This document shows positions 1 through 64,000 of a DNA stretch of 64,000 nucleotides, in pieces. Source of the stretch: Puniceicoccaceae bacterium (GTDB lineage: Bacteria; Verrucomicrobiota; Verrucomicrobiia; Opitutales; Coraliomargaritaceae); NCBI GenBank assembly GCA_902587165.1, contig CACIKF010000006.1:1-64000 (forward strand). Direction: 5' to 3'. Position 1 is the first letter of the stretch. Each line of letters opens with the position of its first letter. The position numbers were made by a program, and so were the translations under genes. Under the pieces are notes generated by a model. It did no database searches. It was given only the letters and a program-made list of their open reading frames with translations, and had not been told where the DNA came from.

Positions 1-670
1 GATGGTCGAGCTCGTCTGCGTCAGCTTTGTAATCGTCGCTGATCAAATCTCCCGTGAGTGGCGCCAGCGTGAAGTCGTCGACTTTTACACCGCTAAGACA
101 ATCTCTAGCGAAATACTCGAAATAGCTGGCACAGCTACCAGCAAACTCAGCTTTAAGCCAATTGAAGACTGCTTGCTCTGGCAAAGTGGGCAATCCGCCG
201 AAGCAGGGGACTTTGCTAAGATGGGCTTCCAAGCGACTTGCGGTCTCCTTAACATTGCAACCTTGAAAGACCGCTGGGATCTAACCACACCCGTGATTGC
301 CGGTTCGATTCTAATGACTCCAAAATTCTTCGAGCGCAAGGCCAAACGCGGTCGCCACAGCGGCGTTAGCAATCAGCCCGCTTCCGCCAAGGACCTCGCA
401 CTAATCGTCGATCAATCCGTCCACGCAGGTGATGTCGAAAAAGAGGTCGCCAAATTCGCTAAGAAGGCCACCCAAGGCTTCAACTGCGAAAGTATCCGTA
501 TTTTTGACCACTACGAGGGTGGGGGACTTCCTGAAGGCAAGAAGAGCCTAGCGCTCACTATGTCCTTTCGCGCCGCGGATCGCACCTTGAAAGAAAAGGA
601 AGTCAACGCAGCCTTCGACGTAATTCAGAAGCTTATTGCGGATAAAACGGATTACCAGATTCGTAAATAG
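1..670 (+). CDS. pheT: Phenylalanyl-tRNA synthetase beta subunit, C-terminal part (5' partial)
   Basis: The reading frame is open to the left edge of the window, so only about the last 222 residues are seen and the ATG at position 2 is probably internal. PheT pairs with PheS to charge tRNA-Phe in the cytoplasm. The last 90 or so residues fit the ferredoxin-like anticodon-binding (FDX-ACB) domain that closes bacterial PheT. They contain a motif reading IFDHYEGGGLPEGKKSLAL, a phrase very characteristic of that domain, and a final helix rich in charged residues. The segment before it fits the synthetase-like B6/B7 region. No terminator is obvious after the TAG stop. Identification is by recognised family pattern. 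Confidence 0.93.
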   Translation, partial: MVELVCVSFVIVADQISREWRQREVVDFYTAKTISSEILEIAGTATSKLSFKPIEDCLLWQSGQSAEAGDFAKMGFQATCGLLNIATLKDRWDLTTPVIAGSILMTPKFFERKAKRGRHSGVSNQPASAKDLALIVDQSVHAGDVEKEVAKFAKKATQGFNCESIRIFDHYEGGGLPEGKKSLALTMSFRAADRTLKEKEVNAAFDVIQKLIADKTDYQIRK

Positions 671-1000
671 TTGATTGCATCTAAGATAGGGTAATTAGAC
701 GATTAATGGTTAAAAAATCTGTCTAATTTAGTCTCTGAAAAGGCATTCGGCCGCTGATTTTTGTTTATCTAAATAGGATGAAATTTAATTGCGCAGGTTC
801 ATTAGGCCATGTATTGACGAATTTGAGAAATCGTAGAGGATTTATCCTGATTTATGAACCTCTTTATGGCGCAATCTGACATAAGCTGTGCGTGAACAGA
901 CATTGTCAAAAATGTAAAATTTTAGTAAACGTTTACTATTGTGAAGTATCCATTCTCAAGCTTTAGTATACTTCTATAACCCTTAACAGTAATATACCCT
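671..1000. other. Intergenic region between pheT and the secreted repeat protein
   Basis: About 330 bases with no convincing gene. The sequence is AT-rich towards its right end. It holds a perfect 16-bp palindrome (listed separately) and a run of TATA-like sequence just upstream of the next start codon, which is where the promoter of the secreted protein would lie. Confidence 0.6.
923..938. promoter_or_regulatory. 16-bp perfect palindrome, candidate LacI/GalR-type operator
   Basis: The sequence TAGTAAACGTTTACTA is its own reverse complement over all 16 bases and has a central CG, the symmetry typical of LacI/GalR-family operators. It ends about 62 bases before the start codon of the secreted protein, close to where a promoter would sit. 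The palindrome is seen directly; the regulator family is inferred and no lacI-type gene lies in the window. Confidence 0.55.
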
Positions 1001-2956
1001 ATGAAATACACAAAAGTAGCATTCGCATCTGCGTTTCTAATAGCATCATTGACCCCGCAATTACAGGCAGACTTCGTCGACTGGCTGGGAACTACTAGTG
1101 ACGACTGGTCAGACAACTCTAATTGGCAAAATGGTAACGGAGTTGGCGTAGATGATACAGCTGAAATTTATAACAGTGGTGTGACTATGGCTCCTGCTGC
1201 TGTGCTTAGCGGCAGTGCCAGCGTGAATCAAGTTTGGCTTGGAAATATAGGCGGTCCCTCTGAGTCTGGTGCATTGACTGTTGGGTCAGGAGCTTCCCTA
1301 ACAACTGTCGATAATTTTATTATAGCAGACAATTCAACGCTGACTTCTAGCGGTGCCATCTCGGTTGGAAATGTCAATGGTTTGATCGTTCGCGATACTT
1401 CGAATGTGACGCTCAAGGATGGCAGCACACTAAACTCCCTGAAACTTGAAGGTTTTTCGACCGCCACGATGGAAGCCGGAAGTGCCGTCAACTCCATCAA
1501 TTTAGGACAAGATTCGCAGTTGACCATGGGTAGTAGCTACAATTCTACTCTGAATGTTAGCAGCAGATCAAGTGCTACCATAAATGGCACGATCAATGGC
1601 GATCTAAATTACAGTACATCTGGAACGGGACTGATCGGTGAGAATGGGATTGTAACAGGAAACTTAGGTGTTAACCGATCTGCTAGTGTGACTGTTAGTG
1701 GGACGGTCCAAGGTAGAATAAATATTAATCAAACTTCTAGCGTTACTCTCAACGGCACCTGCGCTGGCGATTTTAAAATAAATGGGACTACGATGTCATA
1801 CATCAATGAGAACGCAATTGTTCAAGGTAATGTTACGCTTGATAATGATGACAAAGTAACAATAGGTGGTAATATTAATGGAGTTGGCAATACCTTCCAC
1901 GTCAAAGGGTCCGCACAAGCCACTATCCTGCCAACTGCAAATATTCTTTCAAATAGTAACAATTCTTGGATATATGATGATGCTCAAGTCACCTGGAAAG
2001 TTGGGGCAGATGGTTCGGTTGCAACACTGAAGACAAGTCGTCTTTCATCGGACGCTGGACTATTTGATGGCCAATGGCGCTTTACTGGGGTTAGGACAGA
2101 TAATGCAGGAGTTACCTACACTCCAGTTCTGATTGTAGACCTCACCGATTGCACCGTCTACGGCACGCCCATATCTCTGCAATTAGTTACTGACATAGAA
2201 AATGAGGACCAATTCGAAAGCCTGATGAAATTTTACGTAGGTGATACCGATGTGACCGACGACTTTACATATGCAGGCACAGGGACTTTTACCGGGAGTA
2301 TTGCTAATCCAGAACCTGATGCTGATGAAGATGGTCTAGCCGACTCAGTTGAAACAAACACTGGAATCTTCGTGGATGCCTCAGATACCGGCACCGACCC
2401 AAATTCAGCCGATACTGATGGTGATGGTTTGTCCGATGCCGTTGAAACTGGAACTGGTGTCTATGTATCTGCTACTGATACAGGCTCAAATCCAAATCTT
2501 GACGACACTGATGGTGATGGTTTGTCCGATGCCGTTGAAACTGGAACTGGTGTTTATGTTTCTTCCTCAGACACAGGTACGAACCGACTTTTAGCTGACT
2601 CAGATGGGGACACTATGAGCGACTTTGATGAAATTCAATACATGGGATTGGATCCAAACACCGATTCTTCGACTTTGATCAGCTCATTGCCCAGCACGGG
2701 TGGCGGTATCGAGCAAAGTGTTTATGACGCTGCTGTAGCAGAAAAAGTTGCCGCAGAGACAGCATTGGCAAATGCTAGAGAAGCAAGAGCAGGTTCGACT
2801 GTCATAGATGTAGCTAACGATGTAGCAACCATTACGCTGAGAGTTGAACAAACCTCTGATGTAAGTGACTGGTCAAGTGCAACGACATCTGATCACGACA
2901 TTGACTTGAGCGCTCCTGCTGGAGCAAGCTTCTACCGCTTCACTATACCGGAGTAA
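1001..2956 (+). CDS. Large secreted protein with beta-helix-like region and acidic calcium-type repeats
   Basis: A 651-residue exported protein of unknown function. A signal peptide covers residues 1 to about 23, with cleavage likely after QLQA. Residues about 70-310 are rich in Ser, Thr, Gly and Asn and recur as short strands (SVTVSGTV, SVTLNGT, TINGTING), resembling a right-handed beta-helix passenger. Residues about 439-555 carry four acidic modules of the form DxDxDG, as in thrombospondin type 3 calcium repeats; two share a 47-bp identical DNA stretch. A short Ala-rich helix and a compact beta domain close the protein, a pattern common in verrucomicrobial exported proteins. No autotransporter barrel or sorting signal is evident. 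It stands alone, with an operator-like palindrome upstream and a strong terminator downstream. An adhesin or surface-layer role is possible but unproven. Confidence 0.75.
   Translation: MKYTKVAFASAFLIASLTPQLQADFVDWLGTTSDDWSDNSNWQNGNGVGVDDTAEIYNSGVTMAPAAVLSGSASVNQVWLGNIGGPSESGALTVGSGASLTTVDNFIIADNSTLTSSGAISVGNVNGLIVRDTSNVTLKDGSTLNSLKLEGFSTATMEAGSAVNSINLGQDSQLTMGSSYNSTLNVSSRSSATINGTINGDLNYSTSGTGLIGENGIVTGNLGVNRSASVTVSGTVQGRININQTSSVTLNGTCAGDFKINGTTMSYINENAIVQGNVTLDNDDKVTIGGNINGVGNTFHVKGSAQATILPTANILSNSNNSWIYDDAQVTWKVGADGSVATLKTSRLSSDAGLFDGQWRFTGVRTDNAGVTYTPVLIVDLTDCTVYGTPISLQLVTDIENEDQFESLMKFYVGDTDVTDDFTYAGTGTFTGSIANPEPDADEDGLADSVETNTGIFVDASDTGTDPNSADTDGDGLSDAVETGTGVYVSATDTGSNPNLDDTDGDGLSDAVETGTGVYVSSSDTGTNRLLADSDGDTMSDFDEIQYMGLDPNTDSSTLISSLPSTGGGIEQSVYDAAVAEKVAAETALANAREARAGSTVIDVANDVATITLRVEQTSDVSDWSSATTSDHDIDLSAPAGASFYRFTIPE
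2414..2553 (+). repeat. 47-bp exact direct repeat at 93-bp spacing inside the secreted protein gene
   Basis: Positions 2414-2460 and 2507-2553 are identical over 47 bases. They encode the same stretch of a calcium-type repeat, and the 93-base period equals 31 codons, so the reading frame is kept. Identity at silent positions suggests recent duplication or gene conversion. Confidence 0.85.
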
Positions 2957-2989
2957 TAAACTTAGCTCACCAAGCTTGTTTAATTTCAA

Positions 2990-3017
2990 CCCTCAGGCTT
3001 CGGCCTGAGGGTTTTTT
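2990..3017 (+). terminator. Rho-independent terminator of the secreted protein gene
   Basis: A 9-bp perfect GC-rich stem (CCCTCAGGC paired with GCCTGAGGG) closed by a TTCG tetraloop is followed by six T residues, 34 bases after the stop codon. This is a textbook strong intrinsic terminator on the plus strand. Confidence 0.93.
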
Positions 3018-3224
3018 GTGGGCTAGCAAAGCCATTACCTCGGGGCGCACTGTGGATACAGAGGGCAGGTGTCTAAGGGTTGATTGTGAGGGTTGAGGAC
3101 GTAAGTCCATTTTAGGAGGCAGACGCCCTTGTAAGCAAGTGCCTGCAGTAATGAATTGCTTATTGGCTGCAATTTACCTATCTGAATTAACGTCAGTCAC
3201 ATTGGAAATTTAATACAACAAGAT

Positions 3225-3857
3225 ATGATGACCTTATCTCAAACTGAAAATAAAATATTAATGGCAGATGCTCGTGACTCTCTTAAAGGGGCTTGGGGAC
3301 TGGCAATAGGAGCATTCATCGTTTATTTTTTAGTCTTTTGTGTGGTCGGTCTCTTTCCAGTCATTGGAACTATCGCCACTTACATAATAGTAGGCCCTAT
3401 GACAGTAGGAGGTGTCAGATTCACACTCGCGGTATCACGTAAGAGGAGACCGGAAATCGGACAATTATTTAGCGGATTTGACCGGTTTGGCACTCACCTA
3501 GTCGCCTATTTACTTCAAACAATATTTGTAGCCCTCTGGACACTACTCCTAATTATTCCTGGTATTATTGCCGCACTGTCTTACTCGATGACTTACTTCA
3601 TAATAGCAGAGGATTCATCCATAAGTGCTTCTGATGCCATTACCAAAAGTAAGAAAATGATGAAGGGCAACAGATGGAAGCTAGTGTGTCTTGGCTTCCG
3701 ATTCATCGGTTGGTTTTTGCTAGCAATGCTAACTTTCGGTGTTGGCTTCCTATGGGTCGGTCCCTACATGTATGTCAGCTATGCAAAATTCTACGACGAC
3801 CTAAAAACCGATGAAGATCAAAACCGTGAAGGGGTCGCAGAAGTGGTAACAGATTAG
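3225..3857 (+). CDS. DUF975-like multi-pass membrane protein
   Basis: A 210-residue integral membrane protein with about four to five hydrophobic segments (near residues 27-50, 52-68, 102-125 and 160-190). The layout, a soluble loop ending in GNRWKLVCLGFRFIGW followed by a glycine-rich last membrane segment and PYMYVSYAKFY, matches the DUF975 family, whose role is unknown. Two adjacent ATG codons are possible starts (3225 or 3228). The C-terminal tail is charged and cytoplasmic by the positive-inside rule. It appears monocistronic. The family call is by pattern only. Confidence 0.65.
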   Translation: MMTLSQTENKILMADARDSLKGAWGLAIGAFIVYFLVFCVVGLFPVIGTIATYIIVGPMTVGGVRFTLAVSRKRRPEIGQLFSGFDRFGTHLVAYLLQTIFVALWTLLLIIPGIIAALSYSMTYFIIAEDSSISASDAITKSKKMMKGNRWKLVCLGFRFIGWFLLAMLTFGVGFLWVGPYMYVSYAKFYDDLKTDEDQNREGVAEVVTD

Positions 3858-4177
3858 CCCACTTTAGAAAGGGAGCTGTGAGCCTCTAAAATGCTTCGCT
3901 AAGTGGCCATTAGTGGCTGTATTACTACAAGGTCTGAGCGTTTTCTTGGGGCTTAGCTTGATGGGTCTTTACGCGTAGAGACAGTGCATCTGTAATCATA
4001 GTAAAGAAGGGTGCACATCTTCTAGGCTTGTTACTTAGCCATTAGATCTGTTCTAGGCCCAATAAATATCCCATCAGCTTCATCAAATCTTCTGGAAGAA
4101 GATTGCCGTTTAAAAGAATAATGAAAAATATTGGCGTATGTTATGACTATAAAATCCTGTTTAATAGGGCTCTATAA
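3858..4177. other. Intergenic region, nothing recognised
   Basis: About 320 bases between the DUF975-like gene and the nitrilase-family gene. I see no RNA gene, strong hairpin or plausible protein-coding frame. The promoter of the nitrilase gene should be here but no clear -35/-10 pair stands out. Confidence 0.5.
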
Positions 4178-4972
4178 ATGAAAATCTCCATCGCACAATT
4201 TGCAGTCAAACGCGGCGACGCTACTGCTAATTTAGCACGAATTTCCGAGCTTAGTGCAGAAGCGGCATCCTTTGGGAGCGATTTATTGTGCTTACCCGAG
4301 ATGTGCACGACGGGTTTCGATTGGGCGTCCAATCGCGAACACTTAGCGGATGCGTCCAGCTCAATCGTAGAACTCAAAGATATTGCGCAGGATCACGGTA
4401 TAGCCATTTGTGGGTCATTTTTAGAAAAGACGGAATTGGGAAATGCGGCCAACTGTTTTCACTACATCGACGCCAAAGGATCGCTTTTAGCTCGTTATCG
4501 AAAGCTGCACCTCTTCACCCTCTTTCACGAAGAACGTCATATCGAAGCAGGAAATGAATGTGTCGTATTTGATACTGCATACGGAAAGATGGGTGCATCA
4601 ATATGCTATGATCTTCGTTTCCCCGAGCTTTTTCGGCGCAATACCGAGGCGGGCGCTTTACTGCATATTTTACCGGCCGCCTTCCCACACCCACGCTTAG
4701 AGCATTGGCGAAAATTAGTCTGCGCTCGCGCCATCGAGAATCAAACTTACTTCATCACGGCGAATCAATCTGGGGTCGAAGACCATGGAAGTGGAGTTGG
4801 GAAGTCCCATTATTTTGGTCACTCAGTAGTTGTCGACCCATGGGGAGAGATCTTGGCTGAAGCGGATGAGGGCGAATGCCTGCTACAGGTGGAGATCGAT
4901 CTTTCGAATGTAAGCAGAGTTCGTAAAGAGCTCAGCGCTTGGGCTGATCGCCGGACGGATGTCTTTGATTGA
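4178..4972 (+). CDS. Carbon-nitrogen hydrolase (nitrilase superfamily), omega-amidase-like
   Basis: A 264-residue cytoplasmic amidohydrolase. The catalytic triad of the superfamily is visible: Glu41 in LPEMCTTGF, Lys109 in RYRKLHLF and Cys143 in GASICYDLRFPELFR. Length and motif spacing fit the Nit2/YafV branch, which hydrolyses alpha-ketoglutaramate and similar omega-amides in metabolite repair. Substrate assignment within the branch cannot be settled from motifs alone. It stands alone and converges on rpe. The ATG at 4178 opens directly into the first beta strand (MKISIAQFAV), as expected for the family, so the start is well supported. Confidence 0.85.
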   Translation: MKISIAQFAVKRGDATANLARISELSAEAASFGSDLLCLPEMCTTGFDWASNREHLADASSSIVELKDIAQDHGIAICGSFLEKTELGNAANCFHYIDAKGSLLARYRKLHLFTLFHEERHIEAGNECVVFDTAYGKMGASICYDLRFPELFRRNTEAGALLHILPAAFPHPRLEHWRKLVCARAIENQTYFITANQSGVEDHGSGVGKSHYFGHSVVVDPWGEILAEADEGECLLQVEIDLSNVSRVRKELSAWADRRTDVFD

Positions 4973-4977
4973 TTAAA

Positions 4978-5008
4978 TAGACGGATTTGTTAGAGTTAAA
5001 GCCGTCTA
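4978..5008 (-). terminator. Weak hairpin between convergent genes, possible terminator of rpe
   Basis: TAGACGG at 4978-4984 pairs with CCGTCTA at 5002-5008 across a 17-base loop. On the minus strand the stem is followed by TTTAAT. The stem is short and the T-run poor, so this is a tentative call. Confidence 0.3.
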
Positions 5009-5036
5009 AAGGTAGAACTCCAATAGAGTGGAAGCT

Positions 5037-5711
5037 CTACGCGGTGACCTCTGCAATAAAAACCGATGGATCGGCTGCCTTGAAAAATGCCGTGCCAGCC
5101 ACGATAGTATCTGCGCCCAGTGCCGTACACAGTGGCGCCGTCTCCAGGTCTACACCACCGTCGATTTCCAGACGATAGTTCAATCCCATCTCTGCTCGCC
5201 AAGTGTCGAATTGTTCGATCTTAGGCAGCACATCATGACGAAAGCTCTGACCGCCGAAGCCTGGTTCTACCGTCATCAACAAGACGATATCGCAGGCTGG
5301 TAAGAATTCTTTAGCCACTTTTGCAGCTGTGTCGGGTTTGAGCACGACGCCGCACTTGCAAGCTTTTGATTTTATATAGGCTAGGGTTTCTGCGACTGGA
5401 TAGTCAGGTTCGACGTGGATGGTGATTTGATCTGCACCTGCATCCAAGAAGGCATCGATGTAGAGCTGTGGATTATCCAGCATCAAATGAACATCAAAGA
5501 ATAGCTTTGTGTCTGGACGCATCGCTTTGACCGTTTGCGGACCGAAACTAAGATTGGATACGAAGTGTCCATCCATAATATCGAGGTGCACCCATCCCAG
5601 TCCTGCATCTTCAATTACTTTTAGGCTGCTGCGCAGATTTGCATGATCGCCCGCTAGGATAGATGGAGCGAGTAAGGTGTCGTGTGGGCTGGGCATACTT
5701 AAATTCAGCAA
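5037..5711 (-). CDS. rpe: Ribulose-phosphate 3-epimerase
   Basis: A 224-residue TIM-barrel enzyme that interconverts ribulose 5-phosphate and xylulose 5-phosphate in the pentose phosphate pathway. Signature stretches are visible in order: LAPSILAGDHANL at the N-terminus, WVHLDIMDGHFVSNLSFGP (first metal ligands), DVHLMLDNP, LLMTVEPGFGGQSF and LEIDGGVDLETAP with the phosphate-binding GADTIVAGTAFF. Length is normal for the family. It is the last gene of a minus-strand run nadE-hemL-rpe, 35 bases after hemL. Confidence 0.95.
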   Translation of the reverse strand: MLNLSMPSPHDTLLAPSILAGDHANLRSSLKVIEDAGLGWVHLDIMDGHFVSNLSFGPQTVKAMRPDTKLFFDVHLMLDNPQLYIDAFLDAGADQITIHVEPDYPVAETLAYIKSKACKCGVVLKPDTAAKVAKEFLPACDIVLLMTVEPGFGGQSFRHDVLPKIEQFDTWRAEMGLNYRLEIDGGVDLETAPLCTALGADTIVAGTAFFKAADPSVFIAEVTA

Positions 5712-5746
5712 TTCATGGATTCGATGGCAAGACTGGCTTTTACTGG

Positions 5747-7024
5747 TTAAATTGATCGAATACCCGCGGCCAAGATCTCGGCGGCTTGCTCAATATCAGC
5801 TCCGTCATGGGCGGTGGATATAAAGCAGGTCTCGTAAGGGGAAGGGGGGAGGTAAACGCCATGATCGAGCGCATATTTGAAGAGCTGTTTAAAATGCTTG
5901 GTATGACTGGTGGTCGCGTCGTGTAAGTTGCGCACGGGTTTTTCAGCGAAGAAGATTGCAAACATCGAGCCGACTTGTGGGACTTGGAGTGCTAAGCCTT
6001 TTTCTCGAGCAGCTTCTAATAGGGCGTCGCGGATCTGCGCACCCATTTTCTCGAAGAGCGGATAGGGATTGGTGTCTTTGAGCTTTTTCAAAGATGCGAT
6101 GCCTGCAGCCATGGCAAGCGGATTACCACTCAGGGTGCCCGCTTGATAGACTGGTCCGAGTGGGGCGAGGTAATCCATGATCTCGGCCTTGCCGCCGAAG
6201 GCACCGACGGGGAGTCCCCCTCCGATGATTTTGCCCAAGGCGGTGAGATCGGGTGTAATACCGACACGCTCTTGCACACCACCAAGGGCTAGACGGAAAC
6301 CTGTCATGACTTCGTCGAATATAAGCAAGGATTGATTTGATGTGCAGAGCTCACGAAGTAATTCAAGGTAGCCCACATCCGGCAGAATCATGCCGCAGTT
6401 CGCGGGGTAGGGTTCGACTATGATGGCCGCGATGTCATCGCCACTGTTGGCAAAAGCTTCGCGGACGCCTTCCGTATCATTGTAATCGACTACAATGGTT
6501 TCTGCGGCAAAACTAGAAGGAATACCAGCGCTGTCGGGATTGCCTAGTGTGAGCGCACCAGAGCCTGCTTTGACCAGAAGTGAATCGACATGGCCGTGGT
6601 AGCAACCAGCGAACTTGATGATTTTGTTGCGCCCTGTGTAGCCACGTGCTAGGCGAATAGCGGACATGGTCGCTTCGGTGCCTGAGTTGCACATGCGCAC
6701 TTTCTCGACGGAGGGCACGATCGCAACGAGTTGCTCCGCCATTTCGACCTCGTAGGGGTTAGGTGTGCCGAAGCTGGTTCCGTTCTCTAAGGCAGTGGCG
6801 ATGGCCTCGCAAATGTCGGGATCGTTGTGCCCGTGGACAGCTGGGCCCCATGTGCAGACAAAGTCAATAAGTTCGACGTCGTCAGCTGTAGTCAGGTGGG
6901 CACCGTTCGCGCGTTTGGTAAAGAAGGGTGCGCCGCCGACGGAACGAAATGCACGAACAGGAGAGTTCACACCACCGGGTATGACTTGCTGAGCGCGTTG
7001 GAAGAGTTGTTCGGATGAAATCAT
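5747..7024 (-). CDS. hemL: Glutamate-1-semialdehyde 2,1-aminomutase
   Basis: A 425-residue PLP-dependent enzyme that converts glutamate 1-semialdehyde to 5-aminolevulinate in the C5 heme pathway. It shows the class-III aminotransferase fold: [11 protein letters not shown] near the N-terminus, GSGALTLG, the cofactor-contacting FDEVMTGFR, and the Schiff-base lysine in [17 protein letters not shown] near residue 264. Length matches E. coli HemL. It lies between nadE and rpe on the same strand with short gaps, so cotranscription is likely. Other heme genes in the window are hemC and cobA-hemD near 54 kb. Confidence 0.96.
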
Positions 7025-7055
7025 AAGGGTGAAGTTCGATTTTCGAGCACAGCGA

Positions 7056-8705
7056 CTAGCTCACATATTTCTGCACGATGGGAATACGTCTTCCGACGCC
7101 AAAGGCTAGCGGGGTGGTTTTGAGGCCAGGTGCGGCCTGTTTGCGTTTATATTCGTTCAGATCGACTTTGCGAACAATGTCATCGACGACTGCTTGTTCA
7201 TATCCTTTATCGATGATCTCGGCGCGCGAGAGACCCTCTTCGACGTAGAGTCTCAGAACGCCATCGAGTACAGGATAAGCGGGTAAGGAGTCTTCGTCTT
7301 TTTGGTCGGGGCGGAGCTCAGCGGAAGGTGGCTTCTCGATTGTGTTGATCGGAATGAGCTCACGGCCTGCAGCGGTGTTCATGTGGCGGGCTAGGGCGTA
7401 GACTTTCATCTTGGGTAAGTCAGAGATGGCAGCGAGGCCGCCGCACATGTCGCCGTAGAGTGTGCAATAACCGACGGCTATTTCGCTCTTGTTGCCGGTG
7501 GTGAGGAGAAGGGCGCCGAACTTATTCGACATGGCCATGAGGAGGAGGCCGCGGGCGCGAGCTTGTATGTTTTCCTCGGTCACATCAATGGCGCGTCCGG
7601 CGAAAAGATCCCTCAAGGCGGACTCAGCGGAGGCCACGGTGTCGGAGATGGCAACTTCGTGGTATTCAATGCCAAGATTATTGGCGAGAGCCGCGGCATC
7701 GTCGCGGCTGTGTTGGCTAGAAATTGCGGATGGCAGGGCGATGCCGATGACTTGGTCTGCTCCGAAGGCTTCGGCGGCGAGGGCGGCGACCACTGCGGAG
7801 TCAATTCCACCACTCAGACCGATAATGGCTTTCTTGAAGCCGCTCTTGTGTGCGTAATCGCGTAGGCCGAGTACGAGCGCGCTCTGTGTAGCTGTGTTGC
7901 CCTTAGGGTTGAAGTGTTCGGAGATGTAAGCGAGTGGATTGTCGAGGTCGATGATGTGGTTTTCAGCGCGGAAGGCCGCGAGTCCCGCCACGAGTCCGCG
8001 CTCGGGGGTAACGGCGAGGCTGCCGCCATCGAAGATGAGTTCGTCGTTCCCGCCAACCGCATTGCAATAAATTACAGGGCAAGCACAACGCTCAGAAGCG
8101 TCTTGCACGAGTGGCTCGCGAGCTTCGTTTTTACCCTCGTGCCAAGGGCTGGCCGAGAGGTTTAAGAGGAGGTCAATTTTTTGCTGGGCGAGCTCGCCTA
8201 GAGGATCATTGCAATAGCGCCGACTGGTCTGGAGGTCGGGATGCGTCCAGATATCTTCACAAATCGTAATGCCTACCTTCTTCCCTTTCCACTCATAGAT
8301 CATGGGGCCTTCCGCTGGTTCGAAGTAGCGCTCTTCGTCGAAGACATCATAGCTTGGTAAGAGTGACTTACGCCCGAACGCTTTGACCTTGCCTAATTCG
8401 CACCATGCTGCCGCATTGTAAAAGGGACGACCAGTAAAGGATGAAGCGCGATCTTGCACGTAACCGATCACGGCAGGAACTTCGCCGATTTGTCGGGCGA
8501 TGGACTCAAGGGCGTCTTTGATGTCGCTGACGAAACGTGATTTAAAGAGTAGATCGCGGGGTGGATAGCCGCAGAGTGCTAGTTCAGGGAATAAGATGAG
8601 TTCCGCCCCATCAGCGACGAGGGAATTGTAGGCGCTCACAATGAGTTGTGAGTTACCGGAAAGGTCGCCGACGGTGGTGTTGATTTGTGCGATTCCGATT
8701 TTCAT
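7056..8705 (-). CDS. nadE: Glutamine-dependent NAD+ synthetase
   Basis: A 549-residue two-domain enzyme making NAD+ from nicotinic acid adenine dinucleotide with glutamine as nitrogen donor. The N-terminal nitrilase-like glutaminase domain shows [17 protein letters not shown], the lysine motif and the cysteine motif ITICEDIW. The C-terminal synthetase domain has the PP-loop [17 protein letters not shown] and later [13 protein letters not shown] chose the ATG at 8705 ([13 protein letters not shown]), the canonical first strand. The frame stays open to a TTG or further ATG near 8828, but the extra 41 residues resemble nothing. It heads the nadE-hemL-rpe run. Confidence 0.95.
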
Positions 8706-9022
8706 AGAATGTGCGGATTTTGAACAATTACTTAAACTGCTTCTGGCTAATGGCTCTGATTCAGAATTAGCTGGAATTCTTGCATACACGCAAGTCCTAG
8801 AAATACTTTCTATATTTAGAGAATACAAGACATTCGCTATTTTTAAAGTCTCCTGCTTGATCTTATTATAATCTTTAGATTCAACGGAGGTAGCAGAGGA
8901 GCGTCTGCCGTCTTAGTGTTGCTCTTTGATCTATTCACATATTATCATACGACCCTCTCCGCTTGAGATGATGGCCTTTGTTCCCTTGAACGGGTCGACT
9001 GAACGGGAGATGACTTAGACTG
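8706..9022. other. Divergent intergenic region between nadE and the Maf gene
   Basis: About 317 bases holding the promoters of two divergent units. I see no RNA gene and only a weak 5-bp hairpin near 8895-8915. No clear operator. Confidence 0.5.
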
Positions 9023-9613
9023 ATGGATACACAGCCAGAACAATTTTATCTTGCTTCCGCTTCACCGCGTCGCGCTGAGCTAATGCGCCGTATGGGCCTT
9101 CGATTTGAAATACGCCCAACACATGTGGAGGAGGATGACTCGGGCAGCACAGGGCCAGAGGAGATGGTAATAAAAAATGCTAAATTGAAGGCCAGCACCT
9201 TGTCTGATTTGGAGCCAGATGCACTTGTGCTAGGTTCGGATACGACTGTAGCACTCGGCGAGCAGGTGCTCAGCAAGCCGACCGACATGGAAGACGCACG
9301 CTGTATGCTTCAGATTCTTTCTGGACGTACTCATACCGTGTATACTGCGGTCGCTCTGTATTGGAACTTAGGTTCTTTGGCGCATGTGTTTGTCGAGTGC
9401 AGTCAAGTGCGCTTTCAGGAGCTGGACGACGCTCGGATTAATCAGTATTTGCAACTCGTTGACCCTATGGATAAGGCGGGCGCATATGGCATCCAAATTG
9501 GTCGCGAGTTGATTGTCGAATCCGTCGAAGGTTCAATCGAAAACGTGATGGGATTGCCAATTCAGAGGCTCGCTCTAACTATGGAGGAACTTGGTTTAGA
9601 TTTCATGAACTAA
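9023..9613 (+). CDS. Maf family nucleoside triphosphate pyrophosphatase
   Basis: A 196-residue cytoplasmic house-cleaning NTPase that hydrolyses dTTP/UTP or modified pyrimidine triphosphates. The family signature is clear: [16 protein letters not shown] at residues about 10-25, the conserved [20 protein letters not shown] with the catalytic Asp, [12 protein letters not shown], and the C-terminal [12 protein letters not shown] followed by [10 protein letters not shown]. The last two motifs favour the YhdE-like dTTP/UTPase branch over YceF. It is followed after 24 bases by the TonB-like gene, probably in one transcript. Confidence 0.93.
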
Positions 9614-9637
9614 GTAAGTTCACCTATATCTTATATT

Positions 9638-10762
9638 GTGTCCGAAATCCGCATAGAGCCTTTACCGGCCAACCCATTTACACCGTATGATCGTGAATCT
9701 CGTTGGGTGACCCTATTGGCTTTTTTGGCAACTCTTTTTGTGCACCTTGGCGTCATTCTAGTCGTTCCTGAGGAGCTTATGCCTCGGAATCAGTGTGAGA
9801 CTGATGAAGTGCAGAAGGAAGTAAAGGCCTATGAAATCAGTCTAGTTGATCCAGCGGAGGCGCGGTTCGTCGAGGCTAGTCCCGAGGCTCCTGAGAACGA
9901 GCCTGATCACAAGGATCAATACTCCTACCGAGCGCAACAGGCTGCTGATAATAGCCCATTTTCTGATGCCGAAAATAAGCCAAAAGTTGATGGCGAGGAA
10001 GATTCGCAGAAGATACTACAAGGTAGCCTAGAACAAGCACCGCCTCTTGAGCCAGGGGTTTACATGCCTGTCGCTCGTCCTGGCGAAGATGATGGCGTCC
10101 AAGGAGGTAAACTAGGCGTATCCAATGTACATGTGCTACCCCAACTTGCGAAGCCTTTGCCCGCGCCTAATTTCATTCAACAGGATCCTGCCTCTGCACT
10201 AGGACCCGGCAGTCGGGTGGACTTTGTGGGCGAAACACCCGAAGTCATCGAAGCCCCCGATCCAGATGCCCCGATTGATGTCTATCGTCCGCAGCCAACG
10301 CTTGAACAAACGCAAAAAGTCGGTGATGGTAAAGGTGGCTCAATCGAAGCGCAACCCGTTCCGCGGGCGAGACCAAGACTCGCACCTGAGCTCATCACAG
10401 GCCCACTTATGCGCTCGCATGGTTCTACTAGTCGCCGTGGGTCACTTGCGATTGACGCGACTTTTAGCGAGTTTGGCGAGTATGAACAGCAATTCTACGC
10501 CGCCGTTCAGACAGGGTGGTATCAAGAAATCGAGTTCTTCCAACCGATTGATACGTCAACACGCGTGCAAGTGCGCTTCACATTTTATGCGGATGGTCGC
10601 GTTGATAAGGTCAAAGCTGTGCAGACGAATGCCAGTGAAATAGCGACCTTCATTTGCGAGACTGCCATTACTAAGCGATCCCCGTTTCGCTCTTGGACCA
10701 AGGAGATGGTCCATGTTTTTGGACAGCAGCGGACGCTAGATGTGGTTTTTCATTATCGATGA
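9638..10762 (+). CDS. TonB-like energy-transducer protein
   Basis: A 374-residue inner-membrane-anchored periplasmic protein starting at GTG. Residues about 24-44 form one transmembrane helix. Residues about 60-270 are low-complexity, rich in Pro, Glu, Ala and Asp, as in the periplasm-spanning region of TonB or TolA. The last 90 residues form a compact alpha/beta domain with RVQVRFTFYADGRVDKV, resembling the TonB C-terminal fold. In the usual scheme it would couple the proton motive force to an outer-membrane receptor. No ExbB/ExbD or receptor gene is adjacent. TolA-like identity is an alternative. No in-frame ATG precedes the membrane helix, which supports the GTG start. Confidence 0.65.
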   Translation: MSEIRIEPLPANPFTPYDRESRWVTLLAFLATLFVHLGVILVVPEELMPRNQCETDEVQKEVKAYEISLVDPAEARFVEASPEAPENEPDHKDQYSYRAQQAADNSPFSDAENKPKVDGEEDSQKILQGSLEQAPPLEPGVYMPVARPGEDDGVQGGKLGVSNVHVLPQLAKPLPAPNFIQQDPASALGPGSRVDFVGETPEVIEAPDPDAPIDVYRPQPTLEQTQKVGDGKGGSIEAQPVPRARPRLAPELITGPLMRSHGSTSRRGSLAIDATFSEFGEYEQQFYAAVQTGWYQEIEFFQPIDTSTRVQVRFTFYADGRVDKVKAVQTNASEIATFICETAITKRSPFRSWTKEMVHVFGQQRTLDVVFHYR

Positions 10763-10868
10763 GTGCGCGAGTGGTTACAGGAGTTAAAGTAGCCGTATAC
10801 TTTCGATTTATAGGATTATGTATTGAGGCTCTCGTTTAAAGATCAATCATATCGACTGAAATTAGGAA

Positions 10869-11705
10869 ATGGTAGACTTTGAAGATACATCGATCGATCA
10901 CTTGCCTCTGAATAGGGGAGTGCATCTACTTTCACACAACGAAGATGGACTAGTTGCTTTGGAAAAGCCAGCTGGCGCACTCTCACATCCAAGTGCAGAG
11001 GGAGAAAGTCGGCGCTCCTTACTTATGTCTGACTATGATTTAAAGAAAGAATGTTATCGGTGGATAGACGGTGCTGGTAAGACACGCCGAGCCTGGCTCA
11101 TCAATCGCTTAGATTCACCAACTTCGGGAGTTATATTGCTTGGGCTGAACAAGGGGATTAGTCAAACGATCAAGAAAGAATTTGCGACGCATCGAGTGTC
11201 GAAAATTTATTACGCGCTTGTGCGTGGCGTACCCAAGGCACCTGCAGGTGCGTGGGCGGATAATCTGAAGAAAGATGTGCGTCAGGGTAATCGCCGCATT
11301 AAGCAAGGGCAGATCGTCCCCGTTAAGGCTCGTTATCAAACAATCAAGTCGCCTACTGGAGGTTTTCCCATTACACTGATGAAGTTGATGCCCGTAACTG
11401 GTCGCACGCATCAGTTGCGAGTTCAGTGTAAAAAGCATAATTTACCGATTGTGGGCGATCGCACCTATGGGAGCTTTAGTTTTAATAAGGAAGTGGCGAT
11501 GCGGACCGAGATAAGGCGGATGATGCTCCATTCTGCTGAGACGATTGTGAATTACAGCTTTGAGGGTAAGGTATGTCAATTTACGGCCAAGTCTGATTTG
11601 CCAAAAGATTTCCAAAATGTATTGGATTACAGACCTGGGTTCAAACGAGCAGAGCTCAAGCAAACACCTAGCCCTACACTCGCGAGGCGGCGTTTTAAGT
11701 CTTAG
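10869..11705 (+). CDS. RluA-family RNA pseudouridine synthase
   Basis: A 278-residue enzyme that isomerises uridine to pseudouridine in rRNA or tRNA. Motif I (LEKPAGALSHPS), motif II with the catalytic aspartate (INRLDSPTSGVILLG, normally HRLDxxTSG) and motif III (PVTGRTHQLRVQCKKHNLPIVGDRTYG) occur in family order. No N-terminal S4 domain is present, so it resembles the short RluA/RluC-like branch. The His of motif II is replaced by Asn, a tolerated variation. The target base cannot be assigned. The ATG at 10869 follows AGGA at very short spacing. Confidence 0.88.
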   Translation: MVDFEDTSIDHLPLNRGVHLLSHNEDGLVALEKPAGALSHPSAEGESRRSLLMSDYDLKKECYRWIDGAGKTRRAWLINRLDSPTSGVILLGLNKGISQTIKKEFATHRVSKIYYALVRGVPKAPAGAWADNLKKDVRQGNRRIKQGQIVPVKARYQTIKSPTGGFPITLMKLMPVTGRTHQLRVQCKKHNLPIVGDRTYGSFSFNKEVAMRTEIRRMMLHSAETIVNYSFEGKVCQFTAKSDLPKDFQNVLDYRPGFKRAELKQTPSPTLARRRFKS

Positions 11706-11808
11706 TTGTTAAATTGTATGAGCGCGGCTTTCATTTTTTAACGAGGATTGATCACAGACTCAACAGGCTGTGACTTGCATTGCGGGACAGAACTATAAAG
11801 TCATACAT

Positions 11809-11838
11809 AAAAGCCCTTCCGGTTTAATGGAAGGGCTT
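11809..11838 (-). terminator. Intrinsic terminator of ppdK
   Basis: A 10-bp perfect stem, AAGCCCTTCC (11811-11820) with GGAAGGGCTT (11829-11838), has an 8-base loop. On the minus strand it is followed by TTATGTATG, a modest T-run, 25 bases after the ppdK stop. It may also slow transcription arriving from the pseudouridine synthase gene. Confidence 0.75.
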
Positions 11839-11863
11839 CGTATTAAATGGAAGCTAGTTCAGG

Positions 11864-14614
11864 CTATTTCAGTGCTGATTGTGCAGCAGCTAAGCGTGCA
11901 ACTGGAACTCGAGGGGGCGAGCAACTGACGTAGTCGAGTCCAGCATTGTGGAAGAATTTAATAGAGGCTGGATCGCCACCGTGCTCGCCGCAAACGCCGA
12001 GCTTGAGATTATTCTTCGCGCTGCGACCCTTTTGGACGCCGATTTCAACGAGCTGACCAACACCCGCTGCATCAATCGATGCGAACGGATTTTGTGGAAG
12101 TATATCGAGATCCTTGTATTGGCCAAGGAACGATCCAGCGTCGTCTCGGCTCATGCCGAGACCAGTCTGGGTCAGGTCATTAGTGCCAAATGAGAAGAAC
12201 TCTGCAGTTTCAGCAATCTCATCTGCTGTCAAAGCACCACGAGGCACTTCGATCATTGTGCCAACGAGGTATTTGAACTTCACGCCTTTTTTCTCCATGA
12301 CTTCAGCAGCTACACGGTGAACCACTGAGACTTGATTCTTGAGCTCGTCAGCGAAACCGACGAGAGGAATCATAACTTCAGGGATTACCTTAATTGGCTT
12401 CTTTAGCTTATAGCAAGCTGCCGCTGCTTCGAAGATCGCACGTGCCTGCATCTCTGTGATTTCCGGATAGGAAATACCGAGACGGCAACCACGGTGACCA
12501 AGCATTGGGTTGGATTCGTGTAGTGCATGCACGCGTTTCGATATCACGTCGACTTTGACTCCGAGAGATTTAGCTAGCTCGCGTTTGGAAGAATCGTCGT
12601 GGGGAAGGAACTCGTGCAGAGGTGGATCAAGAAGGCGGACTGTGACGGGAAGACCACCCATTGCCTTGAATAGACCTGTGAAATCCTTGCGTTGGAATGG
12701 AAGAAGCTTCCTCAGCGCTGCCCGACGTTGTTTTTCGTCTGCGGCCAGAATCATCTGACGCATGAATGTGATACGATCACCTTCGAAGAACATGTGCTCT
12801 GTCCGGCAAAGTCCGATTCCTTGGGCGCCATAAGCAATTGCAGACTTAGCTTGGTCTGGAGAATCGGCATTGGTGCGAACTCTAAGCTTACGATGCTTGT
12901 CAGCCCACTTCATGACTTGGTTATACATCTGATAAGTATAGCTGTCCTGCGCCTTGAGCTTACCGTTGAGCACTTGGTCAACCTCGGATGGAGCGGTGGC
13001 CACTGCACCAGCGAAGATTTCACCAGTTGTGCCATCGATGGAAATATCGTCGCCGTTCTTGAATGTCTTTTTACCGATTTTAAGTGTTTCTTTGCCGTAG
13101 TTGATGGCAACTTCAGCAGCGCCACAAACACAGACCTTGTTCATCTGACGAGCAACGAGTGCGGCGTGAGAAGAAACACCACCACGGGATGTCAGGATAC
13201 CTTCAGCTGCGATCATTCCACGTAAATCTTCCGGTGTGGTTTCAACGCGGCAGAGAATCGCACGGCCACCTTTCGCAGCAACCTTTTCAGCTTCAGGAGC
13301 TGTAAAGCAGATCTTACCGGACGCAGCACCAGGGCCCGCAGGAAGACCTGTAGTAAGTGTCTTGGCCTTCGCGACTGCAGCTGGGTCGAAGACCGCGACG
13401 AGTAGTGAAGATATAGAGTCTGCGGGGATCTTGAGAAGTGCTGTCTTTTGGTCGATCAGTTTTTCCTTAACAAGCTCAACAGCAATTCGAACGGCTGCGA
13501 GACCTGTGCGTTTACCATTACGAGTTTGTAGCATCCAGAGTTTGCCGTCTTCAACCGTGAACTCAAAGTCTTGCATGTCCTTAAAGTGCTTTTCGAGTTT
13601 CTTACGAACTGCCTCGAGATCAGCGTGTGCTTTAGGCATTTCCCTCTTCAGTTCAGCAATCGCGTTCGGTGTGCGGATACCCGCAACCACGTCTTCACCT
13701 TGGGCATTGATGAGGTATTCACCGTAGAATACTTTTTCACCGTTTGCAGGGTCTCGTGTGAAAGCAACACCAGTTGCACAATTATCACCCATATTACCGA
13801 AGACCATGGCCTGAACGTTAACAGCGGTACCCCAAGCAGCAGGGATGCCGTATTTTTGGCGGTAGAGTATTGCGCGCTCGTTCTGCCATGAGTTGAACAC
13901 GGCGCTTACAGAACCCCAGAGTTGCTCGTAAGCGTCTTGAGGGAAAGCGGTACCAGTGCGTTGTTTGATGACTGCCTTGTAGCGCTTAATGAGTTCCTTA
14001 AGGTCTTTTGCAGTGAGCTCGTTGTCTAGTTCAACACCTGCTTCTTTGCGTACTTTTTCAAGAATACCTTCGAACGGGCAGTGATCATTTTCATTAAGGG
14101 CTTGGACGCCCATGACAACATCGCCATACATTTGGATAAATCGGCGGTAGCAATCATATGCGAATGCTGCGTTGCCCGACTCTTTAGCGAGTGCCTTCAC
14201 GGTCTTATCGTTGAGACCAAGGTTAAGGATCGTGTCCATCATACCAGGCATCGACTCACGAGCACCGGAACGAACAGAAAGTAGAAGCGGGTTTTTGGCT
14301 GCACCGAGTTTTTTGCCGACCTCTTTTTCGATTTGAGCGACGGAAGCTTTAATTTCACTAGCAAGTGTTTTGGGATACTGGCGACCGTGGTCGTAGAAGT
14401 AGGTGCAGACATCAGTCGTGATTGTGAAACCAGGAGGGACGGGGAGGCCGATGCGGGCCATCTCTGCGAGATTGGCACCTTTACCGCCGAGTAGCTCTCG
14501 AAGTTTGGAGCTTCCGTCGGTCTTTTGACCAAAGTCGTAGCTGTATTTCACCGATTTTACGCTCTTGCGTTTGACGGCCTTTTTGGTGGCTTTTTTTGCT
14601 TTTTTAGCTGGCAT
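11864..14614 (-). CDS. ppdK: Pyruvate, phosphate dikinase with lysine-rich N-terminal tail
   Basis: A 916-residue enzyme interconverting pyruvate, ATP and phosphate with PEP, AMP and pyrophosphate. The nucleotide-binding domain ([20 protein letters not shown], then [18 protein letters not shown]), the phosphohistidine domain with catalytic His483 in [14 protein letters not shown], and the C-terminal PEP/pyruvate barrel ([33 protein letters not shown]) are all present. Residues 1-23 form an unusual basic tail ([14 protein letters not shown]) absent from typical PPDK and resembling histone H1-like tails; the normal N-terminus begins near residue 24 (YSYDFG). The protein is complete and monocistronic, facing tatC divergently. 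Confidence 0.96.
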
Positions 14615-14845
14615 AAGATAACGATCTTTATTGTGGATCGAGTTGAGGTAATTCCGCTACCGAGAGCAGCGATATGTTAGAAAAGCTCGTAGAAAAGCCA
14701 ATTTATACTATCTGTCAATGGATTTGGCTGGTGGATTGTAAAGATTGTGGTGACCCAACTAGTGATAGTTAATTTAAAAAATATTTGCAATTTTTAGATT
14801 GGAGTTTGCCCGATCTGCTAAAAGGCGAGTAGGAGTTCAATTGAA

Positions 14846-15661
14846 ATGACGGATTATCGACGCGAAGATGACGAAGATGAAGAGCTTAAAGCCTCTGAAG
14901 GGGGAGGTATGAGCTTTCTTGAACACTTAGAAGACTTCCGCTGGACGGTAGGACGTAGTGTATTGGCCTTTATTACGGGTATTGTGCTGGCGACTTTATT
15001 TATTGGGGATATAGCTGATTTTCTAAAGTTACCGATTGTGACTGCTTATGGCTCGGCTGAGATGGCGGACGAGAACCTGATCACCTACCGGCCGATGGGA
15101 GTGATTTCAGTCTTCATTCAGATAGCATTTTTATCTGGCTTAACGCTTTCGATGCCCTTCGTACTTTATTTTTTGGCAGCCTTCGTAGCTCCAGGACTGA
15201 CTGACAAGGAGCGTAAAGTTGTAAGGCCCGCCTGCTTTGCAGCTTTCTTACTCTTTTTAACCGGCGTGTCCTTTGCATTTTTTGTTATTCTTCCGCTCAC
15301 CCTGTCGTTTTCAGTGCGACTGAATATGTTCTTCGATTTCGACCTCTTCTGGGCGGCTTCCGATTATTATAGCATGGTCGTCTGGTTTTCTTTGGCAACG
15401 GGCGCATTTTTTCAGTTTCCCCTAATAATCGTAATACTCGTCTATCTTGGCGTAATTCCTGTTCAGAGGCTTAAAGATATCCGTCGAGAAGTACTCGTTG
15501 GACTGATGGTATTTGCCGCATTTATGACCCCCGGTGGCGACTTTGTGTCGTTACCACTTATAACGGGTTTCATGTATGGTCTTTACGAGCTAGCCATCTG
15601 GGTGGGCACACGCGTGGAGAAGAAGCGCCAAGAAGTACTGGAGGAGTGGGATGATGAATAG
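14846..15661 (+). CDS. tatC: Twin-arginine translocase subunit TatC
   Basis: A 271-residue, six-helix inner-membrane protein that recognises Tat signal peptides and assembles with TatA/TatB to export folded proteins. Evidence: the [12 protein letters not shown] motif (the family's HLEELR) before helix 1, LIAPL-like first loop, the conserved [19 protein letters not shown] stretch, [15 protein letters not shown] and the final [16 protein letters not shown]. An acidic 25-residue N-terminal extension precedes the core. AGGAG lies ten bases before the ATG. tatA/tatB are not in the window. Confidence 0.94.
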
Positions 15662-15850
15662 TGGAGGTTCGCGTTCTGCGTGACTACTGAGTGGATAGGT
15701 AGATTTTGTGCTAAATTGGCTTTATTCGAGTATGTAACTGCTTACTCTAATTAAGCTTTCGTTGGGGTGCCTTAGGGCAATAGAATTAACAAATTACCAG
15801 ATTGCGGGATGATCTCGTGGTCGCGAATAGACGGCGCGGAAAATTACCAA

Positions 15851-15878
15851 GAAAAAGGCCGTCTAGATCGGACGGCCT
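15851..15878 (-). terminator. Intrinsic terminator of the small membrane protein gene
   Basis: AGGCCGTC (15856-15863) pairs with GACGGCCT (15871-15878) across a 7-base loop. On the minus strand the stem is followed by TTTTTC. It lies 30 bases after the stop of the minus-strand small membrane protein gene and also faces the end of tatC. Confidence 0.85.
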
Positions 15879-15908
15879 ACTAATGAATGAGTGAAATCAA
15901 ATACCCGT

Positions 15909-16148
15909 TTACTTTTTTTGCTTTTTTTGGTCGAGCAGCACCAACATGAACATGTTGTATGCGAACCAGAACACTGTAGTGATTGGGACCGCAGTCAGAC
16001 AAGCTTGTCCCTGTGCGATTAAAGTGCTGGTCGAGAAGGTAAACGGGACAAGCAAAATTGACATCAATACGAATACTAAAAAGGTAAGAATTAGACCGAT
16101 GATGTGGTGCACAGGTGTGAGCAATTTTTGATAAGGAGTATTGTCCAT
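15909..16148 (-). CDS. Small two-helix membrane protein, unknown function
   Basis: A 79-residue protein with two hydrophobic segments (about residues 12-38 and 50-72) and a lysine/glutamine-rich C-terminus (DQKKQKK). It is not recognised as a characterised family. Support for it as a real gene comes from a good intrinsic terminator 30 bases downstream and a well-balanced membrane topology. It lies in the same orientation as tlyA and mscS but 196 bases away. Confidence 0.7.
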   Translation of the reverse strand: MDNTPYQKLLTPVHHIIGLILTFLVFVLMSILLVPFTFSTSTLIAQGQACLTAVPITTVFWFAYNMFMLVLLDQKKQKK

Positions 16149-16344
16149 ATAAGGTAAGGTAGAATTACTTGAGCGCGTCCTGTCAAAGCGAAAGTTCTCT
16201 TAAAAGCTTTTCTACTTAATTTTGAATCCCCATACGCATTTAACCTTTTTAATTATGATTTTGAGACTACTACATAGCGTCTTTTTCCAATGCCACCTAC
16301 AATGGAGCGGAAACTCAACTTTTGCCTTTTCAATTACTTACTTG

Positions 16345-17115
16345 CTATTGAGGCGGGCTTGTCTTGCCGCGCCTAAGACCGAGGAGAAACTCGCGGTTGC
16401 CGTCAGTACCTTTAATTGATGATTCCATCGTACCGAGCAACTCGGCGCATGGCAACTGCTCGAGAGCAAAGCCTTTTATCTGGGCAAGCACTCGATTATG
16501 AATTGCCTCGTCGCGGATGACACCACGCCCAGCGTCGACTTCGTGCTTTTCAGCTTCAAATTGAGGTTTGACAAGTGCAATTAAGTAGCCGTCGGCTTCA
16601 AGGAATTGCCAAACGGATGGCAATACTTTGGTCAATGAAATAAAGGATAAATCCATTACGATGCGAGGGTAGGCATCGCAGGGCAGGTCGCCTAACTGCA
16701 GGTGGCGGGCATTCGTCTTCTCGATATTAGTCACGCGTTTGTCTTGGATCAGCTTATTGTGCATCTGCGCGCGACCAACGTCCACGCAAGTTGCGTTGAC
16801 TGCTCCGCGTTGCAGACAGCAATCAGTAAAGCCGCCAGTCGAAGCACCCACATCGAGAATATGCGTCCCTTCCATTTTTATTTCAAAATGATCTAGGAAG
16901 CCTTCGAGCTTTTCACCACCACGACTTACGAAGCGGGGCGGCGACTGAACTGTGACTTTGCTGTCCGCGGGGAGGCTACGTCCGGGCTTGTCGAGCCGAT
17001 CGGTGCCAAGTTTGACCTTGCCTGCAAGGATCAGAGCTTTGGCTTGCGAGCGCGTGTCGGCTAATCCTCTAGCAACAAGAAGTTCGTCAAGGCGGGCTTT
17101 CTTAACAACTGCCAT
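16345..17115 (-). CDS. tlyA: TlyA-type rRNA 2'-O-methyltransferase (S4 + FtsJ domains)
   Basis: A 256-residue protein with an N-terminal S4 RNA-binding domain ([20 protein letters not shown], residues about 6-65) and a C-terminal Rossmann methyltransferase domain with SAM-binding motif [19 protein letters not shown] and the ribose-methylation motif around [10 protein letters not shown]. TlyA methylates 16S and/or 23S rRNA at 2'-O of cytidines; the family is also called hemolysin A from an old misassignment. It starts eight bases after the stop of the upstream mscS gene, so the two are likely cotranscribed. Confidence 0.92.
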
Positions 17116-17122
17116 TATTTGT

Positions 17123-18394
17123 TTATTCTGGGTCGGGGTTATCTCGTTTCACATGGAGTATCTCGCCTGAGCGAATGTGGAGATCCCTTTGGGGGTAAGG
17201 GATCTCGATATCATTATCTTTGAAAGTATCCCAAACCTTAAGCAGCAATTCACTGCGAACGGCACCAACGCCGTTAGATGGATCTGCGATCCACATACGA
17301 AGCTCTAGATCTATAGAGCTGTCCCCAAAGCCAAGTAGTAAGCAGTTCGGTGCGGGAGAATCTAATACACGATTGGTAGAAGCTGCCACCGCAAGGATGA
17401 GTTGGATACAATGGTGGGGATCGGCTTTATAGGATACTCCGATAGGCACCCGCACCCGTACTAAGTCGTCTGTGAAAGACCAATTAATGACTTTTTGTGT
17501 AATAAGATCTTCATTCGGTATGAGGTGCTCTGTGCCATCGCGAGTGATGACTGAGGCGTAGCGAGCGCGTAAATTATTGATCCATCCATAGGTGCCCTCG
17601 ATTTCAATGACGTCGCCAGGCTTGATCGAATTATCCATAAGTAGGATGATGCCACTAACAAAGTTAGAAACTACTTTCTGGAGACCAAAGCCGAGGCCAA
17701 TGCCTATGGCACCACCTAGAAATGCGAAAGCAGATAGATCAATTCCGATGGATCCAATCGCTGTTACCACCGCGACTGTTATGAGTATAATTCGCACGAT
17801 CTTCGATATGAGCACTTTTAGTGAAGGACTCAAACGAGGGATTAGTTGGATCTGACTTTCAGCGATCCGAGCTAGTGCAAGGCCGATCCAGAGGGTCAGG
17901 GCGAAGGCGAGTATGCCGGCTAGAACTGTCCAAGCTGAGAATGAATGACTTCCCAATTTGAAACTTAACCCACTGAGTAAAGCGATGCTATCTTCGACTA
18001 ATGCAAGTCCAAAAAAACCACTTATTATGTAAGCCACAGCAGCAACTGGTTGTGCCCAAAAGCGTTTTTTTAATAAGCTGCTAGTCAGTCCAATCAGTAT
18101 CCATGCGCCTCCAATATATGTAAAAAAGCGTATGACTGGCACCTCTAATTTGATCAGAAATTTAAATGCTAAATAGATTATGAGTAGCGCGAACCATTGC
18201 GTAATGAAGCCAAGGTTTTGCTTAACCCATTCTTTGGGAGTAATGTTATCGGTATTCGAGACTTTGTATTTTTTTCCAAAGATACGAGTGCATAGCCAAA
18301 GGAGAATGATGACGATTAAAACTTCCCACAAATCGCTGTGATGAAAGCCTCCTTCGGGTACAAGTAAGTTACCCCAGTTTTGCATGAAATTCAT
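17123..18394 (-). CDS. MscS-family mechanosensitive channel
   Basis: A 423-residue inner-membrane channel that releases solutes on hypo-osmotic shock. About five membrane helices precede the pore-lining helix, recognised by the Ala/Gly-rich [20 protein letters not shown], then the beta domain with [16 protein letters not shown] and [13 protein letters not shown], and the C-terminal alpha/beta cage. I chose the ATG at 18394, preceded by AAGGAA at suitable spacing; the frame extends to a TTG at 18451 without obvious homology. It is longer than E. coli MscS, closer to the MscK/YbdG-like size class. It is followed closely by tlyA. Confidence 0.88.
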
Positions 18395-18707
18395 TAATCT
18401 ATTAAGTTCCTTGTATCCAGTTCCGCAATCTTTTAGATGAAGTGCAAACAACCTTAACTTGTAAGCATGAAAACTTCTTCAATCTCTCTGAAAATTCTGA
18501 TACTAGCTTTTGCTGTAAATCAAGTATTCAAGCAAAAACCTGTCGCGTATTGAGCCGATTAAGTTTTTGTTGCATTGCAAATGTGGCGAATCTCACTTGT
18601 TAGATTTCAGAGCGCCTCACTGGCATAGCGCTCCACAAGCTTAGATGCCACGCCATCAATCTTCATGCATCATTTACTCCATAGATTTAATAGGTAAACA
18701 GTAGACT
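18395..18707. other. Intergenic region between mscS and rsmJ
   Basis: About 313 bases between two divergent genes. No RNA gene, repeat or strong hairpin seen; promoters for both genes are expected here. Confidence 0.5.
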
Positions 18708-19550
18708 TTGAAGGCCTCACTACTAGTCATCCTTTGCCCGACACAAAAGGTAAAAGCGCAGTTTCTCGCTGATCAATTTTCAATACCGATTATTGACGGA
18801 TCGCACCTAGCAATTGCTAAGCCGCGTGAGATCGAAGGTTTCGTGCGCTCCATCGTTAAACCAAATCATAGCGAAACGCGCTTTGTTTTTATGCTTTCTG
18901 ATTTAGGTCTTTCGCTCTCCCAAATCGCCGAAGATAATCTACTGAGCATTCGCGCCGACTTTTACAGTCCAACAGTAAACTACCGTCGTCAGAAAGGGGG
19001 AGGTAAAGGTCAAATGATTGCCAAGGCCATAGGCCTAAATTCTCCTACAGCACCACATGTATTAGATGCCACTGCAGGTCTCGGAGGCGACGCATTCGTG
19101 TTAGCCAGCTTGGGTTGTCCTGTCACTATGGTGGAACGCGTTCCCGAAGTGCACGCCTTGCTCGCCGACGGCCTTCGTGTCGCAGGTGCGTGGGGCAGCG
19201 CTAAGGACCAAACACTTATCGCAATACTCAAGAGAATGACACTTGTTGATTCTGATGCGGCTGAATACATGCAAACGCTTGAAGATACTAAGAAGCCTGA
19301 AGTCGTTTATCTCGACCCCATGTTTCCTTTACGCACTAAGAGTGCCCAAGTAAAAAAGGAAATGCACGTCTTCCACCAGTTAATCGGCAAAGATGTCGAC
19401 GCCGACTTACTTCTGCAAATAGCCCAAGAATGTGCGCAGAAACGTGTGGTCGTTAAGCGCCCTAGGATAGCACCATTTTTAGCAGGACATGAGCCTAATT
19501 ATACCTTGGAAGGAAGGAGCAATCGTTACGATGTTTACTTAAACCACTAG
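18708..19550 (+). CDS. rsmJ: 16S rRNA (guanine-N2)-methyltransferase RsmJ
   Basis: A 280-residue methyltransferase acting on G1516 of 16S rRNA. The core matches the YhiQ/RsmJ family: YRRQKGGGKGQMIAKAIG, SAM-binding VLDATAGLGGDAFVLASLG, VYLDPMFPLRTKSA, and C-terminal VVKRPRIAPFLAG. The frame is blocked by TAG at 18702 and the next ATG is about residue 103, inside the conserved core, so TTG at 18708 is the likely start. It stands alone and converges on the LysR gene. Confidence 0.9.
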   Translation: MKASLLVILCPTQKVKAQFLADQFSIPIIDGSHLAIAKPREIEGFVRSIVKPNHSETRFVFMLSDLGLSLSQIAEDNLLSIRADFYSPTVNYRRQKGGGKGQMIAKAIGLNSPTAPHVLDATAGLGGDAFVLASLGCPVTMVERVPEVHALLADGLRVAGAWGSAKDQTLIAILKRMTLVDSDAAEYMQTLEDTKKPEVVYLDPMFPLRTKSAQVKKEMHVFHQLIGKDVDADLLLQIAQECAQKRVVVKRPRIAPFLAGHEPNYTLEGRSNRYDVYLNH

Positions 19551-19560
19551 TGTAATCGAT

Positions 19561-20436
19561 TTATTTCTTTAGCAGTTTTTCCAAATATGGGTTTGGGTAG
19601 CGACGCGACGCGGTGATCGCGTAGAAGTTTTCGCGGATCTCAGGAATTTGGTAGAGCTCGATCAGGCGACCGTTCTTGAGTTCGTCTTGCACTACGACTG
19701 GTGGGACTATAGTGATGGCCTCAGTCTCGCGGGCTATTAGTCGAAGCATGGCCATGGCGTCTACTTCGGCTGCAATGAGTGGGCGAATGCCCTCGCGCTC
19801 CATGATTAGGTCGAAGCTTGCTCGAATATTACTTTCCAAGCTGGGTAGTATCATAGGAATATCTCTCAAATCATGCGGGAACTTAAACTTGCGGCGCTTT
19901 TTAAAAGAAGGCGGGGCAACGAGACTGACTGCTTGTTCGGCCAGTAGTTGGCAGTGTATGTTCGATTCGTTATCGCGTAGCACGGGATTGTTCGATAGCA
20001 CGAGGTCAACCGTGTGTGCCTTTAACTGGGTCATCAAATTTTGTAAACTACCAGAGTGTATCACAACTTCGAGGGCTTGGTCATCTAAGGCTTTCTTTAA
20101 AAAGCTGAGCTGAAAATTTTTAGAAAGTGTCGAAACAGCGCCCACACGGAATACATCACGGTATCGCTTTTTTTGGTTTTGAAGGGTGGCTAGCATTTCA
20201 TCACCCGTACGAAAGATCGTCTCTGCGTAATCGAGCACCATTTTACCTTCCTCCGTCAATGACAGTGTTTTGTGCTGGCGGTCAAAGAGGGCGCATTCGA
20301 GACTCTCTTCTAATTTTTTTAGCTGGATGCTCAGGGCCGACTGGGAAACATGAAGGCTTGTTGCCGCGCGAGTGAGAGTGCCTTCGCGAACAATTGCATG
20401 AAAATATCTTAGGTGATGGTAGTTGAGCTTATTCAT
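19561..20436 (-). CDS. NhaR-like LysR transcriptional regulator, divergent from dabB
   Basis: A 291-residue LysR-type regulator. Residues 1-60 form the winged helix-turn-helix (LNYHHLRYFHAIVREGTLTR, then HVSQSALSIQLKKLEE), with the NYHHL opening typical of the NhaR branch, whose members sense cations or pH. The periplasmic-binding-like effector domain follows. I chose the ATG at 20436; the 18 residues before it are low-complexity. It is divergent from dabB with 76 bases between start codons, the usual arrangement for a LysR protein controlling its neighbour. LysR genes are known beside DAB operons. Control of dabBA is inferred. Confidence 0.9.
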   Translation of the reverse strand: MNKLNYHHLRYFHAIVREGTLTRAATSLHVSQSALSIQLKKLEESLECALFDRQHKTLSLTEEGKMVLDYAETIFRTGDEMLATLQNQKKRYRDVFRVGAVSTLSKNFQLSFLKKALDDQALEVVIHSGSLQNLMTQLKAHTVDLVLSNNPVLRDNESNIHCQLLAEQAVSLVAPPSFKKRRKFKFPHDLRDIPMILPSLESNIRASFDLIMEREGIRPLIAAEVDAMAMLRLIARETEAITIVPPVVVQDELKNGRLIELYQIPEIRENFYAITASRRYPNPYLEKLLKK

Positions 20437-20512
20437 ATGTATATATTTTATAGAATAAAAGTATAATTTACTTATATTAGATAAAATCAAGAAAATATGT
20501 TATATTAGTGGG
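20437..20512. promoter_or_regulatory. lysR-dabB divergent promoter region
   Basis: A very AT-rich 76-base spacer. It contains the inverted repeat AAGTA-TAATT-TACTT (20459-20473) and two copies of TTATATTAG (20472-20480 and 20500-20508), the second next to the dabB start. LysR regulators bind AT-rich T-N11-A dyads in such spacers. Several TATA-like -10 boxes are possible, so I do not name one. Confidence 0.55.
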
Positions 20513-22090
20513 ATGGACATAATTATCAGCTGTCTGACAATCTGGATAGCACCTGCATCGCTCTTGTGGGTTGTGCTTACTTCTAAATGGCTCAATGTTC
20601 GAGCATTCGCAGTTGGTCGCTTAGCTGAGGGTATTGCTTGGGTAAGTGTAGCCTGTGCGACAGTTGCCACCGTGCTATGGGCGCTGTTTGCAAAAAGTCC
20701 TGTCGAGACCACTATCACAAGTGCCAATTGGATCGGTATTCGCTTCGATGCGCTCTCCGCGATCATCCTATTATTGGTCTGCTTTATGGGGGCCATCATT
20801 CTACGCTATTCGAAAAACTATCTCGCTGGAGATGAAAATCAGGGGCACTTCTTTAAATGGATGTGCGTTACACTAGGCGCTGTTATTGCCATGGTGCTCG
20901 CTCCGGGGCTTGTGCAGTTTGCCCTAGCATGGGTTGTTACGAGTTTGGGCTTACATAAGCTATTAATTTATTTCCCTGATCGCTTGGGTACGCTTCTTTC
21001 GTCGCGAAAGAAATCGCTGGTTAGTCGGGTAGGGGACCTTTGCCTGATCGCAGCTTTCTCGGGTATCTATATGATCTACGGTGTTCAAGACTTCGGTCAT
21101 ATCTTTGAAGCCGTACATATTGAGGGTAACTTACTATCTAATAACACTTGGATTGGTTGGTTGATTATTTTTGGCGCGATCCTTAAATCAGCTCAGTTCC
21201 CCTTTCATACTTGGCTGCCCGACACGATGGGCGCACCTACACCCGTGTCCGCGCTTATGCACGCAGGTATTATTAATGGCGGCGGCTACTTGGTGGTTCG
21301 TCTGAGTCCTGTGCTTGCGCATACACTCGGTGCACTTCACATGCTGGCTATCGTCGGTGCCCTAACTGCAGTCTATGCCTCAATGGTCATGCTCTCTCAG
21401 ACCAGTGTGAAGCGTGCACTCGCTTACTCCACTATCGCTCAGATGGGTTTTATGCTTTTGCAATGTGGTCTCGGCGCCTTCCATCTTGCGGTGCTTCATT
21501 TGGTCGCACACTCGCTCTATAAAGGACACGCATTCCTTTCCTGTGGGTCTGCCGTCGAAACAGCAAAAAAGCTCAATGCGAAGCCGCATTATGCACAGCT
21601 AAAGCCGAGTCGCATTTGGCTAGCGATTGGCATCTCTTTCGCGATCGTCCTTGGCCTAAGCATTCCTTTCAATGTCAGTCCATCTGATAAGCCAGGAATG
21701 CTGGTGCTGAGTATGGTGCTTGTGATGGCGCTCACTCAACTTCTCTGGACAGCGATGCGTCGGGGCCAATCTGGTATCGCTTTCGTGGGAACCACAGGGG
21801 TTGCTGGCAGCATCGCCGTACTTTACTACTTACTCGCGATGGTTGCTGAAATGATGTTATCCTCTGTGGTGCCTGCTAAGATGCCAATAGCACCAGTCTT
21901 CGAAACGATTATTGCTGTGCTGCTGCTTGGTTTCTTGGTCACGTCAATTCGCTTCCAAGACGGTGAACCCGGATTCTTAACGGTCGCCTATAAACGCCGT
22001 CTCTATGTCCATGCGCTCAATGGTTTTTACATGAATACCTTGGCTAATCGGCTTGCTCGTGCCATCGGCCTCATGCCGAGCAAGCGCTAG
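20513..22090 (+). CDS. dabB: DabB, NuoL/MrpA-like membrane subunit of inorganic carbon transporter
   Basis: A 525-residue protein with about 13-14 membrane helices from the proton-conducting family of NuoL and MrpA. Conserved stretches include FPFHTWLPDTMGAPTPVSAL, MHAGIINGGGYLVVR and VKRALAYSTIAQMGFMLLQC. In DAB systems DabB couples a cation gradient to DabA to accumulate bicarbonate. The gene lies 22 bases before dabA, the standard pair. This separates it from complex I or Mrp subunits, none of which is nearby. The start codon is ATG. Confidence 0.93.
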   Translation: MDIIISCLTIWIAPASLLWVVLTSKWLNVRAFAVGRLAEGIAWVSVACATVATVLWALFAKSPVETTITSANWIGIRFDALSAIILLLVCFMGAIILRYSKNYLAGDENQGHFFKWMCVTLGAVIAMVLAPGLVQFALAWVVTSLGLHKLLIYFPDRLGTLLSSRKKSLVSRVGDLCLIAAFSGIYMIYGVQDFGHIFEAVHIEGNLLSNNTWIGWLIIFGAILKSAQFPFHTWLPDTMGAPTPVSALMHAGIINGGGYLVVRLSPVLAHTLGALHMLAIVGALTAVYASMVMLSQTSVKRALAYSTIAQMGFMLLQCGLGAFHLAVLHLVAHSLYKGHAFLSCGSAVETAKKLNAKPHYAQLKPSRIWLAIGISFAIVLGLSIPFNVSPSDKPGMLVLSMVLVMALTQLLWTAMRRGQSGIAFVGTTGVAGSIAVLYYLLAMVAEMMLSSVVPAKMPIAPVFETIIAVLLLGFLVTSIRFQDGEPGFLTVAYKRRLYVHALNGFYMNTLANRLARAIGLMPSKR

Positions 22091-22112
22091 ACCTCTTAAC
22101 TAACTTCGTACG

Positions 22113-24548
22113 ATGGATAACATTGAAAACGTTAGGTCACACACACTTTCTAGTCAGATCGACTCAGCGACTTCTAAAATCGCACCGCTTTGGCCGCTTT
22201 CGCACTTTGTCGCGGTTAACCCTTTTGTCGGTTTTGCCGACCATAACTTTGCTTACACCGCCGAGGCGCACAAACGAGTGCAAGGATCAGACCTAGTGAT
22301 GCCGCTTACTTGGTTTAAGGAGAAGTTCGATTCAGGTGATATCAGGCTCGAGAATCTTCGCGCTGCCGTCGCAGTCGCCACTCCTGAAGTTGTTGAGAGC
22401 TTTGAATCAGCTGATCAAGTACTCAGCGCTGAAAATGTAGTGGCACTGCTCTCTTGTTCCGAAAAAGACCCTGATCCGCTTTACCAAACTTGCTCCTTCA
22501 GTGCGTATCTCGATTCGCGTGAAGATACGCAGTGGCAGCACGTAATACGCGAGGAAGTAGCCAAGTGGGTTGCTGCTTATGACGACGAGGGTCAATCTTC
22601 CTGGAAGTTCCCATGGAAGGATCTCAGTCTCTTTGTAGGATGGAAAGCTGCCGCTCGGATCGACCGCAACCCAGAGCTGAATGGACTGACTGGTTTTCGC
22701 AAGTTCGTTGCCTCGCTGCCAGACAATCCACACGCTGTGATCGATCAAGCCGTCGAGATGCTCCAGATGCCAGAGGAGCGCATCGAGTCCTTATTCTACA
22801 GTATTATGCTAACACTGCCTGGCTGGGCAGGGCACCTGCGCTACAAGGATCGTGAGCTTGAGATTCGCGGTGAGTCAGGGGACTCCTTAATCCAGCTACT
22901 AGCTATCCTGCTCAGTTACGATATGGCGCTTTATGCGAACCATTCGGAAAGCAAAGATTGCGCCCTCGGTTGGCAGCGTAATTTGATGCAGGACCCTGCA
23001 GAAAAGGGCTCGCTTACGCTTCCCATCGACCTAGCGCAACGCCTCGTCTGGCAGTCGGCTATGGAGCACGTTTTTGAGGAAAAACTTTGCGCAGATATTA
23101 AGCCAAAAGCCAAAAGTGAGACTGTCTCCCCGAGGCCTGACGTCCAAGCAATCTTTTGCATCGATGTGCGCTCTGAGGTTTACCGCCGCTCGCTCGAGTT
23201 GACCAATGCAAACATTCAAACGATCGGTTTCGCTGGTTTCTTCGGTTTACCGATCGAACATAGAATCCCTGGTCTAGGTGGCTCGCAATCGCGCTGCCCC
23301 GTGCTCCTGGCACCTCCTATACGGACTTCCGAGAACATGTTAGGCATTGAAGTTTCTGATTTCGATCAACTTGTTCTTCAGCGCGTTGATGCACGTGAGA
23401 GCAAACGCTCATGGAAGCGCTTCAAGGAAGCCGCTTCTTCCTGCTTTACCTTCGTAGAGACAATTGGCCTTAGCTACGCAGTGGAGTTAGTCAAAGATGC
23501 TTTTGGTCTATCTGCGAAATCTAGCAAAGATAAAGGTGCACCTGCATTTTTGGATAAACTTTCGACTGCGGATCGAGCGAGTCTGGCCGAAGATATCTTA
23601 AAGGGCCTCGATTTGTTGGAAAACTTTGCTCGCATCGTACTTTTCTGTGGGCACGGCAGTGCGACTAAGAACAATCCCTATGCCTCTGGTCTCGATTGCG
23701 GTGCTTGTGGTGGTCACGCAGGAGATGCGAATGCTCGTCTTGCTGCTGCCTTACTCAACCAAGCCGATGTCCGTATTGAACTATCTGAGCGCGGCATTTT
23801 GATTCCCTCTGATACCGTATTTATTGGTGGTTTTCACAATACTACAACCGACGAGGTTTCTCTCTTCGACTATGAAGTCGCCGACGCGAGACTGATCGAA
23901 GAACTGACTGAATCGCTGGACCAAGCTGGCTTACTTTGTGCGACCGAACGCTCCGCTCGATTCAGTGAAGCCGCCGAGCAGAGTGACATTATATCTGCTG
24001 TCCGTTTGCGTAGCCGTGACTGGGGGCAAGTCCGGCCTGAGTGGGCGCTTGCCGGTAACGCTGCCATTATCATTGCGCCTCGCTCGTGGACAGCAGAGGC
24101 GAATCTTCAGAGCCGCGCCTTCCTTCACGAATATTCCGCCAAGAGCGACCCTCAAGGAGCCGTCCTAGAAAACGTCATCGCTGGACCCATGGTCGTCGCT
24201 AGCTGGATCAACTTGCAATACTTCGGGTCTTCGACCGACAACGCCCATTTTGGTAGCGGCCACAAATCGATACACAATGTAGTCGGCGGTGTGGGCGTAG
24301 CGCTCGGTAATGAATACGACCTACGCCCTGGTTTGCCTTTCCAGTCTGTGCACGATGGCAAAAAGCTTATCCACGAACCCCTTCGTCTCCACGCCTGTAT
24401 CGCAGCTGACACAAAGATCCTTGACGGTATACTAGAGCGTCAGAATCACGTTCGGGACCTCGTCGAGAACGCTTGGGTTCACCTTATCTCCCTAGGCGAG
24501 GATGGTCAGCAGTGGATACGCCGCCAATCTGATGGCACTTGGAAGTAA
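22113..24548 (+). CDS. dabA: DabA, zinc-dependent inorganic carbon transport subunit (DUF2309)
   Basis: An 811-residue DUF2309/UPF0753 protein. With DabB it forms an energy-coupled complex that hydrates CO2 to bicarbonate in one direction. Beta-carbonic-anhydrase-like active-site residues are present: Cys349 and Asp351 in FCIDVRSEVYRR, His514 in LFCGHGSATKNN, and Cys529 in SGLDCGACGGHAGDANAR. The His-to-Cys spacing of 15 agrees with the studied Halothiobacillus protein (His524, Cys539). Other family landmarks are the N-terminal PLWPLSHFVAVNPFVG and HNVVGGVGVALGNEYDLRPG near the end. It is intact and probably cotranscribed with dabB. No Rubisco or carboxysome gene is in the window, so the use may be anaplerotic. 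Confidence 0.96.
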   Translation: MDNIENVRSHTLSSQIDSATSKIAPLWPLSHFVAVNPFVGFADHNFAYTAEAHKRVQGSDLVMPLTWFKEKFDSGDIRLENLRAAVAVATPEVVESFESADQVLSAENVVALLSCSEKDPDPLYQTCSFSAYLDSREDTQWQHVIREEVAKWVAAYDDEGQSSWKFPWKDLSLFVGWKAAARIDRNPELNGLTGFRKFVASLPDNPHAVIDQAVEMLQMPEERIESLFYSIMLTLPGWAGHLRYKDRELEIRGESGDSLIQLLAILLSYDMALYANHSESKDCALGWQRNLMQDPAEKGSLTLPIDLAQRLVWQSAMEHVFEEKLCADIKPKAKSETVSPRPDVQAIFCIDVRSEVYRRSLELTNANIQTIGFAGFFGLPIEHRIPGLGGSQSRCPVLLAPPIRTSENMLGIEVSDFDQLVLQRVDARESKRSWKRFKEAASSCFTFVETIGLSYAVELVKDAFGLSAKSSKDKGAPAFLDKLSTADRASLAEDILKGLDLLENFARIVLFCGHGSATKNNPYASGLDCGACGGHAGDANARLAAALLNQADVRIELSERGILIPSDTVFIGGFHNTTTDEVSLFDYEVADARLIEELTESLDQAGLLCATERSARFSEAAEQSDIISAVRLRSRDWGQVRPEWALAGNAAIIIAPRSWTAEANLQSRAFLHEYSAKSDPQGAVLENVIAGPMVVASWINLQYFGSSTDNAHFGSGHKSIHNVVGGVGVALGNEYDLRPGLPFQSVHDGKKLIHEPLRLHACIAADTKILDGILERQNHVRDLVENAWVHLISLGEDGQQWIRRQSDGTWK

Positions 24549-24700
24549 TGTGCAGCAAACTCGGCATATGCAGCTGATTAAAAGTCCCAGAGGAGGGTAT
24601 TTTGAATTTTGTCCTCTACTTGATACACTAGCCTTTTGTGTTTAGTTACACTTGTGCCCGTAAGCTTGCAAGTTGTATAAAGAAATCCCCTTTTATAAGT

Positions 24701-25549
24701 ATGCGCTTTTTACTCAGTCTCACTGCTTTTCATTTTCTGGCCTTAATTGCTGTTCACGCAGCCTCCATCGAGGGTCGTGTCCTCAAAGTCTTGTCGGATA
24801 CACGTTCGTTCGAACTTGAGTTAACACAATCGGCGGACGCAAAGCTCAAATTAGGTAGCACACACATCTTTCGTGTTGGTTTGGGCGATCTCATGATCGG
24901 CTATCAAGGCCGTAAGATCAAAGCCAACGCTGCTTACTATGGCAAGCAATGGCACTTGGAGCAGATATTCCCCATTGATGGTTTAGGCGCGAAGGCCGCG
25001 CGCGATGTTAATCATCAGCTCCATCAGGCTACCGCTGCAATGAGCCGTCGTAAATACGTGAAGCTGGGTGAATACATTCCCAACTTCGCTATGATCGATC
25101 AGCATGGTGAGTTCCTTCAAATACGCCAGCTTCAGGGTAGGCCCTTTATGCTCAACTTTATCTTCACTCGTTGCACAGTGCCTAAGATGTGTCCTGCCTC
25201 AAGCACTCGCATGGCGGACATGCAAGACGCTGCCCGCGAAGCGGAACTCAAAGGCCTCCATTTTGTCAGTATTACCTTTGATCCTGACTTCGATTCGCCC
25301 GGTATTCTAAATCAGTATGCCGATGGCTACGGCATGGAGTCGGAAAATTTTCACCTACTGACGATGAATCAAAGTGTGGTCGACGATCTCCTTCGTCAGT
25401 TTGGTATTCTGACCATGGAGGAGGATGGCACCATTAACCATACGATGGCGACCCTCTTGGTCGATGCTAACGGTCGAGTGGCTTACCGCAAAGAAGGCGC
25501 CACCTGGTCGACCAAAGATTTTATGGAGGCAGCGACTAAGCTCCTGTAA
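24701..25549 (+). CDS. SCO1/SenC-family protein with CX5C copper site
   Basis: A 282-residue exported thioredoxin-fold protein. SCO1 proteins carry copper to cytochrome oxidase or act as thiol redox proteins. The family core begins at IPNFAMIDQHGE. The metal/redox site reads FIFTRCTVPKMCPASS, with Cys158 and Cys164 separated by five residues rather than the usual three, and the third ligand His247 lies in INHTMATLLVD. An extra 110-residue N-terminal domain precedes the core. I chose the ATG at 24701, which opens a clean signal peptide; the frame extends to GTG at 24638. It lies 152 bases after dabA. Confidence 0.85.
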   Translation: MRFLLSLTAFHFLALIAVHAASIEGRVLKVLSDTRSFELELTQSADAKLKLGSTHIFRVGLGDLMIGYQGRKIKANAAYYGKQWHLEQIFPIDGLGAKAARDVNHQLHQATAAMSRRKYVKLGEYIPNFAMIDQHGEFLQIRQLQGRPFMLNFIFTRCTVPKMCPASSTRMADMQDAAREAELKGLHFVSITFDPDFDSPGILNQYADGYGMESENFHLLTMNQSVVDDLLRQFGILTMEEDGTINHTMATLLVDANGRVAYRKEGATWSTKDFMEAATKLL

Positions 25550-25603
25550 AAATAATTCCAGCTTGCGAAAGAGCATCACATTGACACATTTTGGAAATAA
25601 TAT

Positions 25604-26551
25604 ATGTCAGTTTTTTCCACTAAATCTTCACCTATGGCTACTTGGTTTTCGATAGCCACGCTAAGCGTGATCTTTGTAGGTGCTTATTTTTTCCTGCGTG
25701 CGCTACCAGATGTGGAGTGTGGCTTATTACACTACATCGAAATTGTGAATGCGAATGGGGAGATTGAGTTCTGCGCGACGAATCATGCAGGCTTTTTAGA
25801 TCTTTCACGACTGGAGTATCCTATCAAAGCGAAGTTGAGCTATGAAAATACGATCGCTAAAGGCGAGCCTTTGCGTGTGCGACTGGATTTAAAGACTGCT
25901 GGCGGGATGTCGATCGCGCCGCACGAGTTGGCGGTAACGCATACGGAGAAAATGCACGTCATGGTGATCGATCCCTCGCTTGAGGACTACTGTCATGTTC
26001 ACCCTAAAGCAGAGGGGCTAGACGGTCAGTATTTTTTCGATTTTACGCCAGCGATGGCTGGGACCTACAAAGTTTTTACCGAGATCGTGCCTCTTCGCAG
26101 TCGGCGACAAGCGATCGCACTCTCTGAGCTTGAAGTACCAGGACAATCGAACGCGCCTGTATTCAAGCGCTCCATGGTGAGCTTGGTCGACAGCGTTCGT
26201 TTTGAATTGCTCAAGGTGCCTGATATTCTTAAGACGGGGCGTGACTATCGTCTCCAGCTTAAAATTACCGATCTTGCAGGCAATGCGATCGCTCTCGAGA
26301 CAGTGATGGGTGCAAAGGGGCACATGGTTGCCTTTGACTCTGTCGGTACTGGCTTTGCCCACATGCATCCGATCGGGAGTGTGGCCTCAATTCGCACGGC
26401 GGGCCTTAGAGGTGGCGGTGCTTTTGATTCCAGCGACACGGATCTAAGCTTCATGTTTAACGTGCCCAACCCAGGTTGGTATCGCCTTTTCGCTCAGATC
26501 CAAGTCGAAGGTGAAGCTGTATTTGGGCGATTTGATCTTAAAGTAGAATAA
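25604..26551 (+). CDS. Membrane-anchored protein with two histidine-rich metal-site-like motifs
   Basis: A 315-residue protein with one N-terminal membrane helix (about residues 12-32) and a long periplasmic part with two similar halves. The first half has HVMVIDPSLEDYCHVHP and the second HMVAFDSVGTGFAHMHP; both fit an H-x(11-15)-H-x-H-P pattern seen in predicted copper-handling periplasmic proteins. The repeats suggest tandem beta-sandwich domains. It follows the SCO1-type gene by 54 bases and precedes the next gene by four, so a joint role in periplasmic metal delivery is a reasonable inference. I do not recognise a named family. Confidence 0.7.
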   Translation: MSVFSTKSSPMATWFSIATLSVIFVGAYFFLRALPDVECGLLHYIEIVNANGEIEFCATNHAGFLDLSRLEYPIKAKLSYENTIAKGEPLRVRLDLKTAGGMSIAPHELAVTHTEKMHVMVIDPSLEDYCHVHPKAEGLDGQYFFDFTPAMAGTYKVFTEIVPLRSRRQAIALSELEVPGQSNAPVFKRSMVSLVDSVRFELLKVPDILKTGRDYRLQLKITDLAGNAIALETVMGAKGHMVAFDSVGTGFAHMHPIGSVASIRTAGLRGGGAFDSSDTDLSFMFNVPNPGWYRLFAQIQVEGEAVFGRFDLKVE

Positions 26552-26555
26552 AGTT

Positions 26556-27080
26556 ATGGAAGATTTTGAAAGCTTTAAAGCCTCACGCATAAGGATGGAT
26601 CCTAGCTCGCGTCAAATGACGGAACACCAATGGAAACAATCTTACGCTGCTAACCAAAGTGCGCGTGAGCGGGTGGGTGCTGGTTCAGGCTCGGAGGGTA
26701 AAGTTATTAAACGCAAAAAATCAAAGTCGACGAATTCGTCCGATCTTAAAAGTTCGCTGAGGGCTTCACAGCAGCTAGGCGCATTTTCCGATTTGAATAA
26801 TTTGCGCCAAGTTGTGCGTCAGCAATCTGCCTATTCCGATCTTCGTCTAATCATCGACATCTTAGCATGGGTCTCGATTGCTGTGTTCATACTGATTGCA
26901 GTGGTCTCGATGTTTTTCAACACCTCCGCGGCTGGCGCAATTATATCTCTACTTTGGGCGGGGATTCAAATTATCGGAGTAGTAGTCGCTCGCCTACTTG
27001 TGCATGTGTTGGTTGATATTCCTGACATAGCCCTCCATCAATCATTGGAAAAGTCTACCGCACAGCCTGTTGTAAGTTAA
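26556..27080 (+). CDS. Small membrane protein of unknown function
   Basis: A 174-residue protein. Residues 1-85 are hydrophilic, basic and serine-rich (KVIKRKKSKSTNSSDLKSS), and residues about 103-150 form two membrane helices. It begins four bases after the preceding gene, so it is probably translated from the same message as the histidine-motif protein. I recognise no family. The topology predicts a cytoplasmic N-terminal tail. Confidence 0.7.
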   Translation: MEDFESFKASRIRMDPSSRQMTEHQWKQSYAANQSARERVGAGSGSEGKVIKRKKSKSTNSSDLKSSLRASQQLGAFSDLNNLRQVVRQQSAYSDLRLIIDILAWVSIAVFILIAVVSMFFNTSAAGAIISLLWAGIQIIGVVVARLLVHVLVDIPDIALHQSLEKSTAQPVVS

Positions 27081-27139
27081 AGTCAGTGTTGTTGTGTATA
27101 TTTTTATTCGTGCTGAACGAACTTACTTGTCTACATCTA

Positions 27140-27985
27140 TCAAGAGTAGCCGATAAGCTCAATTTTTAGCTTCGCGGCTCTTTTCAATAGCTTCATCTTA
27201 TCAAGCATGATCACACGGCCGACTTCGAGTGCGGCGGTTTGGATTCCTGACTCCAGCATCACTTCGAGGGTGCGCTCGCCAAAGACTGGCACATCGAAGC
27301 GGTAGTTTTGCTTGCGCTTGACGGTTTTGACAAAAATGAGACCGTCAGTCTTGAAGTTACCCGCGCGTTTGAGCATAGGGTCGGTGCCCTCGTAGGCTTC
27401 GACGGCAAGAACGGTGCCTTTACGAACAACTGCTCCTTGGCCGATGTCGAGTTCGGTGATGCCTTTGGCGACTTTAATCCCGTGCTCGATGAACTCTTTT
27501 GATACTTTGATCTTACCTGGAGTCATCAGGCCTTCACTGGCAAGTTGATCATCAAGTAAGCTTCGAGCATCGAGCATTTCGACGCCAGAGGCTTCGATTT
27601 CTGTAGCGATGGCACCAAAAATGGTTTCGGCATTTTTGATTTTTATGTTGTTGAGAATGGCTAGTGCTTTTAAGTCAGGTTGAAGGCCGTTAAAGAGTCG
27701 CTTCGGGGTAATTTGTCCTGCCATCACGGCGTATTTGCAGCCTAGATAATTGAGCGACTTAAGTAACTTACCCAATTGACCGACTTTAAGTTGTAGATGG
27801 TCGCTGTCGGGTGTCGAATTAATGAGGTTCTGTTCTGTCTCCCCAAGGAAGGAAATAAGCCGAAGTGGGATGCCCGCTGCACGTATACGCTCGGCCATTA
27901 ATATTGGGTAGAGGCCTTTGCCCGCGATTAAACCGATGGGTTGGGAATCAAAGTTGTCAGGCAGAAATTTGGATGCGGGGTGCAT
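27140..27985 (-). CDS. lpxI: UDP-2,3-diacylglucosamine pyrophosphatase LpxI
   Basis: A 281-residue enzyme of lipid A synthesis that cleaves UDP-2,3-diacylglucosamine to lipid X and UMP. It is the replacement for LpxH in many Gram-negative lineages. Family landmarks: IGLIAGKGLYPILMAERIR at the N-terminus, KYAVMAGQITPKRLF, LDARSLLDDQLASEGLMTPG, and DIGQGAVVRKGTVLAVEAYEGTD. Length is typical. Its presence supports an outer membrane with lipid A. It is downstream of the FecR-like gene on the same strand, 175 bases apart. Confidence 0.92.
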   Translation of the reverse strand: MHPASKFLPDNFDSQPIGLIAGKGLYPILMAERIRAAGIPLRLISFLGETEQNLINSTPDSDHLQLKVGQLGKLLKSLNYLGCKYAVMAGQITPKRLFNGLQPDLKALAILNNIKIKNAETIFGAIATEIEASGVEMLDARSLLDDQLASEGLMTPGKIKVSKEFIEHGIKVAKGITELDIGQGAVVRKGTVLAVEAYEGTDPMLKRAGNFKTDGLIFVKTVKRKQNYRFDVPVFGERTLEVMLESGIQTAALEVGRVIMLDKMKLLKRAAKLKIELIGYS

Positions 27986-28160
27986 GTTATCTGTGCGTTG
28001 GGAGTGGTAGCTGGTGTCGGGTCATACTTTGGAAATCGCAGTGGATAAAAGTAGCGCTTTCGAGTAGCGAAATTGCTTATTACAATTGCTCGTAATGGAT
28101 TTTGTTTTCCACGACATCACAAGCCTCGCAATTGTATGATGGCACTTTTTACTTAAAAAA

Positions 28161-29240
28161 TTATTTTTTGAATGTATAAGGACGAAATTCAGGTTGTTGA
28201 AAATATTCTGGTCTGGCAATGAGAACCGGTTCAGGTGGTAGCTTGGTTGATTCATTCGCCTGAAAAGTGACGCGCTTACTGGCGTGTTGGGCGGCTTGGC
28301 AGAAATGGGCTTGTTCTGCCTCGAGCGTCTCCACAGAGGTGTTCTCAGCCACTTGTAAACGTTCCATGCTTTGTTCACTAATACGGATACCCTTAGGCGC
28401 CGAGACGAACTCGCGAGATTGATTGTTCGGATAGTAATAAGTTAAACTACCCTTGGGTGTTGTGGCGAACTCGCGAGATTGACTGTCCGGGTAGTAATAA
28501 ATTAAATTACCCTCATACGCTGTGATGTGCAGGCCGGTTGTATTCAGTCTGATCAGGCAGCATCCTTTGTGTAGGCGTAGTTCACCTTTCGGTAATTGGA
28601 TACGTAGTTCAGAAAGCGGAGAAAGCTGGTTACTGGCGATAGCAATTTGACCCTCTATCATGCGTAGTTTTAGATTCGATACAGATGGTTCGAGGTCGCG
28701 GGCTTGATCCTCTTTGTCGAAAGGACGCTGAGTGTAATCAGTGCATTGCACGACGCTTTCTTCGTTCATAGCGAGAGCGACGCCATTTGAAAAAGTCAGG
28801 AAAATATTAGCATCCTTTGTCGTAGATAGAGTAAGTCCTGAGGGTAGTAGGATCTCATGTGAAGCAGTAGAAACACGCTTGCCAGATGCGTCTTTCGCAT
28901 GGGCAGAGCCGCTACGACTTGTGATTATGGCACTCCCTTTGATCATTGTTTGGGCTTTGAGTGGGCTGAATATAAACAATGTGGTCAGTATGAGTAGCGC
29001 ACTAAGCAGGTAATTTACTTTTGTAGGCCTTTGAGCACGAGTCGAAATACGGTGGTGATTATAAGTTAAGTCACTCCGGTCACAAATTTGTGTCGCGACA
29101 CGAAAATAGTTTCCGATTTTACCACCGTAACTTGAGCACGTCTCTATATGAACGAGGTATAACAAGCTGGATCCCTCCTGACTATTCAGACTGTGCGTAG
29201 ACGCGCGGCTGCTTGTGAATATATTTGATTTGATCCTCAT
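28161..29240 (-). CDS. FecR-like exported protein with tandem 20-residue repeat
   Basis: A 359-residue protein whose middle (about residues 95-240) resembles a FecR domain: GSAIITSRSGSAHA, then LPSGLTLSTTKDANIFLTFSNG and a beta-rich stretch. A hydrophobic signal-like helix occurs only at residues about 76-96 (YLLSALLILTTLFIFSPLKAQ minus its end), so either a 75-residue cytoplasmic extension is real or the start is wrong; the only in-frame ATG is at 29240, one base after leuS ends. Residues encoded at 28389-28508 form two copies of a 20-residue unit around YYYP-QSREF. No sigma factor gene is beside it. Function unknown. Confidence 0.65.
   Translation of the reverse strand: MRIKSNIFTSSRASTHSLNSQEGSSLLYLVHIETCSSYGGKIGNYFRVATQICDRSDLTYNHHRISTRAQRPTKVNYLLSALLILTTLFIFSPLKAQTMIKGSAIITSRSGSAHAKDASGKRVSTASHEILLPSGLTLSTTKDANIFLTFSNGVALAMNEESVVQCTDYTQRPFDKEDQARDLEPSVSNLKLRMIEGQIAIASNQLSPLSELRIQLPKGELRLHKGCCLIRLNTTGLHITAYEGNLIYYYPDSQSREFATTPKGSLTYYYPNNQSREFVSAPKGIRISEQSMERLQVAENTSVETLEAEQAHFCQAAQHASKRVTFQANESTKLPPEPVLIARPEYFQQPEFRPYTFKK
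28389..28508 (-). repeat. Two tandem copies of a 60-bp unit within the FecR-like gene
   Basis: Positions 28389-28448 and 28449-28508 align at an exact 60-base period, sharing for example CGAACTCGCGAGATTGA and TAGTAATAA. Differences are scattered. The unit equals 20 codons, so the frame is unaffected. Confidence 0.85.
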
Positions 29241-29241
29241 T

Positions 29242-31803
29242 TTACACCGCTACGATATTAACAATTTTACCCGGCACATAGATCTCTTTTTTGATCTCTT
29301 TGCCCTCGATGAAGCTCTGCACGCGCTCGTTTGACTTCGCGGCAGTAAGGGCAGCGTCTTTAGAAACATCGGCAGGCATCTGAGCGTCACCCCGATATTT
29401 ACCGTTGACTTGAAAAATGATCTTCACGCTGTTGACGGCCAGTTGGCGTAAGTCGTATTCCGGCCAGCCAGCTTCGACAATACTGCCAGTGTGGCCTAGA
29501 CTCTGCCAAAGCTCCTCGCTGATGTGTGGAGCTAGTGGCGCGACTAGCTTGACTAAAGTTTCAACCGAACGCTTGGCGACTGATTCGCCTTGAGAGAGTT
29601 CTTTTACGCAAATCATCATTTGCGCGATCGCAGTGTTAAATCCGAGTGCCTCATAGTCTTCTGTGACTTTCTTGATCGTCTGATGCAAAACACGGAGTTT
29701 TTTGTCGTCCTCGGTCTCAGCGGTCATACGCGATTCATCGGTGGCGAGGCTCCAGACTCGGCGAAGGAAACGGGCTATGCCCTCAATACCTTTGGTGTTC
29801 CAAGGCTTCATTGCTTCAAGTGGCCCTAAGAACATAAGGTATAGACGTAGCGCATCGGCGCCATAGCTTTCGATGATAGTCTCTGGGTTGACCACGTTTC
29901 CCCGGCTTTTGGACATTTTCTCGCCGTCTTCACCCAAGATAATGCCTTGGTGAAAAAGCTTTTTAAATGGCTCGGGATCACTGACTACACCTATATCGTA
30001 AAGAATATGGTGCCAGAAACGTGCGTAGAGCAGGTGGAGCACTGCGTGCTCTGCGCCGCCAATGTAGAGATCGGGTGTGCCCCAATACTTTTCCTTTTCG
30101 GAATCAATTAGCGATTCGTTGTTCTTCGGATCTACATAGCGCAAATAATACCAACAGGAGCCCGCCCATTGCGGCATTGTATTTGTTTCGCGGATGCCTG
30201 GTAACCAGCCTTTTTTGGCCTCTGTAGAGCTTGCGCCTGTCTTGGGATCGATAAAGACTTTGAGCCAATCATCCGCCTTGGAGAGAGGACTTTGGCCGTC
30301 GGGTGAGGGTGTGTAGCTCTCGACTGCTGGGAGTTCAAGCGGCAGCTCGGTTTCCGGCAGTATGATGGCGTAGAGTAGCTCACCGTCTACTTCACAGGTG
30401 ACGGGGCGCTCGACGGATTTCAGTGAGTCGTCGACCTGAGCATAGTCGCATTCGTTGAGCCAGATGACAGGGAAGGGTTCGCCCCAATAGCGTTGGCGTG
30501 AGAATAGCCAGTCTCGTAGTTTGAAATTGACGCTAGCTTTTCCACGCTTGTCAGCAGCGAGTTGCTCAATGATAGCGTTTTTAGCAGACTCGGAGTCCTT
30601 ATGACTTTGCTCGCCGGAGTCGATTAGTTTGCCAGCGCCTGTGTAGGCTTGGGTGAGCTTATCTTTCGCATCTTTTTCAGCCGAACCGCCATCGTCGATC
30701 ACTTGGATTATTTCGAGGCTAAATTCTCTAGCAAATTCAAAGTCGCGCACGTCATGCGCAGGAACGGCCATGATCGCGCCTGTGCCATAGGTCATGAGCA
30801 CATAGTCCGCCACCCAAACAGGGATTTCTTTACCGTTGACTGGGTTAATTGCAGAGGCGCCAGTCCATACACCAGTCTTTTCTTTGGTTAGTTCGGCGCG
30901 CTCAAGATCGGACTTGCTCTTGGCTTTTTCCACGTATGTGGCGACTTTGCTCTGCTGATCGGCGGTAGTTATGGTAGCGACTAGTGGGTGCTCGGGTGCG
31001 ATCACCATGTAGGTGGCGCCGTAAAGCGTGTCAGGGCGAGTGGTGAAGACAGTTAGTTGAGCGTCATGCCCAGACAGGTCAAAGGTGATCTCGGCACCTT
31101 CGGAGCGACCAATCCAGTTTTCCTGCAGGCGTTTGGTCGAGTCTGGCCAGTCGAGATCCTTGAGACCGGCGATGAGGCGTTCTGCGTATTCAGTGATACG
31201 GAGCACCCATTGACGTATCGGGCGTCGCTCGACTGGAAAGCTACCACGCTCGGAGCGGGGACCTTCGGGGGTATTGAGCACTTCTTCGTTGGCGAGTACG
31301 GTGCCGAGGTCGGGACAAAACCAGACGGGTTTCTCATCCACATAGGCGAGGCCCTTTTTGAAAAGTTGGATAAAGATCCACTGCGTCCACTTGAAGTAGC
31401 CGGGATCGGTTGTGTTGACTTCGCGGTTCCAGTCATAAGCGAATCCAAGCTGGGTTAGCTGTTTGGTAAAGGTGGCCACGTTCTGCTTTGTGGTGATGGC
31501 GGGGTGAGTACCCGTTTTGATCGCGTATTGCTCGGTCGGCAGACCAAAGGCGTCCCAACCCATTGGATGGAGCACGTTGAAGCCTTGCGCCTTTTTGAAG
31601 CGCTTGAGCGCATCGCTAGCGGTGTAACCCTCTGGGTGCCCGATATGCAAACCCGCACCCGAAGGGTAGGGAAACATGTCAAGCACGTAGAAAGTTGGTT
31701 TATCTTCGAAATCTTTCGCTTCGTAGGTATGATTCGCCGCCCAGTATGCCTGCCACTTGGACTCGATGCTTGAGAAGTTGTATTCCTGCTTTATATTTGC
31801 CAT
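29242..31803 (-). CDS. leuS: Leucyl-tRNA synthetase
   Basis: An 853-residue class I synthetase charging tRNA-Leu. The HIGH motif appears as [17 protein letters not shown], the KMSKS motif as [15 protein letters not shown], and the CP1 editing domain around [20 protein letters not shown]. An insert near residues 380-420 is slightly longer than in E. coli. The C-terminal anticodon-binding and LeuS-specific domains ([13 protein letters not shown]) are complete. The FecR-like gene begins one base after the stop, suggesting a shared transcript. Confidence 0.97.
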
Positions 31804-31930
31804 ATCAAGAAAGTGGCGGATTTAGAAGCCTGCTTCGGTGCCCGTCAATGTTGGAAGGTTGATTTGCTAGAGGCAGCTTCGTACTTGATATTAAAACGGT
31901 GAGTAACTAAAACTTATCTTTTTTACAGCT

Positions 31931-32479
31931 ATGAAGATTCGACTCCCTCTGCTAGTATATTGTGCGCTCCCCATATTTATTATGGTTTCATTTTTGGAAG
32001 CTAATCCAAGCATAGTCAGTTTTGTTGGTAAGCGGGCTACCTCGGTCGAAGGACAGCGCGTTGAGAAAAAACTTTGGGCCCAGTCAGATAATAATTTCCT
32101 AATGAACAAGACCTTTCCCATTGAGCAATGGGATAAGCATTTCTCATCGCTCGGAGGCAAGCGTGCGCCGATCTCTTTAACTGAGAATAAAGATAAGCAG
32201 CTATTCAAAACGGGGATGTTCAAGCAAAAGATGGTTCGTTTTGAAATGTCGCGATGGAATGAGAAACTAAGTGATCTCCATAAAAAGGCGGGGATAGAAA
32301 TGGATGATAAGGCGCGTCTAATAGCCGATCAAAAGCTTCACTATATGATGCTACAAGATTCGAAAAAGTATAGTGACATGGCAGACGAAGTTTCGCTGCG
32401 CGAATTGAATCGCTACCAGTTCCGCCGGAATCGCTCGGACAGTGACATCCCAGTTGAAAAGGCTGGCTCCAGTCGTTAA
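31931..32479 (+). CDS. Exported protein of unknown function
   Basis: A 182-residue protein with an N-terminal hydrophobic segment (residues 5-24, likely a signal peptide) and a strongly charged remainder rich in Lys, Asp and Arg, predicted mostly helical. No family recognised. It lies between divergent leuS and the Na+/H+ antiporter gene. Confidence 0.6.
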   Translation: MKIRLPLLVYCALPIFIMVSFLEANPSIVSFVGKRATSVEGQRVEKKLWAQSDNNFLMNKTFPIEQWDKHFSSLGGKRAPISLTENKDKQLFKTGMFKQKMVRFEMSRWNEKLSDLHKKAGIEMDDKARLIADQKLHYMMLQDSKKYSDMADEVSLRELNRYQFRRNRSDSDIPVEKAGSSR

Positions 32480-32647
32480 AACGAGATGGTGAAGTTCTGT
32501 AAGGCACCGCTCTTTTACTAAGTTAATTAACACCTTCTTTTGGCTTAGAGTATTTTCTTTTACTGGCTCTCAATCGAGACTACCTGAAGATAAGCTGTGG
32601 TAAAAGGTGCTTGCCTTGATGCAAAGCTCGGATTTTTTCAGAGGACT

Positions 32648-34270
32648 ATGAAAATGACGACTGCCGTTCACTATCTATTTGTTGCCCTCGGCCTCTTTGC
32701 GACTAACCTAATTTTTGCGGCAGGCGGCGGTGGGGCATCACATGGCGGTGATCTTGTTTTTCCGATTCCAGAAACGGCTTATTCAGAAATGGAAGCGCAT
32801 CATGCCGAGGAGTTGGGGCATGAACTTGGCCTGATCGAGCAGTTGAAAATTCGCGCCGCGGCGGATCCTTTCAACGTCGTTGCGACGATCATTTTCTTTT
32901 TCGCCGTGGTGCATACCTTTTTGGCGACCAGCTTTAACAAAATGGCGCATAAGTTCGAGCTTGAGCACCGTGCGGATGTCAGTTCGCACAATAGGATTTA
33001 TGTGGAGGGGCGGCAACCTGTAAGCTTCAAGGCGACGCTTTTTCACTTCCTCGGTGAGGTGGAGGCAATCTTTGGTATTTGGCTGATTCCGCTACTTATT
33101 TCGCTCGTGCTTTTGGTGCCTGATGGCCTCAGTACGGCAGCCTTCTACGTAGACACGCGAAACTACACGGAGCCAGTCTTCGTTGTCATCATTATGGCGA
33201 TTGCATCGAGTCGCCCCGTGATCCAATTCGCTGAATCCGCAATGCGGGGCGTGGCTTCGATTGGTAAGGAAAGCCCCGCCGCCTGGTGGCTCTCGATCTT
33301 GATCGTCGCTCCAGTGCTAGGATCCTTTATTACTGAGCCAGCTGCCATGACGATTGCAGCGCTCCTGCTTGGGCAACAATTTTACCTACTCGATCCTACG
33401 CCAACATTTAAATACGCTACCCTCGGGCTACTTTTTGTGAATATCTCGGTTGGCGGCACGCTGACACACTTTGCGGCACCGCCCGTGCTGATGGTGGCTG
33501 ATGCCTGGCACTGGGATCTGCCCTACATGTTCACCCACTTCGGTTGGCGTGCCGTACTTGGTGTCGTCGTGGCGACAGTGATCTACTATTTTGTCTTTCG
33601 TAAAAACTTTGCCTCACTGAAGGAGCGTGCTAAAGAGTTGCAGGCGTCAAAGACTGCTGAGCCAGAGCCTGAACCTGCACCATTATGGGTAATTCTCGTG
33701 CACCTAGGTTTTGTTGCTTGGACAGTATTTACACTGCATCATCCCGCCTTTTTCATCGGTGGTTTTCTCTTCTTCCTCGCCTTCACTATGGCGACGCACC
33801 ACCATCAATACGATATTCAATTAAAGTCACCGCTACTGGTTGGCTTTTTCCTCGCAGGACTCGTCACGCATGGCGGTTTGCAGGGTTGGTGGATTTCTCC
33901 CGTTCTCAGCTCGCTAGCGGAAGTGCCGCTCTTCATCGGGGCGACTGTTTTGACTGCGTTCAATGATAACGCCGCGATTACATTCCTAGCCTCGCAAGTG
34001 CCCGCCTTTAGTCCTGATATCCTAGTTGCCGAGCAGTGGGTCTCCAAGACAGGTGCCGCCCTTGCCGATGCCCGCGGATTGGAATACGCCGTCGTGGCGG
34101 GAGCCGTTACCGGTGGTGGCCTCACGGTGATCGCCAATGCGCCTAACCCCGCCGGCCAGAGCATTCTGAATAAGCACTTTAAAAATGGCATCTCGCCCAT
34201 CGGCCTCCTCCTTGGTGCGCTCTTCCCAACTCTAATCATGGCAGTTATGTTCATGGTTTTGCCTCACTAG
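32648..34270 (+). CDS. Putative Na+/H+ antiporter
   Basis: A 540-residue membrane protein with a likely signal or first helix, a histidine-rich external stretch (HAEELGHELG) and about 11-12 membrane helices. The pattern VLGSFITEPAAMTIAALLL and the later FNDNAAITFLASQVP fit the ion-transporter superfamily, and the overall layout matches the family labelled putative Na+/H+ antiporter (PF07399). I chose the ATG at 32648, which has AGAGGA five bases upstream; the frame also opens from a GTG at 32597. Cation specificity is not proven. The next gene begins 17 bases downstream. Confidence 0.85.
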   Translation: MKMTTAVHYLFVALGLFATNLIFAAGGGGASHGGDLVFPIPETAYSEMEAHHAEELGHELGLIEQLKIRAAADPFNVVATIIFFFAVVHTFLATSFNKMAHKFELEHRADVSSHNRIYVEGRQPVSFKATLFHFLGEVEAIFGIWLIPLLISLVLLVPDGLSTAAFYVDTRNYTEPVFVVIIMAIASSRPVIQFAESAMRGVASIGKESPAAWWLSILIVAPVLGSFITEPAAMTIAALLLGQQFYLLDPTPTFKYATLGLLFVNISVGGTLTHFAAPPVLMVADAWHWDLPYMFTHFGWRAVLGVVVATVIYYFVFRKNFASLKERAKELQASKTAEPEPEPAPLWVILVHLGFVAWTVFTLHHPAFFIGGFLFFLAFTMATHHHQYDIQLKSPLLVGFFLAGLVTHGGLQGWWISPVLSSLAEVPLFIGATVLTAFNDNAAITFLASQVPAFSPDILVAEQWVSKTGAALADARGLEYAVVAGAVTGGGLTVIANAPNPAGQSILNKHFKNGISPIGLLLGALFPTLIMAVMFMVLPH

Positions 34271-34287
34271 GCTTATAGATCAGAGGG

Positions 34288-35043
34288 ATGAGTATACGCT
34301 TTTTGTCCCTGATGATGAAATCCTTCTCGCCAACCTTGATTCTATGCCTCGTCTCTGTGGGCTGTGCGGTTGAGCAGTCGGCTAGTAATGCTGACATTGA
34401 GCCTTTTGTTCGCTGGTTACTCGATGACGATGAGCGCCTCGAAAATGTGCGTTTCGCTGAGGTCGCTGAGGCGGTTTCCAGTTTCAAGGTCTTGCCCGTT
34501 GATACTAAGAAAGCAGTGGATGCGGCTATGCTGAGGCATCTGCAGGCATCGCTCGATGCGATGCTTTTAGAATTGGCGAAACCGGAGAATCCGATCCATG
34601 GAGTAGGCCGAGTCAACGAGATCAGCCGTCATATCGAAGACTTCCTATTAATTCGTTTAAATGCCGCCGAGGCTTATGAATGTTCGATCCCAGCTAATGC
34701 GACGGGTCGAACCCAACGCTCTGGCTACCCAGACCTGCGGTTAGTTCACACGGCTAGCGAACGCGTCTTTTACATCGATCCAAAAGTTTATAAGCTGGGC
34801 AGTGAAACGAGTAGTTTCCGCAGCTTTTATTTTGAGCCGAAACTTGAGACAAATAAGATATTAGACAATGCCAGTCATTTGATTGTTGGTATCGCGCACT
34901 CGGGTAAGTTGGAAGGCCGATGGCATTTGGATGCGTGGAAGGTGATTGATTTGATCAACTTCCGCGTGCGACTCAAAGCTGAGTTCCAGTCCAGTAATCG
35001 TGAGTTGTACAAGGACGATGCGGTCCTAGGCGAGAGCCAGTGA
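34288..35043 (+). CDS. Lipoprotein with PD-(D/E)XK nuclease-like C-terminal half
   Basis: A 251-residue protein with a signal sequence ending in VSVGC, a plausible though imperfect lipobox, so probably a membrane-anchored periplasmic protein. The C-terminal half resembles the core of type II restriction endonucleases: GYPDLRL, a 14-residue gap, then FYIDPKVY (PD...DxK), followed by SSFRSFYFEP, NASHLIVGI, and LKAEFQSSNRELY, phrases that also occur in that fold. No methyltransferase is nearby. It starts 17 bases after the antiporter gene and is likely cotranscribed. Catalytic activity is uncertain; the fold call is inferred. Confidence 0.6.
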   Translation: MSIRFLSLMMKSFSPTLILCLVSVGCAVEQSASNADIEPFVRWLLDDDERLENVRFAEVAEAVSSFKVLPVDTKKAVDAAMLRHLQASLDAMLLELAKPENPIHGVGRVNEISRHIEDFLLIRLNAAEAYECSIPANATGRTQRSGYPDLRLVHTASERVFYIDPKVYKLGSETSSFRSFYFEPKLETNKILDNASHLIVGIAHSGKLEGRWHLDAWKVIDLINFRVRLKAEFQSSNRELYKDDAVLGESQ

Positions 35044-35094
35044 TTGCGCACGATCTTTCTTGTGCTATTTGGTGCAGTGCCAGCTAAAGCAAAC

Positions 35095-35949
35095 TCAGTC
35101 GCTCGAATATCCTTTCACTAATTCTACACCCGTTTCGGTGAATTGAATACGCCGCTCTTTGTAGAGTTTACCCAGACCTTGCTTGAAGGCCTTTTTGCTA
35201 GTGTCGAAAGTAGCGCGGATGTCTTCGGGGGTGCTTTTATCGTTGAAGGGCATTTTACCGCCAGCGGCTTCGAGCTTTTCTAGGATGATTTGGCTCACGC
35301 CAGTTACGCGACCGTAACCGGATGGGTCTCGGCGGAGGTCGATTTTGCCGTCGTTGTGCACTTTCTTGATGTATCCCGTAAACTGGTCGCCGGGTTCTAG
35401 CACGTCGGAAGTCTCTTCGTGGTAGAGTAGGCCGCGGTAGCGCTTATCAATGATCGACTTGAAACCTAGGGGCGAGTCGCCGTAGATAAGTACTTGCACA
35501 GCATCGCCTACTTCGTAGGGGGGCTTCTCGGGCGGTAGGTGATTGTGGAGGCGAGTGGAGGCGACGATACGGTTGGTGTAATCGTCTACATAAACAGCGA
35601 CGACGGCGCCATCACCTTTAGCGTATTGGACGTCACCTTGCTCGCGGTAAGGTAGCAGTAAATCTTTACTTAAGCCCCAGTCGAGGAAGGCTCCGGCGCT
35701 GGGGTGAACGCTGATTACCTCAAGATATGCGAATTCACCAACCTTTGCAAGAGGAGTTTCAGTGGTGGCGACAAGTCGGTCTTCGGAGTCGTTATATACA
35801 AAACACTCGACTCTCGAACCGACAGTCATCTCGGGCATGACATAACGAGTGGGCATGAGGATTCTGTCATGCTCTCCACCATCGAGGTAAAGGCCGTGGT
35901 CGCTCTTTTCGAGTACGTTGAGGGTGTTGTATTTTCCGATATCGACCAT
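35095..35949 (-). CDS. cvfB: CvfB/YitL-family S1 RNA-binding protein
   Basis: A 284-residue protein with S1-like beta-barrel domains and a C-terminal winged helix, the layout of Staphylococcus CvfB, which binds RNA and affects virulence-gene expression. Landmarks: [75 protein letters not shown], and the final helix-rich [20 protein letters not shown]. It is downstream of the polyprenyl synthase gene, separated by a 158-base spacer with two hairpins. Confidence 0.88.
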
Positions 35950-36018
35950 ATTGTTGTTTGTGCGTTAAATTTTGATTCAGTTCATTATGTAAGCCCTCCC
36001 AACAGCTCAGCAGGTAAA

Positions 36019-36091
36019 CTCTCCCTGGCAGGAGAGAACTTTTAGCCCCCTTTTGTATAAATAGGGGAGGTCGACTTACCCGAAAGGGGGC
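36019..36091. repeat. Two hairpins in the cvfB 5' region; possible small palindromic repeat element
   Basis: CTCTCC (36019-36024) pairs with GGAGAG (36031-36036), and GCCCCCTTT (36045-36053) pairs exactly with AAAGGGGGC (36083-36091). Neither stem is followed by a T-run on the minus strand, so simple termination is unlikely. A leader RNA of cvfB or a dispersed REP/MITE-like repeat are the alternatives. Confidence 0.5.
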
Positions 36092-36107
36092 GTCTATTAT
36101 GAATTTA

Positions 36108-36992
36108 TTAGTTAATGCGAGTCTCTAACTCGCGGACGAGTTCGAGTAATATTTGATTCTTACCACCTAGGGATTCGAGCGCAATCAGGGCGGCTTCAGT
36201 GTGACGTTTGGCTTCGTCTTGGGCGCCTTCAATACCGTGGAGGGCGACGTAAGTAGATTTAGCTGCTGCAGCGTCATTACCGACGGGTTTGCCCATGGTT
36301 TCAGAGTCGGAGGTGGCGTCAAGGATGTCGTCGACTATCTGGAAGGAGAGACCTAGATGATACCCAGCGTCTTGCATGTGCTGAATCTGCGTTTCGCTTG
36401 GCTGTGAAAATGCGAGCCCCATCTTGAGGGCCGCTGTTAGTAGGGCTGCGGTTTTATTTTCATGGATGAAGCGTAAGGTTGCGGCTTCGAGTGGTTTAGC
36501 TTCGTTTTCGATGTCTTCTTGCTGTCCGCCAATAAGCCGCTCACTTCCGCTAGCCTCGGCGAGCTCGGCGATTAAATAGGTGGCAAGTGTGGGGTGGTCG
36601 CTATACTCACGGGCGAGTAGCTGAAAGGAGTAGGTAAGTAAGGCGTCGCCTGCCAATACGGCGGTGGCTTCATCGAATTGCGCATGGCAGCTAGGCCGAC
36701 CGCGGCGCAATTTACTGTCGTCGATAGAGGGCAGGTCGTCGTGAATGAGTGTATAAGTGTGCAAGCACTCAATGGCGACGGCAGCGGCGATTGGATCAGC
36801 TTCGGAGGGAAAAAGGTCATAAGCGGCAAAAAGCAGGGATGGGCGAATGCGCTTGCCGCCTGCTTCCATAGAATAGCGCATGGCGGTATGCAGTCTAGCT
36901 GGTCGCGTTTTGGCGTGAGGCAGGAGTTGATCGATACCGCTTTCAACCCGTGCACGATAAGCTTCCAATTTTTCTTTTAATGCGAGATTCAC
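36108..36992 (-). CDS. ispA: Polyprenyl (farnesyl/geranyl) diphosphate synthase
   Basis: A 294-residue all-helical prenyltransferase condensing isopentenyl diphosphate with allylic diphosphates. The first aspartate-rich motif is HDDLPSIDDSKLRRGRPSCH and the second is IVDDILDATSDSETMGK. Length and the four-residue insert in the first motif match bacterial IspA. The start appears to be GTG at 36992, as no ATG precedes the conserved N-terminal helix. Chain length (C15 versus C20) is not settled by sight. It is divergent from the DUF4013-like gene with 25 bases between starts. Confidence 0.93.
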   Translation of the reverse strand: MNLALKEKLEAYRARVESGIDQLLPHAKTRPARLHTAMRYSMEAGGKRIRPSLLFAAYDLFPSEADPIAAAVAIECLHTYTLIHDDLPSIDDSKLRRGRPSCHAQFDEATAVLAGDALLTYSFQLLAREYSDHPTLATYLIAELAEASGSERLIGGQQEDIENEAKPLEAATLRFIHENKTAALLTAALKMGLAFSQPSETQIQHMQDAGYHLGLSFQIVDDILDATSDSETMGKPVGNDAAAAKSTYVALHGIEGAQDEAKRHTEAALIALESLGGKNQILLELVRELETRIN

Positions 36993-37017
36993 TGCGATAG
37001 CTTGTATTATATTTTCT

Positions 37018-37626
37018 ATGAAGGAAATGCCAATATTTGAAGAAGTTTTTAATCGCCTGATTAAATTACCCGGATTTGGATTAAAATTTTTAGTCGGCGG
37101 GCTTCTGTCTTTTGTACCGATTGTGAATATTTTCGCCTTCGGTTATTTGTACCGCTTGTCGCGTGCAGTCCGCAAATCTGGCCAGCCCGTTTTACCTGCA
37201 TGGCACGACTGGTCGGGGCTCTTTCTCGATGGACTGCGCTTCACGGTCGTCTGGTTGGTCTATTGGCTACTGCCAATTTCGCTAGCATCTTTGATCGCTT
37301 TGCTGATGCCTTTTGTTTACTTGGGAGCGCTGAGTAGTATTTTCTTTTTAACATCAGTGCTACTCTCGACGGTTCTCTTTAGCTCCGCGCTCTACCGCTA
37401 CAATATGCAAAAGAACTTTAAGGACTTATTGGACCTCTTGTTAATCATTAGAATGACTGGAATGGAAATGCCTCGTTTGATTCTACCGGGCTTCGTATTC
37501 ATTGGTTTCCTAGTCTTACTACAGCCGTTCTATGGTTTTGCTATTTTTGGTGGTTTCCTTCTGTTAATCACCTACACGAGTCTCCGCTACCGTAGCATAG
37601 AGGTAAATCCATCTGTTACTTTCTAA
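37018..37626 (+). CDS. DUF4013-like membrane protein
   Basis: A 202-residue protein with about five hydrophobic segments. The opening (FKFLVGG-like LKFLVGGLLSFVPIVNIFAFGYLYRL, here abridged) and LPAWHDWSGLFLDGLRF match the pattern of DUF4013 membrane proteins, whose role is unknown. ATG at 37018 or 37027 could be the start; AAGGAA lies between them, favouring the second. It is divergent from ispA. Confidence 0.65.
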   Translation: MKEMPIFEEVFNRLIKLPGFGLKFLVGGLLSFVPIVNIFAFGYLYRLSRAVRKSGQPVLPAWHDWSGLFLDGLRFTVVWLVYWLLPISLASLIALLMPFVYLGALSSIFFLTSVLLSTVLFSSALYRYNMQKNFKDLLDLLLIIRMTGMEMPRLILPGFVFIGFLVLLQPFYGFAIFGGFLLLITYTSLRYRSIEVNPSVTF

Positions 37627-37641
37627 TTTAACTGACTACTT

Positions 37642-37737
37642 ATGGCAGTTACAAATACTGAAAAATCATTTGGTTACTTTGGCGTTTATTCCTGTGCTAT
37701 GCTGATGGCACCTCTCGGTGCGTTAATTGGCCTTTAA
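37642..37737 (+). CDS. Possible 31-residue hydrophobic peptide
   Basis: A short open frame from ATG to TAA between the DUF4013-like gene and the next exported protein. The C-terminal half is hydrophobic (CAMLMAPLGALIGL). No good ribosome binding site is seen, so it may not be translated. Confidence 0.25.
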   Translation: MAVTNTEKSFGYFGVYSCAMLMAPLGALIGL

Positions 37738-37756
37738 TTTGCGTTAGCCGCTCATA

Positions 37757-38911
37757 ATGCCACAAGTCGTTTTCAGAACTTTTGTCCTTCTGCTTCTTCC
37801 TCTTTGCGTGAGCGGGGCGATCGCCCAGGAAGCTCTACCGGGCTTACGCTCAATGGGGAATGATCGCTTCGATGTGGTCGGCCTGCACCTGCGTTCTGTC
37901 TCTTATGTGAACGAGCTTAGCGCATTTAGTGTACGAATAGCTGAACGTTATCTCCCAACAAAAGGTTTGGCCTTTCCGTCGAAAATTTTGATCAGTCTGA
38001 GGCCTGAAGCACATGTCGACTTTGAGGGCGACTACCGTATCCGCATTGTCGAGCGCGGCTCTGTTCAAGTGGATCTGCTTTGGGAAGATTCGATGACACT
38101 CGAACGTACCTGCTACGCCATATCGGAAGCTCTACTAGTCCAGTATTCGGTCTTCAACTATGGCATTGAAGCCGCTAATCAGCTTCGTTCATGGACCATT
38201 TCTGCCTTGGCGAATGATGTCTACCTCACGCTTCGTCCTGCGAAATTTGTAGATTTATTGAAAGCGGCTCAAGTGGCAGAAGTCTCAGAGTTAAATGGAA
38301 TCCTTGAGCCTTCACGCTCAGGATTGACTGTTCCAAGCGCTGCGGGCTATTGGCTGCTGAAAACTATGAAATCAGGCAGTATGGAGCGCACTGTCTTAAG
38401 AAGCCTCTTTCAGCAAGCAATCGCTGGTATCGATATTGAGGAAGCGCTCGCCGCTGCTTTATGGGCTAGTCAGCCGACCGCTGAATTGCTTCCCGTTCAA
38501 ACATGGTGGCAGCAGCAATTGGGTTTTATATTTGGTCAAGAATACGAAGTCGTTGAAACGATGGAAGTATCGCGTGAATGGTTAGCTACATTGGGCCGCT
38601 TTGATACACGGCTCAACTCAGGGTCGCAGGAAGCAACAGAGGAGCTCAAGCTGGATTTACGTGCTATTTGGACGCATCGAGCAAAATCCGAGGTTCAAGA
38701 GCTAATACAGGCTCGCTACGAAATTCTTCGTCTCCGAATGGCTCGTATCAACCCGGCCTATTACAACTCGGCACATTCTTTAGGTGTTCTCTTTGAGTGC
38801 ATTTTAAATGATGAATTGGCTCATAAATATCTCCACTCGCTCACAATCTATTTGAGTGAATGGGTAGATGCCAAAGAGATGCAGGAGTCGTTAGAAAATA
38901 TACTAAATTAA
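37757..38911 (+). CDS. Exported protein of unknown function
   Basis: A 384-residue protein with a clear signal peptide (residues 1-23, cleavage after AIAQ). The remainder is mixed alpha/beta without cysteine-rich or repeat character; pieces such as ERTCYAISEALLVQY and WWQQQLGFIFGQEYE suggest a soluble periplasmic domain. I recognise no family. The stop codon lies inside an 18-bp tandem repeat, so the C-terminal end may vary between strains. Confidence 0.7.
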   Translation: MPQVVFRTFVLLLLPLCVSGAIAQEALPGLRSMGNDRFDVVGLHLRSVSYVNELSAFSVRIAERYLPTKGLAFPSKILISLRPEAHVDFEGDYRIRIVERGSVQVDLLWEDSMTLERTCYAISEALLVQYSVFNYGIEAANQLRSWTISALANDVYLTLRPAKFVDLLKAAQVAEVSELNGILEPSRSGLTVPSAAGYWLLKTMKSGSMERTVLRSLFQQAIAGIDIEEALAAALWASQPTAELLPVQTWWQQQLGFIFGQEYEVVETMEVSREWLATLGRFDTRLNSGSQEATEELKLDLRAIWTHRAKSEVQELIQARYEILRLRMARINPAYYNSAHSLGVLFECILNDELAHKYLHSLTIYLSEWVDAKEMQESLENILN

Positions 38912-38940
38912 TATAATATACTAAATTAATATAATATACT
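38897..38940. repeat. 2.4 tandem copies of an 18-bp AT-rich unit spanning the stop codon
   Basis: The unit AATATACTAAATTAATAT occurs at 38897-38914 and 38915-38932, with a partial third copy to 38940. The first copy contains the last codons and TAA stop of the exported protein gene. The next about 280 bases to ilvE hold a terminator but no gene. Confidence 0.9.
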
Positions 38941-39082
38941 TAAGTCATTCTCTAATAATGATTAAGGTATATATTTATATTTAGGCAATAAAAAGTGACG
39001 AGAAAATTGAACGCGGATACAAGTGTAGCGTCTATTATATTATACTGTTTTGTAGTTTTACTAAATGTTTGTTGTTTATAAT

Positions 39083-39114
39083 GCGCCGTTCCTTCTGGGA
39101 CGGCGCTTTTTTTG
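39083..39114 (+). terminator. Intrinsic terminator upstream of ilvE
   Basis: GCGCCGTTCC pairs with GGGACGGCGC (one G-T wobble) around a TTCT loop, followed by seven T residues. It is about 170 bases after the exported protein gene and probably terminates it on the plus strand. Confidence 0.9.
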
Positions 39115-39220
39115 TCGGTAACTTGTCGAGTAGCTAGCATTGACTACTTGCTATGATGATCCGTAAATCTCACAAGGGGACTAGACACAACCACTCCATT
39201 AATCAATATCACGAGCTTTT

Positions 39221-40087
39221 ATGAAAATATACCTAAACGATCAATTAGTCGATGCCTCAGAGGCCAAAGTCTCTGTATTCGATCACGGCTTACTCTATGG
39301 TGATGGTATTTTCGAGGGAATCCGGCTCTATAACGGCTGCGTTTTCAAACTGAAAGAGCACCTTGAACGCCTTGAATACTCGGCTAAATCAATCATGTTG
39401 GAGATGCCTTGGACGCGTCAGCAAATATCTGATGCTGTCTGCGAAACCTGCCGAGCTAATGGCCTTAAAGATGGCTATATTCGCCTCGTCGTCACTCGCG
39501 GTGTAGGCAGCCTTGGCCTATCTATCAAAAATTGCGACAAGCCACAACTCATTGTAATCGCAGATAAGATTCAACTCTACCCGCAAGAGTTTTATGATAA
39601 TGGTCTTGCCATAATAACTGTACCGACTCGACGCTGTAATCCAGCCGCGCTACCACCCTCGGTCAAATCACTAAATTATTTGAACAATATTCTCGCCAAG
39701 ATCGAAGCGCAGCACCTCGGCTACCATGAGGCGATAATGCTCAACGACCAAGGTTACATCGCCGAATGTACTGGGGACAATGTCTTTATTATTCATAAAG
39801 GTGAGCTCATCACGCCATCCGCTAGTGTTGGTGCCCTTAAGGGTATCACCCGCGATACCGCATTGGAGATTGCTGACGAAATTGGTATCCCTTGGCGAGA
39901 GGCCAACATGACGCGCTACGACGTCTGGGTGGCGGACGAACTTTTCCTTACTGGAACAGCTGCAGAGATCGTCCCTATCGTCGAGGTTGACGCCCGCAAG
40001 ATTGGCAACGGCAAGCCCGGTGAGATCACCTCTAAATTCCTGGAAGCCTTCCGCCGTCGCGTTAGTCTTGAGGGCACAAGGATCTGA
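39221..40087 (+). CDS. ilvE: Branched-chain amino acid aminotransferase
   Basis: A 288-residue fold-type IV PLP enzyme catalysing the last step of Leu, Ile and Val synthesis. Landmarks: VFDHGLLYGDGIFEGIRLY, the Schiff-base Lys149 in SVKSLNYLNNILAKIEA, EAIMLNDQGYIAECTGDNVF and the phosphate-binding GALKGITRDTALEIA. Length is normal. D-amino acid aminotransferase belongs to the same fold, but the EGIRLY and NYLNNI patterns favour IlvE. It precedes mcsA by 143 bases. ilvC and ilvN lie near 55-56 kb. Confidence 0.92.
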   Translation: MKIYLNDQLVDASEAKVSVFDHGLLYGDGIFEGIRLYNGCVFKLKEHLERLEYSAKSIMLEMPWTRQQISDAVCETCRANGLKDGYIRLVVTRGVGSLGLSIKNCDKPQLIVIADKIQLYPQEFYDNGLAIITVPTRRCNPAALPPSVKSLNYLNNILAKIEAQHLGYHEAIMLNDQGYIAECTGDNVFIIHKGELITPSASVGALKGITRDTALEIADEIGIPWREANMTRYDVWVADELFLTGTAAEIVPIVEVDARKIGNGKPGEITSKFLEAFRRRVSLEGTRI

Positions 40088-40230
40088 TAAGCTTACCTTA
40101 CAAAGAGATTGGCACAATTTATGCAAATAATTGTGTTCAATTCTATGTAAACTCACAAAACACCCAGGCTTCCCAGAGATAAAGTATGCTTTTGCTTTGC
40201 GATTTTGAAAGGCAGCGCCATTATTAAATT

Positions 40231-40740
40231 ATGTCTGAAAATTTGAAATGTAGTCATTGCAATAAACCCGCAACCGTCCATCTGACTCAGATCGTCAACA
40301 ACAAGATTATCAAGGTCGATCTATGCGAGTCTTGTGCGCAGGCTAAGGGAGTCACTGACTCCGAGGGTTACTCTCTTGCGGACCTTTTATCTAAGACCAA
40401 TCTCACCCTCGAAAAAGGTGAAGCTAGGATCGCTTGCCCAGATTGCGGATTGACCACTGCGGACTTTCGCCGAACAGGTCGACTCGGATGCGCTGCCTGT
40501 TACCGTAGCTTCGTAACATTGTTGCAGCCAGTTCTGGAGGATATGCACGCAGGCACCGCACACAAGGGTAAGATCCCCAAGGTCGCGCTCTCTCGACAGA
40601 CCAGCATGGCTAAGCTAAATGACCTTGAAAATGCGCTTCATCGGGCCATTGCTGAGGAAGCCTACGAAGACGCAGCCAAATTCCGCGACGAAATCCAAGC
40701 ATGCAAAAAGGCCGCTGAATACGAAGCCATCCAGTCATGA
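40231..40740 (+). CDS. mcsA: McsA-like zinc-finger/UVR protein, activator of McsB
   Basis: A 169-residue protein with two pairs of CxxC motifs at the N-terminus (CSHC and CESC) and two more in the middle (CPDC and CAAC), each pair fit to bind zinc, and a C-terminal UVR motif (LENALHRAIAEEAYEDAAKFRDEI minus its end). McsA activates the arginine kinase McsB. Its stop overlaps the mcsB start by four bases (ATGA), giving translational coupling. Confidence 0.92.
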   Translation: MSENLKCSHCNKPATVHLTQIVNNKIIKVDLCESCAQAKGVTDSEGYSLADLLSKTNLTLEKGEARIACPDCGLTTADFRRTGRLGCAACYRSFVTLLQPVLEDMHAGTAHKGKIPKVALSRQTSMAKLNDLENALHRAIAEEAYEDAAKFRDEIQACKKAAEYEAIQS

Positions 40741-41825
40741 TTGAGTCCATTATAAATTCAGACAAAGCTGAACTGACGCAAAATACTAAAAAGGGCGCTC
40801 CTGTAGTCCTCAGCACACGCGTGCGCTTGGCTCGTAATCTAGTAGACGCCCCATTTCCTGAGCGTGCCAATATGGCACAGCGTAGTGACTTAATGGCTAG
40901 ATGTGCCAATCAAATTGCCGATCTTTCGCAAATGAAGAACGGCGCTTTCTTTGATGTTGCCGAACTTTCTGACTTAGAAAGACAAGTTCTCCTCGAACGC
41001 CACCTCATCAGCCGGGAACTCTGCGATTCTCAATCTGGCTCCGGTGTTTTCATCAATAAAGATCAGACTTGTTCAGTCATGATCAACGAAGAGGACCATC
41101 TTCGCATCCAATTCCTTAAGACTGGCTTCAGTTTGCGTTCCGTCTGGAAGCAAATCGACCGATTTGATTCTAGCTTGGAAAATGAGCTCGACCTCGCTTT
41201 TTCTTCTGAGTTCGGCTACCTAACCGCTTGCCCGACAAACTTGGGTACCGGCCTACGTGCCTCTGTAATGCTGCATCTGCCTGGACTCGTAATTTCTAAT
41301 AATATGGATAAGGTCATACGTGCGGTCAACCAACTCGGCATCACCGTGCGCGGCCTCTTTGGAGAAGGCTCCGATGCGACTGGCCACGTTTTTCAGATAT
41401 CCAATCAACAGACCTTAGGAGAGAGTGAGGAGGAGATTCTGTCCCGTTTAGCCAGCGTATTCAAGACCATCATCGATCACGAAATTAATGCCCGTTTTAA
41501 ATACTTAGAAGAAAATTGCGCCTGTTTGCTTGACCAGATCGGGCGCGCTTTTGGAGTGCTTAAAAATGCCTACGTACTTAATTCGAACGAGGCCATGAAT
41601 TTGCTCTCTCTAATGCGCTTGGCTGTGGATCTTGAGATGTTGCCTGAGGTTAATCGCTCTGATATCGACAGGCTTTTCATCGAGTGCCAGCCTGGTCATA
41701 TTCAATACGTCGCAGGAGAAGGCATCGAGGCTGATGCCCGTGACCTTTGCCGCGCGAAGACGCTGCGCGAAGAATTTGTACAATTACCCGCACTTGATTT
41801 TGACAAGGTCAACAAACTAGGTTAA
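40737..41825 (+). CDS. mcsB: Protein arginine kinase McsB
   Basis: A 362-residue member of the ATP:guanido phosphotransferase family. McsB phosphorylates arginines on misfolded proteins, marking them for ClpCP. The family pattern is clear: VVLSTRVRLARNL near residue 25, the NEED motif in VMINEEDHLRIQ, YLTACPTNLGTGLRASVMLH and the loop RGLFGEGSDATGHVFQISNQ. The length agrees with the single-domain bacterial enzyme. It is coupled to mcsA and followed by clpC after 11 bases. Confidence 0.95.
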   Translation: MIESIINSDKAELTQNTKKGAPVVLSTRVRLARNLVDAPFPERANMAQRSDLMARCANQIADLSQMKNGAFFDVAELSDLERQVLLERHLISRELCDSQSGSGVFINKDQTCSVMINEEDHLRIQFLKTGFSLRSVWKQIDRFDSSLENELDLAFSSEFGYLTACPTNLGTGLRASVMLHLPGLVISNNMDKVIRAVNQLGITVRGLFGEGSDATGHVFQISNQQTLGESEEEILSRLASVFKTIIDHEINARFKYLEENCACLLDQIGRAFGVLKNAYVLNSNEAMNLLSLMRLAVDLEMLPEVNRSDIDRLFIECQPGHIQYVAGEGIEADARDLCRAKTLREEFVQLPALDFDKVNKLG

Positions 41826-41836
41826 TTTAACTACAT

Positions 41837-44323
41837 ATGGAACCTATGAATAACTTCACCCCACGCGCTCAACAAGTTTTGGCGCTGGCCCGTAAAGAGG
41901 CCGATCGTTTCCATCACAACTATGTGGGGACTGAGCACCTTCTACTCGGTCTGATTAACCTTGGACAAGGTGTTGCTGTCAATGTGCTCCAAAAAATGGA
42001 TCTCGATCTTCAGACGGTGCGCGCCGCTGTCGAGAAGCAAGTAGGCACTGGCCCCGAGAGTAAGCCGTCGGGTAATATTCCTTATACGCCACGCGTTAAA
42101 AAGGTATTAGCACTCGCGGGTAAAGAAGCCAAAGCCTTGAACCACTCATATGTCGGCACAGAGCATATTCTCCTTGGTCTCCTACGTGAAGGTGAGGGCG
42201 TCGCCGCGCGCGTCCTCAAATCCCTCGATGTAGATATTGAGCGTTGTCGAAACGAAATTCTCGCTGAGCTTGATCCTAATTTTTCTGGTGAGACTGGAGA
42301 GGCTGCAGCAGCTGGCTCCAAGTCTAGTGGTCCTGATGTCAAGAAGGACGGTAAGACACCTGCTCTTAAAGCATTTGGTCGCGACCTTACCGAACTTGCT
42401 AAAAATGGAGAGCTCGACCCAGTCGTTGGTCGCAGTGATGAGATCCGCCGGGTAGTCCAGATTTTATGCCGCCGCACCAAGAATAACCCAGTGCTCATCG
42501 GAGAAGCCGGTGTCGGCAAGACCGCGATTATCGAAGGTCTTGCTCAAGAAATTTCCTCTGGCATCGTGCCCGAAATCCTCGCGGACAAGCGTCTGATTAC
42601 TCTCGACCTCGCCCTGATGGTCGCTGGAACCAAGTATCGTGGCCAATTTGAAGAACGCATCAAAGCAGTCATGGATGAAATTCGTCGTGCCAAGAATGTT
42701 ATCATCTTTATTGATGAACTTCACACGATCGTCGGCGCAGGCGCAGCCGAAGGTGCTATGGATGCATCTAACATTTTCAAGCCTGCGCTCAGTCGTGGCG
42801 AGCTACAATGCATAGGTGCGACGACCTTGGCGGAATACCGCAAATACATAGAAAAGGACAGTGCGCTTGACCGCCGCTTCCAGTCCGTGAAAGTCGAAGC
42901 ACCTTCAATTGAAGACACGATCCTCATCCTAAAGGGTATCCGCGGCAAATACGAAGATCATCACAAGGTCGAATTTACCGACAGTGCACTTGACGCCGCC
43001 GCCAAGCTCTCCGAGCGCTATATCACTTCGCGCTTCCTTCCCGATAAAGCGATCGATATCCTTGATGAGGCTGGTGCCCGTGCCCGTATTGAGTCACTCA
43101 AACAGCCAGTCGAGTTTGAAAACATGGCCGCTGAGATAGATGAGGTCTGCGCCAAAAAAGAAGATGCCATTGCTAAGCAACATTTCGAAGGCGCGGCTAA
43201 ATACCGCGACGAAGAGAAGCAGTTACGCAAAAAACAGACTAACGCAATCGAAGAGTGGAAGAAGACTCGTGAAGAGAACCGCCTCGTCGTCGACGAAGAG
43301 GAAATGCTCCAGGTTGTCGCCGCATGGACTGGCATTCCACTATCTAAAATGGAAGAGGCTGAGAGTAAGAAGTTGCTTAAGCTCGAAGCTGAGCTACAAA
43401 GCGAAGTTATTGGACAGACGATCGCGACCGAAGTCATTTCCAAAGCCCTTCGTCGCTCCCGCGCCGATCTTAAAGATCCCAAGCGTCCGATTGGCTCTTT
43501 TATGTTCCTAGGTCCTACGGGTGTAGGAAAGACACTGCTTGCTAAAGTTTTGGCTGAAGAGATGTTTGGTGATAAGGATGCCATCATTCAGATCGATATG
43601 TCTGAATACATGGAAAAATTTGCTGTCTCCCGCCTTGTCGGTTCGCCTCCCGGCTACGTCGGCTATGAAGAGGGCGGCCAACTGACAGAAGCTGTTCGCC
43701 GCAAGCCTTACTCCGTCGTGCTCTTTGATGAAATCGAGAAAGCTCACCCTGACGTTGTCCAGTTGCTCCTACAAGTTCTTGAGGAAGGTCGATTAACCGA
43801 CAGCCTTGGTCGCAAGATCGACTTTCGTAATACCATTTTAATTATGACGTCTAATGTCGGCGCGGACATTCTCCAGCGTAACACATCGATGGGTTTCGGA
43901 ATTGAGAGCAATGCCGAGAACGAGTATGAAAAAATTCGTGAAAAGATCCTAGATGAGACCAAGCGTGTCTTTAAGCCTGAGTTCCTCAACCGCCTGAACG
44001 ACCTTGTCATCTTCAAATCACTCGCTCGTGAGGACATGACCGAGATCGTCGATTTAGAGCTACGAAATGTCGCTACTCGCCTCAAAGAGCGTGAGTTATC
44101 GTTCGACTTTTCCAAAGAGTGCAAGGACTTCCTAATCGACAAAGGGTATGACGAAAAATACGGAGCACGCCCACTACGACGCGCAGTTGAAAAGTATCTA
44201 GAAGATTCCCTCGCTGAAGCTATTCTAGCGGGAGAGATCAAACCAGGTGAAGTTATCAAAGTCACAGTCGACGAGGAATCCAAAAGTCTGGAGTTTAAAC
44301 AAGATCAGCCTGTCTCCTCCTAA
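41837..44323 (+). CDS. clpC: ATP-dependent Clp protease unfoldase ClpC
   Basis: An 828-residue class I AAA+ unfoldase. Two N-terminal Clp_N repeats ([13 protein letters not shown] and [13 protein letters not shown]) bind adaptors or phosphoarginine. The first AAA module has Walker [11 protein letters not shown] and Walker [19 protein letters not shown]; a UVR motif follows in the middle domain ([19 protein letters not shown]); the second AAA module has [12 protein letters not shown] and the [10 protein letters not shown] pore loop. It works with ClpP and McsB on damaged proteins. It is the last gene of mcsA-mcsB-clpC; ctsR, usual in Firmicutes, is absent. Confidence 0.97.
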
Positions 44324-44640
44324 GCGCAAGGATGGGTGCAGCGCGTACACCGGCAGTAAATGCTTAACTGTTTTCAGTAATAGCAAGTGTGCTCTGTCAG
44401 GTAATACTGGCTTTGAAGCGTGGAAGTTTGTATCATTCCTTACTCATTTGTGTTTGAAAGAATGAAGGCGTTTAGTCCTCGAGTCTGAGTCTAGTAATTT
44501 ATCCATAGCAGAAATAGTATAAAGCAAGATTTGCTGTGATTTAGCTGGCTTTCGGCATTGACCTCAATTTGTTATGGAATTTGCTAACTAGGTGCGTTTA
44601 GCCACTTTATGCAACAAACTAGGAGCCCTAAAAAGCTAAC
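44324..44640. other. Intergenic region between clpC and acs
   Basis: About 317 bases. No RNA gene or strong terminator. A TTGACC box near 44558 could be part of an acs promoter but no matching -10 is evident. Confidence 0.4.
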
Positions 44641-46605
44641 ATGACTACTGATAATTCTTCTATGGAGTCGGTCTCACACGAAGACCGTAAATTCTCCCCT
44701 TCCTCTGAATTTGTCGATGCTGCCCACATTAGTGGGGATAAGGCCTATCGGGCGCTTTACGAGAAGAGTATTCAAGACCCCGAAGCCTTTTGGGCAGAAG
44801 CGGCTGGAGAGCTACACTGGTTCAAAAAGTGGGACACGGTGCTCAACGACACCGATGCGCCATTTTTCAAATGGTTTGATGGTAGCCGCACAAATCTTTC
44901 TTACAATTGCCTCGATCGTCACATCGATGCGGGTCTGGGCGATAAGATAGCTATTCACTGGGAGGGCGAGCCCGGCGATTCGCGTGATATCACATACGTG
45001 CAACTCCATCTCGAGGTCTGTCGCCTTGCGAATGCCCTCAAAGCGCGTGGTGTGCAAAAGGGCGATCGGATCGCAGTCTATTTGCCGATGATTCCTGAGT
45101 TGGCCATCTCAGTACTAGCTTGTGCGCGTATTGGTGCTGTGCACTCCGTTATTTTTGCTGGCTTTTCAGCCGACTCAATTCGTGATCGCGTACTTGATAG
45201 TGAAACGCGTATGGTTATCACGGCGGATGGCGGCTACCGTCGTGGCAAGGTGCTGGAGCTTAAAAAGATTGTTGATGAAGGTGTAATGACTTGCGACTGC
45301 GTACAAGATGTAATAGTGGTTAAACGTGGTGGAAATCATTTTGTTGATTGCCCAATGATGGACGGCCGTGACATATGGTATCACGATCTCGTCGCTAATG
45401 TGGACGATAATTGTCCCGCCGAAGAAATGGAAGCTGAAGATTTGCTATTCCTACTCTACACGAGTGGCACGACGGGTAAGCCTAAAGGAATCATGCACAC
45501 CACGGCGGGTTATCAAGTGTATAGCTTCCTTACTTCAAAGTATATTTTTGACCTAAAGCAAGACGATGTTTATTGGTGTACTGCGGATGTAGGCTGGATC
45601 ACAGGGCACACTTACATTGTCTATGGAATCATGCAGAACGGCGTCACTCAAGTGATGTATGAGGGTGCTCCGAACCACCCTGACGAGGGGCGCTTTTGGG
45701 AAATTATTGAGAAGTATAAGGTTTCCATTTTTTACACTGCACCGACTGCGATTCGTGCCTTCATGAAGTGGGGTGATGATTGGGTAACGGGTAAAGATAT
45801 TTCTTCGCTCCGCCTACTCGGCACGGTTGGCGAACCGATTAACCCCGAAGCTTGGATTTGGTATCACAAGATGATCGGTGCAGAGCGTTGCCCGATTGTA
45901 GACACTTGGTGGCAAACCGAGACGGGTGGTCACATGCTCACACCGATGCCAGGTGCGACCGCGACAAAGCCTGGTTGCGCAACGGTTCCATTCTTCGGGG
46001 TCGAGCCAGCAATTTTAATGGACGATGGTAGCGAAGTTGAAGCAGGCATTTTAGCCATAAAGAAACCATGGCCGGGAATGCTGCGTGGTATTTACGGCGA
46101 TCCACAGCGTTTTAAAGATACCTACTGGTGTAAGTGGGGCGGAAAATATTATTTTCCTGGCGACGGCGCACGTTGCGATGAGGATGGGTATATTTGGATT
46201 CTAGGTCGTGTCGACGACGTGGTCAACGTATCGGGACATCGTATCGGTACCGCGGAGTTAGAGAGTGTCTTCGTCGAGCATGAAGACGTGGCCGAATCCG
46301 CAGTGGTCGGTATTCCCCATGAGATTAAAGGCCAAGGGCTAGTTGCCTTCGTCACTGTGATTGACGGTCGCGATCAAGACGAACATCTACGTAAGGAACT
46401 CGTCGCAATGATCGATAAGGGCATCGGCAAGTTTGCTCGGCCTGAACGTATTCTCTTTTCTTCGGATCTACCTAAAACACGCTCTGGTAAGATTATGCGC
46501 CGGATTCTGCGCGACATCGCTGAGGGTAAAGACTTGGGCAATGTAACGACCTTGGCCGATCCGACAGTGGTCAAAGATTTGCAGAAGCAATACTTGAAGG
46601 CCTAG
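44641..46605 (+). CDS. acs: Acetyl-CoA synthetase
   Basis: A 654-residue AMP-forming ligase that makes acetyl-CoA from acetate, CoA and ATP. The adenylate signature is LLYTSGTTGKPKGIMHT; other landmarks are TADVGWITGHTYIVYG, the acetate-pocket WWQTETGGHM and the C-terminal lid motif PKTRSGKIMRRILR whose lysine is the known acetylation-controlled residue. Length matches E. coli Acs. It stands alone and converges on the VC0807-like gene. Confidence 0.97.
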   Translation: MTTDNSSMESVSHEDRKFSPSSEFVDAAHISGDKAYRALYEKSIQDPEAFWAEAAGELHWFKKWDTVLNDTDAPFFKWFDGSRTNLSYNCLDRHIDAGLGDKIAIHWEGEPGDSRDITYVQLHLEVCRLANALKARGVQKGDRIAVYLPMIPELAISVLACARIGAVHSVIFAGFSADSIRDRVLDSETRMVITADGGYRRGKVLELKKIVDEGVMTCDCVQDVIVVKRGGNHFVDCPMMDGRDIWYHDLVANVDDNCPAEEMEAEDLLFLLYTSGTTGKPKGIMHTTAGYQVYSFLTSKYIFDLKQDDVYWCTADVGWITGHTYIVYGIMQNGVTQVMYEGAPNHPDEGRFWEIIEKYKVSIFYTAPTAIRAFMKWGDDWVTGKDISSLRLLGTVGEPINPEAWIWYHKMIGAERCPIVDTWWQTETGGHMLTPMPGATATKPGCATVPFFGVEPAILMDDGSEVEAGILAIKKPWPGMLRGIYGDPQRFKDTYWCKWGGKYYFPGDGARCDEDGYIWILGRVDDVVNVSGHRIGTAELESVFVEHEDVAESAVVGIPHEIKGQGLVAFVTVIDGRDQDEHLRKELVAMIDKGIGKFARPERILFSSDLPKTRSGKIMRRILRDIAEGKDLGNVTTLADPTVVKDLQKQYLKA

Positions 46606-46674
46606 ATCGCGGGACACATTAAAAACGTTTCTCGTATGCGTTAAAGGGATACTCTTCTTAGCAAAGTGGGGTAG

Positions 46675-47484
46675 TCACTTCGAACCAGCAGTATCGTGGG
46701 CCGTCTTCTTTGGTTCTGCGCCGTGGAGCACATCTTCGAGCTCCAGTCCAGTCATACTTTTGATGCCCTTGAGTAACTGCATCAGTGCGATCATCATAAT
46801 CGCCATGCTTGGGATTGCGATGACTGGCCAGCTCCACGCCATCATTTTACTCACTTCGGAATTAAACGCGTCGCTACCGCTAGGGCTGACTACGATCCAG
46901 CGAGCGAGAAAGTAATTTAAGATACCACTTAATAAAAAAGAGGCTGCCAGCAGCCATGTGCAGCGCACAAGCAAACGCTCAAAGGCACTGACCGAATCAT
47001 GTGTTACAAGTGCGGCATGTACCTTATTTACATTAATGAGCTCGGGGTTGTAGAGAAGCGTACGAATGAGTGGGTAGGGTGTTTTCAAAGAAATCAATAC
47101 CGCAATACCTAGTAAAAGAGGGATAGCAGCCTCTTTGACCGCGAACCATTCAGTTGAAATTTCCAGGATTCCAATGCCTCCAGTTAAAAGAACACTGATT
47201 AAGCCGAGGATCGAAAAAATGTTATACTTCGAGCGTTTAACGTAGTCGTAGATGAAATAACCGACAGGAAAGGCGATCGCGAGGAGAAGCACGCCGACCG
47301 CTACATTTTCGAAGTAAGACTCAAGGTAGGATCCGAACCATTGCTTACCCTTGTTGAGTAGTAGGATCGGTAGGATCAGGTTGAAGCCTAGGTTCAGGAA
47401 AGTATTTTCTTTCTTAACATCCTTCTTTTTGGGCGGTTCCGGATTATCGGAAATAGACGAGTTGATGTGTTGCAGATGAGACAT
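46675..47484 (-). CDS. VC0807-family-like membrane protein
   Basis: A 269-residue protein with about six membrane helices after a polar N-terminal 30 residues. The [21 protein letters not shown] opening (abridged) fits the VC0807 family of uncharacterised membrane proteins distantly related to intracellular septation proteins. Its ATG overlaps the divergent coaB frame: the complementary CAT occupies 47482-47484. Confidence 0.55.
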
Positions 47485-47503
47485 GAGTTCGCCTAGAGTT
47501 TTA

Positions 47504-48157
47504 ATGCTTATGTCGAATGCAAGCTCTATTCGTTGTCTTATTACTGCGGGTCCTACCCGCGAGTTTATTGATCCCGTACGCTATATCAGCAATCCTTCGA
47601 CAGGTAAAATGGGCTTTTCTATTGCCGAGGCCGCTATTGAAGCGGGCTGGAACGTTGATCTAGTGGCTGGTCCTGTCGCTCTTGAAGAGCCAAACGGTGC
47701 CATTCTTTACCCAGTTATGACCGCCGAAGAAATGCTTCATCAGGTCGACGCACTCTTCGACGCTTGCGATGTCCTCATTATGACGGCGGCGGTCTGCGAC
47801 TTCCGTCCTATTGTGCACCACACGCATAAAGAGAAAAAGGGTGACGCCTCCATGAATATCGAGTTCGAGCGTACTGCAGACATCCTAAAAATCGTGTCCG
47901 AGCGTAAAGCGCACCAGACCGTGGTCGGTTTTTCGGCTGAAACGAGAGATGTGGTCAGCTATGCCAAGGAAAAGTTAGTATCCAAGAAATTAGACTACAT
48001 CGTTGCCAATGAAGTTGGCAAACTAGGCTCAGGATTCGCTGCGGATACGAACGAAGTGGTTCTGATTGCTGCCGATGGCAGTTCCGTCAAGTTAGGTCCT
48101 AGTACTAAATCGGCCATTGCAGAGGAACTGATACAACTCGTTACGCCCGTGAAATAA
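47504..48157 (+). CDS. coaB: Stand-alone phosphopantothenate-cysteine ligase (CoaB)
   Basis: A 217-residue protein matching only the C-terminal half of bifunctional CoaBC/Dfp: [50 protein letters not shown] and KKLDYIVAN. It joins cysteine to 4'-phosphopantothenate in CoA synthesis. No CoaC flavoprotein domain is attached or adjacent. The frame opens at 47483, overlapping the divergent gene's start; ATG at 47504 has AGAG five bases upstream and ATG at 47510 is also possible. Conserved sequence begins about residue 10. Confidence 0.88.
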
Positions 48158-48197
48158 TGGCTTCTATCCTTTAACTATTATATTTTAACTTCTTCTA

Positions 48198-49367
48198 ATG
48201 AAAAACACCGGACTCGAAAAAATACTTGGGCGAATCGAGGACCTCGATTCGGTGAATTTGGGCATCCTCGTGCAGCGCCTTGCGCGCGAGCGAAAGATGC
48301 AGGAGACCGTCTTCAATACGATTCGGGATGGCGTCATAGTGATCGACTCGGATGGAGTGGTACAATATGCAAACGACGCTGCTCTGGGATTGATCGGCCT
48401 CAAGGGTAACGATATCGGTGTCACCAGACTTTGGAAAATGGTGCCCGATTTAGCTAAATCGATCGATCTTGAGACGGTTACGGGTGAAAAGAAATCAGCT
48501 CCCGTTCTCTCGCGTGAGATCGAACTTAATTACCCCGATCATCGTGTGGTGCGTCTCTACATGGTTCCAATCGACGCTCAAGTCGGCCACGATGATAGCG
48601 GTGGTTACGTCATCGTACTGTCTGACGTAACTGAAGAACGCGTTTCCATGGAGGAACGGCTCGAAAGCGAACGGATTGACTCTATCGTCCGTCTAGCCGC
48701 AGGAGTAGCTCACGAACTGGGAAATCCGCTCAATTCGTTAACTATTCATTTACAACTCATCGAGCGAAAGCTTAAGAAACTGGCTAAGCAGCCAGACGCC
48801 ACTAAGCTGACCGAGTCCTTGCAGGTCTGTCAAGGAGAGGTAGAGCGACTAGACGGCATCATAACGCACTTTCTCAAGGCGATAAGGCCACAGAAGCTAG
48901 AGTTGAATGAGCTTGATCTATTGGGGCTCGTGGAAGATGTGCTTCGCGTTCAGGAGGCAGAGTTAAGTAACCGGAAACTCGAAGTAAAAGTCGAGGTTAG
49001 TGATGATTTACCTACAATTCTCGGTGATCGAGATCAAATTAAGCAGGCCTTTTTTAATCTAATTAAGAACGCGATGGAAGCCATGCAGCCTAGCGGAAGT
49101 TTGCGAATCCTCGCGCGCTGCGATGACGACTACGTTTATTTGCAATTTGTTGATAACGGCTCAGGCATTTCTGAGGAAGATCTTTCCAAGGTTTTTCAAG
49201 CCTATTATACGACGAAGGAAGAAGGCCATGGTCTTGGCATGATGATTGTTGAGCGTATCATGCGCGAACACGGCGGGCACATTAACATTGAATCGCGGAA
49301 AGAAGCGGGCACAGCCATCACGCTGCAGTTTCCCCAGCAACATCGACGAACAAGGCTACTCGAGTAA
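48198..49367 (+). CDS. Soluble PAS-domain histidine kinase, NtrB-like
   Basis: A 389-residue cytoplasmic sensor kinase without membrane helices. A PAS domain (about residues 40-155, [20 protein letters not shown]) precedes a HisKA domain with phospho-acceptor His172 in [15 protein letters not shown] and an HATPase domain with [21 protein letters not shown] and [12 protein letters not shown]. The architecture is that of NtrB-like kinases that act on sigma-54 activators. No response regulator is beside it. It lies 40 bases after coaB. Confidence 0.9.
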
Positions 49368-49504
49368 GTTTAAACCACATATTCAAGTGGCCCTAGATGC
49401 AAAGGGAATGATCTGAGAACCGACATATACGTTATCAGTTTTGGCACTACCTTTTTCGAAAGGGTTGACATTATTCAGCTAAAAATTATATCAATTATAC
49501 CTAG

Positions 49505-50107
49505 ATGGGCACTGCTCTAAAATATCGAGTTCTGGTTTTAAACAGGCTATGGCAACCAGTTAACATTGTTGGCGTTGAACGAGCTTTCAGCCTCTTGCTT
49601 CAAGACCATGCTCAGGTCATTTATACTGGGGACGAGAATTTTCGTCTGATGAACTCGGTTGCATGGCTAGCACTCTCCAAGGAGGCTTCACCAGAGGACA
49701 GTGAAGCCTACATCCAGACTGTTCGTTTACGGATACGACTGCCTAAGGTCCTGCTACTGCGCATCTACGACAAGTTACCAACTCAAGAAATTAAGTTTAC
49801 GCGGGACAATCTTTTCGAGCGAGATGATTATCGCTGTCAATATTGCGGTAATCATTTCGATGCAGTGCATTTAAATATGGATCACGTCATTCCGCGTGAT
49901 CGTGGCGGGCGGACATCTTGGGAGAATATTGTCACATCATGCATTAAATGTAACTCGCGTAAAGCAAACCGTCTGCCGCATCAAGCAAACATGCACCTAA
50001 TTCGTAAGCCCGAGCGCCCAAAGTGGCGGCCATTTGTCAGTTCTTTAATCGGGCAAAGTTATGACTCGGATTGGGACCATTTTATAAATCTGAAAAAGCC
50101 AGCGTAG
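49505..50107 (+). CDS. HNH endonuclease family protein
   Basis: A 200-residue protein. The C-terminal half has the HNH fold with zinc-binding cysteines: DDYRCQYCG, then NMDHVIPRDRGGRTSWEN and CIKCNSRKANR. The N-terminal half (VLVLNRLWQPVNIVGVERAF) is a conserved region of the same chromosomal family. Such proteins are widespread in bacterial chromosomes with uncertain function and are not by themselves signs of mobile DNA. Monocistronic. Confidence 0.9.
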   Translation: MGTALKYRVLVLNRLWQPVNIVGVERAFSLLLQDHAQVIYTGDENFRLMNSVAWLALSKEASPEDSEAYIQTVRLRIRLPKVLLLRIYDKLPTQEIKFTRDNLFERDDYRCQYCGNHFDAVHLNMDHVIPRDRGGRTSWENIVTSCIKCNSRKANRLPHQANMHLIRKPERPKWRPFVSSLIGQSYDSDWDHFINLKKPA

Positions 50108-50458
50108 GTTTAATTTTTGAATTTTCATGCTTGTATTTTTAAATTCGCCAAGGTGGAACACGCACCAATGAAAATAAAAAACTTAGGGTATTCATCTAGT
50201 ATCAGAACTGAAATAGCCACAAGCCAAGCATCGCCAATATAAGAATCATCAGTATCACGGAAAGACTTTTACGTTCTTGTCTGGTTAGACGCATACGTGC
50301 ATTCAAAGCATGTCCATCACGATGGACAATATTTTTTAAGTAAGGATTACACGTATATCTAAGCGGTATTCTTGCCGCTAGTTCATTTACTTAGAATACC
50401 TGTTTCAATAAAACAATCTAAGTTTGAAATTTTTATACTGTTCTATTCAGTTCAAAGC
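50108..50458. other. Intergenic region with inverted repeat and tiny reverse open frame
   Basis: About 350 bases. It contains the inverted repeat TGTCCATC-AC-GATGGACA (50311-50328), followed on the plus strand by AATATTTTTT, which could act as a weak terminator or operator, and the small minus-strand frame listed separately. No tRNA or other RNA recognised. Confidence 0.5.
50202..50294 (-). CDS. Possible 30-residue membrane peptide
   Basis: Reads from ATG at 50294 to TGA at 50202. A basic N-terminus (MRLTRQERKSL) is followed by one membrane helix (ILMILILAMLGLWLF). The frame stays open upstream for another 32 codons with protein-like composition (NPYLKNIVHRDGHALNAR), reaching TAA with no ATG or GTG, so it may be a decayed or misread longer gene. 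No clear ribosome binding site. Confidence 0.35.
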   Translation of the reverse strand: MRLTRQERKSLSVILMILILAMLGLWLFQF

Positions 50459-51022
50459 ATGAATTTGTTTCCTTCTTTACTGCTTACCCTGGTCATTTTA
50501 ACTTTCTTCACTGCTTGCGTAAATACATCGCCTTACAGCGAATTCGTCGAAACGGTAAAATTCAGTTCGCTCGATACCTTCAGTTTCAAGCAGACGCTGA
50601 TTACAGGTATGGATTTTCGAGAATCAGAGGAGTTGCTTCTCGAGGAGCTTTCCAAGCAAATAATTGTCGGAGAGTTACAATTGCGTGGTTTTGAACCCGA
50701 CCCCGGCGACGCTGATTTCTTCGCCGTAGTGAAATGGAAGAAGTCAGTCAGTATCTATGCAAACCCCTATGATCACATCGATCCCTACAGTAAGGTGATC
50801 GATCGTCGTGACGATCCAACTAGTCGATTCGCCTCACGTCTCCACCTAACACTTGAAATCTATGAGAATAGCACTCGCAGTCTCTTCTGGCGGAACGAAC
50901 TACCTAACATCTTTGACGCGTTGCAGTTAACAGAAAAGCGTGTCACCGATTCGCTCAAGTTAGCTATCAAAAATTTCCCCCAGCATATTGTTAAGGACCC
51001 GAACCTACCGAGTATACAGTAG
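50459..51022 (+). CDS. DUF4136-like lipoprotein
   Basis: A 187-residue lipoprotein with signal sequence ending TFFTAC. The remainder has beta strands and helices such as YSEFVETVKFSSLDTFSF and GDADFFAVVKWK, matching the general pattern of DUF4136 lipoproteins, whose role is unknown. I chose the ATG at 50459, directly before the signal; the frame is open to 50372 but those residues are unlike a signal peptide. Confidence 0.7.
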   Translation: MNLFPSLLLTLVILTFFTACVNTSPYSEFVETVKFSSLDTFSFKQTLITGMDFRESEELLLEELSKQIIVGELQLRGFEPDPGDADFFAVVKWKKSVSIYANPYDHIDPYSKVIDRRDDPTSRFASRLHLTLEIYENSTRSLFWRNELPNIFDALQLTEKRVTDSLKLAIKNFPQHIVKDPNLPSIQ

Positions 51023-51038
51023 TACGGTTTTCCTTTGA

Positions 51039-51785
51039 TTATTGCTCCGCTATGAAGGCTTTAATAGCCTTTTCCACTGAATCAGACTGCTCAAGGTGTG
51101 GCATGTGCGATGTATTTAGGATGCTCACATGGGAAGCGTTCGGTAAGACTTTTTGCATGCGTTGAGCAATGTTCGTATATTTCGTGTCTTTTTCGCCAGT
51201 TATGAGTAGGGCAGGCATAGCGAGTTTGCCTATTTCGGGCCAGAGATTAGGTGCACTGCCTTGTCCGAATTGTCGCAAACTTTTGGCTAGACCTACGGAT
51301 GTATTTTCAAGTCGATTAGCCTGCATGAAGGCTCGATGATTGGTGGGTATTTCCTTCTGGCTACGTATAAGTGGCGTTTCTTGCCAGAATTCTAGGAATG
51401 TTTTCACGCCCAGTCGTTCAATGGAATCTGCGAGTTCGGCGTCGGCAATGCGGCGATCGCTACGGTTGGTCTCGTTTTCGATCCCAGGGCTACCACTGAT
51501 CAGGATGAGTGCATCCCACAAATCAGGGTGATGCGTTGCGTGAAGAAGAGCGGCTCTAGCGCCCATCGAATAGCCGAGGAGAATTTTTTGAGTGGTTACT
51601 GCTAGCCGATAATGAATGAGTGCTTTGTTGATACAATCAAGAGTGCCTTTTGGGGAGCAGTCTAGTTGAGACTCTGGTCCATGTCCTGGAAGCTCGGGAC
51701 AGTGCCATTCGCCGCCAATTATTTGAGCGAGCGGGGCGAAGTCCGCACCGCAACCTGTAAAGCCATGGAGGGCTAGGATAAACAT
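51039..51785 (-). CDS. Alpha/beta hydrolase, MenH-like
   Basis: A 248-residue alpha/beta hydrolase. Landmarks: LALHGFTGCGADFAPLA (oxyanion strand), LPGHGPES, nucleophile elbow LLGYSMGARAALLHA with the catalytic serine, ALLITGEKDTKY with the acid and NTSHMPHLEQ with the histidine. The SMGARAALHLA-like elbow favours MenH (SHCHC synthase of menaquinone synthesis), but no other men gene is nearby, so substrate is open. Confidence 0.8.
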   Translation of the reverse strand: MFILALHGFTGCGADFAPLAQIIGGEWHCPELPGHGPESQLDCSPKGTLDCINKALIHYRLAVTTQKILLGYSMGARAALLHATHHPDLWDALILISGSPGIENETNRSDRRIADAELADSIERLGVKTFLEFWQETPLIRSQKEIPTNHRAFMQANRLENTSVGLAKSLRQFGQGSAPNLWPEIGKLAMPALLITGEKDTKYTNIAQRMQKVLPNASHVSILNTSHMPHLEQSDSVEKAIKAFIAEQ

Positions 51786-51936
51786 TCGAGAATAAAATTA
51801 GAGAGCAATGACTGCGGAGTGAAATACAAAAAACGACCTGATTTTCAAACCGTTTTCAAAAATAACTAAAATGATCAATCCACTCTAAGTATTTCCTTAT
51901 GAAGTTGTCGTTTTAATTTTCGAGTCCTGTCGTGAA

Positions 51937-52404
51937 CTACTCGCAGATCGTTGCGGAAATGATCTTTTGCTCTTCGACGGGACGGTCACCTGCACCTTTT
52001 TTGACGCCTTCGAGTTTTTCGACGACATCCATGCCCTCGATGACTTCACCGAAGATTGTGTGGTTCATGTGCAGCCAAGGAGTTGCTGCGGTAGTGATGA
52101 AAAACTGGCTGCCGTTGGTGCCAGGACCCGCGTTAGCCATAGCTAGAATGCCTGCTTTGTCGAACTTCAGATCACGGGCGCATTCGTCTTCGAAGTTTTT
52201 ACCCCATATAGACTCACCTCCGCGGCCTGTTCCGGTGGGGTCGCCTCCTTGTATCATAAATTTTTCAATGATGCGGTGAAAAATGACATCGTTGTAGTAA
52301 CCATTTTTGCAGTGCGTTGTGAAGTTTTCGCAGGTTTTAGGAGCAAGGTCGGCAAAGAGGTCGAATGTGATAGAGCCTTGCGTGGTTTCAAGTGTGACTT
52401 TCAT
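51937..52404 (-). CDS. ppiB: Cyclophilin-type peptidyl-prolyl isomerase
   Basis: A 155-residue cytoplasmic cyclophilin (no signal peptide) accelerating proline isomerisation. The fold core shows FHRIIEKFMIQGGDPTGTGRGG, GILAMANAGPGTNGSQFFIT and LHMNHTIFGEVIEGMDVV, carrying the catalytic Arg and the Phe/Met/Gln pocket. Length matches E. coli PpiB. It lies 61 bases upstream, in minus orientation order, from nothing else in the unit: the cobA-hemD gene ends at 52466. Confidence 0.95.
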   Translation of the reverse strand: MKVTLETTQGSITFDLFADLAPKTCENFTTHCKNGYYNDVIFHRIIEKFMIQGGDPTGTGRGGESIWGKNFEDECARDLKFDKAGILAMANAGPGTNGSQFFITTAATPWLHMNHTIFGEVIEGMDVVEKLEGVKKGAGDRPVEEQKIISATICE

Positions 52405-52465
52405 AGTTTAAAGTGGTAATTGGTTATAAGTTAAGAGTAAGTCTTTCTTTAGGCATCGAGTATGC

Positions 52466-53995
52466 TCAGTTTAGTTGAGAGATTGTTTCAACAACGAAAT
52501 CTTCTAAGCTGGCTTGAGTGGCCTCGAAAGCAACTGGAACTTTGAGTTCATTCAGGGTTTTTGTGGTGAGAGGGCCGATACTACCGAAGGCGGGCTTGCG
52601 GGCCCCAGGCTCTAGCTTGAGCGACTCGTGTTGCTCGACAAAAGATTTGGCAGTAGAGGAACTGGTGAATAGCACGGCGTCGGCACCTTCCTTACGAAAG
52701 CGTTCGGCGGAGGGTTCTCGGCTGAGGTCGGTCTTTCTGGTTCGATAGACGGGTAAGGTATCGACGATGGCACGACCTTCGTCGGATTCTAGGCGTTCGA
52801 CAAGGCATTCACGGTTTTGGTTGCCCGTCACGATTAGTAACTGAACGCTTTCGACACCTTCGTTTTCGATCAATTCTTCGGCTAGGGTATCCGCGTTAGC
52901 CTGTTTTGGTATGAGGTCGACCTTGAGCTTATGTTTCTCGATTTCGCGCGCGGTGGCGGCCCCAACGGCGGCAATTCGCATGGGGCCAAGGCAGCGGATA
53001 TCGTCGTAAGCTTTATAAAAAAGTTCAAAAAAGTTTTTCACGCCATTCGCGCTAGTGAAGATGATCCATTCGTAAACAGCGATACCTGCGAGAACTTCGC
53101 TAACTCGTTGGCTATCGAAATGTTGCTCTACTGATATGAAAGGAAGCTCGATAACTTCAGCACCTTGCTCGGTAAGCATTTGTGTTAGCTGACCAGCCTG
53201 TTCACGGGCGCGCGTGACAACGATACGTTTGCCAAAGAGTGGGCGACCTTCAAACCATTCGGTTTTAGAGCGATGGGCAACGACTTCGCCGATAATGATC
53301 ATAGCAGGTGCCCCGAGACCTGAAGCCTCGAGGTCTTCTACAATGGTATCGAGGGTACCATAAACGGAGCGTTGCCGGTTGAGTGTGGCCCATTCAACAA
53401 TAGCAATGGGTGTGGCGCCAGCCATGCCGCCTTCTTTTAGTTCGCTAGTAATACGTGGCAGTTGACCGACACCCATGTAGAGACAAAGCGTGCCTTTAGT
53501 TTTAGCGTATACTCGGAAGTCGATGCTGAGCGTGTGTTTCTCCGGATTTTCGTGGCCAGTTAGAAAGGTAATTGCAGAGCTGTAATCTCTGTGGGACAGA
53601 GGGATGCCAGCGTAAGCAGCCGTCGCAAGGGCAGCAGTCACGCCTGGAACGATCTCAAAGGGTATTTTATCGATTTGCAGCTCGTCAATTTCTTCGCCGC
53701 CGCGTCCGAATACGAAGGGATCGCCACCTTTGAGGCGGACGACCTGTTTACCTTTGATGGCACTGTCTACAAGGATCTCTTCGATCTCATCTTGTGGTAT
53801 GGAGTGACGGCCTGCGCTTTTACCCACGTAGATTCTCTCGCAATCTGATTTTGCCCAATCGAGTATTTTGGAGTTAGCGAGATAGTCGTAAACGATGACA
53901 TCAGCAAGCTCGATGAGCTCGCGCGCGCGGACAGTAACGAGTCCGGGATCGCCAGGGCCTGCTCCAATTAGATAAACCTTTCCTTGAATTGGCAT
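52466..53995 (-). CDS. Fused uroporphyrinogen III methyltransferase / synthase
   Basis: A 509-residue bifunctional protein. Residues 1 to about 245 are a CobA/SUMT methyltransferase ([45 protein letters not shown]) and residues about 255-509 are a HemD uroporphyrinogen III synthase ([34 protein letters not shown]). It closes the ring and methylates it, feeding siroheme/cobalamin or, via HemD alone, heme. I chose the ATG at 53995, one base after the hemC stop; upstream in-frame codons lie inside hemC. Such fusions are known from Firmicutes and other lineages. Confidence 0.93.
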
Positions 53996-53996
53996 A

Positions 53997-54854
53997 TTAA
54001 ATAATACGGAGTTGCTCCATAATAACATCGACCTCGTACTCAACCTGGTCGATTGCCATTAGCGTGATCTCGAAAGTTCGGTGACCGACTTTTGGGTGAT
54101 AAATTTGAAAGGTATTTTTATTATAATAAGCACCCACAGGAATCTGGCAACCACTACCGAGTCGTTTTAGAAAAGCTTTTTCTAAAGTGACGGCTAGTTT
54201 AGTTTCATTGCAGAAGAGGTCTTTATATTTGGACAGGTCTTCGGTCCGGCATTGCACAGCAATAGCTGCTTGGCCAGGGGCGGGTACGACTTGCTCGACG
54301 GAGAGCTCAATGAACTCGAGGCCTTCGAAGGCCGTGATATTTAAGCGATCGAGACCGGCTGCAGCAAGCAGGCTAGCCTCGCATTCGCCGCCCGCGATTT
54401 TACGTAGGCGAGTATCGACATTCCCTCGGATTGTCGTCCATTTTGCATCTGGGTAGAGGAGGCCAACTTGAACTTGGCGACGTGGGCTACTAGATGCGAT
54501 GATTTGCGGATTGGGAGAGTCTTTGCGTTGGACAAGGACGTCATTGACTCGAGCCCGAGAGAGATAGCCAGCGATGGCAAGACCCTCGGGCAAGACCGTC
54601 GGCATGTCCTTCGCACTGTGAATTGCGAGCTCGGCTCGTCTCTCGAAAAGTGCTTCTTCCAGCTCTTTGGTAAAAAGCCCGATTCCGCCGCGTTTTTCGA
54701 GTGACCAGTTAAGACGTTCGTCTATTTTTGTATTGAGTTCGAGATTATCAAAGCGTTGCTCGGGTAGCTTTTCTGCCAAGCAGGCGCGCACCATAGCAGT
54801 CTGCTTCAGAGCAAGCGGACTTTTGCGAGTTGCGATGAGTGTAGATGTGGTCAT
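53997..54854 (-). CDS. hemC: Porphobilinogen deaminase
   Basis: A 285-residue enzyme condensing four porphobilinogens to hydroxymethylbilane. Landmarks: ATRKSPLALKQTAMVRA, FTKELEEAL, AIHSAKDMP, ASSSPRRQVQV, RGNVDTRLRKIAGGE and GSGCQIPVG with the dipyrromethane-binding Cys. It is slightly shorter than E. coli HemC. It is followed almost directly by the cobA-hemD fusion, so the two steps share a transcript. Confidence 0.96.
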   Translation of the reverse strand: MTTSTLIATRKSPLALKQTAMVRACLAEKLPEQRFDNLELNTKIDERLNWSLEKRGGIGLFTKELEEALFERRAELAIHSAKDMPTVLPEGLAIAGYLSRARVNDVLVQRKDSPNPQIIASSSPRRQVQVGLLYPDAKWTTIRGNVDTRLRKIAGGECEASLLAAAGLDRLNITAFEGLEFIELSVEQVVPAPGQAAIAVQCRTEDLSKYKDLFCNETKLAVTLEKAFLKRLGSGCQIPVGAYYNKNTFQIYHPKVGHRTFEITLMAIDQVEYEVDVIMEQLRII

Positions 54855-54857
54855 AAA

Positions 54858-54896
54858 CTAAAAAGCGGTCGTCAGACTATCCCGACGACCGCTTGA
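54858..54896 (-). terminator. Intrinsic terminator of ilvC
   Basis: An 11-bp perfect stem, AAGCGGTCGTC (54863-54873) with GACGACCGCTT (54884-54894), followed on the minus strand by TTTAG. It lies between the ilvC stop and the hemC start and separates the two units. Confidence 0.88.
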
Positions 54897-54916
54897 AGTT
54901 TCAAATATGAAATTGA

Positions 54917-55945
<1,029 letters not shown>

Positions 55946-56044
55946 ATTTATCGTTGTTTGTGGAAGTGGACTCACTCCCTTGGTTAATGAAAATTAATTA
56001 TAATAACTGATGTAGTTCCAATTGTGATATCGAAGTAAAACTTA

Positions 56045-56518
56045 TTATCCGCGCTTGAGTGCGAGGTTGCCGGTACGAGCCATCTCAATGATTCCATAGG
56101 GCTCGATCAAGTTGAGAAATGCCGTTACTTTGTTGCCGTTACCCGTCATCTCGATGTTAACACTTCCTGGAGCAACATCTATGATCTTAGCACGAAATAT
56201 ATCGCAGATTTGCATGAGTTCGGAGCGCTGCCCTGCAGATGCGGTAACTTTGAGCATGACCAGTTCGCGCTCTGTCGCTTGGCCATCAGCAAAGTCTGTA
56301 ACTTCAAGCACATTGATCAGTTTGTTAACCTGCTTGATCGCCTGATCGAGGTTGTCACTGTCGCCTACGATAGTCGCAGTGATGCGCGAAAGTTTGTTAT
56401 CCAGCATTGGCCCCACATTCAGAGTTTCGATGTTAAAACCGCGACCGCTGAACATTCCAGCAATGCGTGCAAGAACTCCGAATTTATTTTCGACGAGGAT
56501 TGATATAATGTGGCGCAT
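56045..56518 (-). CDS. ilvN: Acetolactate synthase small (regulatory) subunit
   Basis: A 157-residue regulatory subunit with an N-terminal ACT domain (ISILVENKFGVLARIAGMFS, RGFNIETLNVGP) that binds valine and a C-terminal ACT-like half. It activates and feedback-regulates the large subunit, whose gene must lie elsewhere because the upstream neighbour is tRNA-Val. Length is typical of the IlvH/IlvN class. Followed by ilvC. Confidence 0.94.
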   Translation of the reverse strand: MRHIISILVENKFGVLARIAGMFSGRGFNIETLNVGPMLDNKLSRITATIVGDSDNLDQAIKQVNKLINVLEVTDFADGQATERELVMLKVTASAGQRSELMQICDIFRAKIIDVAPGSVNIEMTGNGNKVTAFLNLIEPYGIIEMARTGNLALKRG

Positions 56519-56563
56519 GATGGAACGGGGATTAATTACTTAACTTCCAATTCGACGTTAATA

Positions 56564-56640
56564 TGGTAGACGGTGAGGGATTCGAACCCACGACCCCTTC
56601 GGTGTAAACGAAGTGCTCTAACCAACTGAGCTAACCGTCC
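56564..56640 (-). tRNA. tRNA-Val (anticodon TAC)
   Basis: A 77-base cloverleaf including an encoded CCA. The D arm (GCTC/GAGC), anticodon arm (CTTCG with loop TTTACAC and CGAAG) and T loop (TTCGAAT) are normal. Two oddities: the acceptor stem begins with a G-U pair (GGACGGT against ACCGTCT), and the T stem has a U-U mismatch (GTGGG against CCCTC). It lies between gyrA and ilvN in the same orientation as both. Confidence 0.93.
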
Positions 56641-56718
56641 ATTTTTGAGAGAACGGAAAAGATGCCGCTACGGGTAAGTGAATCAAGCCTATTTTTTGGA
56701 CTAAATCAGATTGAGAGA

Positions 56719-59289
56719 TTATTCCCCAGTTGTTTCCTCCTGCGTTGAGGCATCTGGGGACGTATCGCTTTCGGCAGCTTTAATAATTGCTCCTTCCTCA
56801 CCAGACTCTTCCTCCTCGCTCGCGATGACTTTGCTAATGCCGATCAGTTCGTCCTTTTCAGCTAGGTTCACTAGCTTGACACCGCTGGTTGCGCGACCGG
56901 TTACGCGGACGGTGTTGATCGGACTGCGAACGGCTTGGCCTTTTTTGGTGAACATCATGATCTCGTCTTCTTCAGTCACGCTGAGTGCGCCTGCGACCTT
57001 GTCGGATTTAATGGCTATGATACCAGAGCCACCGCGTGATTGCACGCGGTAGTCGCTGAACTCTGTGCGCTTACCAAGGCCATTGGCCCCAGCGATGAGG
57101 AGTAGCTTCTTAGCTGCGACTTCCTCGCCCTTGACTGGCTCATCCTCTGTAGTTTGGTTGACGATCTCAATCGCGACGACCTTATCCTTCTCTGTCTTTA
57201 ATTTGATTCCCCGAACGCCACGTGTCGCACGACCTTGGTCGCGAAGATCTGTTTCAGGAAAACGAATCGATTGAGCGTTGCTTGTCACTAGGAGCACGTC
57301 ATCGTTACCGCTGGTGAGTCTTGCGCCGATGAGTTTGTCGCCCTCATCAATGTTTATGCCAATGAGGCCGCCTTTCCTGTGGTTCTTATAGTCGGATAAC
57401 AGTGTCTTCTTGGTAACACCCTTTTCCGTGGCGAGGACGATACGTTGCTCGGACTCAGCAAATTCTTTGATGCAAATCATAGCGGCGATCTTCTCGCCGG
57501 TTTGTAGCTCAATTATGTTGGCGATAGCACGGCCTTTGGCCGTGCGACTGCCTTCAGGTATGTGATACACCTTTTCTACATAAACACGCCCGTTGTTCAT
57601 AAAGAACATAATGTAGTCGTGCGTGGATGCGGTGAAGAGGTGCTCGACAAAATCGTCCTCATATTGACCGGAGCCGATCACACCCTTTCCACCACGTTTC
57701 TGAGAACGGTATTCGTCGAGAGAAGTGCGCTTCATGAAGCCCTTGTGCGTGATCGTAATCATGCATCCTTCGTTGGGTATAATGTCTTCCATTGATAAGT
57801 CACCATCAATATCGAGGATCTTAGAACGGCGAGGGTTGCCGTATTTATCCTTCATTTCGCTGAGTTCTTCTTTGATCACCATGAGTAGTTTTTGCTCACT
57901 ATCGAGGATTGAGCGTAGCTCTTCAATCACGGCCATGAGGGCGAGATACTCTTCTTCGATTTTACCGCGCTCCATGCCAGTGAGTTGGTAGAGGCGTAGT
58001 TCGAGAATGGCAGTAGTCTGTATCTCCGAGAGTGGATACTTTGACATGAGAGATTTCTTAGCCTCTTCGCGATTTTTAGATGCACGAATGATTTTCACGA
58101 AGTCATCCATGTTATCGAGGGCGATCTTATAACCTTCAAGGATGTGAGCGCGGGCTTCAGCTTTACGTAGGCGGAAGGTGGTGCGGCGGTAGATGACCTC
58201 ACGGCGGTGGTCAATGTAGCAAGTGAGCATCTCTTTCATGTTCATTTGCTTAGGACGACGGTTGTCGAGTGCTAGGAGAATAACACCAAAGGAACTTTCG
58301 AGTGGTGTGCTTTTGTAGAGCTGGTTGATAATTACACGTGGAATTGCACCGCGTTTGAGCTCGATCACTATGCGTGTGGTTTCAGTCGATTCGTCGCGTA
58401 GGTCAGAGATGCCGTCGATGGCTTTCTCTTTGATCAAGTCGGCGATGCGGATGACAAGGGAGGCACGGTTTACATTAAAGGGAATCGCTGAGATGATAAT
58501 CTCTTCCTTGCCCCCGCTCTCGACGACCTCGGCAATTCCGCGTGTGCGGACAATACCGCGGCCGGTCTTGAGGTAGCTATCGATACCCATCTTACCGTGA
58601 ATGAAGCCGCCGCCGGGAAAGTCGGGGCCCGGTATGATTTTAATCAAATCATCGAGTTCAATCTTTGGGTTGTCGATGATGGCGACAGTTGCGTCTATAA
58701 TCTCATGGAGATTGTGCGGCGGAATGTTAGTAGTCATACCAACAGCGATACCAGTCGAACCATTCATAAGAAGGTTTGGTAGTGAGGCTGGCAGGACGGA
58801 TGGTTCGGTTGAGCTTTCCTTATAATTAGGTACGAAGTCGACCGTGTCTTCGTCGATATCCTTGAGCAGATCCTCGGCGATACCTTCTAGCTTACACTCG
58901 GTATAACGATAGGCGGCGGCGGAATCGCCATCGATGGAGCCGAAGTTGCCTTGCGGCACAATTAATGGGTAACGCATGACCCAATGCTGTGCGAGGCGGA
59001 CGAGAGTATCGTAAACCGAGCTGTCGCCGTGTGGGTGGTAGTTCTTCAAAACTTCCCCAACCACGCCGGCACATTTGTCGAAGGGACGGTTATGGAGAAG
59101 GCCTTCGCGCAACATAGCGTAGAGAATACGCCTTTGCACGGGCTTGAGCCCGTCGCGGGCGTCGGGCAGGGCGCGGCTAACGATAACAGACATCGAATAG
59201 TCGATGTAAGCCGTCTGCATGATCTCGGTGATGTTGGTAAGTTCCGCGTGTGTATGCTCGGGATTGTGTGGTGTGAGTTCTTCGGACAT
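56719..59289 (-). CDS. gyrA: DNA gyrase subunit A
   Basis: An 856-residue type II topoisomerase subunit. Landmarks: [16 protein letters not shown], the quinolone-region [16 protein letters not shown] with the Ser and Asp present in sensitive enzymes, the catalytic tyrosine in [16 protein letters not shown], and the GyrA-box-like [10 protein letters not shown] at the start of the C-terminal beta-pinwheel. The acidic C-terminal tail (EEEESGEEG) is typical. It follows gyrB by 110 bases; the two subunits are probably cotranscribed. Confidence 0.97.
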
Positions 59290-59399
59290 GGGATTTTAAA
59301 ACGTTGCTTTAAAGAATTAAAAATAAGCAGTTAAGAATGAAGAAAATACTCCGATTCAGTCGCCCTGATTAATTTTCAACTCCTAATTATTAAATAATT

Positions 59400-61994
<2,595 letters not shown>

Positions 61995-62166
61995 TTATTT
62001 ATTTTTTAAACAACTGATTATGAATATTTTAAAATAAATTTATTCCCTTTTTTTGCTACTTGTTGGAATCCCCAAAAGCGGACTCACTTTTCAGTAAAAA
62101 ACTGCGGGTAAATGGCTATTTTGCTTTTAAGTTTACTTCTATAGTCATGAGCCTAAGTTAATCACA

Positions 62167-62583
62167 GTGAAACTTTCTCATAAACTTGAATATGCCTGCC
62201 GCGTCTTGGCACAACTTGGTCTCACTTTCGGGCAGGGCAAACTTGCGCACATCGAGACGCTGGCTAGTGCAGAAGCGATACCCGCCAATTATTTGGTGCA
62301 AATTCTCAATGAATTGCGTGGAGCAGGATTGATTGTAAGCAAGCGGGGCAAGCAGGGTGGGTATGCCTTGGCACGTTCCCCACAGAAGATCGCGCTGATT
62401 GAAATAGTGGAAGCGGTAGACGGTGAGCTACTAGAGTGTAGTTTCGAGGATTCTGGCCATTCTGGTGCACGTGTTGCTTCAATTTGGAACGACGTGGGCG
62501 AATGCTTTGAAGGTAAGGTGCGTGCATACACCTTAGACGATTTCATTGTTAGAGATGCCGATGCAGAGATGTATTATATCTGA
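62167..62583 (+). CDS. Rrf2-family transcriptional regulator
   Basis: A 138-residue winged-helix regulator starting at GTG. The N-terminal helix-turn-helix shows KLEYACRVLAQLG, IPANYLVQILNELRGAGLI and the wing KRGKQGGYALAR; the dimer helix follows. The three-cysteine cluster of IscR/NsrR is absent, so it resembles the CymR-like (non-iron-sulphur) branch. It is divergent from gyrB and convergent with the SLC13 transporter gene. Confidence 0.88.
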   Translation: MKLSHKLEYACRVLAQLGLTFGQGKLAHIETLASAEAIPANYLVQILNELRGAGLIVSKRGKQGGYALARSPQKIALIEIVEAVDGELLECSFEDSGHSGARVASIWNDVGECFEGKVRAYTLDDFIVRDADAEMYYI

Positions 62584-62698
62584 ACTCTTTTAAACGAGAC
62601 CATAGGGGCTTAGAATTGCTAAAAAAAGGTAATAATATAATTCTTTTGTTCCCTTTTTGACCAGTTTCGCATCTAGATCCTCACACTTTTGAGATCGC

Positions 62699-64000
62699 TC
62701 AAAAATCCCAAAAGATCGGCACAACAGCAACAGTGACTGCGAAGCAGATGAGATTCAGCGGAAGTCCGACTTTTGTGAAGTCGAAGAAGCGATAGCCACC
62801 GACGCCGTAGACATAAGTATTTGTTTGATATCCAATAGGAGTGGCAAAGCTGGCTGAGGCAGCAATGCAGCTAGCGACAACAAAAGGACGCGGATCAACA
62901 CCTAAAGTCGCAGCAATTCCTAGTGCAATCGGCACCATCAAGGCGACGGCTGCATTATTGGATAGAAACTCAGTGAAAGTCGAAGTTATTAAATAGATCA
63001 AAGCGAGCATGATGACGTTTTGTAGATGCGCAGGCGCGAATTGACCGACTAAGCTAGTCATGCTCTCAGCAATCAATAGGCTGGCTCCTGTAGAGTCCAT
63101 TGCCTGTCCTAGCGCGAGCATACCAAAGATGATGATTAAGATGCTCCATTCGACAGATGCGTAGGCATCTTTCGCCTTCATACAGCCTGATAGCAATATG
63201 ATGGCGACGCCTAGGCAAACCGCGGATACAATCGGCACAAGATTGAGTGTGGCCAATGTCACGATGCCGATGGTCGTGCCAATGGCAATGGGCATCTTAA
63301 CACGTAGGCTGCGAGCGGGCACGCGAGGGCGGTCTAGGATAATGATTTCGTCGCTGTTGGCCAATGAATCGATCGATGCGGTTGATCCCATCATCAGTAG
63401 CGTGTCTCCCGCCTGGAGACGCAAATTAGAAAGGCGTTCTCGTTGATTGGTGCCTTTACGGTGTACGGCCACCACCACCATGCGGAAGCGTTGACGAAAG
63501 TTAATCTCGCCAAGGGTTAGACCAGCAATTGACGCGTTTGGCGCCACCACACCTTCGACCAGCGCACCTTCGTCGGTGGCAATAGTTTCGAGACCTTCAG
63601 CGAGTTCTGTTTGGATAGTAATGCCCTTCATCGAATGGGCTTCGGCTACACCTGAGGGACGGCAAGCCAGAACCAGGCGGTCGCCATATTGTAGTTTATG
63701 GTCTTTTGGGTCGCCATGTACTGCGATACCGTGGCGGACAATCTCTAACAAGCGTATGCCATGTTTGAAGAGCTCGCCTTCCTGTGCTGTTTTTCCGTGA
63801 AGGTCGGAACCAGCACGAACGAAGGCCTCCGTGATAAATTCCTTTCGCTCTTCATCGCTGAGGATTGAAGTCAGTGTCTCACGGTGTGGCAGTAGTTTAT
63901 TGCCGAAGAGCACAAGGTAGACCGAGCCGAAGATTAGGATTGGCAGGCCAACGGATGCTAACTCGAACATACCAATTGGAGCGTGCCCCGCATCCAATAA
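62699..64000 (-). CDS. SLC13/DASS-type transporter with two RCK_C domains (5' partial)
   Basis: At least 433 residues; the frame runs off the right edge, so the N-terminus is missing. The visible part has one or two membrane helices, two TrkA-C/RCK_C ligand-binding domains in tandem (about residues 70-130 and 145-210), then a membrane domain with [15 protein letters not shown] and [16 protein letters not shown], the two SLC13 signatures. Such RCK-containing members transport sulfate, dicarboxylates or citrate. It converges on the Rrf2 gene. Confidence 0.88.

Follow-up and report, generated by a model that had tools for sequence, protein, structure and literature searches.

What role does a DAB-type operon for inorganic carbon accumulation play in a bacterium that appears to be heterotrophic, and what controls it? 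The locus lies in a stretch of 64,000 nucleotides (the window) from a Puniceicoccaceae MAG with marine relatives; by DabA, its best named relative is Puniceicoccaceae MAG ALOHA_ZT_54, at 95% identity. The host assembly (G000) comprises 1.85 Mb in 28 contigs and is 79% complete. An initial annotation of the window described a dabB-dabA operon with a divergent LysR-family gene, and our analysis placed all three genes, each intact, at the same positions:

19561..20436, minus strand: dab-linked LysR-type regulator, 291 aa from the ATG at 20436; Pfam HTH_1 and LysR_substrate domains
20471..20491, plus strand: candidate LysR operator CTTATATTAGATAAAATCAAG, a conserved intergenic element that holds the T-N11-A dyad TTATATTAGATAA
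20513..22090, plus strand: dabB, membrane subunit, 525 aa; Pfam Proton_antipo_M, 159 bits
22113..24548, plus strand: dabA, zinc beta-CA-like catalytic subunit, 811 aa; PF10070, 786 bits, profile positions 1-747 of 747

A mechanically assigned TTG start of the LysR gene at 20490 was rejected, since relatives match only from the ATG at 20436 onwards. With the ATG start, the region between the LysR gene and dabB measures 76 bp (20437-20512), and the LysR gene is flanked by an RsmJ-like gene and dabB. The mechanical ORFs of the other 18 LysR proteins found in such cassettes are 290-327 aa long.

We compared the two subunits with the DAB2 complex of Halothiobacillus neapolitanus (PDB 9rd0), using the residues named in the report of its structure (PMC13144422). 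Homology extended over nearly all of DabA (phmmer E 2.2e-156 to DabA2, residues 7-811) and over residues 74-515 of DabB (E 1.8e-71 to DabB2), which is full length, as had been claimed. All 11 tested positions of DabA (C349, D351, R353, S354, A374, E449, H514, C529, H575, D580 and L646) were identical to those of DabA2. The active site, which had been described as complete, was indeed so: C349, H514 and C529 align with the zinc ligands C351, H524 and C539, and D351 aligns with D353, so that the D353-R355 dyad of DabA2 is kept as D351-R353. The finger residue Glu444 of DabA2 corresponds to E449, and its strictly conserved Leu658 to L646. DabB, a member of the PF00361 family whose gene adjoins dabA, retained the NuoL-like proton-path residues; 10 of its 11 tested positions were identical to DabB2, the sole change being valine for isoleucine at position 151, where there is no Glu. 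Across 19 cassettes, the 11 DabA positions were invariant except for D580, which is E in three, and 8 of the tested DabB positions were invariant, the exceptions being 141, 175 and 225.

Given that these residues are conserved, the complex is expected to function like DAB2, from which the system differs in the residue at position 151 of DabB and in having a host with no detected RuBisCO. We consider it probable that dabBA encodes a DAB (vectorial carbonic anhydrase) complex that supplies bicarbonate to the cell under the control of the divergent LysR protein. CO2 would diffuse into the cell, and its hydration would take place at the zinc site buried in DabA, next to the Asp-Arg dyad. Inward movement of protons through DabB and the DabA finger would drive this reaction in one direction, leading to accumulation of bicarbonate in the cytoplasm, as in the model of proton-driven, one-way hydration put forward for DAB2 (PMC13144422).

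A second system for comparison is MpsAB of Staphylococcus aureus, which likewise pairs a PF00361 protein with a PF10070 protein in a heterotroph, with no carbonic anhydrase (CA) found alongside (PMC6689103, PMC8552792). MpsAB is reported to supply bicarbonate, to allow growth in air and to complement a CA mutant (PMC6689103), and S. aureus itself appears, from two accounts, to lack a CA (PMC8567241, PMC8552792). It differs from the window system in belonging to another phylum, in that a divergent LysR gene is present here, and in that its coupling ion is disputed. According to one proposal, MpsAB may cotransport sodium and bicarbonate (PMC6689103), and it has been argued to use sodium; unlike DAB2, it rescued a strain deficient in sodium antiporters (PMC13144422). 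The window complex could similarly be a sodium-coupled bicarbonate transporter, as the relatives of the host are marine and Na+ would be a natural coupling ion in the sodium-rich ocean. However, the zinc site and every tested proton-path residue match DAB2, with the exception of the I151 to V change, and for DAB2 itself sodium coupling has been argued against (PMC13144422). We therefore regard a sodium-coupled transporter as unlikely, although sequence alone cannot settle the choice between protons and sodium.

We then turned to the regulator. The initial annotation had called it NhaR-type and suggested sensing of sodium or pH. NhaR (NF008284) was in fact the top NCBIfam LysR model for the protein, but the score of 146 bits fell below the equivalog cut-off of 219, and identity to E. 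coli NhaR was 25%. Both proteins belong to the LysR family, but the window gene lies beside dabBA instead of nhaA. On the basis of the score, the identity and the neighbouring genes, identification of the regulator as NhaR was not supported, nor was a Na+ or pH signal for it.

Linkage of the regulator to dabBA was surveyed in 21 dab loci (the window, L013-L026 and L041-L046); L001-L012 duplicate loci that carry other numbers, and G178, with dabA on two contigs, was outside the neighbour survey. An intact divergent LysR gene was found beside dabBA in 19 of the 21, which come from Opitutales and Gammaproteobacteria. The two others were a locus whose contig begins inside dabB (L014), excluded from the cassette count, and one with a LysR remnant (L046, in genome G036), excluded from the alignments. 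Identity of the other 18 dab-linked LysR proteins to that of the window was 42-98%, apart from a different LysR in the L023 cassette (30%), which groups with NhaR. Within the family, a LysR ortholog of at least 73% identity was present in 9 of 11 genomes with dabA and in none of the 32 without it (threshold 1e-40; Fisher p 1e-7). Distances between LysR proteins correlated with those between DabA proteins over the 19 cassettes (Mantel r 0.91, p 0.0001), as expected for co-inheritance, with a further contribution from shared host ancestry.

These data bear on the proposal that the locus is a module serving mainly sodium or pH homeostasis, with the supply of carbon in second place, and that its regulator is of the NhaR type. 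Besides the top-scoring model, this proposal could draw on a putative Na+/H+ antiporter gene (PF07399, 580 bits) at 32597-34270, 8 kb beyond dabA, and on a LysR tree in which NhaR fell among the dab-linked proteins on a very long branch. That tree was rooted with CynR, and long branches inside the dab-linked group also carried three paralogs (L060-L062) and the L023 LysR; we judged the rooting unreliable and did not use it. The score below the NhaR cut-off, the low identity to NhaR, the position of the regulator gene beside dabBA in nearly all loci and the fully conserved zinc site all speak against such a module, which we hold to be very improbable. The antiporter gene lies 12 kb from the LysR gene and showed no sign of a tie to it.

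In the DAB reading, the dedicated LysR protein would probably control dabB through an element in the intergenic region, on shortage of inorganic carbon. LysR proteins favour T-N11-A sites. The block at 20471-20491 was the best conserved in an alignment of the LysR-dabB intergenic regions of 12 cassettes, which took in all 19 except the five gammaproteobacterial loci, L042 and L045, with the strict T-N11-A dyad in 5 of the 12 and a shifted dyad in L044. Its pattern, which was derived from this same alignment, matched once in the window, with 0 matches expected. The exact 12-base core recurred in nine other distinct dab loci (L013, L015, L016, L019, L020, L041, L043, L044 and L046) and was not found in L017, L018, L021-L026, L042 or L045. 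We propose the element as a candidate LysR operator; with the conserved LysR gene, it offers a concrete candidate regulator.

The observation that no Rubisco was in view extended to the whole assembly. PF00016, the RuBisCO large subunit, was not found in the 79%-complete host genome and had no match in 42 of 43 family genomes, the host included; all 20 family genomes with a completeness of 90% or more and a contamination of 5% or less lacked it. The sole match came from G033, a member of the genus with 6% contamination and a second, partial LeuRS match. The heterotrophic neighbours that had been listed were also confirmed, acs at 44641-46605 and ppdK at 11864-14614 (TIGR01828, 1294 bits). That the cassette serves the carbon-concentrating mechanism of an autotroph, with RuBisCO encoded in the 21% of the genome that the assembly lacks, is extremely unlikely: the incomplete assembly and the match in G033 would allow it, but the family-wide absence and the contamination of G033, with its second LeuRS match, speak against it. 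Since no RuBisCO was found, the bicarbonate made by the DAB complex would feed ordinary carboxylases, such as acetyl-CoA carboxylase, carbamoyl-phosphate synthase and an anaplerotic carboxylase.

The locus is thus a case of DAB where RuBisCO is undetected. This had been taken as unusual for a presumed heterotroph, a view that did not hold, given MpsAB of the heterotroph S. aureus (PMC6689103) and a report that the genes of this toolkit, DACs included, are widespread in autotrophs and heterotrophs (PMC10880623). Of the earlier interpretation, the DAB complex with its intact active site and proton path and the apparently heterotrophic host stand; the unusualness and the sodium reading drawn from NhaR do not. 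Our literature search found no paper on DAB or MpsAB in Verrucomicrobiota; the founding DAB paper of 2019, which lay outside that search, may list such phyla. As DAB in heterotrophs was already known, the addition made here is a comparative pattern of dab and gamma-CA genes.

No match to an alpha-, beta-, gamma- or iota-type CA was found in the host genome (79% complete) or in its relatives G029, G030 and G032. Among the 43 family genomes, a beta-CA was present in 13, an alpha-CA in none, and a YrdA-like gamma-CA homologue in 33, a count that includes a weak partial match in G008 (2.5e-4); PF08332, the family that includes iota-CA, matched in 1 of 14 genus genomes. A general exclusion between dab and CA was not supported at either rank (Fisher p 0.25-0.71). 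Beta-CA was found in 6 of 13 genomes with dab and 78 of 210 without it across the order (p 0.56), and in 4 of 11 against 9 of 32 in the family (p 0.71); for gamma-CA the family-wide figures were 7 of 11 and 26 of 32 (p 0.25), with G036 counted as having dab. The dab cassettes of G020 and G045 each have a beta-CA gene as an immediate neighbour. Five genomes without dab also had no beta-, alpha- or gamma-CA match (G012, G021, G035, G037 and G038; 64-88% complete); a PF08332 search that covered the last three, with G012 and G021 outside it, matched in G037 only. The dabA genes of L042 and L045 (Opitutales genomes G121 and G045) were 34-35% identical to that of the window and grouped with gammaproteobacterial dabA, and they probably represent a separate acquisition within the order.

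A reciprocal pattern was seen among the close relatives of the host. In G036, a gamma-CA homologue is flanked by an MBL-fold gene and an SRAP gene, and holB and nth come next (families confirmed by Pfam). The homologue shares 37% identity with YrdA and, among NCBIfam models, scores best with gamma carbonic anhydrase, though its 176 bits stay below the cut-off of 250; in view of this score, its CO2-hydrating activity is putative. CA activity has been shown for an E. coli gamma-CA that consists of YrdA extended by 72 residues at the N terminus (PMC7470111). The host genome has the same gene order within a contig, except that gamma-CA is missing and 306 bases separate SRAP from MBL. In G029, G030 and G032, both the gamma-CA and the MBL gene were gone, leaving 222-223 bases from SRAP to the next gene. 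Gamma-CA was therefore absent from a conserved, contig-internal gene order in all four genomes (79%, 89%, 85% and 92% complete for G000, G029, G030 and G032, respectively), with two different gaps. A four-protein tree gave the topology (G000,(((G029,G030),G032),G036)) with UFBoot values of 99-100. As both G036 and the outgroup G027 have the homologue, this topology implies at least two losses of gamma-CA, unless the gene was regained.

The dab cassette of G036, on the other hand, was degraded. Only stretches matching residues 1-33 and 246-291 of the LysR protein were found, and dabB and dabA each carried a frame change. All three cassette genes were broken, compared with 2 of 16 other genes checked (Fisher p 0.010), these two being LeuRS and, close to the gamma-CA site, a gene of 614 aa. 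Because these genes are frame-changed too, the breaks in dabA and dabB could be assembly errors; the LysR deletion, of about 210 codons, is harder to explain in this way. This suggests, from one small clade, that gamma-CA persisted where the cassette fell into decay and disappeared from lineages whose dabA is intact. With the gamma-CA homologue gone, DAB appears to be the one CO2-hydrating system that can be recognised in the subclade of the window.

Tentatively, and with clearly less confidence than in the DAB assignment itself, we raise the reading, less likely than not, that in this streamlined marine lineage a proton-driven DAB serves as the only CO2-hydrating system (gamma-CA having been lost at least twice with dab intact and kept where dab decayed), and that the LysR protein is a dedicated sensor of inorganic carbon that moves between phyla with dabBA as one cassette. 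The case for this reading became weaker when a second gene outside the G036 cassette proved to be broken and the gamma-CA of that genome scored short of its cut-off. In the group of the window, the usual carbonic anhydrases may have been replaced by DAB. The MpsAB literature, as represented by PMC8552792, gives no clear explanation for the distribution of MpsAB and CA, and the pattern in five close relatives provides a small natural test of whether DAB and an ordinary CA can stand in for one another.

Other differences were noted around these sites. The host genome has an MBL-fold gene adjoining the gamma-CA site that G029, G030 and G032 lack, and three genes (301, 337 and 330 aa) found in both G000 and G029 between the 614-aa gene and lepA were unmatched in the corresponding G036 stretch (L079). 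No LysR match was found in the whole assembly of G032, whose contig ends inside dabB (L014). Downstream of dabA, the window carries a SCO1/SenC-like gene and two genes without a Pfam match (24638-27080). The SCO gene adjoins dabA in L013-L016, L018, L020 and L046, and not in L019, L021 or L041; its tie to DAB is putative. Further along, at 40737-44323, a gene with an ATP:guanido phosphotransferase domain is followed by a ClpC-like AAA gene, a pair that we take to resemble the McsB-ClpC system of protein-arginine phosphorylation. Relatives of these two genes also adjoin the dab cassette in L017.
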